Assembly: GCF_030345095.1 (NCBI RefSeq)
Contig: NZ_CP128360.1
Location: 1,178,001 to 1,242,000 of the forward strand
Length of the DNA: 64,000 nucleotides
Direction: 5' to 3'
From: Solwaraspora sp. WMMA2056
GTDB lineage: Bacteria; Actinomycetota; Actinomycetes; Mycobacteriales; Micromonosporaceae
The translations under genes were made by a program, and so were the position numbers. A model generated the notes under the pieces. It had not been told where the DNA came from. It saw only the letters and a list, made by a program, of their open reading frames with translations, and made no database searches. Shown here one piece after another: positions 1 to 64,000 of this stretch (position 1 is the first letter of the stretch; every line of letters starts with the position of its first letter).

Positions 1-919
1 TAACCGGTAGCGGGCCGTCGGCGGCGGTCAGGGCGATGACGACGCCGAACTCCTGCGCCCGGTCGGTCTCGGCGTCGACCGCGCCCTCGACGACGGCGGC
101 CAGGTCCACCGGGGCGTCGGCGACCCGGTCGGGGGCGGCGGCGAGCCGGGCGGAGAGCAGCAGGTCGTCGACGACCTCACCGAGCTGTCGGGTGGTGCCG
201 ACCAGCCGTTCCAGGTCGGCGGCGTAGCCGGTCGGCAGCGTACCGTTGCGGGCCCGACGGGCGAGCAGTTGCGCGCGGGTGTGCACCTGTGCGATCGGTG
301 TCCGGAGTTCGTGGCTGGCGTCGGCGATGAAGCGCCGCTGGCGCGTCAGCGCGTCGGCCAGCGGCGCGACGGTGAGCCAGCCGACGACGAGCCCGCTGAT
401 CAGCGCGGCGATCAGCCCGATCGCCTCGGTGACGGTCAGCGCCAGCAGCAGCTGCCGGCGGTCGGCGAGGTGGTAGCGGGCGTCGAAGACCGCCTGTACG
501 GTGTCGTCGCCCTTGGGCTGGGTCAGGACATGGTAGACGGTGCCGTTGCGTTCGATCGTGGTCGACTGCGCGACTCCGGTGGCGGCGACGGCCTCCATGG
601 CGGTGTGCAGCGGGAACCCGGCGGGGACGGGCGGCGACGGTACGCCGCTGCGCAGGTGGTCGCCGCTGCGCAGGAACATCCAGGTGCAACCCGGTGGCCC
701 GGCCGGGTCGACCCGGCTGGCGGCGTACCGCAGCTCACGGTCGATCTGCTTCTCCTGGCCGTGGACGAGCATGCCGTACGCGATGCCACCGACCAGGGTG
801 ACCAGCGCGGTGACCGCGAGGCCGACCAGGACGCCGACCCGCAGCCTGGCCCGCGCGAGGACGGTACGTTCGGCGGCTGCCCAGGAGGTGCCGTACGGTT
901 CGGCCGACGATCGTGACAT
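1..919 (-). CDS. Sensor histidine kinase, cut by the left window edge
   Basis: Membrane sensor kinase that should phosphorylate the response regulator encoded just upstream of it. Read from the ATG at 919, it has a hydrophobic segment at about residues 26-52, an extracytoplasmic loop of about 100 residues, a second membrane segment at about 158-185 and a HisKA motif FIADASHELRTPIA with the phospho-acceptor at about His203. The catalytic ATPase domain lies outside the window. The start codon shares one base with the regulator's stop (TGATG), so the two genes are translationally coupled. The signal sensed cannot be read from the sequence. Confidence 0.9.
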   Translation of the reverse strand, partial: MSRSSAEPYGTSWAAAERTVLARARLRVGVLVGLAVTALVTLVGGIAYGMLVHGQEKQIDRELRYAASRVDPAGPPGCTWMFLRSGDHLRSGVPSPPVPAGFPLHTAMEAVAATGVAQSTTIERNGTVYHVLTQPKGDDTVQAVFDARYHLADRRQLLLALTVTEAIGLIAALISGLVVGWLTVAPLADALTRQRRFIADASHELRTPIAQVHTRAQLLARRARNGTLPTGYAADLERLVGTTRQLGEVVDDLLLSARLAAAPDRVADAPVDLAAVVEGAVDAETDRAQEFGVVIALTAADGPLPV

Positions 920-1602
920 CAGAGTTCCCCGATCCGGTAGCCGAGTCCGTGCACGGTCCGGATCACCGACCGGCCGAGCTTGCGGCGCAGATAGTAGACG
1001 TACGTGTCGACGATGGACGTAGCGTGGGCATCGTCGAAGACCTGCCGGCGCAGCCCCGACCGGGAGTGCACCCGGGTCGGTGCCGTGGCGATCACCCGGA
1101 GCAGTTCGAACTCCCGCAGCGACAGCGCGACCCGGGAGCCGTCCGGCAGGACGGCGTCGCGCAGCCCGAGGTCGAGCCAGCCGGCGCCGATCCGTACCGT
1201 CTCGGCGGTGTGGACGCTGCGCCGGCACAGTGCCCGCAGCCGGGCCGCCAACTCGTCCAGTTCGAACGGTTTCACCAGGTAGTCGTCGGCGCCCGCGTCG
1301 AGCCCGGCGACCCGGTCGTCGACCGCGCCGAGCGCGGTCAGGATCAGCGCCCGGGCTCCGACCGCGCGGGAGCGCAGCCGGGCGAGCAGGTTCAGCCCGT
1401 CGATCGCCGGCAGCATCCGGTCGATGACCATGACGTCGTACGGTCGGGTCAACCCCAGATGCAGTCCCTGTTGCCCGTCGCGGGCGGTGTCGACCCGGTA
1501 GCCTTCGTCGGCGAGCATCTCGGTCAGCAGACCGGCGAGCTCGGCGTCGTCCTCGATGAGGAGCAGGCGGTGTGCCGGTGGCGACGTCACGCTTGCCGTC
1601 AT
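919..1602 (-). CDS. OmpR/PhoB-family response regulator
   Basis: Two-domain DNA-binding response regulator paired with the overlapping histidine kinase. The receiver domain occupies about residues 12-125, with acidic residues in LLLIEDD, the phospho-acceptor Asp61 in VMVIDRMLP and the conserved Lys in DYLVKPFE. A winged-helix output domain follows and ends in VDTYVYYLRRKLG...IRTVHGLGYRIG. I chose the ATG at 1602, preceded by GGCGGGTG. A GTG at 1623 would add seven residues and cannot be excluded. It lies downstream of the P450 gene on the same strand, 54 bases away, and may be transcribed separately. Confidence 0.93.
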   Translation of the reverse strand: MTASVTSPPAHRLLLIEDDAELAGLLTEMLADEGYRVDTARDGQQGLHLGLTRPYDVMVIDRMLPAIDGLNLLARLRSRAVGARALILTALGAVDDRVAGLDAGADDYLVKPFELDELAARLRALCRRSVHTAETVRIGAGWLDLGLRDAVLPDGSRVALSLREFELLRVIATAPTRVHSRSGLRRQVFDDAHATSIVDTYVYYLRRKLGRSVIRTVHGLGYRIGEL

Positions 1603-1656
1603 CACCCGCCGAGAATCGCACACAGGGCACGGTTGCCCATAGGGTCTAATCGATTT

Positions 1657-3108
1657 CTAGGGACTTCGGTGGGGCAGGGTGGACGGTTCGGCCCGGTCGA
1701 AGTGGTTGGCGCACAACCGCAGTCGGCGCGCGTGCAGCACCATCACGGTGCCGAGCACCAGCTGGACCAGGCTGCGCCACACGTCGGCCCACCGGTCCCC
1801 GGTGCGCATCGACCACAGTCGCAGCCGGCCCGGTGCCGCGCCGGCGGCGACAACAGCGGCGTCGGCTGGCGGCCCGGCCACTGCGTCGGCCGGTGGCCCG
1901 GCCGGGACCAGGTAGCACGGGCCCCGGCTCGGCAACGACCGGTCGTGGCGCACCGAGGAGACCAACGCGTACCGGCGCAGCACCTCGCGGGCCACCGCGC
2001 GCATCATCACCGGTGCGACGCCGCGCGCCGGACAGGCCCGGTTCGCGGTGACGCCGAACGGCAGGAAGTGCGCCTCCCGCCGGGACAGCCGCAGCCACCG
2101 GTCGGGGTCGAAGTCCTCGTCTGCCGCCGGCCCGGTCCGCTGGTAGGCGAGATAGTTGAACAGCAGCACCGAGCCGGTCGGCAGCGTGACGTCGGGGGTC
2201 ACCTCGATCGGCGCCGAGGTGATCCGGTGCGCCACCCCGAACAGCGGATGCACCCGCATCGTCTCGTCGATGACCCGGTCCAGCAGCCGGTCGGCGTCGG
2301 CCGCCGGCCCGTCCAGCGCCCGGCGGAGCGCGAGCTGCGTCGGCGGATGCTGGGCGATGGCCAGCAGCAGATGCGCCATCGCCTCGGACATCTGCACCAC
2401 GGCCGTGTTGAAGAACGCACCCTGCAGCCACCAGGCGGTCTCCTGCGCGGTGAACGGTTCCGGCAGGACCACCGGGGAGGTGCCCGCGTCGACACGGGCC
2501 CGCAGGTAGCGGGTCAACCGGTCCCGTCGGTCCATGTGCCGCAACCCGCAGCACTTCAACGCGGTCACCACGTCGTCGGCGTTCGCCACGATCAACGCCC
2601 GGGCGTCCGGCGGGCACGGCTCGCCGAAGACCAGCTCGTAGTAGGCCTCGGCCCAGATCGGCATCGTCAGGTCCCGCAGCCGGACCCGGCTGACCCGGTC
2701 GGCCGGTAGCCGGTCCAACTGCCGGCGGGCGGCTTCGGCGGCCAGCTCCGTCGACCGGTCGTGTGACACCGCCAGCACCCGCCGGGTGGCCCGGGCCACC
2801 GTCCGGTACCGCTCACCCGGCTCGAGATGCTCCTGATGCATGTGCGGCCCCGGTGCCAGCCAGTACCAGAACAGGTCGGACAGCCCGGCACCCCGACTGC
2901 GCCCGTCCGCCGCCGGGTTCGCGTACACCTTCTCGAAGTGTTCCGCGCCGACCAGTGGGCCGGGCACCGGGATCCCCTCGGTACCGTTGACCCGGGCGAA
3001 GACCCACTGGCGCAGCCAGATCACCGCCGGCGGCAGCCACCGGGGCAGCGTCCAGAGCGCGGCCGCCGCCGCGACGGCCAGCAGCACCGGTACGGCGAGC
3101 CCGGTCAC
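1657..3108 (-). CDS. Cytochrome P450 with N-terminal anchor and long C-terminal extension
   Basis: Haem-thiolate monooxygenase of 483 residues. It begins with a hydrophobic segment (VPVLLAVAAAAALW), which is unusual for bacterial P450s, most of which are soluble. The K-helix ExxR is seen in DETMRVHPLFG. The haem-binding loop reads PFGVTANRACPARG, with the axial Cys at about residue 359. About 124 residues follow that Cys, including a second hydrophobic stretch (LVQLVLGTVMVL), so the protein may be membrane-associated at both ends. The GTG start at 3108 overlaps the stop of the upstream FMN dehydrogenase by four bases (GTGA). The open frame continues far upstream of 3108, but that part has shadow-frame composition. 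The substrate is unknown; the context suggests oxidation of a hydroxy or carboxylic acid. Confidence 0.85.
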   Translation of the reverse strand: MTGLAVPVLLAVAAAAALWTLPRWLPPAVIWLRQWVFARVNGTEGIPVPGPLVGAEHFEKVYANPAADGRSRGAGLSDLFWYWLAPGPHMHQEHLEPGERYRTVARATRRVLAVSHDRSTELAAEAARRQLDRLPADRVSRVRLRDLTMPIWAEAYYELVFGEPCPPDARALIVANADDVVTALKCCGLRHMDRRDRLTRYLRARVDAGTSPVVLPEPFTAQETAWWLQGAFFNTAVVQMSEAMAHLLLAIAQHPPTQLALRRALDGPAADADRLLDRVIDETMRVHPLFGVAHRITSAPIEVTPDVTLPTGSVLLFNYLAYQRTGPAADEDFDPDRWLRLSRREAHFLPFGVTANRACPARGVAPVMMRAVAREVLRRYALVSSVRHDRSLPSRGPCYLVPAGPPADAVAGPPADAAVVAAGAAPGRLRLWSMRTGDRWADVWRSLVQLVLGTVMVLHARRLRLCANHFDRAEPSTLPHRSP

Positions 3109-4187
3109 CGCCGTACCGCCGGTCTGATCAGGTCCGGGGTGACGTCGGCCGGCCGGGCGACCCCGGCCAGCGCCATCGCCCGGTCCAGGTCCGACCGCAG
3201 CAGCTCCAACACCTGTCGTACGCCGGTCTCGCCGTCGGCGGCCAGACCCCAGAGCGCCGGGCGGCCGACGCCGACGGCGGTCGCGCCCAGCGCCAGTGCG
3301 GTGAGGACGTCGGTGCCCCGGCGCACCCCGCCGTCGAGCAGCACCGGAAGGCGGCCGGCGACCGCGTCGACGACGGCGGGCAGCGTGTCGAGACTGGCCG
3401 GTACGCCGTCGAGCTGCCGTCCGCCGTGGTTGGACACCAGGATCGCGTCGACGCCGTGGTCGACGGCCAGCACCGCGTCGGCGGGATGCAGGATGCCCTT
3501 GAGTACGACAGGCAGTCGGGTGATGCCGCGCAGCCACTCGATCCGCTGCCAGTCCAGGCTGGCGTCCATCGTGATCGGCCGGATCTCGCCGGTCTCCGGG
3601 TCGCGCATGTTCTCGCAGCGCAGCCCGTCCGGCAGGTCCAGGAAGCCGTGCCGCAGGTCCCGTTCGCGGCGGCCGAACACCGGCGAGTCGACGGTGACCA
3701 CCAGGGCGGCGCAGCCGGCCGCCTCCGCACGGCGGATCACCGACTCGGTGAACGCCAGGTCCGGCTGCGGGTAGAGCTGAAACCACAGCGTCGTCGACGC
3801 GGCGGCGGCCGCGATCGCCTCCACCGGGGTGGTCGCGGCCATGCTCACCACCATGATCGTGCCGGCGGCGGCAGTCGCGCGGGCACAGCCCACCTCACCG
3901 TCGGGGTGAGCCAGCCGGTGGAAGGCCGTCGGAGAGACCAGGACCGGCATCGACATCGTCGCGCCGAACAGCGTCGTCCGCAGGTCCCGTGCTCCGATAC
4001 CGCGCAGCACCCGGGGCAGCACCCGGTAGGAGTCGAAGGCGGCCTCGTTGTCCCGTACCGTCCGTTCGTCGCCGGCCCCGCCCGCGAAGAAGTCGTCGTG
4101 GGCCGGGTCGAGCCGGCGCCGCGCCGCCGCCCGCAGGTCGGCCAGGTTCACCGGTGCGGCGGGGACGGCCACCAGGTGCCCGTTCAT
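3105..4187 (-). CDS. FMN-dependent alpha-hydroxy-acid dehydrogenase/oxidase
   Basis: TIM-barrel flavoenzyme of 360 residues that oxidises an alpha-hydroxy acid to the alpha-keto acid. It belongs to the glycolate oxidase / lactate dehydrogenase / 4-hydroxymandelate oxidase family. Visible signatures are LVSPTAFHRLAHPDGE, the flavin-binding Lys in PVVLKGIL, the catalytic His/Arg block SNHGGRQLDG and the phosphate loop LLDGGVRRGTDV. It is first in an operon with the P450 (4-bp overlap) and divergent from an AMP-forming ligase, which hints at a small aromatic or acyl acid pathway. Exact substrate specificity (lactate, mandelate or other) cannot be read from the sequence. Confidence 0.9.
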   Translation of the reverse strand: MNGHLVAVPAAPVNLADLRAAARRRLDPAHDDFFAGGAGDERTVRDNEAAFDSYRVLPRVLRGIGARDLRTTLFGATMSMPVLVSPTAFHRLAHPDGEVGCARATAAAGTIMVVSMAATTPVEAIAAAAASTTLWFQLYPQPDLAFTESVIRRAEAAGCAALVVTVDSPVFGRRERDLRHGFLDLPDGLRCENMRDPETGEIRPITMDASLDWQRIEWLRGITRLPVVLKGILHPADAVLAVDHGVDAILVSNHGGRQLDGVPASLDTLPAVVDAVAGRLPVLLDGGVRRGTDVLTALALGATAVGVGRPALWGLAADGETGVRQVLELLRSDLDRAMALAGVARPADVTPDLIRPAVRR

Positions 4188-4443
4188 CCGCGCCCGGCCC
4201 GCGGCGACGAACGGCCACCCCGCACCCGGCCGCGTATCGCCGCAGTCACTCCGATGTGCACTGCGGCAGCCACGCGCCGTAGGTTGGCCGGGTGCAAGGG
4301 GCCGGTCGGGTCGATGACACCGAGCCTGGTGGCCGTATGACGGGTCACCTCGCTGACCGTATCGACGGATTCTCAGAACGCTCTCAGTACGGCTGCCCGC
4401 CCGCCGGACAGAACGGTCTGAGGAATCTCTGATTCCGTACCGC

Positions 4444-4449
4444 TAGGGT
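4444..4449 (+). promoter_or_regulatory. Probable -10 element of a leaderless promoter
   Basis: TAGGGT ends seven intervening bases before the ATG of the acyl ligase, which fits a transcript starting at or near the start codon. No Shine-Dalgarno sequence is visible. The same TANNNT-to-start spacing recurs before recD2, the LexA-box operon and the Lrp-family gene in this window. Confidence 0.45.
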
Positions 4450-4456
4450 CGCCGCC

Positions 4457-6016
4457 ATGGCCCCCGACCGTCACCCGCAGGCGATCCTGGACCTGCTCGC
4501 CGCCGCCGCCGACCGACCGGTGTTCGAACACGGCCAGCGTGTCGTCACCGGGGCCGAACTGCTCGACGCCGTCGGGCGGATCGCGACCGGCCTGCGTAGC
4601 GCCGGGATCGGACCGGGCGACGGGGTGGCGATCTCGCTCGGTGTCGACCCGGTGGCGTTCGCCGCGATGATCGCCGCCCAGGTGGTCGGTGCCCGGGTCG
4701 CCGGTGTCCGGACCGGACTGACCCCGGGGCAGTTGCGGCACGTCCTCACCGGTGGCGCCAGTGCCCCGGCCAACCGGGCGGTGGTGGTCGACCGGTCGAC
4801 GGCGACCGACAGCCTGCGGGCCGCCGCCGACGGCCTCGACCTGCTCGCCGTCGGCCCGGTGGACGGGGTCACCGATCTGCTCGCGGCGGCGGCCTCGTCG
4901 AACGCGCTGGACTGCGCGGGCCGGCCGGACGACATCGGGCGGATCACCTACACCAGCGGCAGTACCGGCGAGCCGAAGGGCTGCATGGAGACCTACGCCG
5001 GGCTCGGCGCGGCCTGGGCGCCGTACCCGGACCGGTGGCCGTCGGTCGTCCGGGACCTCGCCGCCCAGCTGGACCGGTTCCTGGTCTTCGGCTCGCTGAG
5101 CAGCCTGGTGATGATGGAGTACACCACGCTGGCCCTGGCCGCCGGCGGCACCGCCGTGGTGGCCGAACCGACGGGCGGCCCGGAACCGTTCCTGCCGCAC
5201 GCGATCGCCCGACTGCGGGCCACCGCCAGCGTGACCGCCGTACCCCGACTGCATCAGCTGGTCACCGGCCAGCTCACCGACCCGGTCGACCTGAGCACGT
5301 TGCGGGCCCTGATGGTTTCCGGCTCGCCACTGGAGCCCGGCCGGCTGGCGCAGGCCCAGGCGGTGCTGGGGCCGGTGGTCTACCACGGGTACGGCCAGAC
5401 AGAGACCGGTCTGATCACCCTGATGACGCCGGCCGAGACCGCCGCCGTGCCGGCCAGGCTGGCCAGCGTGGGCCGGCCACCCGAGGTGGTGCGGACGCAG
5501 ATCCGGGACAGCGCCGGCAACCCGGTGCCGACCGGCGAGGTGGGCGAACTGTTCGTCCGTACCCCGTCGCAGGCGGTCGGCTACCTGGCCGACCCGGCCG
5601 AGACGGCGGCCGTGTTCGTCGACGGCTGGGTACGCACCCGCGACCTCGCCCGCTTCGACGACGACGGCTACCTGTACCTGCTCGGCCGCACCCGGGACGT
5701 GATCATCGTCAACGCCGACATCCGCTACGCCGGCCCGATCGAACGGGTCCTGGCCAGCGATCCCGCCGTCGCCGAGGCGTACGTCGTGGGACGGCCCGAC
5801 GAGCAGACCGGGGAGGCCGTGCACGCCTTCGTCGTACCCACCACCGCCGAGCGGCCGGACCCGACGGCGCTCGCCGAACTGGTCGCCGACCAGCTCGGCG
5901 AGGGCAGCCGGCCGCGCACGGTGACCTTCATCGACGCGGTGCCGGTCGGTCCGAGCGGCAAACCGGACAAGCGGCAGCTGCGTGTGCCCGGTGCCAGCCC
6001 GGTTCAGTCGCGGTAG
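4457..6016 (+). CDS. AMP-forming acyl-CoA synthetase / acyl ligase
   Basis: Adenylate-forming ligase of 519 residues (ANL superfamily) that activates a carboxylic acid with ATP and probably transfers it to CoA. The P-loop is YTSGSTGEPKG at about residue 165. YHGYGQTETG, the hinge region DLARFDDDGYLYLLGRTRDVI and the C-terminal catalytic Lys in GPSGKPDKRQL are all present. A TAGGGT -10 element ends eight bases before the ATG, so the mRNA is probably leaderless. It is transcribed away from the alpha-hydroxy-acid dehydrogenase/P450 pair across a 269-bp shared promoter region. Its last 13 bases overlap the convergent LysM gene. No carrier-protein gene is nearby. Confidence 0.9.
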   Translation: MAPDRHPQAILDLLAAAADRPVFEHGQRVVTGAELLDAVGRIATGLRSAGIGPGDGVAISLGVDPVAFAAMIAAQVVGARVAGVRTGLTPGQLRHVLTGGASAPANRAVVVDRSTATDSLRAAADGLDLLAVGPVDGVTDLLAAAASSNALDCAGRPDDIGRITYTSGSTGEPKGCMETYAGLGAAWAPYPDRWPSVVRDLAAQLDRFLVFGSLSSLVMMEYTTLALAAGGTAVVAEPTGGPEPFLPHAIARLRATASVTAVPRLHQLVTGQLTDPVDLSTLRALMVSGSPLEPGRLAQAQAVLGPVVYHGYGQTETGLITLMTPAETAAVPARLASVGRPPEVVRTQIRDSAGNPVPTGEVGELFVRTPSQAVGYLADPAETAAVFVDGWVRTRDLARFDDDGYLYLLGRTRDVIIVNADIRYAGPIERVLASDPAVAEAYVVGRPDEQTGEAVHAFVVPTTAERPDPTALAELVADQLGEGSRPRTVTFIDAVPVGPSGKPDKRQLRVPGASPVQSR

Positions 6017-7221
6017 CGGCGGTGCCGGCCGGAGTCGGTCGGTGCCCCGGCGGTCCGCCGCTTGAGCCCCAGTACGGTGCCGATCTGCGCGCCGACGATG
6101 CTCGCCGCAGTGATCACTGCGGCGACGGCGAGCGGTCGGTTGAGGTTCTGCTGCGGCCCGGACGACCCGGCGGAGACCCCGCCGCCGAGGTTGCCGGCGG
6201 CCCCGTCGTCGCCGATCGGCCAGGCCGGCCGCTGCGTCGGCGCGGTGCCGGCGTCGGACGGTACGTCGACGGTCGGCGGCGGAGTCGTCGGCTGCCCGGC
6301 GGGCGGCTGCTGCGCCGCCGGGGGTTGCGGTGCCGCCGGGGGTTGCGGTGCCGCCGGGGGTTGCGGTGCCGGCTGCTCCGCCGCCGGTGGTGTGGGGGAC
6401 TCCGGGGCCAGCACGGTGCCGTTGGCGTGTGGCCGTACCCCGGTGTCCGTCGCGTCGGCCGGCAACCGCAGCAGCTGGCCGGCCCGGATCCGGTCCGGGT
6501 CGTCGATCTCGTTGAGCGCGGCCAGTTGCCGGTAGTCGCCGAACTCACCCAGGTAGCGGTCGGCGATGTGGCCCAGGTAGTCGCCCTTGGCGACCCGGTA
6601 CACCGGGTCGGTGGCGTCAGCGTCGGTGCCGGGCCGATCTGGTGTGGACGCCGTTGCGGTGGCGAGCGTGTGCAGCGCGGCGGGCGAGACCAGCGGCCCG
6701 GCCTGGCCGGCACCGGCCAGCTGGTGCGGGGTCGCCCGGCCGGCAGCGGCCGGCGCGTCGGTTGGCGCCGCACCGAACCCGGTGCTCGCCGCCACCACCG
6801 TCGTCGCCTCGACCGTCCCCGGTGCGGCGAACGCCGCCGCCGGGCTGGCCACCAGGATCAGCGAGATCGACCCGATCAGTGCGGCCGCGACCCGCTGCTG
6901 CCGGTTCAGTCCGGGCAGCCGGGGTGCCGGCCGGCGCAGTAGCCGCGCCGGCACCTCCACCAGTACGGAGACCAGGAACGTCGCCCAACCCAGCCAGCCG
7001 ACGACGGCCAACGCCCGCAGGAACAACTGGCCGTCGTCGCGGCTGGTCAGGGCGGCACCGATGGCGGCGGCCGACGGCACCTCGTCGGGCAGCGGGTTGC
7101 CGGCGAACGCGAGCAACGCGACCGGTGCCCCGGCGAGCAGGATCAACAGGACGATCAGGGCGCCCAGGCCGGTGACGACCTGCCCGAGCCGCCGGGCGGG
7201 GGTGACGCGCGTCGTGCTCAT
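6004..7221 (-). CDS. LysM-domain membrane protein, last gene of the Tad locus
   Basis: Protein of 405 residues with hydrophobic segments at about residues 15-41, 68-94 and 109-131. A LysM peptidoglycan-binding domain follows at about 205-255 (VYRVAKGDYLGHIADRYLG...NEIDDPDRIRAGQLLRLP). Then comes a Pro/Ala/Gln-rich linker with tandem PPAAPQ units and a final membrane segment near the C-terminus. It probably links the pilus apparatus to the cell wall. It is the most distal gene of the minus-strand Tad locus, 30 bases after the TadG-like gene. The linker is encoded by an 18-bp tandem repeat, so its length may vary between strains. Confidence 0.82.
   Translation of the reverse strand: MSTTRVTPARRLGQVVTGLGALIVLLILLAGAPVALLAFAGNPLPDEVPSAAAIGAALTSRDDGQLFLRALAVVGWLGWATFLVSVLVEVPARLLRRPAPRLPGLNRQQRVAAALIGSISLILVASPAAAFAAPGTVEATTVVAASTGFGAAPTDAPAAAGRATPHQLAGAGQAGPLVSPAALHTLATATASTPDRPGTDADATDPVYRVAKGDYLGHIADRYLGEFGDYRQLAALNEIDDPDRIRAGQLLRLPADATDTGVRPHANGTVLAPESPTPPAAEQPAPQPPAAPQPPAAPQPPAAQQPPAGQPTTPPPTVDVPSDAGTAPTQRPAWPIGDDGAAGNLGGGVSAGSSGPQQNLNRPLAVAAVITAASIVGAQIGTVLGLKRRTAGAPTDSGRHRRYRD
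6323..6372. repeat. 18-bp tandem repeat encoding PPAAPQ units
   Basis: Two full units and most of a third, beginning GGTTGCGGTGCC, at 6323, 6341 and 6359. They lie in frame in the Pro-rich linker of the LysM protein. This is a coding minisatellite that would change linker length in six-residue steps. Confidence 0.75.
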
Positions 7222-7251
7222 GTCCGCTCCTATCGAGGGGTTCGCGGCCTG

Positions 7252-7683
7252 CTAGGGCTCCGTCCGTAGCAGGGCGGTGGCCTGCCCGGTGACCGGGATG
7301 GCCGACGGGAAGCCGAAGAGGCTGAGCATGGTGGTTTCGTAGGACATGTCGACGGTCACCGTCAGCTGCTGCTGATCGGGGGCGACGGTGACGGTGTGCC
7401 CGGTGACCAGCGGCAGGTCGTCGAGGTAGGCGTCGACCGCTGCTGTCGCCGCCACCACGTCGAGGACCGCGCCGTCGCCGCCGACGGCGAGCCCGATGTC
7501 GATCTGCTGCCCACCGGTACGGGCGGCCTCGGCCGCCAGGTTGTCGGCCCGATGCTGGGTGCGGTACTTGCCGGCGGCGTCCACGGTGATCCCGATGACG
7601 GTGGCCACCGCCATGAACGCCACGGCCAGGAAGACACTGACCCGACCGGCGTCGACGGCGGCCCGGCCGCCCGCCGGCTTCAC
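7252..7683 (-). CDS. TadG-like pilus assembly protein
   Basis: Small (143-residue) protein with one N-terminal membrane helix (VSVFLAVAFMAVATVIGITV) and an extracytoplasmic domain, typical of TadE/TadG pseudopilins of actinobacterial Tad loci. The region GRVSVFLAVA resembles a class III prepilin cleavage site but has Phe instead of Glu at +5, as is common in TadG-like (Rv3660c-3655c-like) proteins. Its start overlaps the upstream TadE gene by four bases (ATGA), showing translational coupling. Confidence 0.8.
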   Translation of the reverse strand: MKPAGGRAAVDAGRVSVFLAVAFMAVATVIGITVDAAGKYRTQHRADNLAAEAARTGGQQIDIGLAVGGDGAVLDVVAATAAVDAYLDDLPLVTGHTVTVAPDQQQLTVTVDMSYETTMLSLFGFPSAIPVTGQATALLRTEP

Positions 7684-8171
7684 TGCCGCCCCCGGAACCG
7701 GTCCAACGGGGACCGGAACTCGGCGCTGAGCAGCCGGTCGTCCGGCACCCAGGGCAGCCCGAGGTCGTCGAAGCGCACCGCGCAGGTGATCCGGACGTGG
7801 ATCAGTGCGGTGGCGGCACCGGGCGGGCTGTCGAACGCCGCCGTGAGGGTGTCCACCCCGTCGTGCTGGAAGTTCGGGACCGGTTCGTCGGCGCAGGCGA
7901 TCCCGGCCCAGTCCAGCCGCTGCTGTACGGCGTGCGCGGCGTGGGTCTGCGCCTCGGCCTTCGTCCGGGAGATGGAGGCGGCGCGGGCGGCGTCGTGGGC
8001 CGCCGCGTCGAGGGCGTTGCGGGCCACCACGGTCCGCCCACTCACCCAGGCGACGACGATGAGCAGCAGGAACACCGGGGTCAGGATCGCGACCTCCACC
8101 GAGATCGACCCGCGCTGCGCCGCACCCGCCGCGTCGGTGCCGCGCCGCGCCGCCTGTCGTCGCATGGTCAC
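7680..8171 (-). CDS. TadE-like minor pilin
   Basis: Protein of 163 residues. A basic N-terminus leads to a prepilin-like motif RGSISVEVAILTPVFLL, with Gly at -1 and Glu at +5, then one membrane helix and an extracytoplasmic domain containing two Cys residues. It is a probable substrate of the A24 peptidase encoded at 16275. It lies three bases downstream of a second TadE-like gene, so the locus encodes two E+5 pseudopilins in tandem. Confidence 0.85.
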   Translation of the reverse strand: MTMRRQAARRGTDAAGAAQRGSISVEVAILTPVFLLLIVVAWVSGRTVVARNALDAAAHDAARAASISRTKAEAQTHAAHAVQQRLDWAGIACADEPVPNFQHDGVDTLTAAFDSPPGAATALIHVRITCAVRFDDLGLPWVPDDRLLSAEFRSPLDRFRGRQ

Positions 8172-8174
8172 CCC

Positions 8175-8639
8175 CTACTGCTCGAACCGTTCGATCTCGC
8201 CGGTGGCGGTCTCGCTCACGGTGAAGGTCACGCCGGGCACCAGGGACAACGCCGTACCGCTGACGGTGTAGGAGACGTAGCGTCCGGAGGAGTCGACCAC
8301 GGGCTCGGGCAACGGGTCGGGGTCGAGCCAGTCGCCGGCACCGGCCAGGAACGCCGCCGCCCGCTGCGCGCCGACCCCGGTGTCGGCGTTGCCGCTGCCC
8401 AGCACGTCGTAGCCGCGTTCGGCGCTGACCGCCTGCTGGGCGGCGGTCAGCGCCACCGTCCGGGCCAGGAACAGGGACGCGACCTGGATCGAGGCGAACA
8501 GCAGCACGAGGATTCCGGGCAGCAGGATCGCCAACTCGACCGGGGCGGCCCCCCGGTCCGGGCAGGCGCGTCCGCCGGGCCGGGCCACCACCGGGTCAGC
8601 GGTGGCCCGGCCCGTGCGTCGGTCGGGCGGGCGCGGCAC
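8175..8639 (-). CDS. TadE-like minor pilin
   Basis: Protein of 154 residues with the prepilin-type motif RGAAPVELAILLPGILVLLFASIQV (Gly -1, Glu +5) at about residues 30-54, followed by an extracytoplasmic domain. The N-terminal leader is long and Arg/Pro rich. It is a TadE-family pseudopilin, diverged from its neighbour in sequence but alike in architecture. It probably sits at the tip or base of the pilus. Confidence 0.83.
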   Translation of the reverse strand: MPRPPDRRTGRATADPVVARPGGRACPDRGAAPVELAILLPGILVLLFASIQVASLFLARTVALTAAQQAVSAERGYDVLGSGNADTGVGAQRAAAFLAGAGDWLDPDPLPEPVVDSSGRYVSYTVSGTALSLVPGVTFTVSETATGEIERFEQ

Positions 8640-8647
8640 GGTACGGC

Positions 8648-8908
8648 TCAGCCGCCGGTGCCGTCGCCGCCGTTGCCGCCGGGGATGTTGTTGGGGTCGG
8701 GCAGGTCGTTGCTCGGGTCCGGGTTGGCGTTCATGAAGTCGAAGGCCAGGTTGGAGGCCCAGGCGAGGACGGCGATGGCGACCAGCGCCAGGCCGACGAT
8801 GATCACGGCGGTCGGCACCGGGCTGTCGCCCCGGTCGCGTTCGGTGGCGTCGCGCAACTCGGCGAGGCGTTGCGCCACCACTACCTGAAGGCGGGTCAGT
8901 ACCTGCAT
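8648..8908 (-). CDS. Small Flp-like single-pass membrane protein, candidate pilin
   Basis: Protein of 86 residues placed between tadC and the TadE genes, the position often held by the Flp pilin. It has a charged N-terminus, one helix (TAVIIVGLALVAIAVLAWA) and an Asn/Pro/Gly-rich tail. The start at 8908 is set by AAAGGA seven bases upstream. A longer open frame to 9121 only overlaps tadC. The potential cleavage site RGDSPVPTA has no Glu at +5, so it is either an atypical pilin or an accessory protein. No better Flp candidate is visible in the locus. Confidence 0.7.
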   Translation of the reverse strand: MQVLTRLQVVVAQRLAELRDATERDRGDSPVPTAVIIVGLALVAIAVLAWASNLAFDFMNANPDPSNDLPDPNNIPGGNGGDGTGG

Positions 8909-8948
8909 GTCGGGTCCTTTCGGGAGGGGCTGGCGGGGGATACCGCGG

Positions 8949-9836
8949 TCAGATGCGGGCCAGAAAGGGATAGAGGACGAATCCGATGAGGACGAAGACC
9001 AGGAAGGCGCCCGGGATGTCGAGCCGACCGGTGACCGCTTCGGCCCGGGCCAGGTTGTCGGTCCTGATCTGGTCGCGCAACGAGTCGGCGCGGCTGCGCA
9101 ACGTCTCGTGCACCTGGGCACCTTCGGTGCCGGACGACTGCATGATCGATCCGACGTCGCCGAGCTCCGGTACGCCGATCTGGTCGGACAGGTCCCGCAG
9201 CTCGTCCCAGGGCGAGTGCATCTGCAGCTGGGCCAGCCGCAGCGCCTCCCGGATCCGCTCGAACACCCATCCGTCGCACACCTTCGCCGCCCGTTCCAGG
9301 GCCTGGACCGGCCCGTGCGCGGCGGCCATCTGCAGGGCGACGAGGTCCAGGTAGGTGCAGACCGCCCGGCTGAACTCCCGTCGTGCCTGCGCGGCCCGGC
9401 TCAGCACGTCCTGGTGGGCCAGCACGGCGGCACCGACGGCCAGCGCCAGCCCGGCGATCACCGGTACGGCGACCGGCAGGTCGATGCCGACGACCCCGAG
9501 GGCCATGGTGAGCACGGTCGGGGCGGCCAGCCCGATCAGCGCCGACAACAGCAGGGAGAGGGCGTACTGCTCCGGGGTGCGCCCGAGCAGGGCGAGTTCC
9601 TTGTGTGGCGGCCGTAGCCAGCGGACCACCCCGGTCAGCCAGGCCAGGTCGCCGTCGGCGGCGACCGCCCGGGGCCTTTCCTGGGCCTGGTGCAGCCGGC
9701 GCAGCGCGGGGCCGAGCGCCGGCGTCGCCGGGCTGGTCTCCCGGACCAGCAGAAACACGCCGAACCCGACCAGTGCGCCACCGGCGACCGCGATGGTCGT
9801 CTGCCAGTTGAGGAGCAGCTGCCAGTCGAAGGTCAC
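8949..9836 (-). CDS. tadC: TadC-like type II secretion F-domain protein
   Basis: Inner-membrane platform protein of 295 residues. A membrane segment near the N-terminus is followed by a pair around residues 105-140, a cytoplasmic T2SSF (GspF-like) domain (FSRAVCTYLDLVALQMAAAHG...AALRLAQLQ region) and a C-terminal helix FLVFVLIGFVLYPFL. It should act with TadB and the TadA ATPase to assemble the pilus. Its start overlaps the tadB stop by four bases. Confidence 0.87.
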   Translation of the reverse strand: MTFDWQLLLNWQTTIAVAGGALVGFGVFLLVRETSPATPALGPALRRLHQAQERPRAVAADGDLAWLTGVVRWLRPPHKELALLGRTPEQYALSLLLSALIGLAAPTVLTMALGVVGIDLPVAVPVIAGLALAVGAAVLAHQDVLSRAAQARREFSRAVCTYLDLVALQMAAAHGPVQALERAAKVCDGWVFERIREALRLAQLQMHSPWDELRDLSDQIGVPELGDVGSIMQSSGTEGAQVHETLRSRADSLRDQIRTDNLARAEAVTGRLDIPGAFLVFVLIGFVLYPFLARI

Positions 9837-10741
9837 CGCAGCACCTCCTCCGGTTCGGGCGCGGCGAGGAACCGGGCCGGGCGGGGCGGGATGCTCATCT
9901 GCCGCACCCAGACCAGCAGGGCGACGAACAGGCCACCGAGCGCGGTCATCACCAGCTGTCCGGTGGGAGTGCCGTACGGGGCCATGTAGGCCGGGTTGAC
10001 CAGCCCGTACCCGAGGACGACCAGGGTCATCACGGTCAGGAACCGTACGGCGAACCGGGGCTGGGTCCGTTTGGCCTCCACCTCGCGGCGGGTGGCGACC
10101 TCGGCGGCGGCGGCGTTGGCGATCGACCCGAGAACGTCGCCGAGGCGTTCACCCCGGTCGGTGAGGTGCAGGATCAGCGCCGCGACGACCTGGTCGCAGA
10201 CCGGGTCACCGATCTCGTCGGCGAACGCCAGCAGCGCGCTGCGGCCCAGCCAGCCGGCCTGCAGCCGGGCGGCGAGGTCCCGTACCTCGGAATTGATCTC
10301 GGCCGGCGCGGTCGCGACGGTCCCGATGATCGCCTGCTGCAGCCCCTGGCCGGTGCCGGAGACGTCCTTGAGCCGGCGGGTCCACTCGCCGACGGCTTCG
10401 ATCCGGGCGATCGCCCGGCGTTCGGCCTTGCCGACGCTGAACAGCCACGGCGCGCCCGGCACCGCGACCGCGACCAGCAGGCCGGCGATCGGCAGCCCGG
10501 TGATCAGGAAGGCGAGGACGCCGGCCAGGCCGGCGGCGATCAGCAGCGCCTGGTGCTGGCGTTGTTCGCGTTGGCCGGCCCCGGAGCCCTGCCAGATCCG
10601 CGCGACCAGCCGGCCGGTGCGCGACGGCGGGCCGGGTGGCCGGCTGGTGCCGATCACCGCGACGATGGTGAGGACCAGCCCGCCGACGCAGGCCGCGCCG
10701 GCGATGACCGCGATCACCTCGATGTTGGCGGGCAGGTTCAT
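9833..10741 (-). CDS. tadB: TadB-like type II secretion F-domain protein
   Basis: Inner-membrane platform protein of 302 residues, partner of TadC. It has membrane segments at about residues 7-30 and 85-130, a T2SSF domain (EWTRRLKDVSGTGQGLQQAI...DPVCDQVVAALILHL) and C-terminal helices around FLTVMTLVVLGYGLV and LVMTALGGLFVALLVWV. The start is set at the ATG at 10741, which overlaps the tadA stop (ATGA). The frame is open further upstream, but that part overlaps tadA and is not protein-like. Confidence 0.87.
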   Translation of the reverse strand: MNLPANIEVIAVIAGAACVGGLVLTIVAVIGTSRPPGPPSRTGRLVARIWQGSGAGQREQRQHQALLIAAGLAGVLAFLITGLPIAGLLVAVAVPGAPWLFSVGKAERRAIARIEAVGEWTRRLKDVSGTGQGLQQAIIGTVATAPAEINSEVRDLAARLQAGWLGRSALLAFADEIGDPVCDQVVAALILHLTDRGERLGDVLGSIANAAAAEVATRREVEAKRTQPRFAVRFLTVMTLVVLGYGLVNPAYMAPYGTPTGQLVMTALGGLFVALLVWVRQMSIPPRPARFLAAPEPEEVLR

Positions 10742-12720
10742 CGGCCACCCCGCAGCACGCTGTGCCGGGGCCGCCGCCAGCCACCCACCCCGGCTTCGAT
10801 GTAGCGGGTCAGGCCGCGTACGTCGTAGCCGACCCGCATCAGCTGTTCGCGGATCCGTTCCGGCAGGTGCCGGGGGATGGCCCGGCCGTCCGGTCCGGGA
10901 CCGAAGACGGTGGTGGTGGCGATCCGGCCCCCCTCGCCGACGCCGATGACCTCCTCGACGTGCGAGACGAACCGGTGCTTGCGCCCGCCGATGCCGGTCT
11001 CGTCCTCGACGGTGACGTAGACGATCAGGTCGAGGGCGTTGCCGGCCATCCGTCGGGCCTGGTCGACGGTCATTTCCCGGCCGTGTGACAGGGCCAACTC
11101 GACGATCCGTTCGCCGACCCCGGACGGGGTGCGGGCGTGGATGGTGCACATCGAACCCCGGCTGGTGGTCATCGCCTGCAGCATCGGGACGATTTCCCGG
11201 GAGCGGACCTCGCCGACGATGATCCGCAGTACGCCCATCCGCAGCGAGACCGGGATCAGATCGGCGATGCTGACCTCGCCGGCGGGTCGGCCGTCGAGTC
11301 CCCGTTCGCCGTGGCCTTCGCGGGCCTCGAAACTCATCACCGCGCGGTGCCGTTCGGTGCGTTTCGCCGGCAGCAGCTCCCGGCTCTCCTCCAGCAGCAC
11401 GTACGGCTCGTTGGCCGGGATCTCGTTCATCAACGCCCGGATGACGGTGGTCTTGCCGGCCCCGGCGAGCCCGGCGACCATGATGTTCAGCCCGGCCCGC
11501 ATCGACGCCCGCAGGAAGTCGCGGACCAGCACGTCGATCATCTCGTCGAGGTCGGCCCGGCCGCCGGCCACGTCGTCGAGGCTGATGTCGAGGGTGTTGT
11601 GTTTGCGGATCACCGCGTACGGCCGGTGGCTGACCAGGTAGACGGCGGCGAGCCGGCTGCCGTCGGGCAGTTGCAGGTCCAGGGTGGGTTTCGAGGTGGA
11701 CAGCGACCGTTCGGTGGCGCCGGCCCGGCGGGCGGCGGCCTGCAGGATCTCGACGAGTTCGTCGTCGCTGTCGGCGATCGGATCGTGCCAGTCGACCTGC
11801 CCGTCGCGGCGGGTGATCCGGACCTGGTCGCAGCCGAGGATGTGGACCTCCTCGATGGTGTCGTCGACCAGCAGGGTCTGCAGCCGGCCGAGGCCGACGA
11901 GTTCGGCGGTGACCTGGTCGAGCAGGACCCGTTCCTCGTGGGCGGTGAGCGGGGTGCCGGCCCGACGGACCTGGTCGGCGTACTCGGCGACGACGGCGAT
12001 CGCGATCCGGGCCCGCTCGACGTCCTCCTCGTCGATGGTGAATTCGCGGCCGCGCTGCCAGCGGGTCAGCCGGGTGCTGAGCTCGCGGCGCAGTTCGCGC
12101 ACGAGCGCGAAGTCGGTGCGGGGCCGGGGCGGGGCGGCGGCGGTCGGGGTGCGGACACCGCCGCCGGTCTGCGGGGCGCGGGCACCGCCGCTGGCCGGCG
12201 GGTGGTGGCCGTTGGTCGGCGGCGCGGTCGGCCGGCCGGGTGGTGCGCCGCCGGGTCGGCTACCCGGCCGGGTCGGCCCGGCGGTACGCGGTACGGGTAC
12301 CGCCGGCACGCCCGGTACCGCTGGGGTGCCCGGTGCCGCTGGGGTGCCCGGCACTGCGGGGGTGCCCGGCACCGTCGGGGCGGTGAGCGCCGCCGCGATC
12401 GGGGTCGACAGGCCGGGCGGAGCCGGTGGACCGGGCGGGGCGAGCAGCGGCCAGTTGCGCCGGCCGGCGTACGTCGTCGGCACCTGGTCCGGCCCGGTCT
12501 CGCCGGGGATGCCGTTGGGGCCCAGCGGCGGCGTGATCGAGGTGACCGGGTCCGGCCGGCCGGACCACGGTCGCGCGGGCTGGTCGGTCCCGACCGGCTG
12601 ATCGGGCCAGGTCGGCTCATCTGGCTGCGCGGTCTGGTCTGGCTGTGCGGGCTGGTCGGGTCGGGCCGGCTGCTGGACCGGGTGGTCGCGGGGGTCGCTG
12701 GACACTGGTTCAAACCGCAT
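10738..12720 (-). CDS. tadA: TadA/CpaF-type pilus assembly ATPase
   Basis: Secretion ATPase of 660 residues that powers pilus assembly. The core begins near residue 205 (FALVRELRRELSTRLTRWQRGREFTIDEEDVERARIAIAVVAEYA). The Walker A motif is GLAGAGKTT at about residue 415, followed by the Asp box LLEESREL and a Walker B-like LRIIVGEVRSREIVPML. The first 200 residues are an unusual low-complexity tail: PDQP-type repeats, then PGTPAVPGTPAAPG-type repeats. Usual CpaF proteins are about 450 residues, so this tail is an extension. It overlaps the cpaE-like gene by 11 bases. Confidence 0.92.
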   Translation of the reverse strand: MRFEPVSSDPRDHPVQQPARPDQPAQPDQTAQPDEPTWPDQPVGTDQPARPWSGRPDPVTSITPPLGPNGIPGETGPDQVPTTYAGRRNWPLLAPPGPPAPPGLSTPIAAALTAPTVPGTPAVPGTPAAPGTPAVPGVPAVPVPRTAGPTRPGSRPGGAPPGRPTAPPTNGHHPPASGGARAPQTGGGVRTPTAAAPPRPRTDFALVRELRRELSTRLTRWQRGREFTIDEEDVERARIAIAVVAEYADQVRRAGTPLTAHEERVLLDQVTAELVGLGRLQTLLVDDTIEEVHILGCDQVRITRRDGQVDWHDPIADSDDELVEILQAAARRAGATERSLSTSKPTLDLQLPDGSRLAAVYLVSHRPYAVIRKHNTLDISLDDVAGGRADLDEMIDVLVRDFLRASMRAGLNIMVAGLAGAGKTTVIRALMNEIPANEPYVLLEESRELLPAKRTERHRAVMSFEAREGHGERGLDGRPAGEVSIADLIPVSLRMGVLRIIVGEVRSREIVPMLQAMTTSRGSMCTIHARTPSGVGERIVELALSHGREMTVDQARRMAGNALDLIVYVTVEDETGIGGRKHRFVSHVEEVIGVGEGGRIATTTVFGPGPDGRAIPRHLPERIREQLMRVGYDVRGLTRYIEAGVGGWRRPRHSVLRGGR

Positions 12721-13510
12721 GCGGGACCCCTTCCAGCGCGGGCCAGCGCAGCCGCGCCTGCCGGCGTTCGATCAGCGACCGGACCGGGACCTCCAGCGCC
12801 CCGGCGGCGCGCAGCAGCGGCCGGTTGAGCTTGACGGTGCCGCCGTGGCTGAGCACTTCGGCGGTCCGGGGGTCGGCCGGCAGCCGGGCGATCACCGGCA
12901 GCTGCAGGGCCTTGCTGATCTCGGCACGGCTGTGCCCGTCACCGACCAGCAGCAGCCGCAGCGATCCGGGCGGCACCCGGTGTTCGGCGAAGTCCCGCTC
13001 GATCGTGGCGACCGCCGAGCGGGCGCTGGACAGGTCGGGCAGGTGGGCGGCGGCGACCACCAGGACGATCGTCGCCGCCCGCAGGATCGGCCACGGTGGG
13101 TTGGCGACGTACAGCCGACCACAGTCGACGATCACATCGTACGGTGGTCGACCCTGCTCAAGGCCGACGAAGAAGTCCGCGAAGCGTTGCCACAGCGGGG
13201 TGACGCTGCCGATCTGCGCGGGGTCGACGACCCCGGGCAGCAGCAGCCGCTCCCGCCGGGGCGCGTCCAGGTCGACCAGCTGGCTCCAGAACGCCTCCTC
13301 CAGGTTGCCGTCGCGTAGCTCGCTGACGGCGAGTTCGCCGATGCCGCGGGGGCCGGCCAACGCGCCACCCAGGTAGCCGGCCATCAGCGTCCCGCCGGCC
13401 GGGTCGCACTCGGCGAGCACCACCCGGTGGTGCCAGGAGAGGGTGCAGGCCAGCGCGCTGGTGGTCACCCCGGGAGACCCCTTGGCCGAGACGAGGGCGA
13501 CGATGGCCAT
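12710..13510 (-). CDS. CpaE/TadZ-like MinD-family ATPase
   Basis: Protein of 266 residues of the ParA/MinD superfamily, thought to localise the pilus machine. The deviant P-loop is SAKGSPGVTTSALA: the leading Lys is kept but the usual GKT is replaced by GVT, so nucleotide hydrolysis may be weak or lost. Other features are VVLAECDPAGG (switch region) and DVIVDCGRLY (Walker B-like). It lies between the SAF-domain gene and tadA, in the usual Tad order. Confidence 0.85.
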   Translation of the reverse strand: MAIVALVSAKGSPGVTTSALACTLSWHHRVVLAECDPAGGTLMAGYLGGALAGPRGIGELAVSELRDGNLEEAFWSQLVDLDAPRRERLLLPGVVDPAQIGSVTPLWQRFADFFVGLEQGRPPYDVIVDCGRLYVANPPWPILRAATIVLVVAAAHLPDLSSARSAVATIERDFAEHRVPPGSLRLLLVGDGHSRAEISKALQLPVIARLPADPRTAEVLSHGGTVKLNRPLLRAAGALEVPVRSLIERRQARLRWPALEGVPHAV

Positions 13511-13513
13511 CCG

Positions 13514-14164
13514 TCAGGCCGCCGGGGTCAGCACGACCGCGACCCGGTTCTCGGCGGCGAGCACCACCACGGCTGGTACGTCCCGGGCGGCCAGCGCCAG
13601 GTAGGCGATCACCCCGCCCCGGTCGTCGGCGGCCACGTCGATCACGGTCGCGTCGAACCGGGTGACCGCGGCATCGCCGGCGTTGCGCCCCGGGGTGCCG
13701 ACGAGCAGCAGTTTGTCGCCCGGGTTCAGCCGCCGGGCCGGCACCTGCTCGGCGCGTAGCCCGAGGGCGATCTGCTGCTGGTCGGGCCCGATCATCGGTT
13801 CGTTGGTCAGCTGCGCCGGGGTGAGCAGGCTGCCCGGCACCAGGGCCACCGCCGCCCGCAGGCCGATCACCTGGTCGAGCTGGCTGGCTGGCACCGGCTT
13901 GATCGCCTGCCCGCCGGCCACCTGCACGGTCACCAGGTCGTCGGCGCTCAGCACGGTGCCGACCGGCACGTCGCGGGCGATCGCCAGGTAGGAGCCGGTG
14001 GCCCGGACCGAGGTGACCGCGAACGCCGAACCGAGCCCGCCGAGGGCGATCAGCAGGACCGCCAGGCCGAGCAGGCCGGGCCGCATCCGCCGCTGCCGGA
14101 CGATCTTCGGCGGGGTGACCGGGGCGTCGGTGCCGGTGCCGGTATGGGTCGTCGCCACGGTCAT
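13514..14164 (-). CDS. SAF-domain (CpaB/RcpC-like) pilus protein
   Basis: Protein of 216 residues with an N-terminal cytoplasmic tail, one membrane helix (GLLGLAVLLIALGGLGSAFAV) and an SAF/CpaB domain (YLAIARDVPVGTVLSADDLVTVQV...VPGSLLTPAQL). In other Tad systems CpaB/RcpC proteins help assemble or stabilise the pilus outside the membrane. Its start overlaps the upstream Gly-rich protein gene by four bases. Confidence 0.84.
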   Translation of the reverse strand: MTVATTHTGTGTDAPVTPPKIVRQRRMRPGLLGLAVLLIALGGLGSAFAVTSVRATGSYLAIARDVPVGTVLSADDLVTVQVAGGQAIKPVPASQLDQVIGLRAAVALVPGSLLTPAQLTNEPMIGPDQQQIALGLRAEQVPARRLNPGDKLLLVGTPGRNAGDAAVTRFDATVIDVAADDRGGVIAYLALAARDVPAVVVLAAENRVAVVLTPAA

Positions 14165-15153
14165 TCGCGCACCACCTGAAGCTCGTCGATCTCGATGGTG
14201 ACCGGAACCGACTCGAAGTCGAGGGTGGCGAAGGTGCCCTGCGGCTCACCGTTGATCGTCCAGGTCACGTTCCAGGTGACGGTCGCGGTGACCGCGTACT
14301 GTCCGGGGGCCCGGTAGCCCGGCAGGTATCCGCAGCTGGGATCGAGCGGGTCGTCGACGCCCGGCTGGTAGGCGTCGAAAAGGTCACCGGGGGCGCATTC
14401 GACGCTGTCGCCGTTGCCCATGTCGATGGTGACTCCGCTGACCTCGGCGCGGACGACGACGCTGACGTCCCGGTCGCGTTCGGACTCATCGAGCGGCCCC
14501 CAGGCGGCCTCGGTGCGCTCGGACCAGACCCAGACCGGCAGGCCGACCAGGCCCGGTGCCTGGTCGGGGTCGGGCGCGGTGTGCAGCGCCGGCCGTTCGA
14601 AGTCGATCCGGGCGTACGCGCGGCGGCGCAGCTCGGCTGGGTCCGGCGGAGCCTCGTACCCAGGCGGCGGGTTCTCGAGCCATTCCGGTTCGAGGGAGAC
14701 CTGCCCGGCTACGCAACTGATCTGATACGCCGTCCAACCCTCCCGGCCGCCGGGCGGCTGGGGTTCGGCGGCCTTGTAGTAGCACTCGTCCTCGCGGTTG
14801 AACCAGCCGACGATGTCGTCGTAGCAGGGCAACTCGACGCCGTCGCGGTAGCAGGGGCCGGCCCCGCCGCCGTCGCCACCACCGCCGTCGCCACCGCCGG
14901 AGTCGCCGCCACCACCGCCGTCGCCACCGCCGGAGTCGCCGCCACCGCCGTCGTCGCCGGGCCCCTCGCTCCAGCCGTCGCAGTGTGCCTGGGTGATCGT
15001 GCACTGGCTGCCGGACTGGGCGGCGACCGGCGCGGCGGCGACCAGCACGGCGGCGCCGGCCAGCACGGCGACTCCGGCGACTGCCGTGAGCAGGGTGCCG
15101 ACGGCCCGGCCGGCGAGCCGGCCCGGCTGCTTCGGGTCGGCGGCGGTCAGCAT
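14161..15153 (-). CDS. Secreted Gly/Asp-rich protein of the Tad locus, function unknown
   Basis: Protein of 330 residues with a signal peptide ending near AAAPVAAQSG. A Gly/Asp/Ser tract of about 30 residues (units of GGDSGGGDGGG) follows, and then a cysteine-containing domain that ends in beta-rich sequence (YAVTATVTWNVTWTINGEPQGTF). I do not recognise the family. Its place between a lipoprotein and the CpaB-like gene, with overlaps at both ends (15147-15153 and 14161-14164), argues for a role in the pilus or its surface interactions. The Gly tract is encoded by short GCC-rich repeats at about 14865-14960. Confidence 0.8.
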   Translation of the reverse strand: MLTAADPKQPGRLAGRAVGTLLTAVAGVAVLAGAAVLVAAAPVAAQSGSQCTITQAHCDGWSEGPGDDGGGGDSGGGDGGGGGDSGGGDGGGGDGGGAGPCYRDGVELPCYDDIVGWFNREDECYYKAAEPQPPGGREGWTAYQISCVAGQVSLEPEWLENPPPGYEAPPDPAELRRRAYARIDFERPALHTAPDPDQAPGLVGLPVWVWSERTEAAWGPLDESERDRDVSVVVRAEVSGVTIDMGNGDSVECAPGDLFDAYQPGVDDPLDPSCGYLPGYRAPGQYAVTATVTWNVTWTINGEPQGTFATLDFESVPVTIEIDELQVVRE

Positions 15154-15707
15154 GGCTGGTCCGGGTGGGCGACGCCGCTGCTGATCAGCCAGCGACCGTC
15201 GTCGTAGCGGGTCGCGGTGGCGGTGGCCAGGTAGCGGCCGACCTCGGTGCCGGGGACGACCTTGTCGGTGTCGTCGGCGTAGACCATCCGGTAATTCTTG
15301 GCGTCGAGGCAGTCCTGGATCACCACCGTCACCGGCACCGAATCAAGATTGACTTCGGTCACCGTCGGGTCGGAGATGAGTGAGCCGGTACGCATGGCTC
15401 CACGCTCCTTTGCGTCTCGAATGCCCAGCCGGACCTGCGTCAGGAGAGGATCCGCCAGATACTTCTTCAAATCGGGGTGATGCGGGTCTGCCTCGTGTTC
15501 GGCGTCCTCGGCGACGGCGAGGTACCCCTCGTACGCGGCGAGAGCGGCGTCGGCCGCCTGCGCGGCGGCCGGGTCGTCGGTGGCGGCGGGTGCGGTCAGC
15601 GGCGGCAGCGCGGCGGTCGGTTCGGTGGCGCACGCGGTGAGGCCGACAGCCGCGAGCGCCGACGCGACGAGCGTCGCTGCTGCCCAGCGTGGCGCGGTGA
15701 GCCCCAC
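15147..15707 (-). CDS. Putative lipoprotein, first gene of the Tad locus
   Basis: Protein of 186 residues. The signal peptide TLVASALAAVGLTAC ends in a lipobox with Cys at about residue 24. An Ala-rich linker and an alpha/beta domain (DAALAAYEGYLAVAEDAEHEADP...VTVVIQDCLDAKNYRMVYADDTDKVVPG...ATRYDDGRWLIS) follow. The latter resembles extracytoplasmic NTF2-like domains, but this is tentative. The GTG at 15707 is chosen because AGGAGG lies seven bases upstream and because it opens directly onto the signal peptide. The frame stays open to 15950 without protein-like sequence. Confidence 0.8.
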   Translation of the reverse strand: MGLTAPRWAAATLVASALAAVGLTACATEPTAALPPLTAPAATDDPAAAQAADAALAAYEGYLAVAEDAEHEADPHHPDLKKYLADPLLTQVRLGIRDAKERGAMRTGSLISDPTVTEVNLDSVPVTVVIQDCLDAKNYRMVYADDTDKVVPGTEVGRYLATATATRYDDGRWLISSGVAHPDQPC

Positions 15708-16274
15708 GGTCCGTCCTCCTCGTGCCTGCCGGGCCGGACGTCGCGGCGTACGGTGACCGACACTATTACCAACGTCGATGTTCCGGGGTGCGGTCGCACT
15801 CCCCGCTGGAATGTGCCTCCGGTTGCCTCCGGCTGCGCGCTCACCTCCGCCAACGACACAATTCAGCCGGTGGAGTCCGATGTTTCCCGGCAGTAGTGCA
15901 TCGCTCAAGGGGGGAGCATAGGCTGACGCTCGCGACAGCAACAGGGGCAATTCAGAACAACACTCAGAGTCACGATCTTTGGGTTCGGTGGCGATGGAAG
16001 GAGGAGTGCCGTCCGTCTATTCCTGTTCATCTCCCGGAGCCGGGGGTGGTCGCGCTGTCAAGCGATGACAACTGATCGAAAACGGCCATCGGCGTTAGCG
16101 AATTGCCGGCAACGTTCGCGTTCTGTCCGATTTGGAAGTCGCCGTCGATGGGGTGGAGTCTCGGTCCGGCGGTCGGTGGTGCTGGATGGCGCGAGTGGTT
16201 CGGCCCGGCGCGTCGGGTCCGGTGCCACGCAGAGTCAGCGATCATGAAACTACTGAGAGTGAGGTGTTGGTCGG
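15708..16274. other. Divergent intergenic region between the Tad operon and the prepilin peptidase
   Basis: About 570 bases that must hold the promoters of both Tad transcripts. The part from about 15900 to 16150 is clearly poorer in G+C than its surroundings. AAGGAGG before a GTG near 16005 could start a peptide of only about 20 residues (ending VKR), which I do not call a gene. No RNA gene or strong hairpin was recognised. Confidence 0.5.
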
Positions 16275-17006
16275 ATGCTTCGACCCGGTCTGGTCGGCGT
16301 ACCGGTGATCACCCCGGTGCTGCGGTGGGCCGTCGCCGCCCACGCGGTCCCGGCCGGTGAACCCTGGCGTACCGGCTGCCCACGGTGCCGGGCCCCGATC
16401 GGACCGCGCCGGTCGCCCCGGACGCTGTCCGCCCTGGCCCGCTGCGACGGCTGCGGTACGCGGATCGGTGCGCCCCCGTTCGCCGTCGAAGCCGTCGGGC
16501 TCGTCGTCGGGCTCGCGGTCCTCGCCGCCGGCACGCCCTGGCCGGTCACCATCGCACTGCTCTGGTGGGCCGCCTGGATGGTCCCGCTGGTCTTCGTCGA
16601 CCTCGCCGTGCACCGGCTGCCCGACCGGCTCACCTACCCGGCGGCGGCCGGCACCTGGGCGCTGCTCGGCCTCGCCGCACTGGTCACCGGCCGGCCCGAC
16701 GCCGGGCTGCGCGCCGTCGCCGCCGGTGCGGCCGTCGCCCTGCTGTTCGCCGCCACCACGGTGATCTTCGGTGCCCGGGGCTTCGGCCTCGGCGACGCCA
16801 AGCTGGCGTTGAGCATCGGCGCGGTGCTCGGCTGGTTCGGCTGGCCGACCGTCCTGGCCGGACTGCTCGTCGCCTTCGTCGGCTCCGGCGCGGTCGCGGT
16901 GGGGCTGCTGCTGCTCGGCCGGATCCGCTGGTCGCAGCAGTTGCCGTTCGGGCCGTTCCTGGTGGCGGGCACCGTCGCCGCGCTGACCCTGGTGGGACAG
17001 CAATGA
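16275..17006 (+). CDS. A24-family prepilin peptidase
   Basis: Integral membrane aspartic peptidase of 243 residues that should cleave the leaders of the TadE-like pilins of the adjacent locus. It contains two CxxC pairs (CPRC, CDGC; zinc-binding in related enzymes). The two catalytic aspartates are present: one in FVDLAVHRLPD and one in the GxGD motif FGLGDAKL. There are about six hydrophobic segments. It is transcribed away from the Tad operon, and its stop overlaps the next gene by four bases (ATGA). Confidence 0.92.
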   Translation: MLRPGLVGVPVITPVLRWAVAAHAVPAGEPWRTGCPRCRAPIGPRRSPRTLSALARCDGCGTRIGAPPFAVEAVGLVVGLAVLAAGTPWPVTIALLWWAAWMVPLVFVDLAVHRLPDRLTYPAAAGTWALLGLAALVTGRPDAGLRAVAAGAAVALLFAATTVIFGARGFGLGDAKLALSIGAVLGWFGWPTVLAGLLVAFVGSGAVAVGLLLLGRIRWSQQLPFGPFLVAGTVAALTLVGQQ

Positions 17007-17512
17007 TCACCATGGACACCGTCGGGCTGTGGGCGGAACGGCTGATCGTCGGCAACAGCCGCCCCTGGCTGTGCCGTCGGGCGACCGGCCGGACCCTGGA
17101 GATCGCCGTCGGCACCGGCCGCAACGTCTCGTTCTACCCATCCGACGTCGAGTTGGTGGCCATCGACGTCGACCCCGGCATGCTCGACGTCACCCGGCGT
17201 CGGGCCGCCGCCGCCGGCCGGCGGGTCGCCCTCGGGCAGGCCGACGCCGCCGCGCTGCCATACGCCGACGAGTCGTTCGACACTGTCGTCTGCACCCTGG
17301 CGCTCTGCTCGGTGTACGACCGGGCCGCCGTACTCGCCGAGATGCGCCGGGTGCTGCGACCCGGCGGCCGACTGCTCCTGCTCGACCACCGCGAACACCG
17401 GTGGCGGCACGCCCACCCGGCCGACCTGGCGCTGCGCGGCGGCTTCGTGGCCGAGGGACGCCGGCGGCTGTGGTTCGGCCTGATCGAGCGGCTGGCCGCC
17501 CGTCGGCCGTGA
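17003..17512 (+). CDS. Class I SAM-dependent methyltransferase
   Basis: Protein of 169 residues with a Rossmann methyltransferase fold: motif I LEIAVGTGRNVSFYP, the acidic residue in LVAIDVDPGMLDV, and the post-motif sequence LPYADESFDTVVCTLALCSV...MRRVLRPGGRLLLLDH. It resembles UbiE/phosphatidylethanolamine-type methyltransferases but is short. It is translationally coupled to the prepilin peptidase (ATGA). Type IV prepilins are N-methylated in some systems, but nothing here shows that this enzyme does that. Confidence 0.85.
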   Translation: MITMDTVGLWAERLIVGNSRPWLCRRATGRTLEIAVGTGRNVSFYPSDVELVAIDVDPGMLDVTRRRAAAAGRRVALGQADAAALPYADESFDTVVCTLALCSVYDRAAVLAEMRRVLRPGGRLLLLDHREHRWRHAHPADLALRGGFVAEGRRRLWFGLIERLAARRP

Positions 17513-17519
17513 CGAACGG

Positions 17520-17554
17520 CGGATGCCGCCGGGCCAACGGCCCGGCGGCATCCG
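17520..17554. terminator. Strong hairpin between convergent genes
   Basis: Perfect 16-bp stem (17520-17535 with 17539-17554) with a three-base loop, in the 63-bp gap between the methyltransferase and the convergent LPVTG protein gene. It is GC-rich with no T-run, as is usual for actinomycete bidirectional terminators. Confidence 0.8.
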
Positions 17555-17575
17555 TCAGTGCGCAGGTGCGTACGG

Positions 17576-19087
17576 TCAGTCGACGACCGTGACGATCCGA
17601 CGACGGCGGAACATCAGCACCGCCACCGCGCCAGCGGCGACCAGGAGCGCTCCGGCGCCGGCCAGCAGCGCGGCCGGGGCACCCGTGACCGGCAGCCCGT
17701 CGCCGGCGCCGCCGCCACCGCCCGTGCCGAGGGTGATCTCCGCGACGTCGTTGCTGGTGTCCGGGTCCTGTACACCACCGTCGACGACGACCGTGCCGAC
17801 GGCACCGGCCGCGCCGACGATCTTCACCTGGAATGCGAAGAGGTACGACTCACCCGCGACCGGGCTGTGCGTCGGGAAGCACAGGTAGACCAGGCCGACC
17901 GGCTTGCCCCGGTCGTCCCAGACCGGCTGGTCGTCCACGACCGGCGTGCAGCGCTCGTCGACGGTCACCGCCTCGACTCCGTCCGGCAGCGTGACCAGTG
18001 CCGACGGTGCCCACACCTCGTTCGGGGAGTTCAGCCTGGCGGGCCCGTCGTTGCGCATCCCCACCTCGATGTCGACCGTGTCGCCGACGCTGCCGTCCAC
18101 CGTGGCACCGACCGCGACGGTGTCGGCGGGCTGCCTGGGGATGTCGACGAGGAAGTCGGTCCAGTTGTCGGAGTCGTTCAGGTCCCACAGCGGCTCCACC
18201 GAGGTGAGCCGCAACTGCTCCCCGGCCGCCTCGGCGGACCGGAACCCGAGCGCGGAGACCTGCTCGTCGCCGAGCGGGTGCACCACGACGTTGACGATCC
18301 GCTCTCCCGGGCCAGGTGCGTCGTCGGCGACCTTCACCCGCAGCGGGGTCTCCTCGTGCAGCGCGAAGACCTCCCCCGGGCCGACCTCACCGAGGATCTG
18401 GCAGGTCAGCTCCAGGAAGTTTGCGTCGTAGTCGCAGTTGTCGTACCGGTCCGGCAGCTCCAGGTCCAGCCCGACGCTGAGCACCACCTCGACCCCGGCG
18501 GCGGCCACCGTACCGACGTTCGCGGCCTCGACCGGCACGGCCATGCTCTGACCCGGCTCCAGCGTCACGTCGTCGATGGGGGCGACGACCAGGTCGACCC
18601 CGGGCCAGGCCAGCTGGACGTACCCCTCGGTCTGCTGGTCCTGCGGCATGTTCGCGGCGGAGGTGGTGACCTGGATCAGGCCCTGGTACTCGAGGACCTC
18701 GAGATCGCCGGGGAGGGCGTCGATGGTGTAGACGTGCGACGAGTCACCCGGCAGTTCGTCGAGAACGCAGGTGGCGACCTTCCCGGCGACCGTGCAGCCC
18801 TGGTCCGTGCCCGGCAGGTCGAGCTGGAACGCGTCCGACACCATCGAGGCGTCGATCGTCACGGACACGTCCACGGCCGTGGTGGGGACGCTGTTCTCAA
18901 TGGTGACCTTGACCGGCTTCGGGATGGTCGCGTCCATCGCGATGTTGACCACGTACTCCATGTACGGCTGGGCCCAGGCGACGTCAGCCGGCTCGGTGGC
19001 CCGCGCCGGTGTGGCGATCGACAGGCCGGCGAGGCCGGCGGCGAGGCCGGCCGCGGCGATCCGCCGGAAAGGTGTCCTGATGTGCAT
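17576..19087 (-). CDS. Secreted surface protein with LPVTG sorting signal
   Basis: Protein of 503 residues. A signal peptide (LAAGLAGLSIATPARA) is followed by three or four beta-rich modules, with paired cysteines in GCTVAGKVATCVL and YDNCDYDANFLELTC. A Gly linker leads to LPVTG, a membrane helix and an RRRR tail, which is a complete sortase sorting signal. It is probably displayed on the cell wall. It shares module order and motifs (YDNC-Y, DESDN/NDSDN) with the LPVTG protein at 55814-57391, so the two are paralogues. No sortase gene lies in the window. Confidence 0.87.
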   Translation of the reverse strand: MHIRTPFRRIAAAGLAAGLAGLSIATPARATEPADVAWAQPYMEYVVNIAMDATIPKPVKVTIENSVPTTAVDVSVTIDASMVSDAFQLDLPGTDQGCTVAGKVATCVLDELPGDSSHVYTIDALPGDLEVLEYQGLIQVTTSAANMPQDQQTEGYVQLAWPGVDLVVAPIDDVTLEPGQSMAVPVEAANVGTVAAAGVEVVLSVGLDLELPDRYDNCDYDANFLELTCQILGEVGPGEVFALHEETPLRVKVADDAPGPGERIVNVVVHPLGDEQVSALGFRSAEAAGEQLRLTSVEPLWDLNDSDNWTDFLVDIPRQPADTVAVGATVDGSVGDTVDIEVGMRNDGPARLNSPNEVWAPSALVTLPDGVEAVTVDERCTPVVDDQPVWDDRGKPVGLVYLCFPTHSPVAGESYLFAFQVKIVGAAGAVGTVVVDGGVQDPDTSNDVAEITLGTGGGGGAGDGLPVTGAPAALLAGAGALLVAAGAVAVLMFRRRRIVTVVD

Positions 19088-19453
19088 GCGCTGTTTGTCT
19101 CCCCGCTGGACGATTCAACGAATGTCGCTTCGCACGGTCTATTCACGAAGGACAGCGCACGGTAGCCATGATCCATCCAGGACCGCAACTCCCCTGACGA
19201 TTCGTCGCGGAGATCCGAAAGGCGCGCAACATAGGTCTTCGCCGGCATATGACGCAGACACTGGCTGCCCGCTGCCCGCTGCCCGCTGCCCGCTGCCCGT
19301 GGCCCGTGGCCCGCTGCCCGTGGCCCGGCCTGCCCGCGCGGCCCCGTGCTGCCCGCTCCCAGGACATACCGGCCAGCGGTAGAGGCGTTGTGCCCGACGA
19401 CACCGGGCGGCGATCCCCTGGCCGGCCGGCGTCGCAGCGACCACGCTGAACGG
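19088..19453. other. Intergenic region with a G+C-rich heptamer repeat
   Basis: About 366 bases between the divergent surface-protein and flavoenzyme genes, presumably with both promoters. It contains the heptamer repeat at 19259-19330. I saw no convincing gene in either strand. Confidence 0.5.
19259..19330. repeat. Degenerate 7-bp tandem repeat (GCTGCCC / GTGGCCC)
   Basis: About eight consecutive heptamers. The array begins GCTGCCC several times and then alternates with GTGGCCC. It is a noncoding microsatellite-like array, prone to slippage. Confidence 0.75.
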
Positions 19454-20905
19454 GTGGCACACACTCCGACGCCGGCCGCGACGAGCCTGCCGGCGGTCAT
19501 ACAGGGTGGGATGGGCGTCGGCGTGTCGAGCTGGCGCCTGGCCCGCGCCGTCGCCCGGACCGGCCAGCTCGGCGTGGTCTCCGGCGTGGCCCTCGACGTA
19601 CTGCTCGCCCGTCGCCTGCAGCGTGGCGACCCGGGCGGGCACGTCCGACGGGCACTCGCCCGGTTCCCGGTGCCCCGGATCGCGCAACAGGTGCAGGACC
19701 GGTACTTCGTACCGGACGGGGCGTCGCCGACGGCCGCGTACCGGCCGGTGCCCCGGCTCGGGCTGCGGACCGCCCGCCACGGTCAACTGCTGGCCGTCGT
19801 GGCGAACTTCGTCGAGGTGGATCTGGCCCGCGAGGGCCACGACGGTCCGGTCGGGGTGAACTATCTGGAGAAGATCCAGCTGGCGACCCCGGCGGCGGTG
19901 TACGGTGCCATGCTCGCCGGGGTGGACTACGTCCTGATGGGTGCCGGGCTGCCGACCGAGATCCCGCGCCTGCTGGACGGGCTCGCCGGACACCGTCCGG
20001 TACGGCTGACCGTGCCGGTGCACGGGGCCGTTCCCGGCGAGGAGCACCACGTCCGCTTTAACCCGGTGGAACTGCTCGGCGAGGCCGTCGGTGACCTGCG
20101 CCGCCCCCGGCTGCTGGCGATCGTCTCCTCCGCGACCCTGGCCGGGTACCTCGCCCGCGACGAGGTCACCCGCCCCGACGGCTTCGTCCTGGAGTCCCCG
20201 GTCGCCGGTGGCCACAGTGCCCGCCCACGCGGGCGGCTCACCGTCGACGACGACGGCGAACCGGTGTACGGCCCGCGCGACCAGCTCGACGTGCCGAAGG
20301 TGGCCGGTCTGGGGCTGCCGTTCTGGCTGGCCGGCGGGCAGACCGGCCCGCAGCGGTTGGCCGAGGCCCGCGCCGCCGGGGCCGCCGGCGTCCAGGTCGG
20401 TACGGCGTTCGCCCTGTGCCGCGAGTCCGGGCTGGACGAGGCGATCCGCCGACGCATGCTGCACGAGGCCGGTCAGGGCGCACTGGTGGTGCGCAACGAC
20501 GTACGGGCCTCGCCGACCGGGTTTCCGTTCAAGATCGCCGCATTGCCGGACACCGTCGCCGACGAGCAGATCTACGCCGACCGGCCCCGCCTGTGCGACC
20601 TCGGCTACCTGCGGACCCCGTACCGCCGTGACGGTGGTGGTGTCGGGTACCGCTGCCCGGCGGAACCGGTCGACGAGTACGTGCGCAAGGGCGGGTCGGT
20701 CGAGGAGACCGTCGGCAGCCGCTGCCTGTGCAACGGCCTGGTCGCGGCGGTCGGCCTCGGCCAGCACCGGTCGGACGGCTACGCCGAGCCACCGCTGGTG
20801 ACCCTCGGGCAGGACCTGGCCTTCCTGCGTCAGCTGACCCGCCACGGCGTCGACTATTCGGCGGCCGACGTCGTCGACCATCTGCTCGCCGCGGCACGGT
20901 CTTAA
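19454..20905 (+). CDS. Nitronate monooxygenase-type FMN enzyme
   Basis: FMN-binding TIM-barrel protein of about 483 residues of the 2-nitropropane dioxygenase / enoyl reductase superfamily. It opens with VIQGGMGVGVSSWRLARAVA and contains GVDYVLMGAG and the phosphate-binding stretch AAGAAGVQVGTAFALC. A C-terminal Cys-containing tail (CDLGYLRTPYR, CLCNGLVAAVGLGQ) is typical of the longer actinobacterial members. The GTG at 19454 fits the family's N-terminus. A longer frame from 19346 runs through the repeat region and is not protein-like. The substrate is unknown; members include nitroalkane detoxifiers and PfaD-like enoyl reductases. Confidence 0.85.
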   Translation: MAHTPTPAATSLPAVIQGGMGVGVSSWRLARAVARTGQLGVVSGVALDVLLARRLQRGDPGGHVRRALARFPVPRIAQQVQDRYFVPDGASPTAAYRPVPRLGLRTARHGQLLAVVANFVEVDLAREGHDGPVGVNYLEKIQLATPAAVYGAMLAGVDYVLMGAGLPTEIPRLLDGLAGHRPVRLTVPVHGAVPGEEHHVRFNPVELLGEAVGDLRRPRLLAIVSSATLAGYLARDEVTRPDGFVLESPVAGGHSARPRGRLTVDDDGEPVYGPRDQLDVPKVAGLGLPFWLAGGQTGPQRLAEARAAGAAGVQVGTAFALCRESGLDEAIRRRMLHEAGQGALVVRNDVRASPTGFPFKIAALPDTVADEQIYADRPRLCDLGYLRTPYRRDGGGVGYRCPAEPVDEYVRKGGSVEETVGSRCLCNGLVAAVGLGQHRSDGYAEPPLVTLGQDLAFLRQLTRHGVDYSAADVVDHLLAAARS

Positions 20906-20960
20906 CGGACTTTCATCTTCCTCCCGTCCGGCTCCCATCCGTGGCGGGTGTGATCGGGGC

Positions 20961-21869
20961 ATGCGGATCTGGAGACCACGTAGTCGGCGCGCGTGGCTGG
21001 CGGTCACAGCGGTCGGGCTCGTCCTCGCCACCCTGCTCGTCGCCGACCGGGTCGCGGCGCGGCTGGTCGCCGGGCGGCTCGCCGACGCCGTGGCCTGTGC
21101 CACCGGGATGGCCGAGCCGCCCCGCGTCACCGTGCACGGCTTCCCGTTCGTCAGCCAGCTGCTGACCGGGCGGTTCGCCGGGCTCACGATCACCGCCGAC
21201 GAGCTCGGCGGCGGCGAACTGGACATCGGCGGTGGGCTGGACATCGGCGGTGAGCCGCTGGTCGCCGGGGTGACCGTGCGGCTGAGCGACGTCGAGATCG
21301 TCGGTGACCTGACCAGCCCGTCCGGCGTGCGGGTCGGTCAGCTGTCCGCAGCGGCCACCATCGACCTCGGCCGGCTCACCGAGCTGGCCGGAACCCTGCC
21401 GGACGGCGGCGCGGCGGACGACACCACATCGGATGACACCGCGCCCGACGCCGGCACCGTGTTCGGTGGTGGACTGTTCGACGCGTCCGACCTGCGCATC
21501 CGGGGCACCGACAACGGTCAGCTCGTGGTGGAGCTGACCGCGCAGATGCTCGGCCAGGCCCTACCGGTCACCGTGTACGCCGTCCCGGAGCTCGACGGGC
21601 GGATGTTGCGCATCACCCCGGTCGAGGTCGAACTGTTCGGCCTGCGCCGCAGCGCCGACCAGCTGCCCGGTGCCCTCGGCGAGCGCCGGATCGAGCGGGA
21701 ACTGCCCGAGTTGCCCGCCGGGCTCACGTACCAGGAACTGACCGTGACCGCCGACGGCCTGCTCCTGGCGGTCGGCGGGGAGTCGATCGATCTCGACGAC
21801 ATGGCCCGGCTGCGCCCCACCGCGTCGGCCGGGAGCAACGACACCGAGCCATGCCGGGAGCAGGGGTGA
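20961..21869 (+). CDS. DUF2993 / LmeA-like phospholipid-binding protein
   Basis: Secreted or membrane-anchored protein of 302 residues. It has an N-terminal signal anchor (AWLAVTAVGLVLATLLVADRVAA) followed by a DUF2993 domain (VTVHGFPFVSQLLTGRFAGLTITADEL). In mycobacteria the family member LmeA is a periplasmic protein linked to lipomannan elongation and binds phosphoinositides. There is a small in-frame duplication, GGLDIGGE, near residue 78. It stands alone between the flavoenzyme and the ATPase regulator. Confidence 0.85.
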   Translation: MRIWRPRSRRAWLAVTAVGLVLATLLVADRVAARLVAGRLADAVACATGMAEPPRVTVHGFPFVSQLLTGRFAGLTITADELGGGELDIGGGLDIGGEPLVAGVTVRLSDVEIVGDLTSPSGVRVGQLSAAATIDLGRLTELAGTLPDGGAADDTTSDDTAPDAGTVFGGGLFDASDLRIRGTDNGQLVVELTAQMLGQALPVTVYAVPELDGRMLRITPVEVELFGLRRSADQLPGALGERRIERELPELPAGLTYQELTVTADGLLLAVGGESIDLDDMARLRPTASAGSNDTEPCREQG

Positions 21870-22060
21870 GCACCCACCGGCAACCGGCACGGTCCTTCGT
21901 GGACGAGCCGCTCACCGACCACTCCCACCGGTACGCAGAGCGACGACCGATTACCGGCTGGCGAGCCGATCCGGCCGCTGAGCGCGTAAGCGGGGCTGCC
22001 GTGCACCGGTGGTAGTAACGCAACGTAGTATGCCTCCAGGGCTGGAACACAGGGGGTGCG

Positions 22061-24067
22061 GTGGCGGGGCGGCTGGCGGACAGACTGGGAGCGGCCCGCG
22101 ACGAGGCGTTCGTCGGCCGTACCGCCGAACTTGCCGCCTTCCGGGCCGCGCTCGCCGGGGCCGCCGACAGCCTTCCGGTGTGGTACCTGCACGGGCCCGG
22201 CGGCATCGGCAAGTCCATGTTGCTGCGTCGCTTCGCGGCGCTGGCCCGCGACGCCGGCCGGATCGTCGTCCAGATCGACAGCGCCGGGATCGACCCGTCC
22301 CCGGCCGGGTTCACCGCGGCGGCGTACGCGGCTCTCAGCGGCGCGCCCTCGGTGCTGCTGGTGGACACCTTCGAACGCTGCCAAGGGCTGGAAAGCTGGC
22401 TACGGGACCGGTTCCTGCCGCGCATCCCCGACGGCGTGCTGGTGGTGATCGCCAGCCAGCACCCGCCGGACCGGGAGTGGACCTCCGACCTCGGCTGGTC
22501 CGGGCTGCTGCAGGTGGTGGGCCTCGACGAGCTGCCGCCGGAGTCCGCCACCGAGCTGCTCGACCGACGGGGCGTCCCGCCGGAGCTGTGGGACGGGCTG
22601 CTGCGGTTCGCCGGCGGGCACCCGTTCGCGTTGAATCTCTCCGCGACGGTCGCCGTCCGCGACGGCCAGGGAGCCGCCAGCTGGGCCCCGTCCCCGGACG
22701 TGGTCGCGACGCTGCTGCGGCAGCTCGTCGGCGAGGTGCCGTCGGCGCAGCACCGGCTCGCCCTGGAGACCTGCTCACATGCCCTGACCACCACCGAGGA
22801 CCTGCTGCGGGCGGTGGTCGGCGAGCCGGCCGCCGAACTGTTCGCCTGGCTGCGTCGGCTGCCGTTCGTCGAGTCCGACCAGGACGGAGTGATGCCGCAC
22901 GACGTGGTGCGCAGTGTGCTCGACGCCGACCTGCGGTGGCGCGACCCGCACGGCTACCAGGTGATGCACGCCCGGGTCGCCGCACACCTGCTCGACCGGG
23001 CCCGCGCCGCCAGCGGCGACGCGGTGCTGCCGGCGGTCCGCTCGCTGTACCACATCCTGCAGGACAGCCCGATCATGGCGCCGTACGCGATGCGTCGCGC
23101 CGGTGGCGCGGTCTACCCGGACCAGCTGCGGGTCGCCGACCGCACGACGCTGCTGCGGATCGCCCGCGACGCCGACGACGGGGGAGCCGACCTGGTCGCC
23201 TTCTGGCTGGACCGCCAGCCGGAGGCGTTCGACGTGTACCGCCGTTCGGTCGACGCCGTCGTCGCCGGCTTCCAGGTGACGCTGCGGCTGACCGGGCCCG
23301 ACCCTGAGGAGGTCGCCGTCGACCCGGTGGTCGCGGCAGCCTGGCGGTACGTCGCCACTGCGCCGCCCCGGCCGGGCGAGCACATCCTGCTGACCAGGTT
23401 CAGCTACCCGCTGCCCCGACAGCGGAGCTCCGGTGTGCGGGACCTGATGCACGTGCGCACCCTGCAAGGGTGGATCAGGTCGGAGCGGGTCGCCTGGTCG
23501 TTCGTCAGCCTCGACCCCGAGGCGGTCGGGGTCGCCGAGTTCATCGACCACCGGCTGGTCGAGCCGCGGCCGGTCGTCGGCGGCCGACCCTTCGACATGT
23601 ACGCCCACGACTGGCGGGCGGTGCCGGTCGACGTGTGGGCCGACCGGATCACCGCCTGGCCCCTGGCCGGCGCACCAGGGCCGACGGTCGACCCGCCGGC
23701 GCGTACCGTCCTGGCCCGGCCGGACTTCGACAAGGCGGTCCGCGCCGCCCTGCGGCACCTGCACGACCCCGCCCGGCTACGGGGCAACCCACTGACCCGC
23801 AGCGCGGTGGTGACCCTCAGCTCTGGGTCCGGTGCCATCGACCCGGCCGAGGCGCTGGGTACGGTGCTGACCGCCACGGCACGGTCGATGCGGGACGACC
23901 CCCGGGACGCGAAGCTGCACCGGGTGCTGGCTGCCACCTACTTCGACGGCCCGACCACCCAGGAGGCGGCAGCCGACCGGCTCGGCCTGCCGGCCTCCAC
24001 CTACAAGCGACACCTGCGCGGCGCCATCGACCGGCTGAGCGACCTGCTCTGGCGCGCCGACTCGTAG
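22061..24067 (+). CDS. STAND-like ATPase with C-terminal helix-turn-helix
   Basis: Large protein of 668 residues. It has a P-loop ATPase domain at about residues 15-250 (Walker A HGPGGIGKSMLLRR, Walker B-like SVLLVDTFE, GxP-type FAGGHPFAL), a helical region with PHDVVRSVLDADLRWRDP, and an unclassified middle domain. The C-terminus is a helix-turn-helix (DGPTTQEAAADRLGLPASTYKRHL) like that of sigma region 4 or LuxR-type regulators. It is likely a nucleotide-controlled transcription regulator. It is paralogous over its full length to the gene at 24094-26133, toward which it is transcribed. The GTG start has AGGGGG seven bases upstream. The ligand is unknown. Confidence 0.85.
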   Translation: MAGRLADRLGAARDEAFVGRTAELAAFRAALAGAADSLPVWYLHGPGGIGKSMLLRRFAALARDAGRIVVQIDSAGIDPSPAGFTAAAYAALSGAPSVLLVDTFERCQGLESWLRDRFLPRIPDGVLVVIASQHPPDREWTSDLGWSGLLQVVGLDELPPESATELLDRRGVPPELWDGLLRFAGGHPFALNLSATVAVRDGQGAASWAPSPDVVATLLRQLVGEVPSAQHRLALETCSHALTTTEDLLRAVVGEPAAELFAWLRRLPFVESDQDGVMPHDVVRSVLDADLRWRDPHGYQVMHARVAAHLLDRARAASGDAVLPAVRSLYHILQDSPIMAPYAMRRAGGAVYPDQLRVADRTTLLRIARDADDGGADLVAFWLDRQPEAFDVYRRSVDAVVAGFQVTLRLTGPDPEEVAVDPVVAAAWRYVATAPPRPGEHILLTRFSYPLPRQRSSGVRDLMHVRTLQGWIRSERVAWSFVSLDPEAVGVAEFIDHRLVEPRPVVGGRPFDMYAHDWRAVPVDVWADRITAWPLAGAPGPTVDPPARTVLARPDFDKAVRAALRHLHDPARLRGNPLTRSAVVTLSSGSGAIDPAEALGTVLTATARSMRDDPRDAKLHRVLAATYFDGPTTQEAAADRLGLPASTYKRHLRGAIDRLSDLLWRADS

Positions 24068-24093
24068 CCGGCCGGCATCGTCGCATGGTCAGC

Positions 24094-26133
24094 TCAGCCG
24101 TGCACCTCGTGGTCCCAGAGCAGATCGCTCAGCCGGTCCAGCCCCCTCGTCAGGTGCCGACGGTAGGTGCTGAACGGCAGCCCCAGCCGGTCGGCCGCCG
24201 CCTCCTGGGTCGGCGTACCGTGCACGAAGGTGGTGACCAGCACCCGGTGCAGCCGGGAATCGTCGCGCAGGTCGTCGATCGCCGCACCCAGCACGTCGCG
24301 CAGCGCCGCCACCGGGTCGGCACTGCCGTGGTCGGCCACCAGCCGGCTGCGGGTCAGCGGGTTGGCCGCCAACTCGTCCGGGCGACGCCAGGCCCGGACG
24401 GCGGAGCGGACCGCCGCGTCGAACTCCGGCCGGGACAGCACCAGCAGGTCCGCGCCGGTGTTCGCCGGCCTCGGCTGCAGGCCGTACAGCAGTTGCTGCT
24501 GGTTGTGGGCCAGCCACTGCATCAGCGGCGTCACCCGCCAGTCGTGGAAGAACAGGTGGTACGCGCGTGCGCCGACCCGGGGCGGAGCCTCGCCGACCGG
24601 GTGGTCGTCGAAGTACGTCACGTGGGCCGCCCAGAACTCCGCGTCGTGCAGCACCAGGTAGTGCAGGGCGAGGCCCTTGTCGTGGAGGAAGTGGGCGAGC
24701 ATCCGCATCTGCATCAGGTCGTTGACCGGCGACGGACGCTGATAGGCCGGCGGGTGCACCATGAACCGGGCGATCCCGATGTGCTCGGCGGCCCGCAGCG
24801 GAGCCGTCGACCGGCAGTGCCGCCAGGCCCGGGCCACCACCGGATCGGCGTCCAGTTCGGCCTGGTCGGGGTCGGTCAGCCGCAACCAGACCAGAAAGGC
24901 GACCACCTCGTCGGTCGCCGAACTGCGGTAGACGTAGCAGGTGTCCGGCTGGCGGGCCAACCAGAAGTCGACGATGGCGGCGGACTGTGCGCCCTCGGCC
25001 TCGGTGGCCAGCCGCAGCACCGCCGTCCGGTCCGGCGGCCGGTAGACGTCCTCGTAGACCTTGCCCTCGCCGCCGAAGGTGAAGTACCGGCGGATCACCT
25101 GGGCGTGCCGCTGCAGGTACATCATCGCGCCGACGGCGGGCAGCACCGCCGCGCCGGTCGCCGCCAACGCCTGCTCCAGCAGGTAGTCGTGCAGCCGCCG
25201 GTGCATGGTCTCGTAGCCCTGCGGATCCCGCCAGCGCAGGTCGTCGTCGAGCGCGTCGCGGACGACGTCGTGCGGGTAGAGGCCCCGGGCGTCGGACTCG
25301 ATGAACGGCAGCTCCCGCAACCAGGCGAAGATCGGCCCCGGTTCGACGTCCAGCACGGCCCGCAGCAGCCCTTCGGTGGTGGTCCGGGCGTGCGCGCAGA
25401 TCTCCAACGCCAGCCGGTGCTGCGGCGACGGGGTCTCCCCGATCAGCTGGGTGAGCAGCGTTTCCACCACGTTCAGGCTGGGCCGCCAGGTGGCGGTGAC
25501 CGCCGGGGTGTGGGTGACCGCCACCTCGGCGGCGAGCCGCAGCGCCAGCGGATGCCCGCCGGCGAAGGCCAGCACCGATTCGTGCAGCTCCGCCGGTACG
25601 CCCCGGCGGGTCAGCAGCGCCACCGCGTGCTCCCGGGCCAGGTCCCGCAGCGGTACCACCTTGAGCAGGTCCCGCCATGCCGGGTCGGCCCGCCACTGCG
25701 GGCCGGGCACGGAGCGCCCGGCCAGCACCACCGGTACGGACTCGGGCAGCCGGGGCAGGAACCGGTTCCGCAGCCAGTCCTCCAGCCCCTGGCAGTACTC
25801 GAAGGAGTCGACGAGCAGGACGGCCGACTCGTCGGTCAGCGCCGCTGCCGCGGCGGCCTCGAACCGGGCCGGGGACGGGCTGACCGCGCGACCGTCGACG
25901 TGCACCACCCGCCGCCCCGCTGCCGTCGCCTCGTCACCGAAGTAACGCAGCAGGGTCGACTTGCCGACGCCACCGGATCCGTGCAGGTAGAGCACGCTGA
26001 ACGGCTCGGGCGCCCGAGCCAGGGCCTGGCGGAGCAGGTCGAGTTCCGCTACCCGGCCGACGAAGTAGCGCTCCCGGGTCTGCTTCAGCCGCTGGCCCAG
26101 ACTGCTGGAAACTTCGCCACATCCGGCTGTCAC
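24094..26133 (-). CDS. STAND-like ATPase with C-terminal helix-turn-helix (paralogue)
   Basis: Protein of 679 residues with the same layout as its convergent neighbour: Walker A HGSGGVGKSTLLRY, Walker B-like AVLLVDSFEYCQGLEDWLRNRF, FAGGHPLAL, PHDVVRDALDDDLRWRDP, a middle domain ending in FFHDWRVTPLMQWLA, and a C-terminal HTH TQEAAADRLGLPFSTYRRHL. The two genes end 26 bases apart. This copy has a canonical GKST where the other has GKSM. It may be a regulator with a separate signal. The LURP-one-like gene downstream of its promoter is on the same strand but starts 670 bases upstream of it, so it lies ahead of it. Confidence 0.85.
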   Translation of the reverse strand: MTAGCGEVSSSLGQRLKQTRERYFVGRVAELDLLRQALARAPEPFSVLYLHGSGGVGKSTLLRYFGDEATAAGRRVVHVDGRAVSPSPARFEAAAAAALTDESAVLLVDSFEYCQGLEDWLRNRFLPRLPESVPVVLAGRSVPGPQWRADPAWRDLLKVVPLRDLAREHAVALLTRRGVPAELHESVLAFAGGHPLALRLAAEVAVTHTPAVTATWRPSLNVVETLLTQLIGETPSPQHRLALEICAHARTTTEGLLRAVLDVEPGPIFAWLRELPFIESDARGLYPHDVVRDALDDDLRWRDPQGYETMHRRLHDYLLEQALAATGAAVLPAVGAMMYLQRHAQVIRRYFTFGGEGKVYEDVYRPPDRTAVLRLATEAEGAQSAAIVDFWLARQPDTCYVYRSSATDEVVAFLVWLRLTDPDQAELDADPVVARAWRHCRSTAPLRAAEHIGIARFMVHPPAYQRPSPVNDLMQMRMLAHFLHDKGLALHYLVLHDAEFWAAHVTYFDDHPVGEAPPRVGARAYHLFFHDWRVTPLMQWLAHNQQQLLYGLQPRPANTGADLLVLSRPEFDAAVRSAVRAWRRPDELAANPLTRSRLVADHGSADPVAALRDVLGAAIDDLRDDSRLHRVLVTTFVHGTPTQEAAADRLGLPFSTYRRHLTRGLDRLSDLLWDHEVHG

Positions 26134-26224
26134 AAATCGATATCTTAGTGAGGACGGCTCACCTGCGGCCGCCCGGTCCGCCCGCCCCGACGGGGCGGTA
26201 CGCGGACCGGGCCCGGCGAGGCCG

Positions 26225-26803
26225 TCAGCGCGACTGCAGGGCGTCCAGCGCGACCGCCATGACGATGACCAACCGCCGGTCCAACTGCGGGTGGTGGATG
26301 TCGACCAGATAGCTGTCCCGCAGACCCCACTTGCGGACCACCGAGAACGCCGGCTGACCGTCGATCGTGAAGTCGAAGTGGTACGGCAGCCACGACAGCA
26401 TGTCGCTGAGCCGCCGAAGGATCGCCACCGCCATGTTGCGTTCCGCGCCGGTGGCCACGCCCAGGCCGGGCTGCTCCAGGTGCCAGGTGGACCGCAGCAG
26501 GGACTTGGCGAAGTCCTTGCGGAACAGTCCGATCGGCGTGCCGGCGGCGTCGGTCACGTCGTAGGTGGCGCCGAGGTCGATGACCTGCCGGGCCTTGAAG
26601 CCCAGCAGCGGCTGCTGCCGCTGGTCGTCGGCGTAGAGGGTGACCTGCTCCCGGAAGGCCATCCGCTTCTGCTGGGCGAAGGCCAGCAACGGACCCGGCG
26701 AGCCGTCGGGCTGCGCCGCGCACACCTCGTACTGGTTGACCATCAGCCGGATGCGCTGCCGTACGAGCAGCTGTCGTTGGGATTGCAGGAACTGCTGGTC
26801 CAT
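26225..26803 (-). CDS. LURP-one-related / tubby C-terminal-like protein
   Basis: Protein of 192 residues with the beta-barrel pattern of the LURP-one/YxjI family: FREQVTLYADDQRQQPLLGFKARQV, YDVTDAAGTPIGLFRKDFAKSLLRSTWHLE and VVRKWGLRDSYLVDIHHPQLDRRLVIVMAVALDAL. There is no signal peptide. Members may bind phospholipids at the membrane, but no bacterial function is established. It lies upstream of, and on the same strand as, the second ATPase regulator (91-bp gap), so the two could share a transcript. Confidence 0.78.
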   Translation of the reverse strand: MDQQFLQSQRQLLVRQRIRLMVNQYEVCAAQPDGSPGPLLAFAQQKRMAFREQVTLYADDQRQQPLLGFKARQVIDLGATYDVTDAAGTPIGLFRKDFAKSLLRSTWHLEQPGLGVATGAERNMAVAILRRLSDMLSWLPYHFDFTIDGQPAFSVVRKWGLRDSYLVDIHHPQLDRRLVIVMAVALDALQSR

Positions 26804-26873
26804 CGGTCGCCGACCTTCTCTTGCGCAAAGGGGTGGGGATCTGGCGGTACGGCGCCGGTGCTCCCGCGCCGAG

Positions 26874-26940
26874 CAGGCAGTGTGCCACGTGCCGGCCAGG
26901 CAGTGTGCCCCGCGCCGGCCAGGCAGTCTGCCCCACCGGC
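26874..26940. repeat. 23-bp tandem repeat, nearly three copies
   Basis: Units starting CAGGCAGTGTGCC at 26874 and 26897, and a shorter diverged third (CAGGCAGTCTGCC) at 26920. They lie in the gap between the LURP-one-like gene and recD2, just upstream of the recD2 -10 element. Confidence 0.75.
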
Positions 26941-26973
26941 CAGCGCTACCGAGGTCGGTGCGGTGCCGATCGG

Positions 26974-26979
26974 CATAAT
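26974..26979 (+). promoter_or_regulatory. -10 element of recD2, probable leaderless start
   Basis: CATAAT stands six bases before the GTG at 26986 that opens recD2, which fits initiation at the start codon itself. No Shine-Dalgarno sequence is present. Confidence 0.5.
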
Positions 26980-26985
26980 CGACCG

Positions 26986-29235
26986 GTGACCGCCACCACC
27001 GGACGACCCGCCGCCGCGCCGCCGGCTGGCGCGGCGCGGCCCGGTGCCGTCCTGGACGCGGTCCTGGAACGGATCACCTACGCCAACGAGGAGACCGGCT
27101 ACACCATCGCCCGGGTGGCCACCGACCGCTCCGGTGCCGACCTGCTGACCGTGGTCGGTTCGCTGCTCGGCGTACAGCCGGGGGAGAGCCTGCGGCTGGT
27201 CGGCCGCTGGGGGTCGCACCCGAAGTACGGCCGGCAGTTCGAGGTCCACTCGTACACGACCGTGCTGCCGGCGACGGTGCAGGGCATCGAACGCTACCTG
27301 GGGTCCGGGCTGATCAAGGGGATCGGCCCGAAAATGGCCGGCCGGATCGTCGCCCACTTCGGTGCCGACACGCTGCGGGTCATCGAGGAGGAGGCGGCCC
27401 GCCTGGTCGAAGTGCCAGGGCTCGGCCCGAAGCGGACCTCGCTGATCGCCAAGGCGTGGATCGAACAGCAGGCGATCAAGGAAGTGATGATCTTCCTGCA
27501 GGGCGTCGGGGTCACCACCTCACTCGCCGTACGGATCTACAAGAAGTACGGCGACGCGTCGATCTCGATCGTGCGTAACGAGCCGTACCGGCTGGCCGCC
27601 GACGTCTGGGGCATCGGGTTCAAGACCGCCGACACCATCGCGCAGGCGGTCGGTATCCCGCACGACAGCCCGGAACGGATCAAGGCCGGCATTCAGTACA
27701 CCCTCTCCGAGGCCGCCGACAACGGCCACTGCTACCTGCCGGAACCGAACCTGTGTGCCGACGCCGCCGGCATCCTCGGCGTCGCCGTCGAGCTGGTCCG
27801 CGACGCACTCGCCGCGCTGGTCACCGAGGAAGGCGTGGTACGCGAGGCGGTGCCGAACCCGACCAGCGACGGCGGCACCATCCCGGCGGTCTACCTGGTG
27901 CCGTTCCACCGGGCCGAATGTTCGCTGGCCGGCAGCCTGCTGCGGCTGCTGCACTACCGGGCCGACCGGCTGTCGGCGTTCGCCGACGTCGACTGGGCAA
28001 AGGCGCTGGCCTGGCTGCGTGCCGGGACCGGCGCCGACCTCGCCCCCGAACAGGAGCAGGCGGTACGCCTGGCGCTGACGTCGAAGGTCGCGGTGCTCAC
28101 CGGCGGTCCGGGCTGCGGCAAGTCGTTCACCGTCAAGTCGATCATTACGTTGGCTGCCGCCAAGGGTGCCAAGATCGTCCTCGCCGCGCCGACCGGCCGG
28201 GCCGCGAAGCGGATGACCGAGCTCACCGGGCACCCGGCCGCCACCGTGCACCGGCTGCTGCAACTGCGGCCCGGCGGCGATCCGACGTACGACCGGGACA
28301 ACCCGATCGACGCGGACCTGATCGTCGTCGACGAGGCCTCGATGCTCGACCTGATCCTGGCCAACAAGCTGGTCAAGGCGGTGGCGCCCGGCACGCATCT
28401 GCTGCTGGTCGGCGACGTCGACCAGCTGCCGTCGGTCGGCGCCGGCGAGGTGCTGCGCGACGTGCTCGCCGCGCCCGCCGTACCGCAGGTGCGGTTGACC
28501 CGGATCTTCCGCCAGGCTCAGGAGTCCGGGGTGGTGGTCAACGCACACCGGATCAACGCCGGCGAGCAGCCCCGTACCGACGGCATGGCCGACTTCTTCC
28601 TGTTCGCCGCCGACGACCCGGAAGCGGTCGCCGGCCTGGTCGTCGACGTCGTCGCCCGCCGGATTCCGCGCAAGTTCCGGGTGCCGGCCCGCGACATCCA
28701 GGTGCTCGCCCCGATGCACCGGGGCCCGGCCGGTGCCGGCAACCTCAACGTCGCCCTGCAGGAGGCCCTCGCACCGCCGCGCGACGACCGGCCCGAACGG
28801 CGCCACGGGGCCCGGGTGTTCCGGATCAACGACAAGGTCATCCAGATCCGTAACAACTACGACAAGGGCACCGCCGGGGTCTTCAACGGCACCATCGGCG
28901 TGGTCACCGCCATCAGCACCGAGGACCGCAGACTCACCGTCCGCACCGACGAGGACGAGGACATCGAGTACGAGTTCGACGAGCTCGACGAGCTGCAGCA
29001 CGCGTACGCCATCACCGTGCACCGCTCCCAGGGCAGCGAATACCCGGCGGTGGTCATCCCGGTGACGATGAGCTCGTACACGCTGCTGCAGCGCAACCTG
29101 CTCTACACGGCGGTGACCCGGGCGAAGAAGCTCGTCGTGCTGGTCGGCTCGCGCAAGGCGATCGCGATCGCGGTCCGGACCGCCGGGGCCGGTCGCCGGC
29201 ACACCGCACTCACCCACCGACTGGCACCCGACTGA
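26986..29235 (+). CDS. recD2: RecD2-like ATP-dependent DNA helicase
   Basis: Superfamily 1B helicase of 749 residues. An N-terminal OB-like region and helix-hairpin-helix repeats (IKGIGPKMAGRIV, VPGLGPKRTSLI) precede the motor. Motor motifs are Walker A TGGPGCGKSFT, Walker B IVVDEASMLD, VGDVDQLPSVGAG, LTRIFRQAQESG and the C-terminal HRSQGSEYPAVV and YTAVTRAKKLV. It is not part of a RecBCD complex here. RecD2 proteins act in DNA repair and replication-fork maintenance. The start is the GTG at 26986; the frame further upstream runs through the tandem repeat. Confidence 0.93.
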   Translation: MTATTGRPAAAPPAGAARPGAVLDAVLERITYANEETGYTIARVATDRSGADLLTVVGSLLGVQPGESLRLVGRWGSHPKYGRQFEVHSYTTVLPATVQGIERYLGSGLIKGIGPKMAGRIVAHFGADTLRVIEEEAARLVEVPGLGPKRTSLIAKAWIEQQAIKEVMIFLQGVGVTTSLAVRIYKKYGDASISIVRNEPYRLAADVWGIGFKTADTIAQAVGIPHDSPERIKAGIQYTLSEAADNGHCYLPEPNLCADAAGILGVAVELVRDALAALVTEEGVVREAVPNPTSDGGTIPAVYLVPFHRAECSLAGSLLRLLHYRADRLSAFADVDWAKALAWLRAGTGADLAPEQEQAVRLALTSKVAVLTGGPGCGKSFTVKSIITLAAAKGAKIVLAAPTGRAAKRMTELTGHPAATVHRLLQLRPGGDPTYDRDNPIDADLIVVDEASMLDLILANKLVKAVAPGTHLLLVGDVDQLPSVGAGEVLRDVLAAPAVPQVRLTRIFRQAQESGVVVNAHRINAGEQPRTDGMADFFLFAADDPEAVAGLVVDVVARRIPRKFRVPARDIQVLAPMHRGPAGAGNLNVALQEALAPPRDDRPERRHGARVFRINDKVIQIRNNYDKGTAGVFNGTIGVVTAISTEDRRLTVRTDEDEDIEYEFDELDELQHAYAITVHRSQGSEYPAVVIPVTMSSYTLLQRNLLYTAVTRAKKLVVLVGSRKAIAIAVRTAGAGRRHTALTHRLAPD

Positions 29236-29274
29236 CCCCTGCCCGACCCGTTTCTCATAGCCCGGGCCTGGATC

Positions 29275-30192
29275 TCACGGCCGCAGCGCGGCGACGACGA
29301 CCTGCGCGGCCTGTGCGATCAGCGCGTTGTCGTACCCGGCGTCCGGATCGTCCCGGTCGGAAAGCACCGCCAGCACGATCGGTTGGCCGTCGGGCGGCCA
29401 GACCACGGCGATGTCGTTGCGCGTGCCGTATCCGGCGGCGCCGGTCTTGTCGCCGACGCGCCAGCCGGCCGGTACACCGGCCCGGATCAGCTCGTCGCCG
29501 GTGGTGTTCGCCACCAGCAGGTCGACCAGCAGGTCCCGGTCGTCCGTGGCGAGCGCGTCGCCGACGGCGTACGCCCGCAGACTTTCGGCCAGTGCCTGCG
29601 GCGTGCTGGTGTCCCGGGGGTCGCCCGGGGTGTAGTCGTTCAGCTCGGTCTCCCAGCGGTCCGGATCGGTCACGTCGTCGCCGATCTCCCGCAGCCGCTT
29701 CTCGAAGCCGGCAGGGCCACCGAGCTGCTCCAGCAACAGGTTGCCGGCGGTGTTGTCGCTGTACCGGATCGCCGCGTCGGCGATGTCGCGCAGCGGCATT
29801 CCGGTCTCGACGTGCTGTTCCGTGATCGGTGAATAAGTGACCAGGTCATCGGTGCTGTAACGGATCACCTGATCGAGCTCGGCATCGGTGGTCTGGTCGA
29901 ACACCGCGGCTGCGGCGAGTGGCTTGAAGGTCGAGGCGTACGCGAACCGCTCGTCTGCCCGGTGTTCGACAATCTGGCCGGTGCCGGTGTCGACGGCGTA
30001 GACGCCGAGCCGGACGTCGAAGCTTTCCTCCAGGCGTCGGAGCTCGACCAGCTGTGCGCCGGTGGTCGCCGTCGTGGTCGGCTGCCCGACAGCGCTCGGG
30101 GCGGCGTCGGGCGGGCCCGAGGTCACACAGCCCGCCAGCGGTACGAGTGCCACCACCGCGACGGCGATACGGACAGAGGTACGCAAAGTCAT
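29275..30192 (-). CDS. Class A beta-lactamase, lipoprotein
   Basis: Serine beta-lactamase that hydrolyses penicillins and related drugs outside the membrane. All class A motifs are present: STFK (active-site Ser), SDN, ELN with the general-base Glu in WETELNDY, and KTG. The signal peptide ends in LAGC, a lipobox, so the enzyme should be membrane-tethered. The ATG at 30192 has AAAGGA about nine bases upstream; an ATG at 30201 would add three residues. It is divergent from a LysR gene, with an operator-like repeat between them, and therefore is probably inducible. Confidence 0.93.
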
Positions 30193-30283
30193 GCGGAGCA
30201 TCCTTTCCCGGTGTACTTGGGACGCCAGTCAGCCTGGCAGAGGAGTCGGATGCGGTAAAAGACGGCGACGCGCGTTCTGATGC

Positions 30284-30312
30284 TGATTCGGCATAGGGCC
30301 GGCATAGAATCA
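30284..30312. promoter_or_regulatory. Candidate LysR operator between bla and its regulator
   Basis: An inverted repeat TGATTC (30284-30289) ... GAATCA (30307-30312) encloses two direct copies of CGGCATAG at 30289 and 30300, 11 bp apart, which is one helical turn. It sits just before the GTG of the LysR gene and about 90 bases from the bla start, where a divergently acting LysR regulator would bind. Confidence 0.6.
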
Positions 30313-30318
30313 GCTGCC

Positions 30319-31230
30319 GTGGACGTGGTGGCCGCCTGCCGGGCTTTCGTTGCGGTGAGCGCCCACGGCAGCTTCACCATCGGCGCGGCGGCGGCCCGCA
30401 TCCCGCAGTCCGTGGCCAGCCGGCGGATCGCCACCCTCGAACAGCACCTCGGTGCCCGGCTGTTCGACCGCTCGTCACGCGCCATCACCCTGACCGCTTT
30501 CGGGCGGGACGTGCTGCCCTCGGCCCGGCGCCTGGTCGACTTCGCAGACACCCTGGAACACCACGCCGAGCAGGCCCGACAGCGCCCGCTCCGGCTAGCC
30601 GTACCGGCGATCTGCCCGCCCCGGCGGCTGGCCCGGTTGGTCGCCGAAGCCCGGACCGACGGTCTGCGACTGGATCTGGTCCCCGCCGATCCGGCGGGGC
30701 GCGCCGACCTCGTCCACGGCCTGGAGGTACGCGCGGCGCTGCTCGCCGTGGCACCCGACGGCAGCCGGTGGCAGGTGCCGCTGGGGCTTGCCGGCTCGTC
30801 CGACGACTCCACCGGCGACGCCGCCGATCCGGAAGCCGCCGACCCGATCTTCCTCGCCGCGCTGCGCCCTGGTCGGTTTCGGCGTGACCCGGTCCGCCAC
30901 CGGATCTGGATTCAGCCCGAGGACGACGTCCCGCATGTACGGGACCGGATGATCCATCTCGCCCAGTCCGTTGGTCTGGCACCCACGCAGGTCGGGCTCG
31001 CCCCCGGACTCGTCGCCGCGCTCGCCGACGTGTACGGCGGCGACCTGTTGCTCTGCTCGGCCAGTCAGGCCCGGGATCTCGGGCTGCGCTGGCGCCCGAT
31101 CGGCGAGCAGGTGTTCGCCCGAGGCTACGACATCGCCGCCGGGTTGGCCGAGGACGCCCGGCGGTTGCACGACCTACCGGACGCCGCAGTGCGAGCCTGC
31201 CTCGGTGCCCCGCCCGACGAGCAACGGTAG
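30319..31230 (+). CDS. LysR-family regulator, BlaA/AmpR-like
   Basis: Protein of 303 residues with an N-terminal winged helix (FVAVSAHGSFTIGAAAARIPQSVASRRIATLEQHLGARLFDRSSRAITLT) and an effector-binding domain. Its divergence from a class A beta-lactamase gene matches the AmpR/BlaA arrangement. The BlaB-like gene seven bases downstream matches the blaA-blaB activators of Streptomyces cacaoi. The GTG at 30319 is preferred; an ATG at 30280 would add 13 residues and place the start before the candidate operator. Confidence 0.85.
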   Translation: MDVVAACRAFVAVSAHGSFTIGAAAARIPQSVASRRIATLEQHLGARLFDRSSRAITLTAFGRDVLPSARRLVDFADTLEHHAEQARQRPLRLAVPAICPPRRLARLVAEARTDGLRLDLVPADPAGRADLVHGLEVRAALLAVAPDGSRWQVPLGLAGSSDDSTGDAADPEAADPIFLAALRPGRFRRDPVRHRIWIQPEDDVPHVRDRMIHLAQSVGLAPTQVGLAPGLVAALADVYGGDLLLCSASQARDLGLRWRPIGEQVFARGYDIAAGLAEDARRLHDLPDAAVRACLGAPPDEQR

Positions 31231-31237
31231 GGAAGGC

Positions 31238-32146
31238 ATGGGCGTCGCCAAGGTGCTGCGGCTGGCACGGGCCACCCTCGACGAGGCGGGACTCCGTGGC
31301 TCCGTCCTGGTCCGTGACCTGCGTACCGGCGACGAGCTTGGCATCGACCCCGACCTGGAGTTCCCGGCGGCGTCGCTGGTCAAGGTCCCGCTGGCGGTGG
31401 TCACGTTGGACCGGATCCACCGGGGGGAACTCGATCCGGCGACGCCGATCCTGGTGCGCCCGAACCGGGTCGCCGGGCCCGGCCCGACCGGGTTGAGCAA
31501 GTTCCGCCACCCGGCCACAGTGGCCGTCGAGGACCTGCTCTATCTCAGTACAGCGATCAGCGACGGCGCCGCCGCCGACGCGTTGTTCGGCCTCACGCCG
31601 CCAGCGGAGGTCACCATCGGGCTGCGCCGGCTCGGGCTGTCCGGGATCATCGTCCGGCACCCGATCAGTGACCTGACCGACACCCCTGCCGAACGGTTCG
31701 CCCCGCAGGAGAGTCACCTGGCGCAGTCGTTGGCCATCGGCGCGGCGACCGCCGGTCATGGCCACCCGGTCGCCCAACTCGACGTCAGCCGGGCCAGTAC
31801 CGGATCGGCCCGCGCCTTCGTCGACCTCCTGCACGAACTCTGGCTGCCGACCGCGATGGACCAACGGGTTGCCGGCCGGGTCCGCGAGCTGATGGGTGAC
31901 AACGTGCTGCGACAGCGACTCGCACCCGATTTCAGCTCCGATGCTGCCCGCTGGTCGTCGAAGACCGGCACCCTGCTCAATCTGCGGCACGAAATCGGCG
32001 TCGTGGAACACGCCAATGGCCAGATCTACGCGGTCGCCGCGCTGACCGAGTCCCGGGTGCCGGCGATGGTGCAGCCGGCGGCCGAGGCCTCGATGGCGTA
32101 CGTCGCCCGCAGTCTGCACGACGAGCTTCGGCTGGTGGGCGGCTGA
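31238..32146 (+). CDS. BlaB-like penicillin-recognising protein (class A-like fold)
   Basis: Protein of 302 residues without a signal peptide, hence cytoplasmic. It keeps SLVK (active-site Ser at about residue 46) and KTG (about 242). It has SDG in place of SDN (about 108), and no ELN-type Glu166 motif is evident, so it should acylate or bind beta-lactams or muropeptides without efficient turnover. In Streptomyces cacaoi BlaB, a similar protein next to the LysR activator BlaA, is needed for beta-lactamase induction. GGAAGG lies just before the ATG. It is co-transcribed with the LysR gene. Confidence 0.85.
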   Translation: MGVAKVLRLARATLDEAGLRGSVLVRDLRTGDELGIDPDLEFPAASLVKVPLAVVTLDRIHRGELDPATPILVRPNRVAGPGPTGLSKFRHPATVAVEDLLYLSTAISDGAAADALFGLTPPAEVTIGLRRLGLSGIIVRHPISDLTDTPAERFAPQESHLAQSLAIGAATAGHGHPVAQLDVSRASTGSARAFVDLLHELWLPTAMDQRVAGRVRELMGDNVLRQRLAPDFSSDAARWSSKTGTLLNLRHEIGVVEHANGQIYAVAALTESRVPAMVQPAAEASMAYVARSLHDELRLVGG

Positions 32147-32159
32147 CCCGACCGACATC

Positions 32160-32234
32160 CCAAGATCAGGTGGGCGCTATGGACCTCTCGACGGCGGGGT
32201 GCGGTCCAGGTCCATAGCACTCACCTGATCTTGG
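32160..32234. repeat. 75-bp palindromic element with 27-bp arms
   Basis: Arms at 32160-32186 and 32208-32234 match as inverted repeats at 25 of 27 positions, starting CCAAGATCAGGTG. They enclose a 21-bp centre. The element lies between the convergent blaB-like and caspase-like genes. It could be a bidirectional terminator or a mobile intergenic palindrome of the 'AAGATCA' type. Confidence 0.8.
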
Positions 32235-32350
32235 CGCGGTCAGCTTTCGGAGCCGGCTCGCTTTGGCCAGGTCGACGAACCCACGCCAGGCCGCCGGCGC
32301 AAACACGGCGCGCTCGACCGCGAACAGATTCAGCCATGCCGCCTTGCTTG

Positions 32351-33118
32351 CTATCGATCCTTCCGTGCGATGCCCGAGGGCCTGCTCCGCGCGCCGCTCC
32401 TGGCCCTGCCGCCCTGCGTCGGCACCTGCTGGGAGCCTCCTGCTGCCGGTTCGGCGGCCGCCGGTGCCGGCTGCCGGCCGGCCGACGCGCGTTGCCGGCC
32501 GGCCGGGCGCCAGGTGCGGCCGTTGGCGTAGACGATCCGGAACCCCAGGTACGCCGCCAACGGTGCCCAGTGCGACGAGCCCATCCGCAGCTCGGCGGCG
32601 TTGTTGTAGACCCCGTTGGCGAGTACGTCGAGCAGTACCGTCTCGAACGCGGCCGACTCCACCCAGTCGACCTCCCGGGTGTAGCCGCAGATCAGCGCGG
32701 CACCGGTGGTGGCGAGGAACTCCCGCATCCGCACGTCGGAGGCTCGCAGCACCGAGCAGCTGCCGAAGTAGAGCCGCTTGCCGGCACACCGGCCGGCCAT
32801 CTGGTCGGCGACGTCGTCGAGGTCGACGTGGTGGCGTTCGGTCAGGCAGAGCCGGGTCGGCTCGCCGTGCATCGCGAAGAAGCCGACCCGGTAGTCGGCG
32901 TACTGGCGTAGCAGCCAGCGGTCCAGGAAGTAGGCGAGCTCGTCGGGGGTGGCGGCGTCCCGGTGGATGAACCGGATCCGGCCGAGCCGTTCCAGCAACT
33001 CCAGCGTGGGCAGCACGGATCCACGTTCGTTGAGGTCACGGTGCCACTGACCTTCGATGCAGAAGACACCACCGCGCGCCACGTCGCCCCCCACCGTGCC
33101 GGTCCGCCCGGTGACCAT
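32351..33118 (-). CDS. Caspase/CHAT-like protein (DUF6642-like)
   Basis: Protein of 255 residues. The first 205 residues resemble the caspase fold: strand YRVGFFAMHGEP carries the candidate catalytic His84, strand KRLYFGSCSVL carries the candidate Cys121, and ATTGAALICGYTREVDWVESAAFE follows as in CHAT peptidases. The last 50 residues are Ala/Arg/Gln-rich low complexity. There is no signal peptide. It is third in an operon with a PRC-barrel-like gene (eight bases away) and a small gene, all behind a LexA box. Protease activity is inferred from two short motifs only; the substrate is unknown. Confidence 0.72.
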   Translation of the reverse strand: MVTGRTGTVGGDVARGGVFCIEGQWHRDLNERGSVLPTLELLERLGRIRFIHRDAATPDELAYFLDRWLLRQYADYRVGFFAMHGEPTRLCLTERHHVDLDDVADQMAGRCAGKRLYFGSCSVLRASDVRMREFLATTGAALICGYTREVDWVESAAFETVLLDVLANGVYNNAAELRMGSSHWAPLAAYLGFRIVYANGRTWRPAGRQRASAGRQPAPAAAEPAAGGSQQVPTQGGRARSGARSRPSGIARKDR

Positions 33119-33126
33119 ACCGCCGG

Positions 33127-33486
33127 TCAGGCGGGTGGTGTCACCTCGGATCGGGAAACGGTCAGTCGGACCGTGCCGACCTCGACCGCCGCGATCTGGT
33201 CCGCCCCGGCGTAGCCGACGCCGTCGATCTTGATGAACCCGGTACGCAGCAGCCGCGCGGCGATGTCCGGAGCGGTGGTCGGCTCGTCGCCGGCCTGTGG
33301 GTGCGGCACCTGGTCGCCGATCGCGTCCTGCGGGTCGACGTCGCCCTCGACGGCCACCGCCGCCGGGTCGCCGACCTGGGCCAGGGCGACCCGGCCGACG
33401 ACATCACCGTGTACGTCGACCACCGTCATCCCAGGCGCTGTCCGCTGGATCGGGTCCGATGTCCCGAATTCGTCGACGCTGCTCAT
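33127..33486 (-). CDS. PRC-barrel-like protein
   Basis: Small protein of 119 residues with the beta-barrel pattern of PRC/DUF2171 proteins: GMTVVDVHGDVVGRVALAQVGD near the N-terminus and TGFIKIDGVGYAGADQIAAVEVGTVRLTV at the C-terminus. These domains often bind other proteins or RNA. Its ATG at 33486 overlaps the stop of the upstream small gene by four bases. It is the middle gene of the LexA-box operon. Confidence 0.75.
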   Translation of the reverse strand: MSSVDEFGTSDPIQRTAPGMTVVDVHGDVVGRVALAQVGDPAAVAVEGDVDPQDAIGDQVPHPQAGDEPTTAPDIAARLLRTGFIKIDGVGYAGADQIAAVEVGTVRLTVSRSEVTPPA

Positions 33487-33773
33487 GGTTGCCCGGTTCC
33501 CCGCGCCGGCGGCGGACAAACCTCTTCGGCCGTCCGGTGGCGGGCAGCTGGGGGTCCGTCGGAGACCTCCCGCCAGTCGCCCGGCCCGGCGAGCAGGTGA
33601 CGGACCATGTCGTACGCCGCGTCCTCGGTGCCGTGTTCGGTGAACCGGGACCGTCCGTCGGCCCCGCCCACCCGGGCCTCCACGTACCAGTGGTCGGCGT
33701 CGGTACGCAGGAAGACGTCCCGCCGGGCGAGCCGCCCCCACACCCCGTTCCACCAGTGCTTACGTTGCTCCAC
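33483..33773 (-). CDS. Small protein of unknown function, first gene of LexA-box operon
   Basis: Protein of 96 residues, rich in Trp and charged residues at the N-terminus (QRKHWWNGVWGRLARRDVFL), with a central WYVEAR stretch and a Pro/Arg-rich tail. I do not recognise a family. The GTG start lies six bases after a TAGGGT -10 element, so the mRNA is probably leaderless. A perfect LexA box abuts that -10 element on its far side. Confidence 0.7.
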   Translation of the reverse strand: MEQRKHWWNGVWGRLARRDVFLRTDADHWYVEARVGGADGRSRFTEHGTEDAAYDMVRHLLAGPGDWREVSDGPPAARHRTAEEVCPPPARGTGQP

Positions 33774-33779
33774 CGGGCG

Positions 33780-33785
33780 ACCCTA
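33780..33785 (-). promoter_or_regulatory. -10 element of the LexA-box operon
   Basis: TAGGGT read on the minus strand, six bases before the GTG at 33773. It touches the LexA box, so bound repressor would block the promoter. Confidence 0.6.
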
Positions 33786-33801
33786 TCGAACATGTGTTCG
33801 A
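33786..33801. promoter_or_regulatory. LexA (SOS) box
   Basis: TCGAACATGTGTTCGA matches the actinobacterial LexA consensus TCGAAC-N4-GTTCGA at every fixed position. It abuts the -10 element of the three-gene operon that ends in the caspase-like gene. Confidence 0.85.
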
Positions 33802-33817
33802 CAGGACAGGTGTTTGG

Positions 33818-33991
33818 TCAGTCGGTTTCCGGGCGCTGGTAGCAGGCGCCGCAGGTCGGGTCGTCGCACCGGCTCCGGATGAGCGTGGCCGCCCGCCCGC
33901 CGGCCGGTCTCGCGGGTGGGCGGTTCAGGTCGGGTAGGGGGCGGGCGGGCGTCGCACAGTCCTGGGAGCTCGTCCCGGCTAGCTGCTGCAT
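33818..33991 (-). CDS. Possible small cysteine-rich protein (57 residues)
   Basis: An ATG at 33991 opens 57 codons ending in RCDDPTCGACYQRPETD. The CxxxxCxxC spacing could bind zinc, and the N-terminal half is Pro/Ala-rich. No Shine-Dalgarno sequence is visible. It lies upstream of the LexA box on the same strand. It could equally be chance coding; the Cys cluster is the only positive sign. Confidence 0.35.
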   Translation of the reverse strand: MQQLAGTSSQDCATPARPLPDLNRPPARPAGGRAATLIRSRCDDPTCGACYQRPETD

Positions 33992-34094
33992 GTGTTCAGT
34001 GTCACTCAGGCCGGGTCGGCCTGTCGTCTTCTTTTCGACAACTGGGAGCGATATAGCAACTACGAAGGGTTGTCGACTGGGGGTGTGGAGTGAA

Positions 34095-34547
34095 TCAGCG
34101 GAACTGGCCCGGCTGACCTGGCTGGCCCGGTTGCCCCGGCGTGCCTGGCTGGCTTGCGCGGGCGACCAGCGCGTCCCGGATCTCGGTCAGCAGCTTGATC
34201 TCCTCGCTCGGCGCGGCGGGCGGCGGCTCCTCGCCCCGACGGCGCCGCTCGGCCAGCCGATTCATCGGCAGGACGACCAGGAAGTAGAGCGCGGCGGCGG
34301 TCAGCGCGAACGTGATCACCGCGTTTACGAACGCCGGCCAGTCGAACTCGACTCCGCGGACGGTGACCACCGAGCCCGCGACGCCGTCTCCGCCGGTCAG
34401 CAGCACTGTCAGTAGCCGGATGAACGGTTCGAGGAACGACTTGGTCAACTGGGTGACGACAGCGGTGAACGCCGCACCGATCACGATGCCGACCGCGAGG
34501 TCGATGACGTTGCCGCGCAGGATGAAATCCTTGAAACCCTTAAGCAT
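34095..34547 (-). CDS. mscL: Large-conductance mechanosensitive channel MscL
   Basis: Inner-membrane channel of 150 residues that opens on hypo-osmotic shock. The N-terminus is characteristic (LKGFKDFILRGNVIDLAVGIVIGAAFTAVVTQL), a second helix is VNAVITFALTAAALYFLVVLP, and the charged cytoplasmic bundle is EEIKLLTEIRDALVAR. The C-terminus ends in a short Pro/Gly/Gln repeat. The ATG at 34547 is the family start; the open frame extends to 35642 without protein-like sequence. Confidence 0.95.
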   Translation of the reverse strand: MLKGFKDFILRGNVIDLAVGIVIGAAFTAVVTQLTKSFLEPFIRLLTVLLTGGDGVAGSVVTVRGVEFDWPAFVNAVITFALTAAALYFLVVLPMNRLAERRRRGEEPPPAAPSEEIKLLTEIRDALVARASQPGTPGQPGQPGQPGQFR

Positions 34548-34611
34548 GAGGGGTACTCCCGGGGCCAGAGCGAGATGTCGCGGACAACCTACCCGTGACC
34601 GCCACCGCGGT

Positions 34612-34659
34612 GGTCCCTGGCCTGCGCGGTCCCTGGCCTGCGCGGTCCCTGGCCTGCGC
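34612..34659. repeat. 16-bp tandem repeat, three copies
   Basis: GGTCCCTGGCCTGCGC three times in a row at 34612, 34628 and 34644, upstream of mscL in noncoding DNA. Confidence 0.85.
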
Positions 34660-34836
34660 GGCTCCGCCCGCAGGCCGGCCCGGAATGATCCGCCGGGCCG
34701 GGTCGTTGTGCATGGTCCGCGACGCGCAGTAGACCGCTTCGGCCAGCCCCCCGGCATGCCTGCCCGTTCCACCTGCCCGTTCCGACCTGCCTGGGCGTCC
34801 TGGCGGACCGGTACTGCGGTAGAACAGTATTCCTGT

Positions 34837-34854
34837 GAGGAATAATCATTCCTC
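34837..34854. promoter_or_regulatory. Perfect inverted repeat GAGGAAT-AATC-ATTCCTC
   Basis: Seven-base arms with a four-base spacer, in an AT-rich island. It could be a repressor operator for either the secreted hydrolase gene or mscL. No known consensus was recognised. Confidence 0.45.
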
Positions 34855-35136
34855 TGAGGTATATCGTCCAGACCGGTATCCCTGTGTAGTGCCGTCACGG
34901 TCGGTGACGTGGCGGGCCGCGAGGCCCCGGCGGGGAATGGCCGGCCGGCCCGCATGGTTGTACATGGTCGCGACGCACGGAAGGCCAGCCCCGAGCGGGC
35001 GAGCAGCCGCCGCGGCGTCCCCGTACCACCCGGATGACCGTTTACCGCACACCCCGCACGACCGCCCGCCCCGGCACGCTTCCCGGGGCCCGGGTGGCGG
35101 GTGTGCCCCCTCGGAAAACGGAAGGTGGACCCCCCT

Positions 35137-35751
35137 ATGACCACGATCATCACCCGCACCCTGGCCACCAGCCTGCGCACCACCGCTCTGGGCATCGCCG
35201 GTCTCACCCTGGCCGGCGGCGCGATCGCCGGCCCCGCGCTGGCCGCCGACCACGCCCCCGCCAGCATCGCCGCACCCGCCGCCGCAGCCGCGAGCGACAG
35301 CGGCGTCGACACCGCCAAGCTGATCCCGCACGGTGTGCAGGGCGAGCAGTCCCGCATCGACCTGAGCAGCGAGCAGACCGACAACGTCAAGGGCATCATC
35401 GCCGCCACGAAGAAGGCGGGCATGGACGAGCGGGCCGCCGTGGTCGCGATCGCGACCGCGCTGCAGGAGTCGAAGTTGGAGAACCTGGGCCACCTGGGTG
35501 ACCGTAACGACCACGACTCGCAGGGCCTGTTCCAGCAGCGGCCGTCGTCCGGCTGGGGCACGGTGGAGCAGATCACCGACGTCGAGTACTCGACCACCGC
35601 GTTCCTCAACGGGTTGAAGCAGGTCGACGGCTGGCAGGACATGCCGCTGACCGAGGCCGCGCAGACCGTGCAGGTGTCGGCGTACCCGGACCACTACGCC
35701 CAGTGGGAGACCCAGGCCGCCGAACTCGTCGCCCAGCACTGGAACAGCTGA
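35137..35751 (+). CDS. Secreted lysozyme/transglycosylase-like protein
   Basis: Protein of 204 residues. After a signal peptide (GIAGLTLAGGAIAGPALAA) comes a compact domain with ATALQESKLENLGHLGDRNDHDSQGLFQQRPSSGWG. Glu in QESKLEN is the likely catalytic residue of a lysozyme-fold (GH23-like) cell-wall hydrolase. The family is common in Micromonosporaceae and Streptomyces and its substrate is presumed to be peptidoglycan. GGAAGG precedes the ATG at 35137. Transcription ends at the strong hairpin at 35778. Confidence 0.82.
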   Translation: MTTIITRTLATSLRTTALGIAGLTLAGGAIAGPALAADHAPASIAAPAAAAASDSGVDTAKLIPHGVQGEQSRIDLSSEQTDNVKGIIAATKKAGMDERAAVVAIATALQESKLENLGHLGDRNDHDSQGLFQQRPSSGWGTVEQITDVEYSTTAFLNGLKQVDGWQDMPLTEAAQTVQVSAYPDHYAQWETQAAELVAQHWNS

Positions 35752-35777
35752 CCCGGACGTAGACACAGACACCGTGC

Positions 35778-35811
35778 AAGGGCCGGACCCCGTACCCGGG
35801 GTCCGGCCCTT
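35778..35811. terminator. Bidirectional hairpin terminator
   Basis: Perfect 14-bp stem (35778-35791 with 35798-35811) between the secreted hydrolase gene and the convergent GntR gene. Each arm ends in AAGGG/CCCTT, giving short U-runs in neither direction but a very stable stem. Confidence 0.85.
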
Positions 35812-35830
35812 CCACGCGTACCCGCCGGGG

Positions 35831-36520
35831 TCAGTCGATGGTGAGGTAGGCCGCTGCCTCCCGGGCGGCCCGGTCCGGGTCGCCGTCGCGGATCGCCTCG
35901 ACCAGCCGGGCGTGGTCGACGTGCCGGTCGGGGTGCAACTGTGGGCCGACGGCTTCGGCGACGGTCGTCCGCATCGCCGCGCCGATCGAGTCGTACAGCT
36001 CGGCGAGCATCACGTTGTGCGCCGCCGCCAGGATCGCCCGGTGCAGGGCCATGTCGGCCTCGACGAACGGGGTGAGGTCGCCGGTGCGCCACGCCGCCTC
36101 GCGGTCGGCGAGGGCCCGGTCCAGCGCGGCGATGTCGGCCGGGGTACGGCGTTGGGCGGCGAGCCGGGCCGCTTCGACCTCGAAGGCGCGCCTGACCTCG
36201 ACGGTTTCCCGCCATTCGGCGGTGGCGCAGCGGCGGGCGACGGCACCGGCGAGTTCGTCGGTGGAGACGACGTACGTGCCGGAGCCCTGCCGGCACTCCA
36301 GGATGCCGGCGTGGACGAGCGCCCGTACCGCCTCCCGGACGGTGTTGCGCCCGACGCCGAGCGCCTCGGCCAGCTTCGGCTCGGTGGGGATGCGGGAGCC
36401 GAGGGGCCAGTCGCCGGCGGCGATCGGCTCGCGCAGCGACTCGATCGCCTGGCGGACCAGGGTCTGCCGGGAGCGGGCGGGCCGGGCAGCGGCCGCAGGG
36501 GAAGGTACCGGTGGTGTCAT
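35831..36520 (-). CDS. FadR-subfamily GntR transcription regulator
   Basis: Protein of 229 residues with an N-terminal winged helix (LREPIAAGDWPLGSRIPTEPKLAEALGVGRNTVREAVRALVHAGILECRQGSGTYV) and a C-terminal all-helical FCD ligand domain with metal-binding His residues (ADMALHRAIL, HVDHARLVEAI). It probably represses itself and the divergent transporter through the palindrome at 36541. The ligand, a small acid or amino acid, is unknown. Confidence 0.9.
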   Translation of the reverse strand: MTPPVPSPAAAARPARSRQTLVRQAIESLREPIAAGDWPLGSRIPTEPKLAEALGVGRNTVREAVRALVHAGILECRQGSGTYVVSTDELAGAVARRCATAEWRETVEVRRAFEVEAARLAAQRRTPADIAALDRALADREAAWRTGDLTPFVEADMALHRAILAAAHNVMLAELYDSIGAAMRTTVAEAVGPQLHPDRHVDHARLVEAIRDGDPDRAAREAAAYLTID

Positions 36521-36540
36521 CCGTTACATCACCCGACCAT

Positions 36541-36557
36541 AAATCATCCCATGATTT
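36541..36557. promoter_or_regulatory. GntR operator palindrome
   Basis: AAATCATCCCATGATTT is a perfect inverted repeat with seven-base arms and a three-base centre, in the 50-bp gap between the gntR gene and the MFS gene. Its size and position fit a FadR-type operator controlling both. Confidence 0.75.
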
Positions 36558-36570
36558 TAGGATGGCAGGC

Positions 36571-37941
36571 ATGACTCCGCCAACCGCCCTCGCCACCCGG
36601 ACCGCCGTCCGCACCGGTACGGCACCGGCGCCGGCACCGGCCCCGACCGGCCCGGCGGGCGACCGGCTGCCGGATCCCGGCGGGCGCGGGCGGCACCGGG
36701 CCACCCACCGCCAGCAGGTCCGGTCCGGCCAGGGCGCGCTCCTGGTGCTCGCCGCGATGGTGCTCGTCGCGCTCAACCTGCGGATGGCGATCACCAGCCT
36801 CGGTCCGCTGCTCGACGAGGTCCGCACCGGCCTGCCGATGTCCGCCCTGCAAGCCGGAGTGGTGACCACCCTGCCGGCGTTGGCCTTCGCAGCGGTCGGG
36901 TCGGCCACCCCGTGGCTGGTCCGTCGCTTCTCCCCGCCGCGACTACTGGTCGCGGCGATGGGCGCGCTCGCCCTCGGGCAGCTGCTGCGGGTGGCGACCG
37001 GCGACGCCTGGCTGTTCGTGGCGACCAGCGCGCTGGCCCTGGCCGGGATCGCGGTCGCGAACGTCCTGCTGCCGATGCTGGTCCGACAGTACTTTCCGCA
37101 CCGGATCGGCCTGGTGACCGGCGCGTACAGCATGTCTCTGACCATCGGTGCCTCGGTGGCCGCCGGTACGGCGGTGCCGATCGCCCACGCGGCGGGCAGC
37201 TGGCGGGTGGGGCTCGGCTTCTGGGCGCTGGTCGCGGTGGCCGCCGCCGTGCTGTGGGTGCCGATCGCCTGGCGGAGTCGGCGCCGCGCCGCTGCCGCTG
37301 CTGCCCGTACCGCTGTCGATGCCGGCACCCCGCGCCCGGCGGCCGCCGCCGGGGTACGGATCCGGGCGGGCCGGACCCGGCTCGGCTGGCTGATGGCGGT
37401 CTTCTTCGGTGCCCAGTCGTTCGCGGCGTACGCGCAGATGGGCTGGTTGGCGCAGCTGTTCCGGGACGCCGGCTTCCGGGCGGAGACCGCCGGGCTGCTG
37501 CTGGCCGGTGTCACGGCGGTGAGCGTGCCGATCGCGATGGTCATGCCGACGTTGGCCGGCCGGATGACCAGTCTGCGGCCGCTGGTGCTCGGTACCGCCC
37601 TGGCGTCCGGGCTGAGCTACGCCGGGCTGCTGTGGTCGCCGTACGACCTGGCGTTGGTCTGGATGGTGCTGCTCGCCCTCGGTCAGGGCACCTTCCCGAT
37701 GGCGCTGGCCATGATCGGGCTACGGGCCCGGACCGGCGCGGGCATCGTGTCGCTGTCGGCGTTCACCCAGAGCGTCGGTTACCTGATCGCGGCGGTCGGC
37801 CCGCTGTCGGTGGGCCTGCTGTACGGGCGGACCGGTGACTGGGTGGCGCCGGTCGGCCTGCTCGTTGTGGCGTTGCTGGTGCAGACCGGTGTCGGCTGGT
37901 CGATTGCCCGTCCACGGTGGATCGAGGACGAACTGCGCTGA
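36571..37941 (+). CDS. MFS transporter, CynX/NimT-like
   Basis: Integral membrane protein of 456 residues with about 12 hydrophobic segments. The first is LVLAAMVLVALNLRMAITSLGPLLDEV, the N-terminal signature of the CynX/NimT (cyanate/2-nitroimidazole) exporters. The N-terminal 40 residues are a Pro/Ala/Thr-rich cytoplasmic tail. An ATG at 36562 is an alternative start. It is divergent from the GntR gene and behind its operator, so the substrate is probably the regulator's ligand or a related drug. Confidence 0.87.
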   Translation: MTPPTALATRTAVRTGTAPAPAPAPTGPAGDRLPDPGGRGRHRATHRQQVRSGQGALLVLAAMVLVALNLRMAITSLGPLLDEVRTGLPMSALQAGVVTTLPALAFAAVGSATPWLVRRFSPPRLLVAAMGALALGQLLRVATGDAWLFVATSALALAGIAVANVLLPMLVRQYFPHRIGLVTGAYSMSLTIGASVAAGTAVPIAHAAGSWRVGLGFWALVAVAAAVLWVPIAWRSRRRAAAAAARTAVDAGTPRPAAAAGVRIRAGRTRLGWLMAVFFGAQSFAAYAQMGWLAQLFRDAGFRAETAGLLLAGVTAVSVPIAMVMPTLAGRMTSLRPLVLGTALASGLSYAGLLWSPYDLALVWMVLLALGQGTFPMALAMIGLRARTGAGIVSLSAFTQSVGYLIAAVGPLSVGLLYGRTGDWVAPVGLLVVALLVQTGVGWSIARPRWIEDELR

Positions 37942-37983
37942 CCGGTCGAGCGACGACCGCCAGTCGGCCGGGCCGGGGCGACC

Positions 37984-38340
37984 TCAGTCGGTCGCCGCCG
38001 GCTCCGGTGCGGAGACGGCCTCGTCGACGGTGGGGAAGGTCTGCAGGACCTCGACGAGCCCACTGACTTCGAGGATGCGCAGCACGCCACGTTGCGGGGC
38101 GGCGAGTCGGACGACGCCGCCCGCCTCGTCGCAACCGTTCTTGGCCCGGACGAAGACCGACAGGCCGGTGGAGTCGCAGAACGAGACGTCGGCGAGGTCG
38201 AAGACCAGCCTGCTGCGGCCTTTGTCCAGTAGGTCGGTAATCTGGTCCTGCAGCTGCGGGGCGGTGGCCATGTCCAACTCGCCACCGACCGACACCACGA
38301 CGACATCGCCGCGCTGCTGCGTCTCCACCGTCAAAGACAT
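37984..38340 (-). CDS. STAS-domain anti-sigma factor antagonist
   Basis: Protein of 118 residues of the SpoIIAA/RsbV type. The phosphorylatable Ser lies in VSFCDSTGLSVFVRA; the N-terminal strand VVVVSVGGELDMATAP is canonical. It should be phosphorylated by an RsbW-like kinase and dephosphorylated by a PP2C phosphatase such as the one at 41925-44138. No anti-sigma gene is adjacent. Confidence 0.9.
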   Translation of the reverse strand: MSLTVETQQRGDVVVVSVGGELDMATAPQLQDQITDLLDKGRSRLVFDLADVSFCDSTGLSVFVRAKNGCDEAGGVVRLAAPQRGVLRILEVSGLVEVLQTFPTVDEAVSAPEPAATD

Positions 38341-38493
38341 TCACGACCTCCAGCCATTCCGCTCGAACGGTACTCCACTCGATGTCGTCCGTGCCGGACC
38401 GGGAGTTCGTCGTCGGTGCCACCATAATCGGTGGCCCGGCGACGAATCGCACCACCGGCACCTTACCCGTCCGCTCCGGGGCGGCCGGCCGTC

Positions 38494-40584
38494 TCAGTCC
38501 CCGGCCCGGCCCACCCGGTCGAGGATCCAGGCGGTGACGAACGCCTCCTCGTGCCAGGCGTCGTAGCGGCCGCTCGGACCCCCGTGCCCGGCACCCATCT
38601 CCGTCTTGAGCAGGTACGACCCGCCCGGTGCCACCGCCCGCAGCTTCGCGACCCACTTCGCCGGCTCGTGGTAGAACACCCTGGTGTCGTTCAGGCTGGT
38701 CACCGCCAGGATCGGCGGGTAGTTGACGGCGGTCACGTTCTCGTACGGCGTGTACGAGCGCATGTACGCGTACACCTCCGGGTCGGCCAGCGGGTTGCCC
38801 CACTCCTCCCATTCGGTGACGGTCAGCGGCAGCGACGGATCCAGGATCGTGTTCAGCGCGTCGACGAACGGCACCTGCGCGACGACCCCGCCGAACGCCT
38901 CGGGCGCGAGGTTGGCCACCGCGCCCATCAGCAGCCCGCCGGCGGAGCCGCCCCGGGCGACCAGCCGGTCGGTCGTCGTCCAGCCCGCCTTCACCAGATG
39001 CCGGGCGCAGGCCACGAAGTCGGTGAACGAGTTCTTCTTGGCCAGCATCTTGCCGTGGTCGTACCAGCGGCGGCCGAGTTCACCGCCGCCGCGTACGTGC
39101 GCGACGGCGAAGACCACGCCCCGGTCGAGCAGTGACAACCGGGGGACCGAGAACCAGGGGTCCATGCTGATCTCGTACGAGCCGTAGCCGTAGATGACGC
39201 AGGCGGCGGAGCCGTCGCGCGGGGTGCCGGCGCGGCACACCACCGAGATCGGCACCCGGGTGCCGTCGTCGGCCATCGCCCATTCCCGATGCTGTTCGTA
39301 GTCGTCGGGGTCGTAGCCGCCGAGCACCGGCTTGCGCTTGAGCAGCGTCATCGCCCGGGTGACCAGGTCGTAGTCGTAGACGGAGTCGGGGGTGACCAGC
39401 GAGGTGTACCGGATCCGCAGGGTGCTGGTGGTGTACTCCGGGTTGGCGTCCAGCCCGACGCTGTAGATCGGCTCGGGGAACTCCAGGTCGAAGGTGTCGG
39501 TGCCGCCGGCGGGCAGCACCCGCAGCCCGGTGAGTCCGTCGGTGCGCAGCGAGACCACCAGGTGGTTGGCGAAGGCATCCACCGACTCGAGCCGGGTGCC
39601 GGGCGTGTGGTCGATCAACGGCACCCAGTCGCCGGGGGTGTCCGCCGAGGTGTACGCCAGGGCGAAGTCCTCGGCACCGTCGTTGTGCAGGATCAGGAAC
39701 CGGTGCCCGTGGTGCTCGACCGAGTAGTCGACGCCCTGGCGGCGGGGCGCGATGACGACCGGCTCGGCGGTGGGGTCGGCGGCTGGCAGCGCCCGTACCT
39801 CGCTGGTGGTCTTGCTGTGCGCGTCGATCAGGATGAAGCGCTCGGAGCGGGTGAGCTCCACGCCGACCCAGAACCGTTCGTCGTCCTCCTGGTAGAGCAC
39901 GTCGTCGGTGTCGGCGGCGGTCCCGACCCGGTGCCGCCAGACCCGGTACGGCCGCCACGCGTCGTCGACGGTCAGGTAGAACAGCACGCTGCCGTCGGCC
40001 GACCAGGCGGTGCCGTAGAAGGTCGACGGGATCTCGTCGGGCAGCACCTGCCCGCTGGCCAGGTCCTTGACCCGCAAAGTGAAGCGTTCGTCGCCGGTGA
40101 AGTCGGTGGAGTAGGCCAGCCACCGTCCGTCGGGGCTGATGTCGAAGGTGCCCAACGCGAAGAAGTCGTGTCCTTCGGCGAGGGCGTTGCCGTCGAGCAG
40201 GATCTCCTCGTCGGGCGGTGGTGCGCCGTCGACGGTGGCCGGCGGCTGCGTCTCGTCTGGACTGACCGGCCGTCGGCACTGGATTCCGTACTGCTGACCC
40301 TCGACCGTCCGGGTGTAGTACCAGTGGTCGCCCTTGCGGGTGGGCACCGACAGGTCGGTCTCCTGGGTGCGCCGCTTCGTCTCGGCGAACAACGTCTCGC
40401 GCAGCGCGGCGAGGTGTGCCGTGGCACCCTCGGTGTAGGCGTTCTCCGCCTCCAGGTAGGCGATGGTGTCCGGGTCGTCCTTGACCGCCAGCCAGGCGTA
40501 CTCGTCGATGACGGTGTCGCCGTGGTGGGTGCGCTCGGTCGGGACACGCTTGGCGGCGGGAGGCACGGGTGCGTCGGTCGTCAC
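38494..40584 (-). CDS. ptrB: S9 family oligopeptidase B-like serine peptidase
   Basis: Cytosolic peptidase of 696 residues that cleaves short peptides after basic residues. It has an N-terminal beta-propeller region and a C-terminal alpha/beta hydrolase with the nucleophile in ARGGSAGGLLMGA, an Asp in the LNDTRV region and the catalytic His in GAGHGGPSGRYD. The GTG at 40584 is chosen over a GTG at 40635 because its product opens directly into family sequence (PPAAKRVPTER). Its promoter faces the LexA-like box at 40647. Confidence 0.9.
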   Translation of the reverse strand: MTTDAPVPPAAKRVPTERTHHGDTVIDEYAWLAVKDDPDTIAYLEAENAYTEGATAHLAALRETLFAETKRRTQETDLSVPTRKGDHWYYTRTVEGQQYGIQCRRPVSPDETQPPATVDGAPPPDEEILLDGNALAEGHDFFALGTFDISPDGRWLAYSTDFTGDERFTLRVKDLASGQVLPDEIPSTFYGTAWSADGSVLFYLTVDDAWRPYRVWRHRVGTAADTDDVLYQEDDERFWVGVELTRSERFILIDAHSKTTSEVRALPAADPTAEPVVIAPRRQGVDYSVEHHGHRFLILHNDGAEDFALAYTSADTPGDWVPLIDHTPGTRLESVDAFANHLVVSLRTDGLTGLRVLPAGGTDTFDLEFPEPIYSVGLDANPEYTTSTLRIRYTSLVTPDSVYDYDLVTRAMTLLKRKPVLGGYDPDDYEQHREWAMADDGTRVPISVVCRAGTPRDGSAACVIYGYGSYEISMDPWFSVPRLSLLDRGVVFAVAHVRGGGELGRRWYDHGKMLAKKNSFTDFVACARHLVKAGWTTTDRLVARGGSAGGLLMGAVANLAPEAFGGVVAQVPFVDALNTILDPSLPLTVTEWEEWGNPLADPEVYAYMRSYTPYENVTAVNYPPILAVTSLNDTRVFYHEPAKWVAKLRAVAPGGSYLLKTEMGAGHGGPSGRYDAWHEEAFVTAWILDRVGRAGD

Positions 40585-40646
40585 CCGGCCACGGTACCGC
40601 CCGGGTGCGACGGGTCGGTGCCGGTCGTCGACCACTCGACGTCGAT

Positions 40647-40662
40647 TAGAACATGTGTACGA
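40647..40662. promoter_or_regulatory. LexA-like box with two mismatches
   Basis: TAGAACATGTGTACGA differs from the box at 33786 at only two positions and keeps the same ATGT centre. It overlaps a TACGAT -10 element (40658-40663) of the FAD oxidase gene and a TCTAAT (40645-40650, minus strand) that could serve the divergent peptidase gene. Confidence 0.5.
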
Positions 40663-40684
40663 TGTCCGGTGGGAGGTGTGTGGT

Positions 40685-41986
40685 GTGCTTGATCACCTGG
40701 CGGAGATCTGCGGTGCCCGGTACGCGCGCCGGGGCGGCGAGGGCGACGCGGTGGCGGCGACCACGCCGCGGTGGGTGGTGTCGCCCGGCAGTCCCGGGGT
40801 GGTCGCTGATGTCCTGCGGCTCTGCGCCGATCGGGGTCTGACGCTGGTGCCCCGGGGTTCGGGCAGCAAACTGGACTGGGGTGCCGCTCCGCCGCATGTG
40901 GACATCTTGTTGGACACCGTGCGGCTCTCCGGGATCTGGCACCATCCGCCGGGTTCGGCCACCGTACGGGTCGGTGCCGGCACCACCCTGCAGGCGGCCC
41001 AGCGGGCGGTCGGTCGGACCGGGTGGCGACTGCCGTTCGATCCGCCCTCGGCCGCCGCCACGGTGGGCGGGGTCGTCGCCACGGCTGAGGCCGGGCCGTT
41101 GAGCCACCGGCACGGCTCACCCTGTCGGCATCTGACCGGCGTCGACTACGTCGACGCCACTGGTGCCCTGGTCCGGGCCGGGTCCAGCGGCGGTGGCCCC
41201 GACCAGGTGCCGGAGCTGCTCTGCGGGTCGCAGGGCGCGTTGGCGGTGCTGGTCTCGGCGACCGTACGCCTGCAGCCCGCACCGGCCGACCGTCGCTGGG
41301 TCTGCCGGTCCGTCGCCACCCCGCTGGAGGTGCACGACCTCGTCGAGGAGCTGACCGGCATCGGGCTGCAACCGGCGGCGATCGAGCTGGACCTGCCGGC
41401 GTCCGACGCGCCGTCCGGGTCGGGACCGACCGGGCCGGACCGGGCCGCCGGGCCGAGACCGACGGTACGGTCGGGACCAGCCGTACGGTCGGGCACGCTC
41501 GCGGTGCTGTTCGAGGGTGAACCGGGCCCCACCGGCAGCCGCGCCGACCGCGCCGCCGCCCTGCTCGGCGGCACCGCCACCGTCACCGACCGCCCACCGT
41601 CCTGGTGGCAGCGCTACCCGTTCGGTCCTGGTGACGTCGCGATCCGGTTGGCCGTACCGGCGGCCCACCTGCACGCGGCGATCTACGCCCTGCGGGACGC
41701 CGTCGGCGCGCCGGTCGGGGTGCGTGGTTCGGCCGGCACCGGCGTGGTGCACGCCGTGCTGCCCGGGGCGACCTCACCGGAGCGGATCGGCGGGCTGCTC
41801 GCGACGGTGCGCACGGTGCTGCTCGCCCGGGGCGGGACCTGCCAGGTGCTGGCGGCACCGGCAGCGGTACGCCGGTCCGTCGACATCTGGGGCGACGTGC
41901 CTGATCTGCCCCGGTTGCGCCAGCTCAAGCAGGCCTTCGACCCGCACCGCCGGCTGGCCCCCGGCCGGCTTCCCGGCGGCCTGTGA
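40685..41986 (+). CDS. FAD-binding oxidase, GlcE-like
   Basis: Protein of 433 residues with the PCMH/VAO-type FAD domain: VVSPGSPGVVADVLRLCADRGLTLVPRGSGSKLDWG, FDPPSAAATVGGVVATAEAGPLSHRHG and LLCGSQGALAVLVSATVRL. This matches the GlcE subunit of glycolate oxidase. GlcD and GlcF partners are absent nearby. GGGAGG precedes the GTG at 40685. A Gly/Pro/Arg-rich insertion lies near residue 245. Its stop overlaps the end of the convergent phosphatase gene by 62 bases. The LexA-like box suggests damage control. Confidence 0.83.
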   Translation: MLDHLAEICGARYARRGGEGDAVAATTPRWVVSPGSPGVVADVLRLCADRGLTLVPRGSGSKLDWGAAPPHVDILLDTVRLSGIWHHPPGSATVRVGAGTTLQAAQRAVGRTGWRLPFDPPSAAATVGGVVATAEAGPLSHRHGSPCRHLTGVDYVDATGALVRAGSSGGGPDQVPELLCGSQGALAVLVSATVRLQPAPADRRWVCRSVATPLEVHDLVEELTGIGLQPAAIELDLPASDAPSGSGPTGPDRAAGPRPTVRSGPAVRSGTLAVLFEGEPGPTGSRADRAAALLGGTATVTDRPPSWWQRYPFGPGDVAIRLAVPAAHLHAAIYALRDAVGAPVGVRGSAGTGVVHAVLPGATSPERIGGLLATVRTVLLARGGTCQVLAAPAAVRRSVDIWGDVPDLPRLRQLKQAFDPHRRLAPGRLPGGL

Positions 41987-44138
41987 GGTGGTCGGTCTGG
42001 CCCGTGCCGGCCGGGCCCGTGCCCGCCGTCAGTTCGTTACGGACCACCAGGATCGCGATGTCGTCGCGGGGTGCCTCGGCGGAGAAGTCCAGCGTGGCGG
42101 TCCGCAGCCGGGCCGCGACCACCTCGGCCGAGAAGCCGGCCAGCGGTGCCGCCGCGCGGCGCAGCCGTTCGGTGCCGAACAGTTCCCGGCCGTCCCGCCG
42201 CTCGGTGATCCCGTCGGTGTAGAACACCAGGGAGTCGCCCGCCGCCAGGCTCAGCTCCACCGACGGCGCGGTGATCCGGTCCAGCAGACCCAGCGCGGTC
42301 CCACCGGCGCCGACGAACCGGGCCTGCCCGTCGCCGCTGACCAGCACCGGCCGGTCGTGTCCGGCGAGGTGCAGCCGGACGTCGAGCCGCTGGTCGTCGG
42401 TGACCCCGACAGCCGCCATGGCCAGTGTGCAGTACCTCCCACCGCCGCGTTCGACGAGCGTGTCGTTGAGCCGGCCCAGCACCTCCGGCAGCGCCTTGCC
42501 GTCGCGGACCAGCACCCGGATGACGTCGCGGACCAGTCCGGTGACGGTCGCCGCCTGGACGCCCTTGCCGGAGACGTCGCCGACGACCACCAGCCACCGG
42601 CCGCCGGGCAGCGGCACCACGTCGTAGAAGTCGCCGCCGACCTCCACGGCGTCGCCGCTGGGTACGTACTCGGCGGCCAGCCCGATGCCGTCGATCACCG
42701 GCAGCACCGGGGGCAGCAGCGACTGCTGCAGGGTGTGCGCGACCCGGCGACGTTCCTGATGGATCCGGGCGTTGTCGATGGCCAGCGCGGCCCGCCGGGC
42801 GACGTCCTCCAGCACGGCGACCTCGTCGGGGTCGTGCCGGTGTCGTTCGTGCCGGCCGACGGCGAGGGTGCCCAGCCGCTGCCCCCGGGCCACCAGCGGT
42901 ACGGCGAAGCCGTCCATCGGGGCGCCGAGCGGCACCTGGGATCCGATGCGGGATGCCTCCCGTAGCCGGGCGGAGACCGAGTCGGGGCCGGATTCGGTCA
43001 GCGTGGCGTGCAGCGCCGGCAGGACCGTCTCGTCGGCGTGGATCGCGGCGGCCAACTGCAGCTGACCCCACTCGTCGGCGGTGTGCACCGCGCACCACCG
43101 GCCGAGTCGGGGCACCACCAGTTGCGGGATGAGTGCCATGGTCAGGTCCACGTCGAGCGACTGGGCGAGCAGTTCGCTGGCTTCGGCCAGGAAGGTCAGC
43201 CAGGTCTGCCGGCGCAGGTCGGCGCGGCGCAGCCGGTCGTTCTCCAGGTGCAGGGAGAGCCGCTCGGCGACCAGGGTGGCCAGCGGTCGGGCGTAGTCGG
43301 AGGGTGCGGCGTCCAGTTCCAGTTCACCGCTGTACGGCCGGTGCAGGGTGAGCGGCACGCGCAGCAGCTCACCGGAGCGCGGTGACCGGCCGTAGCGGGC
43401 GAGCACCTGGGTGCCGTACCCGTCGCCCCGGTCGACCCGGATGGTGCCGCCGGCCGCCCCGACCAGGTCGGCGACCCGGGCCAGCAGGGTCCCGGCCAGG
43501 TCGGCGAGCGGATCGTCGGCGTACGGCTCCGGGGCGGCCTGCAGGAGTGCGGCGAGCGTGGCGGCGCTGGGGGCGGCCGGTCGGTGCTCGTCGTCGACCG
43601 GCGGTGCGGGTACGGCGGACACGCCCTGCCACGGGTCGACCGGGCCGGCTGGGTCGGCCGGGCCGGTCGGGTCGACCTGGTCGGGCGTCGGCGTGGCGGG
43701 GTGCCGGTCGAGCCGGAACCAGACGCCCTTGCCGCTGGGCAGGTGGGTGGTGCCCCAGCGGCTGGCGAAGTGGTCGACCAGCAGCAGGCCGCGACCGCGT
43801 TCGGGCACCTCACCGATGTTCTGCCGGTCGTTGCGGGGGTGGGCGGCGACGGTTTCGATGGGCCCGGCGGCGAAGTCGGTGACCGTGACGGTGAGCCCGA
43901 CCGCGTCGGCCGCCACTTCGATGATCAGCTCGGTGCCGGCGTGTACGACCGCGTTGGTGGACAGCTCGGTGGTCAGCAGCAGGGCCTCGTTGAGCAGGTC
44001 GTCCAGGGCTGCGTCAGAGAGTATGGATCTGACTACTGCTCGTGCTGTTGCTGGGGTGCGTCGGTCGGCGGGCAGGCGTACTCGTCGGAAATGTTCACTC
44101 CCAGTACCGGTGGTGGGACCCTCGGCCCTTGCTGTCAC
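41925..44138 (-). CDS. SpoIIE-family PP2C phosphatase with RsbW-like ATPase and GAF domains
   Basis: Multidomain protein of 737 residues. An N-terminal HATPase of the RsbW type has the N-box NEALLLTTELSTNAVVHAG, VTVTDFAAGP and ERGRGLLLVDHFASRWG. A Pro/Asp-rich linker follows, then two GAF-like regions (one is FLAEASELLAQSLDVDLTMALIPQLVVPRLG...VPLVARGQRLGTLAVGRHER). The C-terminal SpoIIE phosphatase carries the metal Asp residues in VGGDFYDVVPLPGGRWLVVVGDVSGKG and APRDDIAILVVR. It can both phosphorylate and dephosphorylate STAS partners. The GTG at 44138 has GGAGG nine bases upstream; the open frame to 44723 overlaps the kinase gene. It is divergent from the kinase gene. Confidence 0.88.
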   Translation of the reverse strand: MTARAEGPTTGTGSEHFRRVRLPADRRTPATARAVVRSILSDAALDDLLNEALLLTTELSTNAVVHAGTELIIEVAADAVGLTVTVTDFAAGPIETVAAHPRNDRQNIGEVPERGRGLLLVDHFASRWGTTHLPSGKGVWFRLDRHPATPTPDQVDPTGPADPAGPVDPWQGVSAVPAPPVDDEHRPAAPSAATLAALLQAAPEPYADDPLADLAGTLLARVADLVGAAGGTIRVDRGDGYGTQVLARYGRSPRSGELLRVPLTLHRPYSGELELDAAPSDYARPLATLVAERLSLHLENDRLRRADLRRQTWLTFLAEASELLAQSLDVDLTMALIPQLVVPRLGRWCAVHTADEWGQLQLAAAIHADETVLPALHATLTESGPDSVSARLREASRIGSQVPLGAPMDGFAVPLVARGQRLGTLAVGRHERHRHDPDEVAVLEDVARRAALAIDNARIHQERRRVAHTLQQSLLPPVLPVIDGIGLAAEYVPSGDAVEVGGDFYDVVPLPGGRWLVVVGDVSGKGVQAATVTGLVRDVIRVLVRDGKALPEVLGRLNDTLVERGGGRYCTLAMAAVGVTDDQRLDVRLHLAGHDRPVLVSGDGQARFVGAGGTALGLLDRITAPSVELSLAAGDSLVFYTDGITERRDGRELFGTERLRRAAAPLAGFSAEVVAARLRTATLDFSAEAPRDDIAILVVRNELTAGTGPAGTGQTDHLTGRREAGRGPAGGAGRRPA

Positions 44139-44250
44139 CTGCCAGTTCCTCCGATCGCCCGGTTCATCGAAACGGTCGTGCACCTCGCATCTGTCACGGT
44201 AGTCGAGCAATGATGAGGTCAGCCCACTCCCAGAGCTGAGCGAGGATCCG

Positions 44251-47200
44251 ATGACCCGCGCGAAAGAGCTGTCCACCGACCGCCTGCCCACCGAGCATCC
44301 GCCGGCCGGCGACGAGACCGCGTTGCTCGTCGAACTCGCCGCGGCGCTGCGCCGGATCGGGCAGGGCGACCTCAAGGTGCGGCTGCCCCGCCGGGTCGGG
44401 GTGGCCGGCGAGGTCGCGGACGCCTTCAACGAGGTGGTCTCGTTGCAGGAGCGCCAGCACCTGGACCTGCGTCGGATCAGCCGGATCGTCGGCCGGGACG
44501 GTCGACTGACCGAACGCCTCGACGAGGAGGGCTTCGGCGGCGCCTGGGCCGACAACCACCAGGCGATCAACGCGTTGATCGACGACCTGGGCCGGCCGAC
44601 CACCGAGATCGCCCGGGTCATCCGGGCGGTCGCCGAGGGCGATCTGTCCCAGCACATGGAGCTGGAGATCGACGGGCAGCCGCTGCGGGGCGAGTTCCTG
44701 CGGATCGGCCGGACGGTGAACACGATGGTGGATCAGCTGTCGTCGTTCGCCGACGAGGTGACCCGGGTCGCCCGGGAGGTGGGTACCGAGGGCAAGCTCG
44801 GTGGCCAGGCGCGGGTCAAGGGCGTCTCCGGGACGTGGAAGGACCTGACCGACAACGTCAACTCGATGGCGTCGAACCTCACCCACCAGGTGCGGTCCAT
44901 CTCGCAGGTGGCGACCGCGATGTCCCGGGGCGACCTGTCCCAGAAGATCACCGTCTCCGCCAAGGGCGAGGTCGCCGAGCTGGCGGACACCATCAACATG
45001 CTCACCGACACGCTGCGCCTGTTCGCCGAACAGGTGACCCGGGTGGCCCGGGAGGTGGGTACCGAGGGCAAGCTCGGCGGCCAGGCGCAGGTGCCGAACG
45101 TCGCGGGCACCTGGAAGGACCTGACCGACAGCGTCAACTCGATGGCGTCGAACCTGACCGCGCAGGTGCGCAACATCGCCCAGGTGTCGACGGCGGTGGC
45201 CAAGGGCGACCTGTCGCAGAAGATCACCGTCGCGGCGCAGGGCGAGATCCTCGAACTGAAGTCGACGGTGAACACGATGGTGGACCAGCTGTCCTGGTTC
45301 GCCGACGAGGTGACCCGGGTGGCCCGCGAGGTCGGCATCGAGGGCAAACTGGGCGGTCAGGCCCAGGTCCGGGGCCTTTCCGGTACGTGGCGTGACCTCA
45401 CCGAGAACGTCAACCAGCTGGCCGGCAACCTGACCAGCCAGGTCCGCAACATCTCGCAGGTGTCGACGGCGGTGGCCAAGGGTGACCTGTCGCAGAAGAT
45501 CACTGTCGACGCGCGGGGCGAGATCCTGGAGTTGAAGTCGACGGTGAACACGATGGTGGATCAGCTGTCGCTGTTCGCCGACGAGGTGACCCGGGTGGCC
45601 CGGGAGGTGGGTACCGAGGGCAAGTTGGGTGGTCAGGCCCAGGTCAAGGGCGTTTCGGGTACGTGGCGGGACCTGACGGACAACGTGAACTCGATGGCGT
45701 CGAACCTGACCAGTCAGGTGCGTAACATCGCGTCGGTCACCACCGCGGTGGCCAAGGGTGACCTGTCGCAGAAGATCACTGTCGACGCGCGGGGCGAGAT
45801 CCTGGAGTTGAAGTCGACGGTGAACACGATGGTGGATCAGCTGTCGTCGTTCGCCGACGAGGTGACCCGGGTGGCCCGGGAGGTGGGCACCGAGGGCAAG
45901 TTGGGTGGCCAGGCCCAGGTGCGTGGGGTTGCCGGCACCTGGCGGGACCTGACCGACAACGTGAACTCGATGGCGTCGAACCTGACCGCGCAGGTGCGCA
46001 ACATCGCCCAGGTGTCGACGGCGGTGGCCAAGGGTGACCTGTCGCAGAAGATCACTGTCGACGCCCAGGGCGAGATCCTGGAGCTCAAGGACACCGTCAA
46101 CACGATGGTGGATCAGCTGTCGTCGTTCGCCGACGAGGTGACGCGGGTCGCCCGGGAGGTGGGCACCGAGGGCAAGTTGGGTGGTCAGGCCCAGGTCAAG
46201 GGCGTTTCGGGTACGTGGCGGGACCTGACGGACAACGTGAACTCGATGGCGTCGAACCTGACCAGTCAGGTGCGTAACATCGCGTCGGTCACCACCGCGG
46301 TCGCCAAGGGCGATCTGTCGCAGAAGATCACTGTCGACGCGCAGGGCGAGATCCTGGAGTTGAAGTCGACGGTGAACACGATGGTGGACCAGCTGTCGTC
46401 GTTCGCCGACGAGGTGACCCGGGTGGCCCGGGAGGTGGGCACCGAGGGCAAGCTGGGTGGCCAGGCCCAGGTCAAGGGGGTCTCCGGCACCTGGCGGGAC
46501 CTGACCGAGAACGTGAACCAGCTGGCCTCGACCCTGACCACCCAGCTGCGGGCGATCGCACAGGTGTCGACCTCGGTGACCCGCGGCGACATGACCCAGC
46601 ACATCACCGTCCAGGCTCAGGGCGAGGTCGCCGAGCTGAAGGACAACATCAACCAGATGATCGTGACCCTGCGGGACACGACGAAGAAGAACGCCGAACA
46701 GGGCTGGCTCGACTCGAACCTGGCCCGCATCGGTGGGCTGCTGCAGGGTCAGCGGGACCTCGGCGAGGTCTGCCGCATGATCATGAACGAGGTCACGCCG
46801 CTGGTCGACGCGCAGCTCGGCACCTTCTTCCTCGCCGACGTCGACGAAGGGGTGATGCGGCTGGGGCTGACCGCCTCGTACGGCTACGTGGCCCGTGACC
46901 ACATCGTCATCTTCGGGCCCGGCGAAGGCCTGGTCGGTCAGGCCGCGGTGTCCCGGCGCACGATCCGGGTCGGTGCCGGCAGCACCGGTGCCCTCACCCT
47001 GCGGTCCGGTCTGCTCAGCGCCGCGCCGCGTGACCATGTCGTCCTGCCGGTGCTGTTCGAGGGCGAGATGCTCGGGGTGATCGAGTTCGCCTCGGTCGCC
47101 GCCTTCTCCGAACTGCATCTGGCGTTCCTGGAGCGGCTGGTGGCCACCATCGGCATCGCCGTCAACACCATCCAGGCCAACAAGCGCACCGAGGAGCTGC

Positions 47201-48630
47201 TCGCCCAGTCGCAGCGGCTGGCCAACGAGATGCAGGCGCAGTCCGCCGAGCTGCAGCGCACCAACGCCGAGCTGGAGGACAAGGCCCGGCTGTTGTCCGA
47301 GCAGAAGGGCAACATCGAGACCAAGAACCGGGAGATCGAACTGGCCCGGCTCGGCCTGGAGGAGAAGGCGCAGCAGCTGTCGCGGGCCTCGGCGTACAAG
47401 TCGGAGTTCCTCGCCAACATGAGCCACGAGCTGCGGACGCCGCTGAACTCGCTGCTGCTGCTGGCCCGGCTGCTGGCCGACAACCCGGACGACAACCTGA
47501 CCGAGAAGCAGATCGAGTTCGCCAAGACGATCCACAGCGCCGGCTCCGACCTGCTGTCGCTGATCGACGACATCCTGGACCTGTCGAAGATCGAAGCCGG
47601 CCGGATGGACGTGCAACCGGCCGAGGTGCCGTTCGTCGAGATCCAGGCGTACGTCGAGCAGGCGTTCACGCCGCAGGCCGACGAGAAGGGCCTGCAGTTG
47701 CACGTCGAGGTCGCCCCGGACCTGCCGCCGGCGATCGTCACCGACGCACAGCGGCTGCAGCAGATCCTGCGCAACCTGCTATCCAACGCGGTGAAGTTCA
47801 CCGACAGCGGCTCGGTGATCCTGCGGATCGGCCCGGCGGCACCCGGCCAGGAGTTCAGCGTGCCGGCGCTGTCGGCCGCCGCGCAGGTGGTGGCGTTCAC
47901 CGTCATCGACACCGGGATCGGCGTCTCCGACGACAAGCTCTCGTTGATCTTCGAGGCGTTCCAGCAGGCCGACGGAACCACCAGCCGACGCTACGGCGGC
48001 ACCGGGCTGGGACTGTCGATCAGCCGCGACCTGGCCCGGCTGATCGGTGGCACGATCACCGTGTCGTCCGCTCCGGGTGCCGGCTCCACCTTCACGCTGT
48101 ACGTTCCCGACGTGCTCGACGCCGACGCCGTACTGTCGCAGGCGCCGCTGCCGAGCGCGGCGCCGATCCGGACCGCGTTGCCGCCGCTGACCCGGCCGAT
48201 CGAGGTCGACCGGCCGGAGCCGCCGGCCACCCGGCGGTTGGACGGCGCCACCGTACTGATCATCGACGACGACGTGCGCAACGTCTTCGCCCTGACCAGC
48301 GCCCTGGAACTGCACGGCATGACCGTGCTGTACTCCGACAACGGGGTCGACGGGGTGCGTAAACTCGCCGAACGCCCGGAGGTCGACATCGTGTTGATGG
48401 ACGCGATGATGCCGGACCAGGACGGCTACGAGACGACCCGGATCATCCGCCGCAACGAGCGGTTCGCCGACCTGCCGGTGGTCTTCCTGACCGCCAAGGC
48501 GATGCCCGGCGACCGGGAGTCGGCGCTGCAGGCCGGTGCCACCGACTACATCACCAAGCCGGTGGACCTCGACGAACTGATCACGCTGATGGTGACCTGG
48601 ATCAACGCCGCAGAGGAGCAGAATCGATGA
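44251..48630 (+). CDS. Soluble hybrid histidine kinase with seven-fold HAMP repeat
   Basis: Protein of 1,459 residues without membrane segments. From about residue 160 to 790 there are seven 92-residue HAMP repeat units ([20 protein letters not shown]...[18 protein letters not shown]...[12 protein letters not shown]), like the poly-HAMP of fungal group III (Nik1) kinases. A GAF domain (about 825-970), a coiled coil, HisKA with His1059 in [14 protein letters not shown], an HATPase ([26 protein letters not shown]) and a receiver with Asp1384 ([15 protein letters not shown]) follow. It overlaps the next response regulator by four bases. It likely senses an intracellular signal such as osmotic or redox change. 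Confidence 0.93.
44755..46686 (+). repeat. 276-bp coding repeat, seven units
   Basis: The phrase beginning GAGGTGACCCGGGT recurs at 44755, 45031, 45307, 45583, 45859, 46135 and 46411, exactly 276 bp apart (45031 reads CAGGTG). It encodes the HAMP units of the hybrid kinase. High nucleotide identity between inner units suggests recent duplication or gene conversion. Confidence 0.9.
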
Positions 48631-49193
48631 CCGCCGCGACGGCGAAGGCACTGCTGGTGGACGACCGGCGGGAGAACCTCATGGCGTTGGAGGCGATCCT
48701 GCAGGGTCTGCCGGTGCAGACCGTGGCCGTGGAGAGCGGCGAGGCCGCGTTGAAACAGCTGCTCGTCGACGACTTCGCGGTGATCCTGCTCGACGCGCAG
48801 ATGCCGGAGATGGACGGCTTCGAAACCGCCAACCACATCAAGCGGCGGGAGCGGACCCGGCACGTACCGATCCTGTTCCTGACCGCTGCGGACCGGGACA
48901 ACCAGCTCGCGCTGCGCGGCTACGCCGCCGGCGCGGTCGACTACCTGATCAAGCCGTTCGACCCGTGGGTGCTGCGGGCCAAGGTCGGCGTCTTCGTCGA
49001 CCTGTGGGTGAAGAACCGGCAGCTGGCCACCCAGGCCGACCTGGTCCGCCAGCGCGACGAGCAGTTGCGCGGGCTGGTCGCTGCCGTGGACCGGGCGGTC
49101 GGGCAGCTGCGGGCCGGTGACGCCGCCCCGGCTACGGTAGCCGACGAGCTGGAGGCGGCCCGGTGGGGCGGGGACCGTACGGCGCAGCCGTGA
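48627..49193 (+). CDS. Single-domain response regulator with C-terminal coiled coil
   Basis: Protein of 188 residues. The receiver domain (LLVDDRRENLMALEAIL, phospho-acceptor Asp56 in AVILLDAQMPEMDGFETA, Lys in DYLIKPFDPWVLRAKV) is followed by a helical tail without a DNA-binding domain. It is the probable phosphorelay partner of the upstream hybrid kinase, with which it overlaps by four bases. The stop codon lies inside the first unit of the 35-bp tandem repeat. Confidence 0.9.
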   Translation: MTAATAKALLVDDRRENLMALEAILQGLPVQTVAVESGEAALKQLLVDDFAVILLDAQMPEMDGFETANHIKRRERTRHVPILFLTAADRDNQLALRGYAAGAVDYLIKPFDPWVLRAKVGVFVDLWVKNRQLATQADLVRQRDEQLRGLVAAVDRAVGQLRAGDAAPATVADELEAARWGGDRTAQP

Positions 49194-49348
49194 CCGTCAC
49201 CGGATGGTTTGGCGCGGCGCAGCCGTGACCGTCACCGGATGGTTTGGCGCGGCGCAGCCGTGACCGTCACCGGATGGTTTGGCGCGGCGCAGCCGTGACC
49301 GTCACCGGATGGTTTGGCGCGGCGCAGCCGTGACCGTCACCGGATGGT
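49181..49348. repeat. 35-bp tandem repeat, nearly five copies
   Basis: Units begin GGCGCAGCCGTGACCGTCAC at 49181, 49216, 49251, 49286 and 49321; the last is 28 bases long. Each contains the dyad GTGACCGTCAC. The first unit contains the stop of the response regulator gene, and the last contains the stop of the convergent STAS gene. Copies are identical where they overlap. Confidence 0.95.
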
Positions 49349-49654
49349 CAGCGCCGAGCGTAGCCCGGTGATGTTCAACACCCGGAGCAGAAACTCGCCG
49401 ACGTTGGTGAGCAGCAGCAGGCTCTGCGCGTGACTCGCCTTACGGGTGAGCACCACCAGGGTGCCCAGCCCCTGTGAGTCGCAGAAGGTGATCCCGCCCA
49501 TGTCCAGCACGATCCGCGCCGGGGCGTCGCTGAGCAGTTCGTTGACGGTGTTGGTCAGCTGGGTGGCGGTGAGCATGTCGATCTCTCCGGCGAGGCGGAG
49601 CATCGCCTCGTCGGAAGTGCGCTGCAGCGCGATAGACAGCTCCGCCCGCTCCAC
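49337..49654 (-). CDS. STAS-domain anti-sigma factor antagonist
   Basis: Protein of 105 residues of the SpoIIAA/RsbV type with the candidate phospho-Ser in [15 protein letters not shown] and the strand [18 protein letters not shown]. It is the second STAS protein in the window and sits at the end of the kinase/regulator/phosphatase cluster, so it is a likely substrate of the SpoIIE-type phosphatase. Its stop lies in the last unit of the tandem repeat. Confidence 0.9.
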
Positions 49655-49753
49655 CCGGCCAGCGTATCGCGATCAGGCGAGCCGGGCCCGGCTACGCCCG
49701 GCGCGGGTGGCCGCGAGCTGGGCACGGGGCGGATGTGCACCCCCACGGGCGCG

Positions 49754-49770
49754 ACTGCCACAATGGCAGT
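49754..49770. promoter_or_regulatory. Inverted repeat just before hemL
   Basis: ACTGCCACAATGGCAGT, a perfect palindrome of seven-base arms, ends three bases before the GTG of hemL. CACAAT within it could serve as the -10 element of a leaderless transcript, which would make it an operator overlapping the promoter. ACTGCCA recurs just inside the gene. Confidence 0.5.
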
Positions 49771-49773
49771 GCC

Positions 49774-51123
49774 GTGACTGCCACCGACACCGCCGGCGCC
49801 CGCCCGTACCCGGCTGACGCGCCCGCTTCCCAGGCCCTGTTCGACCGCGCCAGCTCGATCGTCCCCGGCGGGGTCAACTCACCCGTGCGCGCCTTCCGGG
49901 CGGTCGGCGGGACACCCCGCTTCATGGTGCGCGGCAGCGGACCGTGGCTGTTCGACGCGGACGAGCGCCGCTACCTCGACCTGGTCTGCTCCTGGGGCCC
50001 GCTGATCCTCGGCCACGCCCACCCTGAGGTGGTCGCCGCGATCGGCCGGGCCGCCGCGCTGGGCACCAGCTTCGGTACGCCGACCCCCGGTGAGGTGGAG
50101 CTGGCCACGGAGATCGTCGAGCGGACCCCGGTCGAGCAGGTCCGGCTGGTCAACTCCGGCACCGAGGCGACGATGTCGGCGATCCGCCTGGCCCGTGGCC
50201 ACACCGGCCGGTCGCGCATCGTCAAGTTCGCCGGCTGCTACCACGGTCACGTCGACGCGTTGCTCGCCGCCGCCGGCAGCGGGGTGGCCACCCTCGGGCT
50301 GCCCGACTCGCCCGGCGTCACCGGCGCTGCGGCCAGCGAGACGATCGTGCTGCCGTACAACGACGTGGCTGCGGTCGAGCGGGCCTTCGCCGAGTACGGC
50401 GACCAGATCGCCGCGATCGTCACCGAGGCGGCGGCCGGCAACATGGGGGTGGTCGCCCCCGGCGCCGGGTTCAACGCCGCGTTGGCCCGGATCGCCCACG
50501 CGCACGGCGCGTTGCTCATCGTCGACGAGGTGATGACCGGTTTCCGGGTCGCCCGGGGCGGCTGGGCCGAGCTGGATCCGGCCGACGCCGACCTCTACAC
50601 GTACGGCAAGGTGATGGGCGGCGGCCTGCCGGCAGCGGCGTTCGGCGGCCGGGCCGAGATCATGGCGCAGCTGGCCCCGGCCGGTCCGGTCTACCAGGCC
50701 GGCACCCTCTCCGGGAACCCGCTGGCCTGCGCGGCCGGCCTGGCCACGCTCCGGCTGGCCGACGCCGACGTCTACCGGCGGCTGGCCGACACCGCCACCC
50801 AGGTAGCGACGATGGCCACCGGGGCGCTGCGCGCCGCCGGCGTGCCGCACCGGCTCTCCACCGCCGGCACCATGTTCTCCATTTTCTTCACCGACGCCGA
50901 GGTCACCGACTACGCGAGCGCCCGGACCCAGGACACCGACGCCTACCGGGCCTTCTTCCACGCGATGCTCGCGCACGGCGTCTACCTGCCCCCCAGCGCG
51001 TTCGAAGCATGGTTCGTCTCGGCGGCGATCGACGACGCCGCCCTGGAGCAGCTGGCCGCCGCGCTGCCTGCTGCGGCCACGGCCGCAGCCGCCGCCGGTG
51101 ACCTGCGGACGGTGGGGGATTAG
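49774..51123 (+). CDS. hemL: Glutamate-1-semialdehyde 2,1-aminomutase
   Basis: PLP enzyme of 449 residues that makes 5-aminolevulinate, the second step of the C5 haem pathway. Signatures are [49 protein letters not shown] and the PLP Lys in [17 protein letters not shown]. It heads a tightly packed operon with cytochrome c maturation genes, joining haem supply to haem attachment. The GTG at 49774 fits the family start. Confidence 0.95.
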
Positions 51124-51126
51124 CGG

Positions 51127-51774
51127 ATGAAACGTACGGTGGTCCACGTCCTGCGGCACGGTGAGGTACACAACCCGACCAAGATCCTCTACGGTCGGCT
51201 GCCCGGCTTCCGGCTGTCCGAGCTGGGTGTGCAGATGGCGAAAGCGGCCAGTCAGGCGCTCGCCGACCGGGACGTGGTGCACGTGGTCGCCAGCCCGCTG
51301 GAGCGCGCCCAGGAGACCGCCGAGCCGATCGCGGCCCAGTTCCGGCTGCCGGTGTCCGTCGACGAGCGGCTGATCGAGTCCGCGAACTGGTTCGAGGGCC
51401 GGCGGGTCTCCCCGGGCGACGGATCGTTCCGCGACCCGCGCAACTGGTGGGTGCTGCGGGATCCGGTCACCCCGTCCTGGGGCGAGGCCTACACGGTGAT
51501 CGCCGAACGGATGTTCGCCGCCGTGCACGCGGCCCGGGTGGCGGCCGAAGGTCACGAGGCGGTCTGCGTCTCCCACCAGTTGCCGATCTGGACCCTGCGC
51601 CGCTACCTGGAGCGCAAGCGGCTCTGGCACGACCCTCGGCGTCGCCAGTGCGGCCTGGCCAGCCTGACCTCGATCCACTTCGAGGACGCCAAGGTGGTCG
51701 GCATCGGCTACTCCGAGCCGGCCGCCCACCTGATCGCGATGTCCCCGTCGGCGCGGACCGCCAAGGGCGCCTGA
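51127..51774 (+). CDS. Histidine phosphatase (phosphoglycerate mutase-like)
   Basis: Protein of 215 residues with the catalytic motif VLRHGEVHNPTK and the second His region EAVCVSHQLPIWTLRRYL. It belongs to the histidine phosphatase superfamily. Orthologues are commonly placed between hemL and the cytochrome c genes in actinobacteria. The substrate is unknown. The gap to hemL is three bases and the gap to the next gene is one base. Confidence 0.9.
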   Translation: MKRTVVHVLRHGEVHNPTKILYGRLPGFRLSELGVQMAKAASQALADRDVVHVVASPLERAQETAEPIAAQFRLPVSVDERLIESANWFEGRRVSPGDGSFRDPRNWWVLRDPVTPSWGEAYTVIAERMFAAVHAARVAAEGHEAVCVSHQLPIWTLRRYLERKRLWHDPRRRQCGLASLTSIHFEDAKVVGIGYSEPAAHLIAMSPSARTAKGA

Positions 51775-51775
51775 C

Positions 51776-52354
51776 ATGCGGGTCCGACGGGCGTCGGTGG
51801 TGGCGGCGGTGGTCGCCGTACTCGCCCTGACCGGCTGTGGTGCCGCCAGCGACTGGGCCACCGACTGCGACACCGACGGGCAGGGTGTGATCCGCTGCGT
51901 CGGCGACGACCGGCCCCCGGCCCCGCAACTGGAGCTCGAACTGCTCGACGGCGGCACCTTGGACGCGGCGGCGCTGCGCGGCCAGGTCGTGGTGATCAAC
52001 TTCTGGGGGTCGTGGTGTCCGCCCTGCCGGGCCGAGGCCGCCGACCTCGAAGCCATCTACCAGGCGACCCGCGACCGGGGCGTCGCGTTCGTCGGCGTCA
52101 ACGTCCGTGACGAACGCGACCGGGCCCGCGCCTTCGAACGGGGCCGGGTGACGTACCCGAGCCTGTTCGACCCGGCCAGCCGCCTGGCGCTGGACTTCAA
52201 CATCCCACCGAACAGCATCCCCGCGACGATGATCGTCGACCGGAACGGCCGGATCGCCGTCGTGATCCGCGAAGCCGTCCGCCAGGACGACCTGCAGCCG
52301 CTCGTCGAGCAGATCGTCGCCGAACCGATCAAGGCGGAGCCGGTCGATGGGTGA
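51776..52354 (+). CDS. TlpA/ResA-like thiol-disulfide oxidoreductase lipoprotein
   Basis: Protein of 192 residues. The signal peptide ends in the lipobox LTGC. A thioredoxin fold with WCPPC in VVVINFWGSWCPPCRAEA and a cis-Pro region (NSIPATMIVDRNGRIA) follows. It should keep apocytochrome c thiols reduced outside the membrane, using electrons from CcdA encoded by the next gene, which it overlaps by eight bases. Confidence 0.92.
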   Translation: MRVRRASVVAAVVAVLALTGCGAASDWATDCDTDGQGVIRCVGDDRPPAPQLELELLDGGTLDAAALRGQVVVINFWGSWCPPCRAEAADLEAIYQATRDRGVAFVGVNVRDERDRARAFERGRVTYPSLFDPASRLALDFNIPPNSIPATMIVDRNGRIAVVIREAVRQDDLQPLVEQIVAEPIKAEPVDG

Positions 52355-53111
52355 GACCTTCGCCGAGATCACCCGGGGCGGGCCGGTGCTGGTCGCGCTC
52401 GGCCTGGCCGCGCTCGCCGGGCTGGTCAGCTTCCTGTCACCCTGCATCCTGCCGCTGACCCCGGGCTACCTGTCGTACGTCACCGGGCTGGCCGGCTCCG
52501 ACCTGGACTCCGCCGGCGGCGACTCCGCCCGCCGGTACGGCCGGGTGCTGGCCGGCACCCTGCTGTTCGTCGGCGGCTTCACCCTGGTCTTCACGCTGAC
52601 GGCGATCCTGATGGCCGGCGTCGGCCGCTACCTGTTCGTCTACCAGCGGCCCGTCGAGATCGGCGTCGGTCTGCTGATCGTGCTGTTCGGCCTGGCCTTC
52701 CTCGGCCTGGTGCCCGGGATGCAGCGGGAGATCCGGATGCACCGGCTGCCGGAGGCCGGGCTGTTCGGGGCCCCGGTGTTCGGCGCGGTCTTCGCGCTGT
52801 CCTGGACCCCCTGCGTCAGCCCGACCCTCGGCGCGGTGATCGGCATGGCGACCGTCAGCGGCAAGACCGACCGGGCCGTCGCCCTGGCGATCGCGTACTG
52901 CCTCGGCCTCGGGCTGCCGTTCGTCATCTTCGGGCTGGCGTTCCGTCGGCTGCTCGGCGTCTTCACGGTGATCCGCCGCAACAGTCAGTGGGTCACCCGC
53001 ATCGGCGGCGTCATGCTGATCGCAGTCGGGACGGCGCTGGTCACCGGCGCCTGGAGCAGCTTCGTCATCTGGCTGCAGGCCACCGTCGGATCGGGCGAGG
53101 TCGGGATCTGA
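52347..53111 (+). CDS. ccdA: Cytochrome c biogenesis protein CcdA
   Basis: Membrane protein of 254 residues with six hydrophobic segments. The redox-active cysteines lie in FLSPCILPLTPGYLSYVTG and SWTPCVSPTLGAVIGMA. It carries electrons from cytosolic thioredoxin to the TlpA/ResA-like lipoprotein upstream. It overlaps the resB stop/start by one base (TGATG). Confidence 0.93.
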   Translation: MGETFAEITRGGPVLVALGLAALAGLVSFLSPCILPLTPGYLSYVTGLAGSDLDSAGGDSARRYGRVLAGTLLFVGGFTLVFTLTAILMAGVGRYLFVYQRPVEIGVGLLIVLFGLAFLGLVPGMQREIRMHRLPEAGLFGAPVFGAVFALSWTPCVSPTLGAVIGMATVSGKTDRAVALAIAYCLGLGLPFVIFGLAFRRLLGVFTVIRRNSQWVTRIGGVMLIAVGTALVTGAWSSFVIWLQATVGSGEVGI

Positions 53112-54670
53112 TGTCCCGGTCCGGAGCGGTACGGGCACTGCTGCGCAACTCCTGGCGGCAGCTGACCAGCATGCGTACCGCCCTGATCCTGCTCTTCTGC
53201 CTGGCGGTCGCCGCCATCCCCGGCTCCCTGCTGCCGCAGCGCGACGTCAACATCGAAAACGTCAACGCCTACTTCCAGGACAACCCCCGGCTGGCCCCGG
53301 TGCTGGACCGGCTCGGCATGTTCGACGTCTTCGCCGCGCCCTGGTTCGCCGCGATCTACCTGCTGCTGTTCACCTCGCTGGTCGGCTGCATCGTGCCCCG
53401 GCTGCGCGACCACGTCCGCGCGCTGCGGGCCGCGCCGCCGGCCGCGCCCCGCCGGCTGGACCGGCTGCCGCAGCACGCCAGCTGGACCGGCACCGGCGAC
53501 ATCACCGCGATCGCCGCGCAGCTGCGACGCCGCCGCTGGCGGGTCACCGTCACCGGCGACACCGTCAACGCCGAGAAGGGCCACCTGAAGGAGACCGGCA
53601 ACCTGGTCTTCCACCTGTCGTTGGTCGCCGTCCTGTGCGGCGTCGCGCTCGGTTCGTGGTACGGCTGGCACGGCAACCGGCTGCTGGTCGCCGGCCCGGA
53701 GACCGCGTTCTGCAACACCGTCCAGCAGTACGACGAGTACGGCCTCGGCCCGCGCGTCGCCGACACCGACCTGCCCCGGTTCTGCCTCGAACTGACCGAT
53801 TTCACGGCCACCTTCCTGGAGACCGGCCAACCGGACAGCTACACCGCCGAGGTACGGGTCGACGAAGGTGGCGGCACCCCCCGCGACGCGACGTTCTCGG
53901 TGAACTCACCGCTGCGCCTGGCCGACGCCAACGTCTACCTGCTCGGCCACGGCTACGTGCCGGTGCTGCGCTACACCGACCGGTACGGGCAGGCCCAGAC
54001 GGTCACCGCGCCGTTCCTGGCCGTCGACGACATGATCACCAGCGAGGGAGTGGCGAGCTTCCCGGACGCCAACGTCGACCCGGCCAGCGGCGAGCGCGAC
54101 CCCGACCTGCAGGTCGCGTTCGAAGGACTGTTCCTGCCGACCGCCCCGGCACAGGCACCGTACATCCGTTCCACCCATCCCGAGCTGCGCGACCCGGCGC
54201 TGATGCTGTGGGCGTACCGGGGCAACCTCGGGCTGGACGCCGGCATCCCCGGCTCGGTCTACCGCATCGACCAGAGTCAGGTGGAAGCCGGCCGGCTGCT
54301 GCCGGTCGGGGATCCGCAACTGCTGCGCGTCGGCGAGACGATGACCCTGGACGACGGCACCAGCATCGAGTTCCTGGACATCACGCAGTACGTCACCCTC
54401 TCCGTACGCCATGATCCGGGCAGCGGGCTACTGCTGGCCAGCTCGGTGCTGCTGCTCGCCGGGTTGATGCCGTCGCTGTTCGTCCGGCGGCGTCGGGTGT
54501 GGTTCCGGGTCACACCGGCCGCCCCCGGCGACGGCTCCACGACAACCGGTAGTAGCGTCATCGAGGCCGGTGGGCTGCCGCGTACCGACCATCCTGGGTT
54601 CGGCGACGAGTTCCGGGAGCTCGTCCGGGCGGTCGGCGGTGCCGGCCCGCCACGGGAAGGAACGCAGTGA
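53111..54670 (+). CDS. resB: Cytochrome c biogenesis protein ResB
   Basis: Membrane protein of 519 residues, part of the System II haem lyase with CcsB. It has an N-terminal helix pair (MRTALILLFCLAVAAIPGSLLPQ, FAAIYLLLFTSLVGCIVPR), a third helix (GNLVFHLSLVAVLCGVALG), a large extracytoplasmic domain and a C-terminal helix (LLLASSVLLLAGLMPSLFV). It overlaps ccsB by four bases. Confidence 0.93.
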   Translation: MSRSGAVRALLRNSWRQLTSMRTALILLFCLAVAAIPGSLLPQRDVNIENVNAYFQDNPRLAPVLDRLGMFDVFAAPWFAAIYLLLFTSLVGCIVPRLRDHVRALRAAPPAAPRRLDRLPQHASWTGTGDITAIAAQLRRRRWRVTVTGDTVNAEKGHLKETGNLVFHLSLVAVLCGVALGSWYGWHGNRLLVAGPETAFCNTVQQYDEYGLGPRVADTDLPRFCLELTDFTATFLETGQPDSYTAEVRVDEGGGTPRDATFSVNSPLRLADANVYLLGHGYVPVLRYTDRYGQAQTVTAPFLAVDDMITSEGVASFPDANVDPASGERDPDLQVAFEGLFLPTAPAQAPYIRSTHPELRDPALMLWAYRGNLGLDAGIPGSVYRIDQSQVEAGRLLPVGDPQLLRVGETMTLDDGTSIEFLDITQYVTLSVRHDPGSGLLLASSVLLLAGLMPSLFVRRRRVWFRVTPAAPGDGSTTTGSSVIEAGGLPRTDHPGFGDEFRELVRAVGGAGPPREGTQ

Positions 54671-55704
54671 TGGCAGAGCTGTCCGACCAACTCCTGGTCG
54701 TCACGATCTTCGCGTACCTGTTCGCGATGATCTGTCATGCGGTCGAGGCCGGTTTCGGCAGCGGCAGCCGGCGGAGCGCGCCGGTCGCGGCCCGCGACCG
54801 GGAACTCGCCACCGCCACCGTCGGTGGGTCGTCGCCGACGGTGACCGCCGTGGTGCCGGGCGCCGCTGACGACCTGATCCCGGACGGTCCGGTCTCCAGA
54901 GCGCCGACCCCGGGCGGCCCGGTCGGGCTTGAGCCGGAGCGGACCGGCTGGGCCCGCGTCGGACTCGCCGGCTGGTTCGCCATCGGCGCGACGGTCCTCG
55001 GCGCGCTGGTGCACCTCGCCGCCCTGGTCGCCCGGGGTGTCGCCGCCGAGCGGCTGCCCTGGGGCAACATGTACGAGTACGTGCTGGCCATCACCTTCGT
55101 CGGTGTCGCCGCTTGGCTGGTGATGGTCTACCGGCATCCGTCGCTGCGCCCACTCGGGCTGTTCGTCGCCCTGGTGATGGTCGCTCTGCTCGGAATGGCC
55201 GGACTGGTCTTCTACACGCCGATCACCCCGCTGGTGCCGGCGCTGGAGTCCTACTGGTACGCCATCCACGTCTCGACGATCATGGCGTCGTCCGGGGTGC
55301 TGCTGCTCGGGTCGATTCCGGCCGCGATGTTCCTGCTCCGGCACGGGTACGAGCAGGGGCGGCGCGGATTCCCGTACCTGCTGGCCAAGCGGGTGCCGGC
55401 GGCGGTGTCGCTGGAACGGCTCACCTTCGGGCTGCACGCGATCGGCTTCCCGGTCTTCACCTTCGCGGTGATCGCCGGGGCGATCTGGGCCGAACACGCC
55501 TGGTCCCGGCCGTGGGCGTGGGACCCGAAGGAGACCTGGGCGTTCATCTCCTGGGTGGTCTACGCCGGCTACCTGCACGCCCGGGCCACCCCGAGCGTAC
55601 GGCGGACCACCGTCACCTGGATCGCGATCCTCGGGTTCCTCACGATGCTGATGAACCTGATCGGCGTCAACTACTTCTTCGAGAGCCTGCACTCGTACGC
55701 CTGA
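54667..55704 (+). CDS. ccsB: Cytochrome c biogenesis protein CcsB/ResC
   Basis: Membrane protein of 345 residues that moves haem to the outside and attaches it to apocytochrome c with ResB. The tryptophan-rich WWD motif reads WAEHAWSRPWAWDPKETWAFISW. Conserved His residues lie in periplasmic loops and helices. It is the last gene of the hemL-ccsB operon and ends before the very strong hairpin at 55737. Confidence 0.94.
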   Translation: MMAELSDQLLVVTIFAYLFAMICHAVEAGFGSGSRRSAPVAARDRELATATVGGSSPTVTAVVPGAADDLIPDGPVSRAPTPGGPVGLEPERTGWARVGLAGWFAIGATVLGALVHLAALVARGVAAERLPWGNMYEYVLAITFVGVAAWLVMVYRHPSLRPLGLFVALVMVALLGMAGLVFYTPITPLVPALESYWYAIHVSTIMASSGVLLLGSIPAAMFLLRHGYEQGRRGFPYLLAKRVPAAVSLERLTFGLHAIGFPVFTFAVIAGAIWAEHAWSRPWAWDPKETWAFISWVVYAGYLHARATPSVRRTTVTWIAILGFLTMLMNLIGVNYFFESLHSYA

Positions 55705-55736
55705 CCGCCGGTCGCGCGCATCTCGTCCGTAGCCGA

Positions 55737-55790
55737 CCGGGGCGGGGGTGCATCGGTCGGAGTACTCCGACCGATGCACCCCCGCCCCGG
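55737..55790. terminator. Perfect 54-bp palindrome, bidirectional terminator
   Basis: The arms at 55737-55763 and 55764-55790 are perfect inverted repeats of 27 bp with no spacer (centre AGTACT). It lies between the convergent ccsB and LPVTG protein genes. Confidence 0.9.
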
Positions 55791-55813
55791 ACCGACCGCC
55801 TGACGGCGACGGG

Positions 55814-57391
55814 TTACTTCGACGAACTGGTCTCGTCGTCGCCGGTGACCAGCACGACCCGCTTGCGCCGGCCGAGCAGGAAGACCGCCACACCGACGAC
55901 CAGGATCGCGGCACCACCGGCCGCGACCAGCCCGGCCTGCGCGCCGGTGACCGGCAGCCCGCCGTCGCCGGCACCGCCACCACCGGATCCGCCGCCGGTG
56001 CCCGGGTGCTCACCGGTCGGGTTGATCAGCACCAGTGCCTCGTTGTTGTCCAGGTTCCGGTCGTACCACGGCTCCGGTGACCCGTCCCAGTCGACGACCT
56101 CGACCAGGCCCTCCGCGTCCGGGATCACCTCGTTGATCAGCAGGGTGAAGGTGTGCTCGAACTCCTCACCTGCCTTGATGATGATCAAGGGACTGCGGCA
56201 GATGTACCAGTCCGCGCCGGGCACCTGGTCACCGGACTCCTCCGGCGTGTGCGCGGTGCGGCAGCCCTCCGGCACCTCGGTGACCTCGGTGCCTTCCGGG
56301 GTGTGGAAGGCGAAGTAGGCGGCCGGATTGCCGGACCGGTCGAACACCGTGCCCGGTCCAAGGTTGGTCAGCCCGAGGGTCACCTCGACCTCGTCGCCGG
56401 CCACGCCGCTGGCCTCGGCACCGGCCACCGCGAAATCGGCCTGGTTGTCGACATTGAGGAACACTGAGCCGTAGTTGTCCGACTCGTCGAGATCGGCAGC
56501 CGACCGGCTGGCCACCCGGCTGCCGGTGGCGACGGCGCGTAGGGTCGCGCCTCGGCCCCGGCTCAGCTCAGCCTGGCTGGACAGGCTGACCTCGCCAGCG
56601 GGCAGCACCGTGTAGATGAGGTGCTCGCGCAGCGCGGCCTCGGTCGGCGTGACCTCGAACCCGTCGACGATCTCGAAGCCATCGCCCGGCTCCAGCTCGA
56701 GCGCGATATCGCAGACCGCGTAGTTGGAGAGCGGGTAGCTGGTGTACACGCAGTTGTCGTACTGGCCGAACTCGCTGGAGGTGACGTCGATGGTCAACTG
56801 CAGGCCGTCGGTCGGCTGGTTGCCGGCGTTGTAGCCCTCGATCGGCACCGCGACCGATTCACCGGGGGCCACCAGGCCGAGGTCCTCGTCGCCGGTGGTG
56901 ACCACCAGGTCCGGGCCGTCGCCGAGGGTGATCGTCGCCGAGCCGGATCGAGCGCCGGCGTTGGCGGCGGTGGCCGTCCAGCTGATCTGGCCGCTGTCGC
57001 CGACGTCGGCGCCGCTGGCGGCGGCCAGGCCGATCGGCATCACGAAGGAGCCGTACGGGTCGGCGTCGAACAGATCCAGCTCGCAGGTGACGGTGTCGGC
57101 GTCGACGGTGCACTGCGCCGGGAACTCCACGTCGACGACTCCGGCCAGTCCGGAGACGTCGACGGTGACCAGCGGGTCGACGATCCCGTCGCTGAGGTAG
57201 ATCTGTGCGGGGACGTACTTGCCGGGGGCACCGGGGCCGCCGATGGTGACGTCGTTGAGCCAGAACTCGAGGTAGCCGTCCTCGCCCTGGGCCGCTGCGG
57301 CGGCCGGCACGGCGGCGAGCAGCGCGCCGGCGGCGACCAGGGAAACTCCCAGGCGGGCCGAGTGGCGCCGCCGGGATGTGCGTACGAACAT
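55814..57391 (-). CDS. Secreted surface protein with LPVTG sorting signal
   Basis: Protein of 525 residues. It has a signal peptide (LVAAGALLAAVPAAAAAQ), beta-rich modules with paired Cys (QCTVDADTVTCEL, YDNCVYTSYPLSNYAVC, EGCRTAHTP...WYICRSP), a Gly-rich linker, LPVTG, a membrane helix and GRRKR. It should be anchored by a sortase. Its modules align in order with those of the protein at 17576-19087. It stands alone between terminator and promoter. Confidence 0.87.
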   Translation of the reverse strand: MFVRTSRRRHSARLGVSLVAAGALLAAVPAAAAAQGEDGYLEFWLNDVTIGGPGAPGKYVPAQIYLSDGIVDPLVTVDVSGLAGVVDVEFPAQCTVDADTVTCELDLFDADPYGSFVMPIGLAAASGADVGDSGQISWTATAANAGARSGSATITLGDGPDLVVTTGDEDLGLVAPGESVAVPIEGYNAGNQPTDGLQLTIDVTSSEFGQYDNCVYTSYPLSNYAVCDIALELEPGDGFEIVDGFEVTPTEAALREHLIYTVLPAGEVSLSSQAELSRGRGATLRAVATGSRVASRSAADLDESDNYGSVFLNVDNQADFAVAGAEASGVAGDEVEVTLGLTNLGPGTVFDRSGNPAAYFAFHTPEGTEVTEVPEGCRTAHTPEESGDQVPGADWYICRSPLIIIKAGEEFEHTFTLLINEVIPDAEGLVEVVDWDGSPEPWYDRNLDNNEALVLINPTGEHPGTGGGSGGGGAGDGGLPVTGAQAGLVAAGGAAILVVGVAVFLLGRRKRVVLVTGDDETSSSK

Positions 57392-57548
57392 GGGTGTCCT
57401 TACGAGGGATTATGGGGGACGCACGATGATAAACGGACCGTGCGACAGCGCGGGGTCCCGTCGGGACGAAGACCGGACGAACCGGACGCGGCGCGAATCA
57501 CCGCCCCGGATGGTGGCACCGGCGCCCTGGTAGGCCAGACTTGGCGAC

Positions 57549-59012
57549 ATGGCGGCTGCAGGGTTCCCGTACCAGGATCTGAAAGACTTCGTCGCGGCGC
57601 TGGAGACCGCCGGCGAGCTGCGCCGGGTCGACGTGCCGGTGGATCCCACGCTGGAGATCAGCGAGGTGGTGACCCGCACGGTCCGCGCCGGCGGCCCGGC
57701 GCTGCTGTTCGAGCGCCCCACCCGGGGTGAGATGCCGCTGGCGATCAACCTGTTCGGCACCGAGCGGCGCACCGCCATGGCGCTCGGGGTCGAGCACCTG
57801 AACGAGATCGGCGACCGGATCGGTGCCATGATCAAGCCCGACCTGCCGGTCGGCTGGTCCGGCATCCGTGACGGGCTGGGCAAGGTCATGCAGCTCACCT
57901 CGCTGCCGCCGCGCAAGGTCAAGACCGCACCGTGCCAGGAGGTCGTCTACACCGGTGCCGACGTCGACCTGAACCGGCTCCCCGGGCTGCAGGTCTGGCC
58001 GGGCGACGGCGGGATCTTCCACAACTACGGGCTCACCCACACCAAGCATCCGGAGACCGGCAAACGCAACCTGGGTCTCTACCGGCTGCAGCAGCACTCG
58101 CCCAACACCCTCGGCATGCACTGGCAGATCCACAAGGACTCGACCGCCCACCACGCGGTCGCGGAGCGGCGCGGCGAACGGCTTCCGGTGGCGGTGGCGA
58201 TCGGCTGCGACCCGGTGGTCAGCTACTCGGCGTCGGCGCCGCTGCCCGGCGACATCGACGAATACCTGTTCGCCGGGTTCCTGCGCGGCCAGCGGGTCGA
58301 GATGGTCGACTGCCGGACCGTGCCGCTGCAGGTGCCGGCGCACGCCCAGATCGTGCTGGAGGGCTACCTGGAGCCGGGCGAGCGGCTGCCGGAAGGGCCG
58401 TTCGGCGACCACACCGGCTTCTACACCCCGGTCGAACCGTTCCCGGTGCTGCACATCGAATGCATGACCTTGCAGCGCGACGCGCTCTACCACTCGATCA
58501 TCACCTCCAAGCCGCCGCAGGAGGACCACGGGCTCGGCAAGGCCACCGAACGGATCTTCCTGCCGCTGCTGCGGATGCTGATCCCGGACATCGTCGACTA
58601 CGACCTGCCGGCCGCCGGGGTGTTCCACAACTGCGTGATCGTGTCGATCCGCAAGCGCTACCCGAAGCACGCCCAGAAGATCATGTCGGCGATCTGGGGC
58701 GCCCACCTGCTGTCGCTGTCCAAGCTGATCGTCGTGGTCGACGACGACTGCGACGTGCACGACTACGCCGAGGTGGCGTTCCGTGCCTTCGGCAACGTCG
58801 ACTACTCCCGTGACCTGCTGCTCACCGAGGGCCCGGTGGACCACCTCGACCACTCGTCGTACCAGCAGTTCTGGGGCGGCAAGGCCGGCGTCGACGCGAC
58901 CCGTAAGCTGCCCACCGAGGGCTACACCCGGGGCTGGCCCGAGGAGATGACCATGTCACCGGAGATCGTGTCGCTTGTGGACAAGCGGTGGCGGGAGTAC
59001 GGGATCTCGTGA
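57549..59012 (+). CDS. UbiD-family decarboxylase, menaquinone pathway
   Basis: Prenylated-FMN-dependent decarboxylase of 487 residues (MqnL-type in the futalosine pathway). It contains YQDLKDFVAALE, the conserved GVEHLNEIGDRIG region and the catalytic Glu-Arg-Glu area in LEGYLEPGERLPEGPFGDHTGFY. It requires prenyl-FMN made by the UbiX encoded at 61077. The next gene (UbiA type) overlaps it by four bases (GTGA). Confidence 0.9.
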   Translation: MAAAGFPYQDLKDFVAALETAGELRRVDVPVDPTLEISEVVTRTVRAGGPALLFERPTRGEMPLAINLFGTERRTAMALGVEHLNEIGDRIGAMIKPDLPVGWSGIRDGLGKVMQLTSLPPRKVKTAPCQEVVYTGADVDLNRLPGLQVWPGDGGIFHNYGLTHTKHPETGKRNLGLYRLQQHSPNTLGMHWQIHKDSTAHHAVAERRGERLPVAVAIGCDPVVSYSASAPLPGDIDEYLFAGFLRGQRVEMVDCRTVPLQVPAHAQIVLEGYLEPGERLPEGPFGDHTGFYTPVEPFPVLHIECMTLQRDALYHSIITSKPPQEDHGLGKATERIFLPLLRMLIPDIVDYDLPAAGVFHNCVIVSIRKRYPKHAQKIMSAIWGAHLLSLSKLIVVVDDDCDVHDYAEVAFRAFGNVDYSRDLLLTEGPVDHLDHSSYQQFWGGKAGVDATRKLPTEGYTRGWPEEMTMSPEIVSLVDKRWREYGIS

Positions 59013-59932
59013 GCGCCGCAGCCACCACCGCCGGGCCGGCCGGCGTACCGGTCGGCCGGGTCCGGGCCTTCCTGCGGCTGGTCGCGATCGAACACTCGGT
59101 CTTCGCGCTGCCGTTCGCCTACCTGTCCGCGCTGACCGCGATGGTCAGCCTCGACGGTGGGGTCCGCTGGCTCGACCTGCTGCTGATCACCGTCGCGATG
59201 GTCGGGGCACGCACGTTCGCCATGGCCGCGAACCGGATCATCGACCGGCACGTCGACGCGCGCAATCCGCGTACCGCCGGTCGGGAGCTGGTGACCGGGG
59301 CGGTCAGCGTCCGGACGGCCTGGACCGGTGCGGTGGTCGCCCTGGTGGTCTTCCTCGGTGCCGCTGCCGCGCTGAATCCGCTCTGCCTCGTGCTCGCCCC
59401 GCTGGCGGCGGTGCCGCTGGTCGTCTACCCGTACGCCAAGCGGTTCACCAACTGGCCGCACGCGGTGCTGGGGCTGGCCCAGATGGTCGGCCCGGTCGGT
59501 GCCTGGCTGGCGGTCACCGGCACTGTCGACGGCGCCGGACCGGCGATCGTGCTCGGCGCGGCGGTCGGCCTGTGGATCGGCGGATTCGACCTCATCTACG
59601 CCTGCCAGGACGCGGAGATCGACCGCGAGATCGGGGTACGTAGCGTGCCGGCGCGGTACGGGCGGGCGTTCGCGCTGCACGCCTCGACGGCGGCGCACGT
59701 GGTGACGTTCGGGCTGTTCGGCTGGTTCGGTTTCGTGGTCGGCTTCGGCTGGCCGTGGTGGCTCGGCCTGGCCCTGACCGCCGTGGCCTTCGGCTACCAG
59801 CATCTGGTGGTCACCCCGACCGACCTGTCGAAGGTGAACCGGGCGTTCTTCACCGCCAACGGCTTCGTCGGCATCGCGCTGTTCGTCTTCGCCCTGCTCG
59901 ACCTGGTGTTCCGACTCGGCCTACGGCCCTGA
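59009..59932 (+). CDS. mqnP: UbiA-family prenyltransferase, MqnP-like
   Basis: Membrane prenyltransferase of 307 residues with about eight helices. The first Asp-rich motif reads NRIIDRHVDARNPRT and the second DAEIDREIGVRSVPARYG. It attaches the polyprenyl chain to the naphthoate ring before the UbiD-type decarboxylation. It is coupled to the ubiD-like gene. The end overlaps the convergent terpene synthase gene by 12 bases. Confidence 0.92.
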   Translation: MSAAATTAGPAGVPVGRVRAFLRLVAIEHSVFALPFAYLSALTAMVSLDGGVRWLDLLLITVAMVGARTFAMAANRIIDRHVDARNPRTAGRELVTGAVSVRTAWTGAVVALVVFLGAAAALNPLCLVLAPLAAVPLVVYPYAKRFTNWPHAVLGLAQMVGPVGAWLAVTGTVDGAGPAIVLGAAVGLWIGGFDLIYACQDAEIDREIGVRSVPARYGRAFALHASTAAHVVTFGLFGWFGFVVGFGWPWWLGLALTAVAFGYQHLVVTPTDLSKVNRAFFTANGFVGIALFVFALLDLVFRLGLRP

Positions 59933-60979
59933 CCCCGGCTCACCCGCCCGCCCGCCTCGACCTGGCGGGCGGTACCGGCCCGACTCGGCGGACCAGTCGA
60001 TGGTGCCGCGTACCGCGTGGCCGATCCCGTCCAGCAGCGCGGCGGCGGCCCGGTCGTACGCCGGCCCGAACGACGGCACCGCCGCGCGGCGGGCCGCGAA
60101 GAGGTCCAGCTGGGCGCGCCACCGCCCGGCGACCAGGTCGACGGCCGCCGCCAGTGGGATCCGGTCCGCCTCGGCCACCGCCACCACCAGGTTGTGCCCA
60201 CCGCCGACCCGCAGGTCCCCGGGGAGCGAGTACAGGTCGTTGTACCAGGAGAGCAGGTCGTTGCCGGTGTCGGCGAGCTCCCGGACCCGGGGGTGGTGGA
60301 ACACCGCGTCCGGCACCGGTTCGCCGGTGGCGAACTCGATCAACGTGTACGCGACGTTCGCCGCCGACGTGGCCCGGCGCAGCTCGACGTACTCGGCCGG
60401 GTCCGGGCGGTGGCCGGTGGCCTTGTTCCGGGCCTCGCGGACCGCACCGTCGAGGTGCTCGGCCACCGCGTCGACGAACCGCTCGCGCCACCACGGCGGC
60501 ATGGTCCGGACCAGCACCCGCCACGGCCCGGTCAGCATCCGCCGGGCCGGGCCGACGAACACCGGGCCAGCGTCGGAGTCCGGGCCGGCGTCGGACCGGG
60601 CGTCCGCGCCCGTGGTCTGCCCGGTACGCAGCAGCGCGAGGATCTCGCTGGCGACGCGGTGCAGCCGGTCCTGCTGCGGCTCGGCTACCTGGTCGAACTC
60701 GTCGTCGTTCAGGAAGAACCAGGCGAACAGCGCGGTCAGCAGACGCAGCCGGCCCAGGTCGGCGGCCGGGTAGAGGCGGGCGGCGTACCCGCCGATCTGT
60801 GCCCCGGCGAGCCGCCGGTGGGCGGTGGTGTCGGGCGGCAGGCCGCAGCGCCGCAGCCAGCCGGGCAGCCAGCCGTCGGCGGCGTGCAGGTGCGGGGAGA
60901 CCACGACCGGCAACCGGCACTGCGCCTGTAGCTCGGCCAGCAGGCCGGTGAGGTCGGTGCGGTTGCCGGAGTCCATCAC
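59921..60979 (-). CDS. Terpene synthase (class I)
   Basis: Class I terpene cyclase of 352 residues. The first metal motif is FFLNDDEFDQ (DDxxD-type, residues 92-96). The second is NDLLSWYND (240-248), which has Asp instead of the usual final Glu of the NSE triad. Soluble, so it probably cyclises farnesyl or geranyl diphosphate. It lies antisense between two menaquinone genes, without partner tailoring genes. The ATG at 60976 is an equal candidate. Confidence 0.87.
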   Translation of the reverse strand: MMDSGNRTDLTGLLAELQAQCRLPVVVSPHLHAADGWLPGWLRRCGLPPDTTAHRRLAGAQIGGYAARLYPAADLGRLRLLTALFAWFFLNDDEFDQVAEPQQDRLHRVASEILALLRTGQTTGADARSDAGPDSDAGPVFVGPARRMLTGPWRVLVRTMPPWWRERFVDAVAEHLDGAVREARNKATGHRPDPAEYVELRRATSAANVAYTLIEFATGEPVPDAVFHHPRVRELADTGNDLLSWYNDLYSLPGDLRVGGGHNLVVAVAEADRIPLAAAVDLVAGRWRAQLDLFAARRAAVPSFGPAYDRAAAALLDGIGHAVRGTIDWSAESGRYRPPGRGGRAGEPGSGP

Positions 60980-61076
60980 CTACCTGCGTGGTTGCTGCCA
61001 CAGTGTCCGTACGGGGTGCGACCTACCCTATGGGGTGATCGTGCTGGGCGACAGCCGGTGAGTGGACGGGGAGCAG

Positions 61077-61721
61077 ATGAGAAGACCGTGGGTGATCGGC
61101 GTCTCGGGTGCCTCCGGTACGCCGTACCCGGCGGCGGTGCTGCGGGCCCTGCTCGACGCCGGGCATCCGGTGGACCTGGTGGTGTCGCGGGCGGCCCGGC
61201 TCACCATCCTCGACGAGACCGGTGGACCGTTGCGCGACAGCCACTGGCGCGACGATCTCGGCCGGTGGCTCGGCCGTGCGGTGCACGACGCGGACGTCCG
61301 GTTCTGGCCGGCGGGTGACCTGGCCGCCGGTCCGAGCAGCGGCTCCTATCCGGCGCGGGGGATGGTGGTGGTGCCGGCCAGCACGGCTGCCTGCGCCGGG
61401 ATCGCGATCGGGCTGTCCAAGGACCTGCTGCAGCGGGCAGCCGAGGTGAACCTGAAGGAGCGCCGACCGGTGGTGCTGGTCCCCCGGGAGACCCCGGTGA
61501 CCCGCAGTCATCTGGAGCACCTGATCACCCTGCACGACGCGGGAGCGGTGGTGCTGCCGGCGAGCCCCGGCTTCTACAGTGCGGGTGCGGCCGCCTCCGC
61601 CGCCCAGCTGGTCGACTTCGTCGCCGGCAAGGTGCTGGACGCGCTCGGCGTACCGCATTCGTTGTTCCGCCGGTGGTCCGGCGAGCTCGGCGCGGCCCGC
61701 GACGCGCCGGCTGGGTCCTGA
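61077..61721 (+). CDS. ubiX: UbiX-family flavin prenyltransferase
   Basis: Protein of 214 residues that makes prenyl-FMN for UbiD-type decarboxylases. It contains VIGVSGASGTPYPAAVLRALL, the FMN site VVPASTAACAGIAIGLSKDLLQRAAEVNLKERRPVVLVPRETP and a C-terminal FVAGKVLDALGV. GGGGAG before the ATG at 61077 decides the start; a GTG at 61062 is possible. It belongs with the UbiD/MqnP genes upstream, from which it is separated by the antisense terpene synthase. Confidence 0.92.
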   Translation: MRRPWVIGVSGASGTPYPAAVLRALLDAGHPVDLVVSRAARLTILDETGGPLRDSHWRDDLGRWLGRAVHDADVRFWPAGDLAAGPSSGSYPARGMVVVPASTAACAGIAIGLSKDLLQRAAEVNLKERRPVVLVPRETPVTRSHLEHLITLHDAGAVVLPASPGFYSAGAAASAAQLVDFVAGKVLDALGVPHSLFRRWSGELGAARDAPAGS

Positions 61722-61725
61722 CGGG

Positions 61726-61983
61726 TCAGCCGACGTAGCCGCCGGATCCGTTCTCGGTGTGCCGGGGGCGGTTCTCCGCCGCGCTCTCCGCCTGCATCTC
61801 CTCCAGTACGCCTTCGCCTTCGAGTAGCGCGCGTACCTCGGACTCGCGGAACCGGCGATGGCCTCCGGGAGTACGGATGCTGCCGATCCGGCCGGCCGCC
61901 GCCCAACGTGTGACGGTCTTCGGGTCGACGCGGAACAGCGCGGCCACCTCGCCCGGCGTCAGCAGACGATCTCCAGTGTCCAC
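61726..61983 (-). CDS. bldC: BldC-family MerR-like developmental regulator
   Basis: DNA-binding protein of 85 residues. Its single winged HTH reads LLTPGEVAALFRVDPKTVTRWAAAGRIGSIRTPGGHRRFRESEVRALLEG, nearly identical in pattern to Streptomyces BldC, which delays entry into development. The C-terminal tail is longer than in Streptomyces (BldC is about 68 residues). It converges on ubiX with a four-base gap. Confidence 0.92.
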   Translation of the reverse strand: MDTGDRLLTPGEVAALFRVDPKTVTRWAAAGRIGSIRTPGGHRRFRESEVRALLEGEGVLEEMQAESAAENRPRHTENGSGGYVG

Positions 61984-62144
61984 GGTCCCCTCCTCGCGTC
62001 CACGACAGCCCTGACCTAGCCAGTGAGCCCCCCGATGGACCGTGTGCCAGCTGCCGTCGTGCCAGACGTACGGCCATTAGAGCACCGGCTGCCTGCCCTG
62101 TCCGGGAAATGGGGAAAGCTACCTGCCTGGGAAGTTGTCCAGTA

Positions 62145-62173
62145 TGATTTGCACCCTATATTGTGATTTACAC
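62145..62173. promoter_or_regulatory. Direct repeats TGATTTGCAC / TGATTTACAC in AT-rich DNA
   Basis: Two ten-base direct repeats at 62145 and 62164, 19 bp apart, in one of the most AT-rich stretches of the window. They stand about 90 bases upstream of the Lrp-family gene and 160 bases upstream of bldC on the other strand. They could bind Lrp or BldC. Confidence 0.45.
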
Positions 62174-62258
62174 TAGCTTAGCGTGAACTCGTGTCACCTG
62201 TCCTTGAATCATCCGAGGGAGCCACCGACCGGCCGGCAGGTACTAGGGTGTACTTCCC

Positions 62259-62708
62259 GTGGACGTCATCGACCTGCGGCTCGTCGACCTGCTCCGTGGC
62301 AACGCCCGGCTCTCCTACGCCGAGCTCGCCCGCCAGGTCGGCCTCTCCGCCCCCGCCGTGCACGAGCGGATCGGCAAGCTGGAGGCCGCGGGCGTGCTGC
62401 GCGGCTACCGGGCGGACGTACGCCCCGAATCCGTCGGCCTCGGGGTGACCGCCCTGATCGGCCTGGTCGAGGATTCCGGAGCCGAGACCGACGCCGTGCT
62501 CGACGCGCTCCGCGCGATGCCGGAGATCGAGTCGTGCTACTTCATGGCCGGCGTCGAGTCGTTCCTCTGCCTGGCCCGGGTCGGCACCATCGCCGAACTC
62601 GAACAACTGATCATGCGGCTGAACCGGACTGCCGGGATCGCCAACACCCGGACCAGCGTCACCCTCTCCACCAAGTGGGAGAACCGTCCCCGACCCCTCA
62701 CCGGCTGA
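62259..62708 (+). CDS. Lrp/AsnC-family transcription regulator
   Basis: Protein of 149 residues with an N-terminal HTH (LLRGNARLSYAELARQVGLSAPAVHERIGKLEAAGVLRGYRA) and a RAM ligand domain. The GTG start is nine bases after a TAGGGT -10 element, suggesting a leaderless mRNA. The next gene encodes a cysteine desulfhydrase-like enzyme 30 bases downstream, so it may sense cysteine, as related DecR/CdsR regulators do. Confidence 0.9.
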   Translation: MDVIDLRLVDLLRGNARLSYAELARQVGLSAPAVHERIGKLEAAGVLRGYRADVRPESVGLGVTALIGLVEDSGAETDAVLDALRAMPEIESCYFMAGVESFLCLARVGTIAELEQLIMRLNRTAGIANTRTSVTLSTKWENRPRPLTG

Positions 62709-62738
62709 TCCGACCGGCGGTGTTGTTACCGTCAGCGG

Positions 62739-63842
62739 GTGGATCAACTGGACCGGTGCGACGACGCCGACCGGGCCTGGGTGACCGAGGCGATCGCCAA
62801 GGTCGAGGCGGACGCCAACCGGTCCGCCGACACCCACCTGCTGCCGTTCCCGCTGCCGCCGTCCTGGGGGATCGACCTCTACCTCAAGGACGAGTCGGTG
62901 CACCCCACCGGCTCGCTCAAGCACCGGCTGGCCCGGTCGCTGTTCCTCTACGGGCTGTGCAACGGCTGGATCGGACCGCAGACCACGATCGTGGAGGCGT
63001 CGAGCGGTTCCACCGCGATCTCCGAGGCGTACTTCGCCCGGATGCTGGGCCTGCCGTTCGTCGCGGTGATGCCGGCGGCCACCTCGGCCGAGAAGATCGC
63101 CCAGATCGAGTTCCACGGCGGCCGGCCGCACCTGGTCCGTGATCCGGCGGCGGTCGTCGTCGAGGCCCGGTGGCTGGCCGAGGACCTCGGCGGGCACTTC
63201 ATGGACCAGTTCACCTACGCGGAGCGGGCCACCGACTGGCGGGGCAACAACAACATCGCCGAGTCGATCTTCGCGCAGCTCGCCCTGGAACGGCACCCGA
63301 TCCCCAGCTGGATCGTGGTCGGCGCCGGCACCGGCGGCACCAGCGCCACCATCGGCCGGTACGTGCGCTTCCAGCGCCACCGCACCAAGGTGTGCGTGGT
63401 CGACCCGGAACACTCGGCCTACTATCCGGCGTGGACCAGCGGCGACTGGACCACCACCACCGGGCGCGGCTCGACGATCGAGGGCATCGGCCGGCCGACC
63501 GTCGAGGCCTCGTTCCAACCGTCCGTCGTGGACCGGATGATCCAGGTCCCGGACGCGGCGTCGTTGGCCGCAATGCGCCTGGCCACCGATCTGCTGGGCC
63601 GGCGGGTCGGCGGATCGACCGGCACGAACCTGTGGGGGGCGTTCGCACTGATCGCCCAGCTCCGCGCGGCAGGCCAGCAGGGATCGGTGGTCACCCTGCT
63701 CTGCGACAGCGGCGAGCGGTACGCCGACAGTTACTACTCGGCCGACTGGCTCGCCGGCCAGGGCCTCGACCTGACCCCGTACCTGGCGGTGGTCGAGCGT
63801 TTCCTGCGCACCGGTGACTGGTCGACCGACGTCGTCAGCTGA
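62739..63842 (+). CDS. Cysteine synthase-family PLP enzyme, Cds1-like cysteine desulfhydrase
   Basis: Fold type II PLP enzyme of 367 residues. The PLP Lys lies in [18 protein letters not shown]; the substrate loop is [13 protein letters not shown]; the phosphate loop is [15 protein letters not shown]. The length and motifs match the mycobacterial Cds1 (Rv3684) group, which releases sulfide, pyruvate and ammonia from cysteine. The GTG start lies five bases after TACCGT. It follows the Lrp-type regulator. Confidence 0.85.
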
Positions 63843-63894
63843 GTCAGGCCGCCGTCGGCCGGCGCCGGCTCGGTGACCTGCGGCCGGTGCCTGG

Positions 63895-64000
63895 TCAGGC
63901 GCGTTGCGCCAGCCCCGGGTAGTGCCGGACGAATCCGTCCGGATCGACGGTCAGTTCGGCGGTGAAGCTGCCGCTACGGAACCGGACCCGGTCGACGTCG
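63895..64000 (-). CDS. C-terminal fragment of a putative glycolipid-binding protein
   Basis: Only the last 34 codons are in the window: DVDRVRFRSGSFTAELTVDPDG, then FVRHYPGLAQRA and a TGA at 63895. The pattern FTAELTVDxDGFV..YPGL is typical of the C-terminus of the PF06475 (putative glycolipid-binding) family. The rest is cut off by the right edge. Confidence 0.5.
   Translation of the reverse strand, partial: DVDRVRFRSGSFTAELTVDPDGFVRHYPGLAQRA

Follow-up and report, generated by a model that had tools for sequence, protein, structure and literature searches.

A probable LexA-repressed, leaderless SOS unit in Micromonosporaceae, with a separate CHAT-like gene behind it in one genus

Small, unrelated SOS inhibitors occur in other bacteria, and the SOS inhibitors of cell division described in actinobacteria are, to our knowledge, membrane proteins. 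The closest described regulon is that of LexA in Streptomyces venezuelae, where many targets are of unknown function (PMC9380542). In our literature search, matches for an SOS box or LexA in Micromonospora or Micromonosporaceae concerned other topics as judged by their titles, and we found no work joining the CHAT domain, LexA, and the SOS response. Here we describe a three-gene locus in a 64,000-nucleotide stretch of the Solwaraspora sp. WMMA2056 genome (NZ_CP128360.1), referred to below as the window. The box, its fixed spacing to the start codon, the -10 element, the association between genes 1 and 2, and the separateness of gene 3, all seen by comparison with relatives, point to a LexA-repressed unit from which gene 3 stands apart. 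We consider it probable, from sequence comparison, that this is a leaderless SOS unit of Micromonosporaceae that consists of gene 1 with or without gene 2, and that the CHAT-like gene 3 lies behind it in this genus only.

What places this locus under LexA? The SOS box, TCGAACATGTGTTCGA, is a palindrome at positions 33,786 to 33,801, assigned to neither strand, and it matches TCGAAC-N4-GTTCGA exactly, with 0 mismatches. Read along the minus strand, the box is followed directly by the -10 element TAGGGT (33,780 to 33,785), then by six bases, and then by the GTG of gene 1 at 33,773. A whole-genome pattern scan found 2 perfect sites of this kind in 7.01 Mb, and the reversed pattern, scanned as a control, gave 0. 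An earlier reading of this DNA, made from the letters alone and called the sequence-only reading below, had reported both the perfect box and the abutting TAGGGT six bases before a GTG, and both are borne out.

The same architecture recurs in other members of the family. A box with at most one mismatch was present in 46 of 46 distinct upstream sequences (perfect in 37, one mismatch in 9); these sequences are related to one another and all come from best-scoring loci, being the distinct ones among 60 overlapping loci (the best 30 of 110 genomes by gene 1 and the best 30 of 48 by gene 2). Across this set, the spacing from box to start codon is 12–14 nt and the half-site positions are 85–100% identical, compared with 28–74% for the 40 bases 5' of the box. 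The N4 core takes 16 forms, with ACAT in 16 of the 46, and the T, A, G, and T of the TA..GT element directly after the box are 93–100% conserved. Because the box is found in every one of these sequences at so constant a distance from the start codon, gene 1 appears to be a conserved SOS gene of Micromonosporaceae. By comparison across homologues the box appears to be functional, and the predicted LexA control of gene 1, and of gene 2 where gene 2 follows, is strongly supported. The LexA box that the sequence-only reading had proposed to look for in other Micromonosporaceae is in place ahead of gene 1 in these loci.

Could the palindrome be the site of a repressor other than LexA? There are only two perfect sites in the genome, and the second lies before a PNPOx-like gene, not a DNA-repair gene. 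However, the same half-sites, with one mismatch, form a box 10 nt before the GTG of a DNA polymerase IV-type gene (Pfam IMS) in this genome, and degenerate half-sites precede lexA itself. The lexA gene, which is present in the genome, carries two such degenerate boxes, TCGTACAGATGTTTGA and TAGAACATGAGTACGA, with two mismatches each, upstream of the DNA-binding domain. Moreover, the half-sites agree with the SOS boxes of S. venezuelae as given in section 7 and Table 1 of PMC9380542. A different repressor is, in our judgment, scarcely credible, and we retain LexA as the protein that is expected to bind here.

Two further sites were observed in the course of these scans. The second perfect box (L001:1485-1516; G000:C1:924704) abuts a TAGAAT that stands 13 nt before the ATG of the PNPOx-like gene (Pfam), so that this promoter has the same leaderless design as that of gene 1; a dcd-like frame, recognized by eye, lies on the other side of the box. 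Within the window, TAGAACATGTGTACGA at 40,647 to 40,662 differs from the SOS box by two mismatches, is nearly equal to the lexA box TAGAACATGAGTACGA, and is located just upstream of a gene with an FAD_binding_4 domain (Pfam).

Gene 1 (P0001; 33,483 to 33,773, minus strand) encodes 96 residues from the GTG at 33,773, as had been read, and is leaderless by position. It belongs to a hydrophilic, Trp-rich family of about 70–110 residues with an HWWNG..RRDV motif, and W7, W8, N9, R17, D19, V20, G36, A53, W67, and R68 are invariant in an alignment of 58 sequences. Homologues are present in 110 of 150 Micromonosporaceae genomes. Matches in a sample of the phylum were confined to 2 of 396 genomes, both within Micromonosporaceae; distant members may be missed in this sample because the first pass scored only 13 candidates per genome. 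With the window's protein as query, Pfam, NCBIfam, PADLOC, and PHROGs all gave nothing up to E 1, and the 58 members gave scattered weak Pfam matches only (best E 0.061), none of them to WGR. Searches with gene 1 also gave no match in the PDB, among plasmids, or in the phage collection, and one match in viral contigs. That match, on a predicted viral contig (L153:2983-3222), adjoins a holin-like frame recognized by eye and has a degenerate LexA-like palindrome directly at its start.

What might the gene 1 protein do? A WGR-like fold was first guessed from the residue pattern and then tested by profile comparison. Against a two-sequence WGR profile the probability was 8%, yet this profile ranked 1 of 252 entries; against a five-sequence profile (hhalign) it was 42%, with E 2.7e-4, over 27 columns only. 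None of 150 column shuffles attained this score, and no match arose from four unrelated pairs of profiles. The W-G-R-x-G signature is absent from the gene 1 alignment, which has G-G-x-x-G at that place. Given the 27-column length of the match and the missing signature, we treat it as a lead rather than an assignment, and describe the protein as weakly WGR-like. In a bolder reading, gene 1 would be a WGR-type sensor, reduced to a minimum, that detects broken DNA ends and is produced in the SOS response alone; in this genus it would be wired to the CHAT-like protease as a damage-triggered switch for arrest or death; we regard this as a long shot.

A different role for gene 1 would be that of an SOS checkpoint factor acting on cell division or growth rather than a DNA-binding protein. 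Its small size, its position behind a LexA-type promoter, and its restriction, as far as seen, to one lineage of the phylum sample would all suit such a factor. However, the protein is hydrophilic (GRAVY -0.97), unlike the membrane-type division inhibitors of actinobacteria, and the family includes paralogues without the box. Among 21 loci of distant gene 1 paralogues, 9 have a box (up to two mismatches, within 300 nt) and 12 do not; the boxless ones are apparently a second, non-SOS branch of the family, to judge from their upstream sequences. We hold the checkpoint role to be rather unlikely and favor a soluble protein that may bind nucleic acid or a repair partner. Several of the boxless paralogues (VRVERHWWNGD-like, in the series L123-L143) have a TATAC-like -10 element just before the start codon.

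The neighborhood upstream of gene 1 was also inspected. An mscL gene (Pfam) lies at 34,095 to 34,547 in the window, and a MscL-type gene was seen by eye upstream in L167, L168, and L169, although not in L166; L167 and L168 belong to other genera. Because the MscL-type gene recurs in these loci, mscL followed by gene 1 may be the older order.

Gene 2 (P0002; 33,127 to 33,486, minus strand) encodes 119 residues and overlaps gene 1 by 4 bp (ATGA), in agreement with the sequence-only reading. That reading had also called the protein PRC-barrel-like, a description for which its homologues speak: at a Pfam limit of E 1, DUF2171 was found in 27 of the 28 sequences compared (best E 2.2e-7) and PRC in 8 of them (best E 0.021). 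It does not extend to the window's own copy, which matches neither DUF2171 nor PRC at the same limit. Gene 2 is rarer than gene 1, being found in 48 of the 150 Micromonosporaceae genomes. Gene 1 and its box were present in all 30 loci chosen by gene 2 (the best 30 of 48), and gene 2 stood beside gene 1 in 14 of the 30 loci chosen by gene 1 (the best 30 of 110), the other 16 having no gene 2 match nearby. Among the 18 weaker gene 2 genomes, one (G148) has its gene 2 and gene 1 matches on different contigs. In another genome, G001 (locus L070), the two genes are in divergent orientation.

Where does gene 3 begin? The sequence-only reading had placed a 255-residue protein here, starting at ATG 33,118, and this start is rejected. 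Homology begins at GTG 33,082 (VARGGVFC), which is preceded by the RBS-like GGTGGGGGG (33,087 to 33,095, minus strand), and the start is very probably this GTG, giving a protein of 243 residues (P0003; 32,351 to 33,082, minus strand). In L063, from the same genus, the upstream sequence shows that the frame from the equivalent of ATG 33,118 runs into a stop. The rejected ATG lies inside TATGGT (33,114 to 33,119, minus strand), a candidate -10 element of gene 3 situated roughly where orthologues carry a GGTAACGT-type element.

Upstream of gene 3, genomes of this genus have TATGGT or TAGGGT (in L065 this lies only partly within the inspected stretch). Of 36 queried gene 3 loci, 20 were captured by the pattern used for the upstream comparison. 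GGTAACGT was found upstream of the gene 3 start exactly in 11 of 15 other orthologue loci, as a variant in 3, and not in the remaining 1. Likewise, most of the 20 captured loci have an RBS-like sequence of the GGGGAGGTGG or GGTGGGAGGCG type ahead of the start codon. It is likely that gene 3 in this genus has its own RBS and its own predicted promoter.

Does gene 3 belong to the SOS unit? It is present in 51 of 150 Micromonosporaceae genomes, counting short partial matches in two of them (G051 and G057), and it adjoins genes 1 and 2 in the 7 listed genomes of this genus. Outside the genus, in the genomes with listed positions for both genes, gene 3 and the best gene 1 homologue are at least 0.8 Mb apart or on different contigs, and three genomes with gene 3 (G012, G050, and G061) lack any gene 1 match within an E limit of 0.001. 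In 29 of 29 loci outside the genus, the 300 nt ahead of gene 3 contain no LexA box, even with 2 mismatches allowed; one of these loci offers only about 134 nt of upstream sequence. The same 29 loci, whose named bearers are all from genera that we take to be Micromonosporaceae, showed no copy of gene 1 or gene 2. Even in this genus, the gap between genes 2 and 3 ranges from 44 nt here to between 44 and 152 nt in the other six genomes, as calculated from coordinates.

These observations bear on whether the three genes work together in this genus as a single unit, in which damage would induce genes 1 and 2 and, by read-through, gene 3, whose product would cleave a target and arrest or kill the cell. 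The three genes do adjoin in the 7 listed genomes, the His and Cys of gene 3 are conserved, and nothing terminator-like was detected between genes 2 and 3 by a simple consensus scan, so that in this genus transcription from the SOS promoter may run on into gene 3. However, none of the 29 relatives has a LexA box ahead of gene 3, the gene has its own RBS and likely promoter, and its distance from gene 2 varies. We judge a single unit to be improbable, and gene 3 is best taken, on present sequence comparisons, as a separate His/Cys enzyme candidate. A leaderless operon of three genes as a conserved unit is rejected, as gene 3 elsewhere is separate and boxless and in this genus has its own RBS and likely promoter.

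The sequence-only reading had seen three tightly packed genes in a leaderless operon and suspected a protease or cell-death module induced by DNA damage. Tight packing holds for the overlapping genes 1 and 2; gene 3, once its start is set at GTG 33,082, follows after 44 nt and is not tightly packed. The outcome for box and gene order in other Micromonosporaceae, for which that reading had proposed a search, is likewise divided: the box accompanies gene 1, whereas adjacency of gene 3 is seen in this genus only. As a general system, a damage-induced protease or death operon is unsupported.

What kind of protein does gene 3 encode? The motifs FFAMHGEP and LYFGSCSVL noted earlier are present, with the active-site candidates renumbered as His72 (codon 32,867 to 32,869, minus strand) and Cys109 (codon 32,756 to 32,758, minus strand). 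All 19 of the aligned gene 3 sequences, down to 29% identity, share His72, Gly73, and Cys109, which answers the question of conservation that the earlier reading had raised. The window's protein matches DUF6642 (PF20347) in Pfam with E 7.5e-19 and 68.5 bits (cut-off 27), as do 19 of 19 aligned members. Compared with a 12-sequence CHAT profile, DUF6642 gave E 1.2e-6 and a probability of 91% over 78 columns, with HG and C in register; a first comparison with two sequences had given 18.8%. In the reverse direction, the DUF6642 family profile ranked 1 of 119 entries, single DUF6642 members ranked 2, 3, and 6, and the best non-DUF6642 entry had E 0.011, the decoys in this comparison being predicted open frames and not curated proteins. 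Not one of 100 column shuffles came up to this score, and no match was obtained with four unrelated pairs of profiles. In a single-sequence comparison, two CHAT domains from the same genome ranked 4 and 65 of 132 behind DUF6642 members at ranks 1–3. A CHAT domain from this genome matches TPR-CHAT/Csx29 structures. DUF6642 members have no Pfam CHAT or Peptidase_C14 match, and a PDB search gave no CHAT match. The profile comparison with its controls and the invariant His and Cys both speak for a caspase/CHAT-like gene 3 product, and we infer that gene 3 encodes a remote relative of the CHAT proteases, a protease-like protein of the His/Cys CHAT type.

DUF6642 has a patchy distribution. It occurs in 4 of 296 phylum genomes (two of them in Micromonosporaceae), in 2 of 17 genomes of one further family, and in 0 of 14 control genomes. 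Gene 3 has no match in the phage collection or in viral contigs and one match among plasmids, and none of the three proteins of the locus matches PADLOC at E up to 1. The plasmid match (L150:4791-5519) is a DUF6642 gene from Brevibacterium; some 1.3 kb before it lies a gene annotated as belonging to an abortive infection family. No work naming DUF6642 was found in our literature search.

How would such a unit operate? LexA would sit on the box, which overlaps the promoter spacer. DNA damage would activate RecA, LexA would be cleaved, and a leaderless mRNA for genes 1 and 2 would be made; damage induction itself is what we infer from the sequence. The gene 1 protein may serve as a small, soluble adaptor for nucleic acid or for a repair partner, and a divergent WGR-like fold might mediate the binding; the gene 2 protein would be its putative PRC-barrel-like partner. 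Gene 3 would be driven mainly by its own promoter, and read-through from the SOS promoter may occur in this genus only.

If this reading is right, several consequences follow. A consistently conserved predicted LexA target can be named for Micromonosporaceae, a family of antibiotic producers. Box, -10 element, and start codon together span 31–33 bases, a compact promoter that is a candidate for a clean DNA-damage reporter. Gene 1 defines a protein family that is unmatched in Pfam and shares the invariant core WWN...R.DV...G...A...WR, and the link from DUF6642 to CHAT suggests a His/Cys enzyme for a domain of unknown function.

How does the locus compare with known systems? It has the same type of box at its promoter as the actinobacterial LexA/SOS regulon described for S. 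venezuelae (PMC9380542); gene 1 differs in that its homologues in the phylum sample all fell within Micromonosporaceae. The WGR domain of PARPs and YehF can be aligned with a segment of 27 columns of gene 1 (G-x-x-G and the strand and helix that follow), although gene 1 lacks the W-G-R signature and a Pfam match. Gene 2 resembles the DUF2171/PRC-barrel proteins through its homologues, the window's copy being the sole one of the 28 that does not match DUF2171. Gene 3 and its aligned members belong with DUF6642, for which Pfam gives no function and for which the CHAT link is drawn here by profile comparison. Compared with CHAT proteases (PF12770; TPR-CHAT/Csx29 of Craspase), the gene 3 protein is short, without a recognized TPR or sensor domain and without a Pfam CHAT match, but its HG and C motifs fall in register with theirs.
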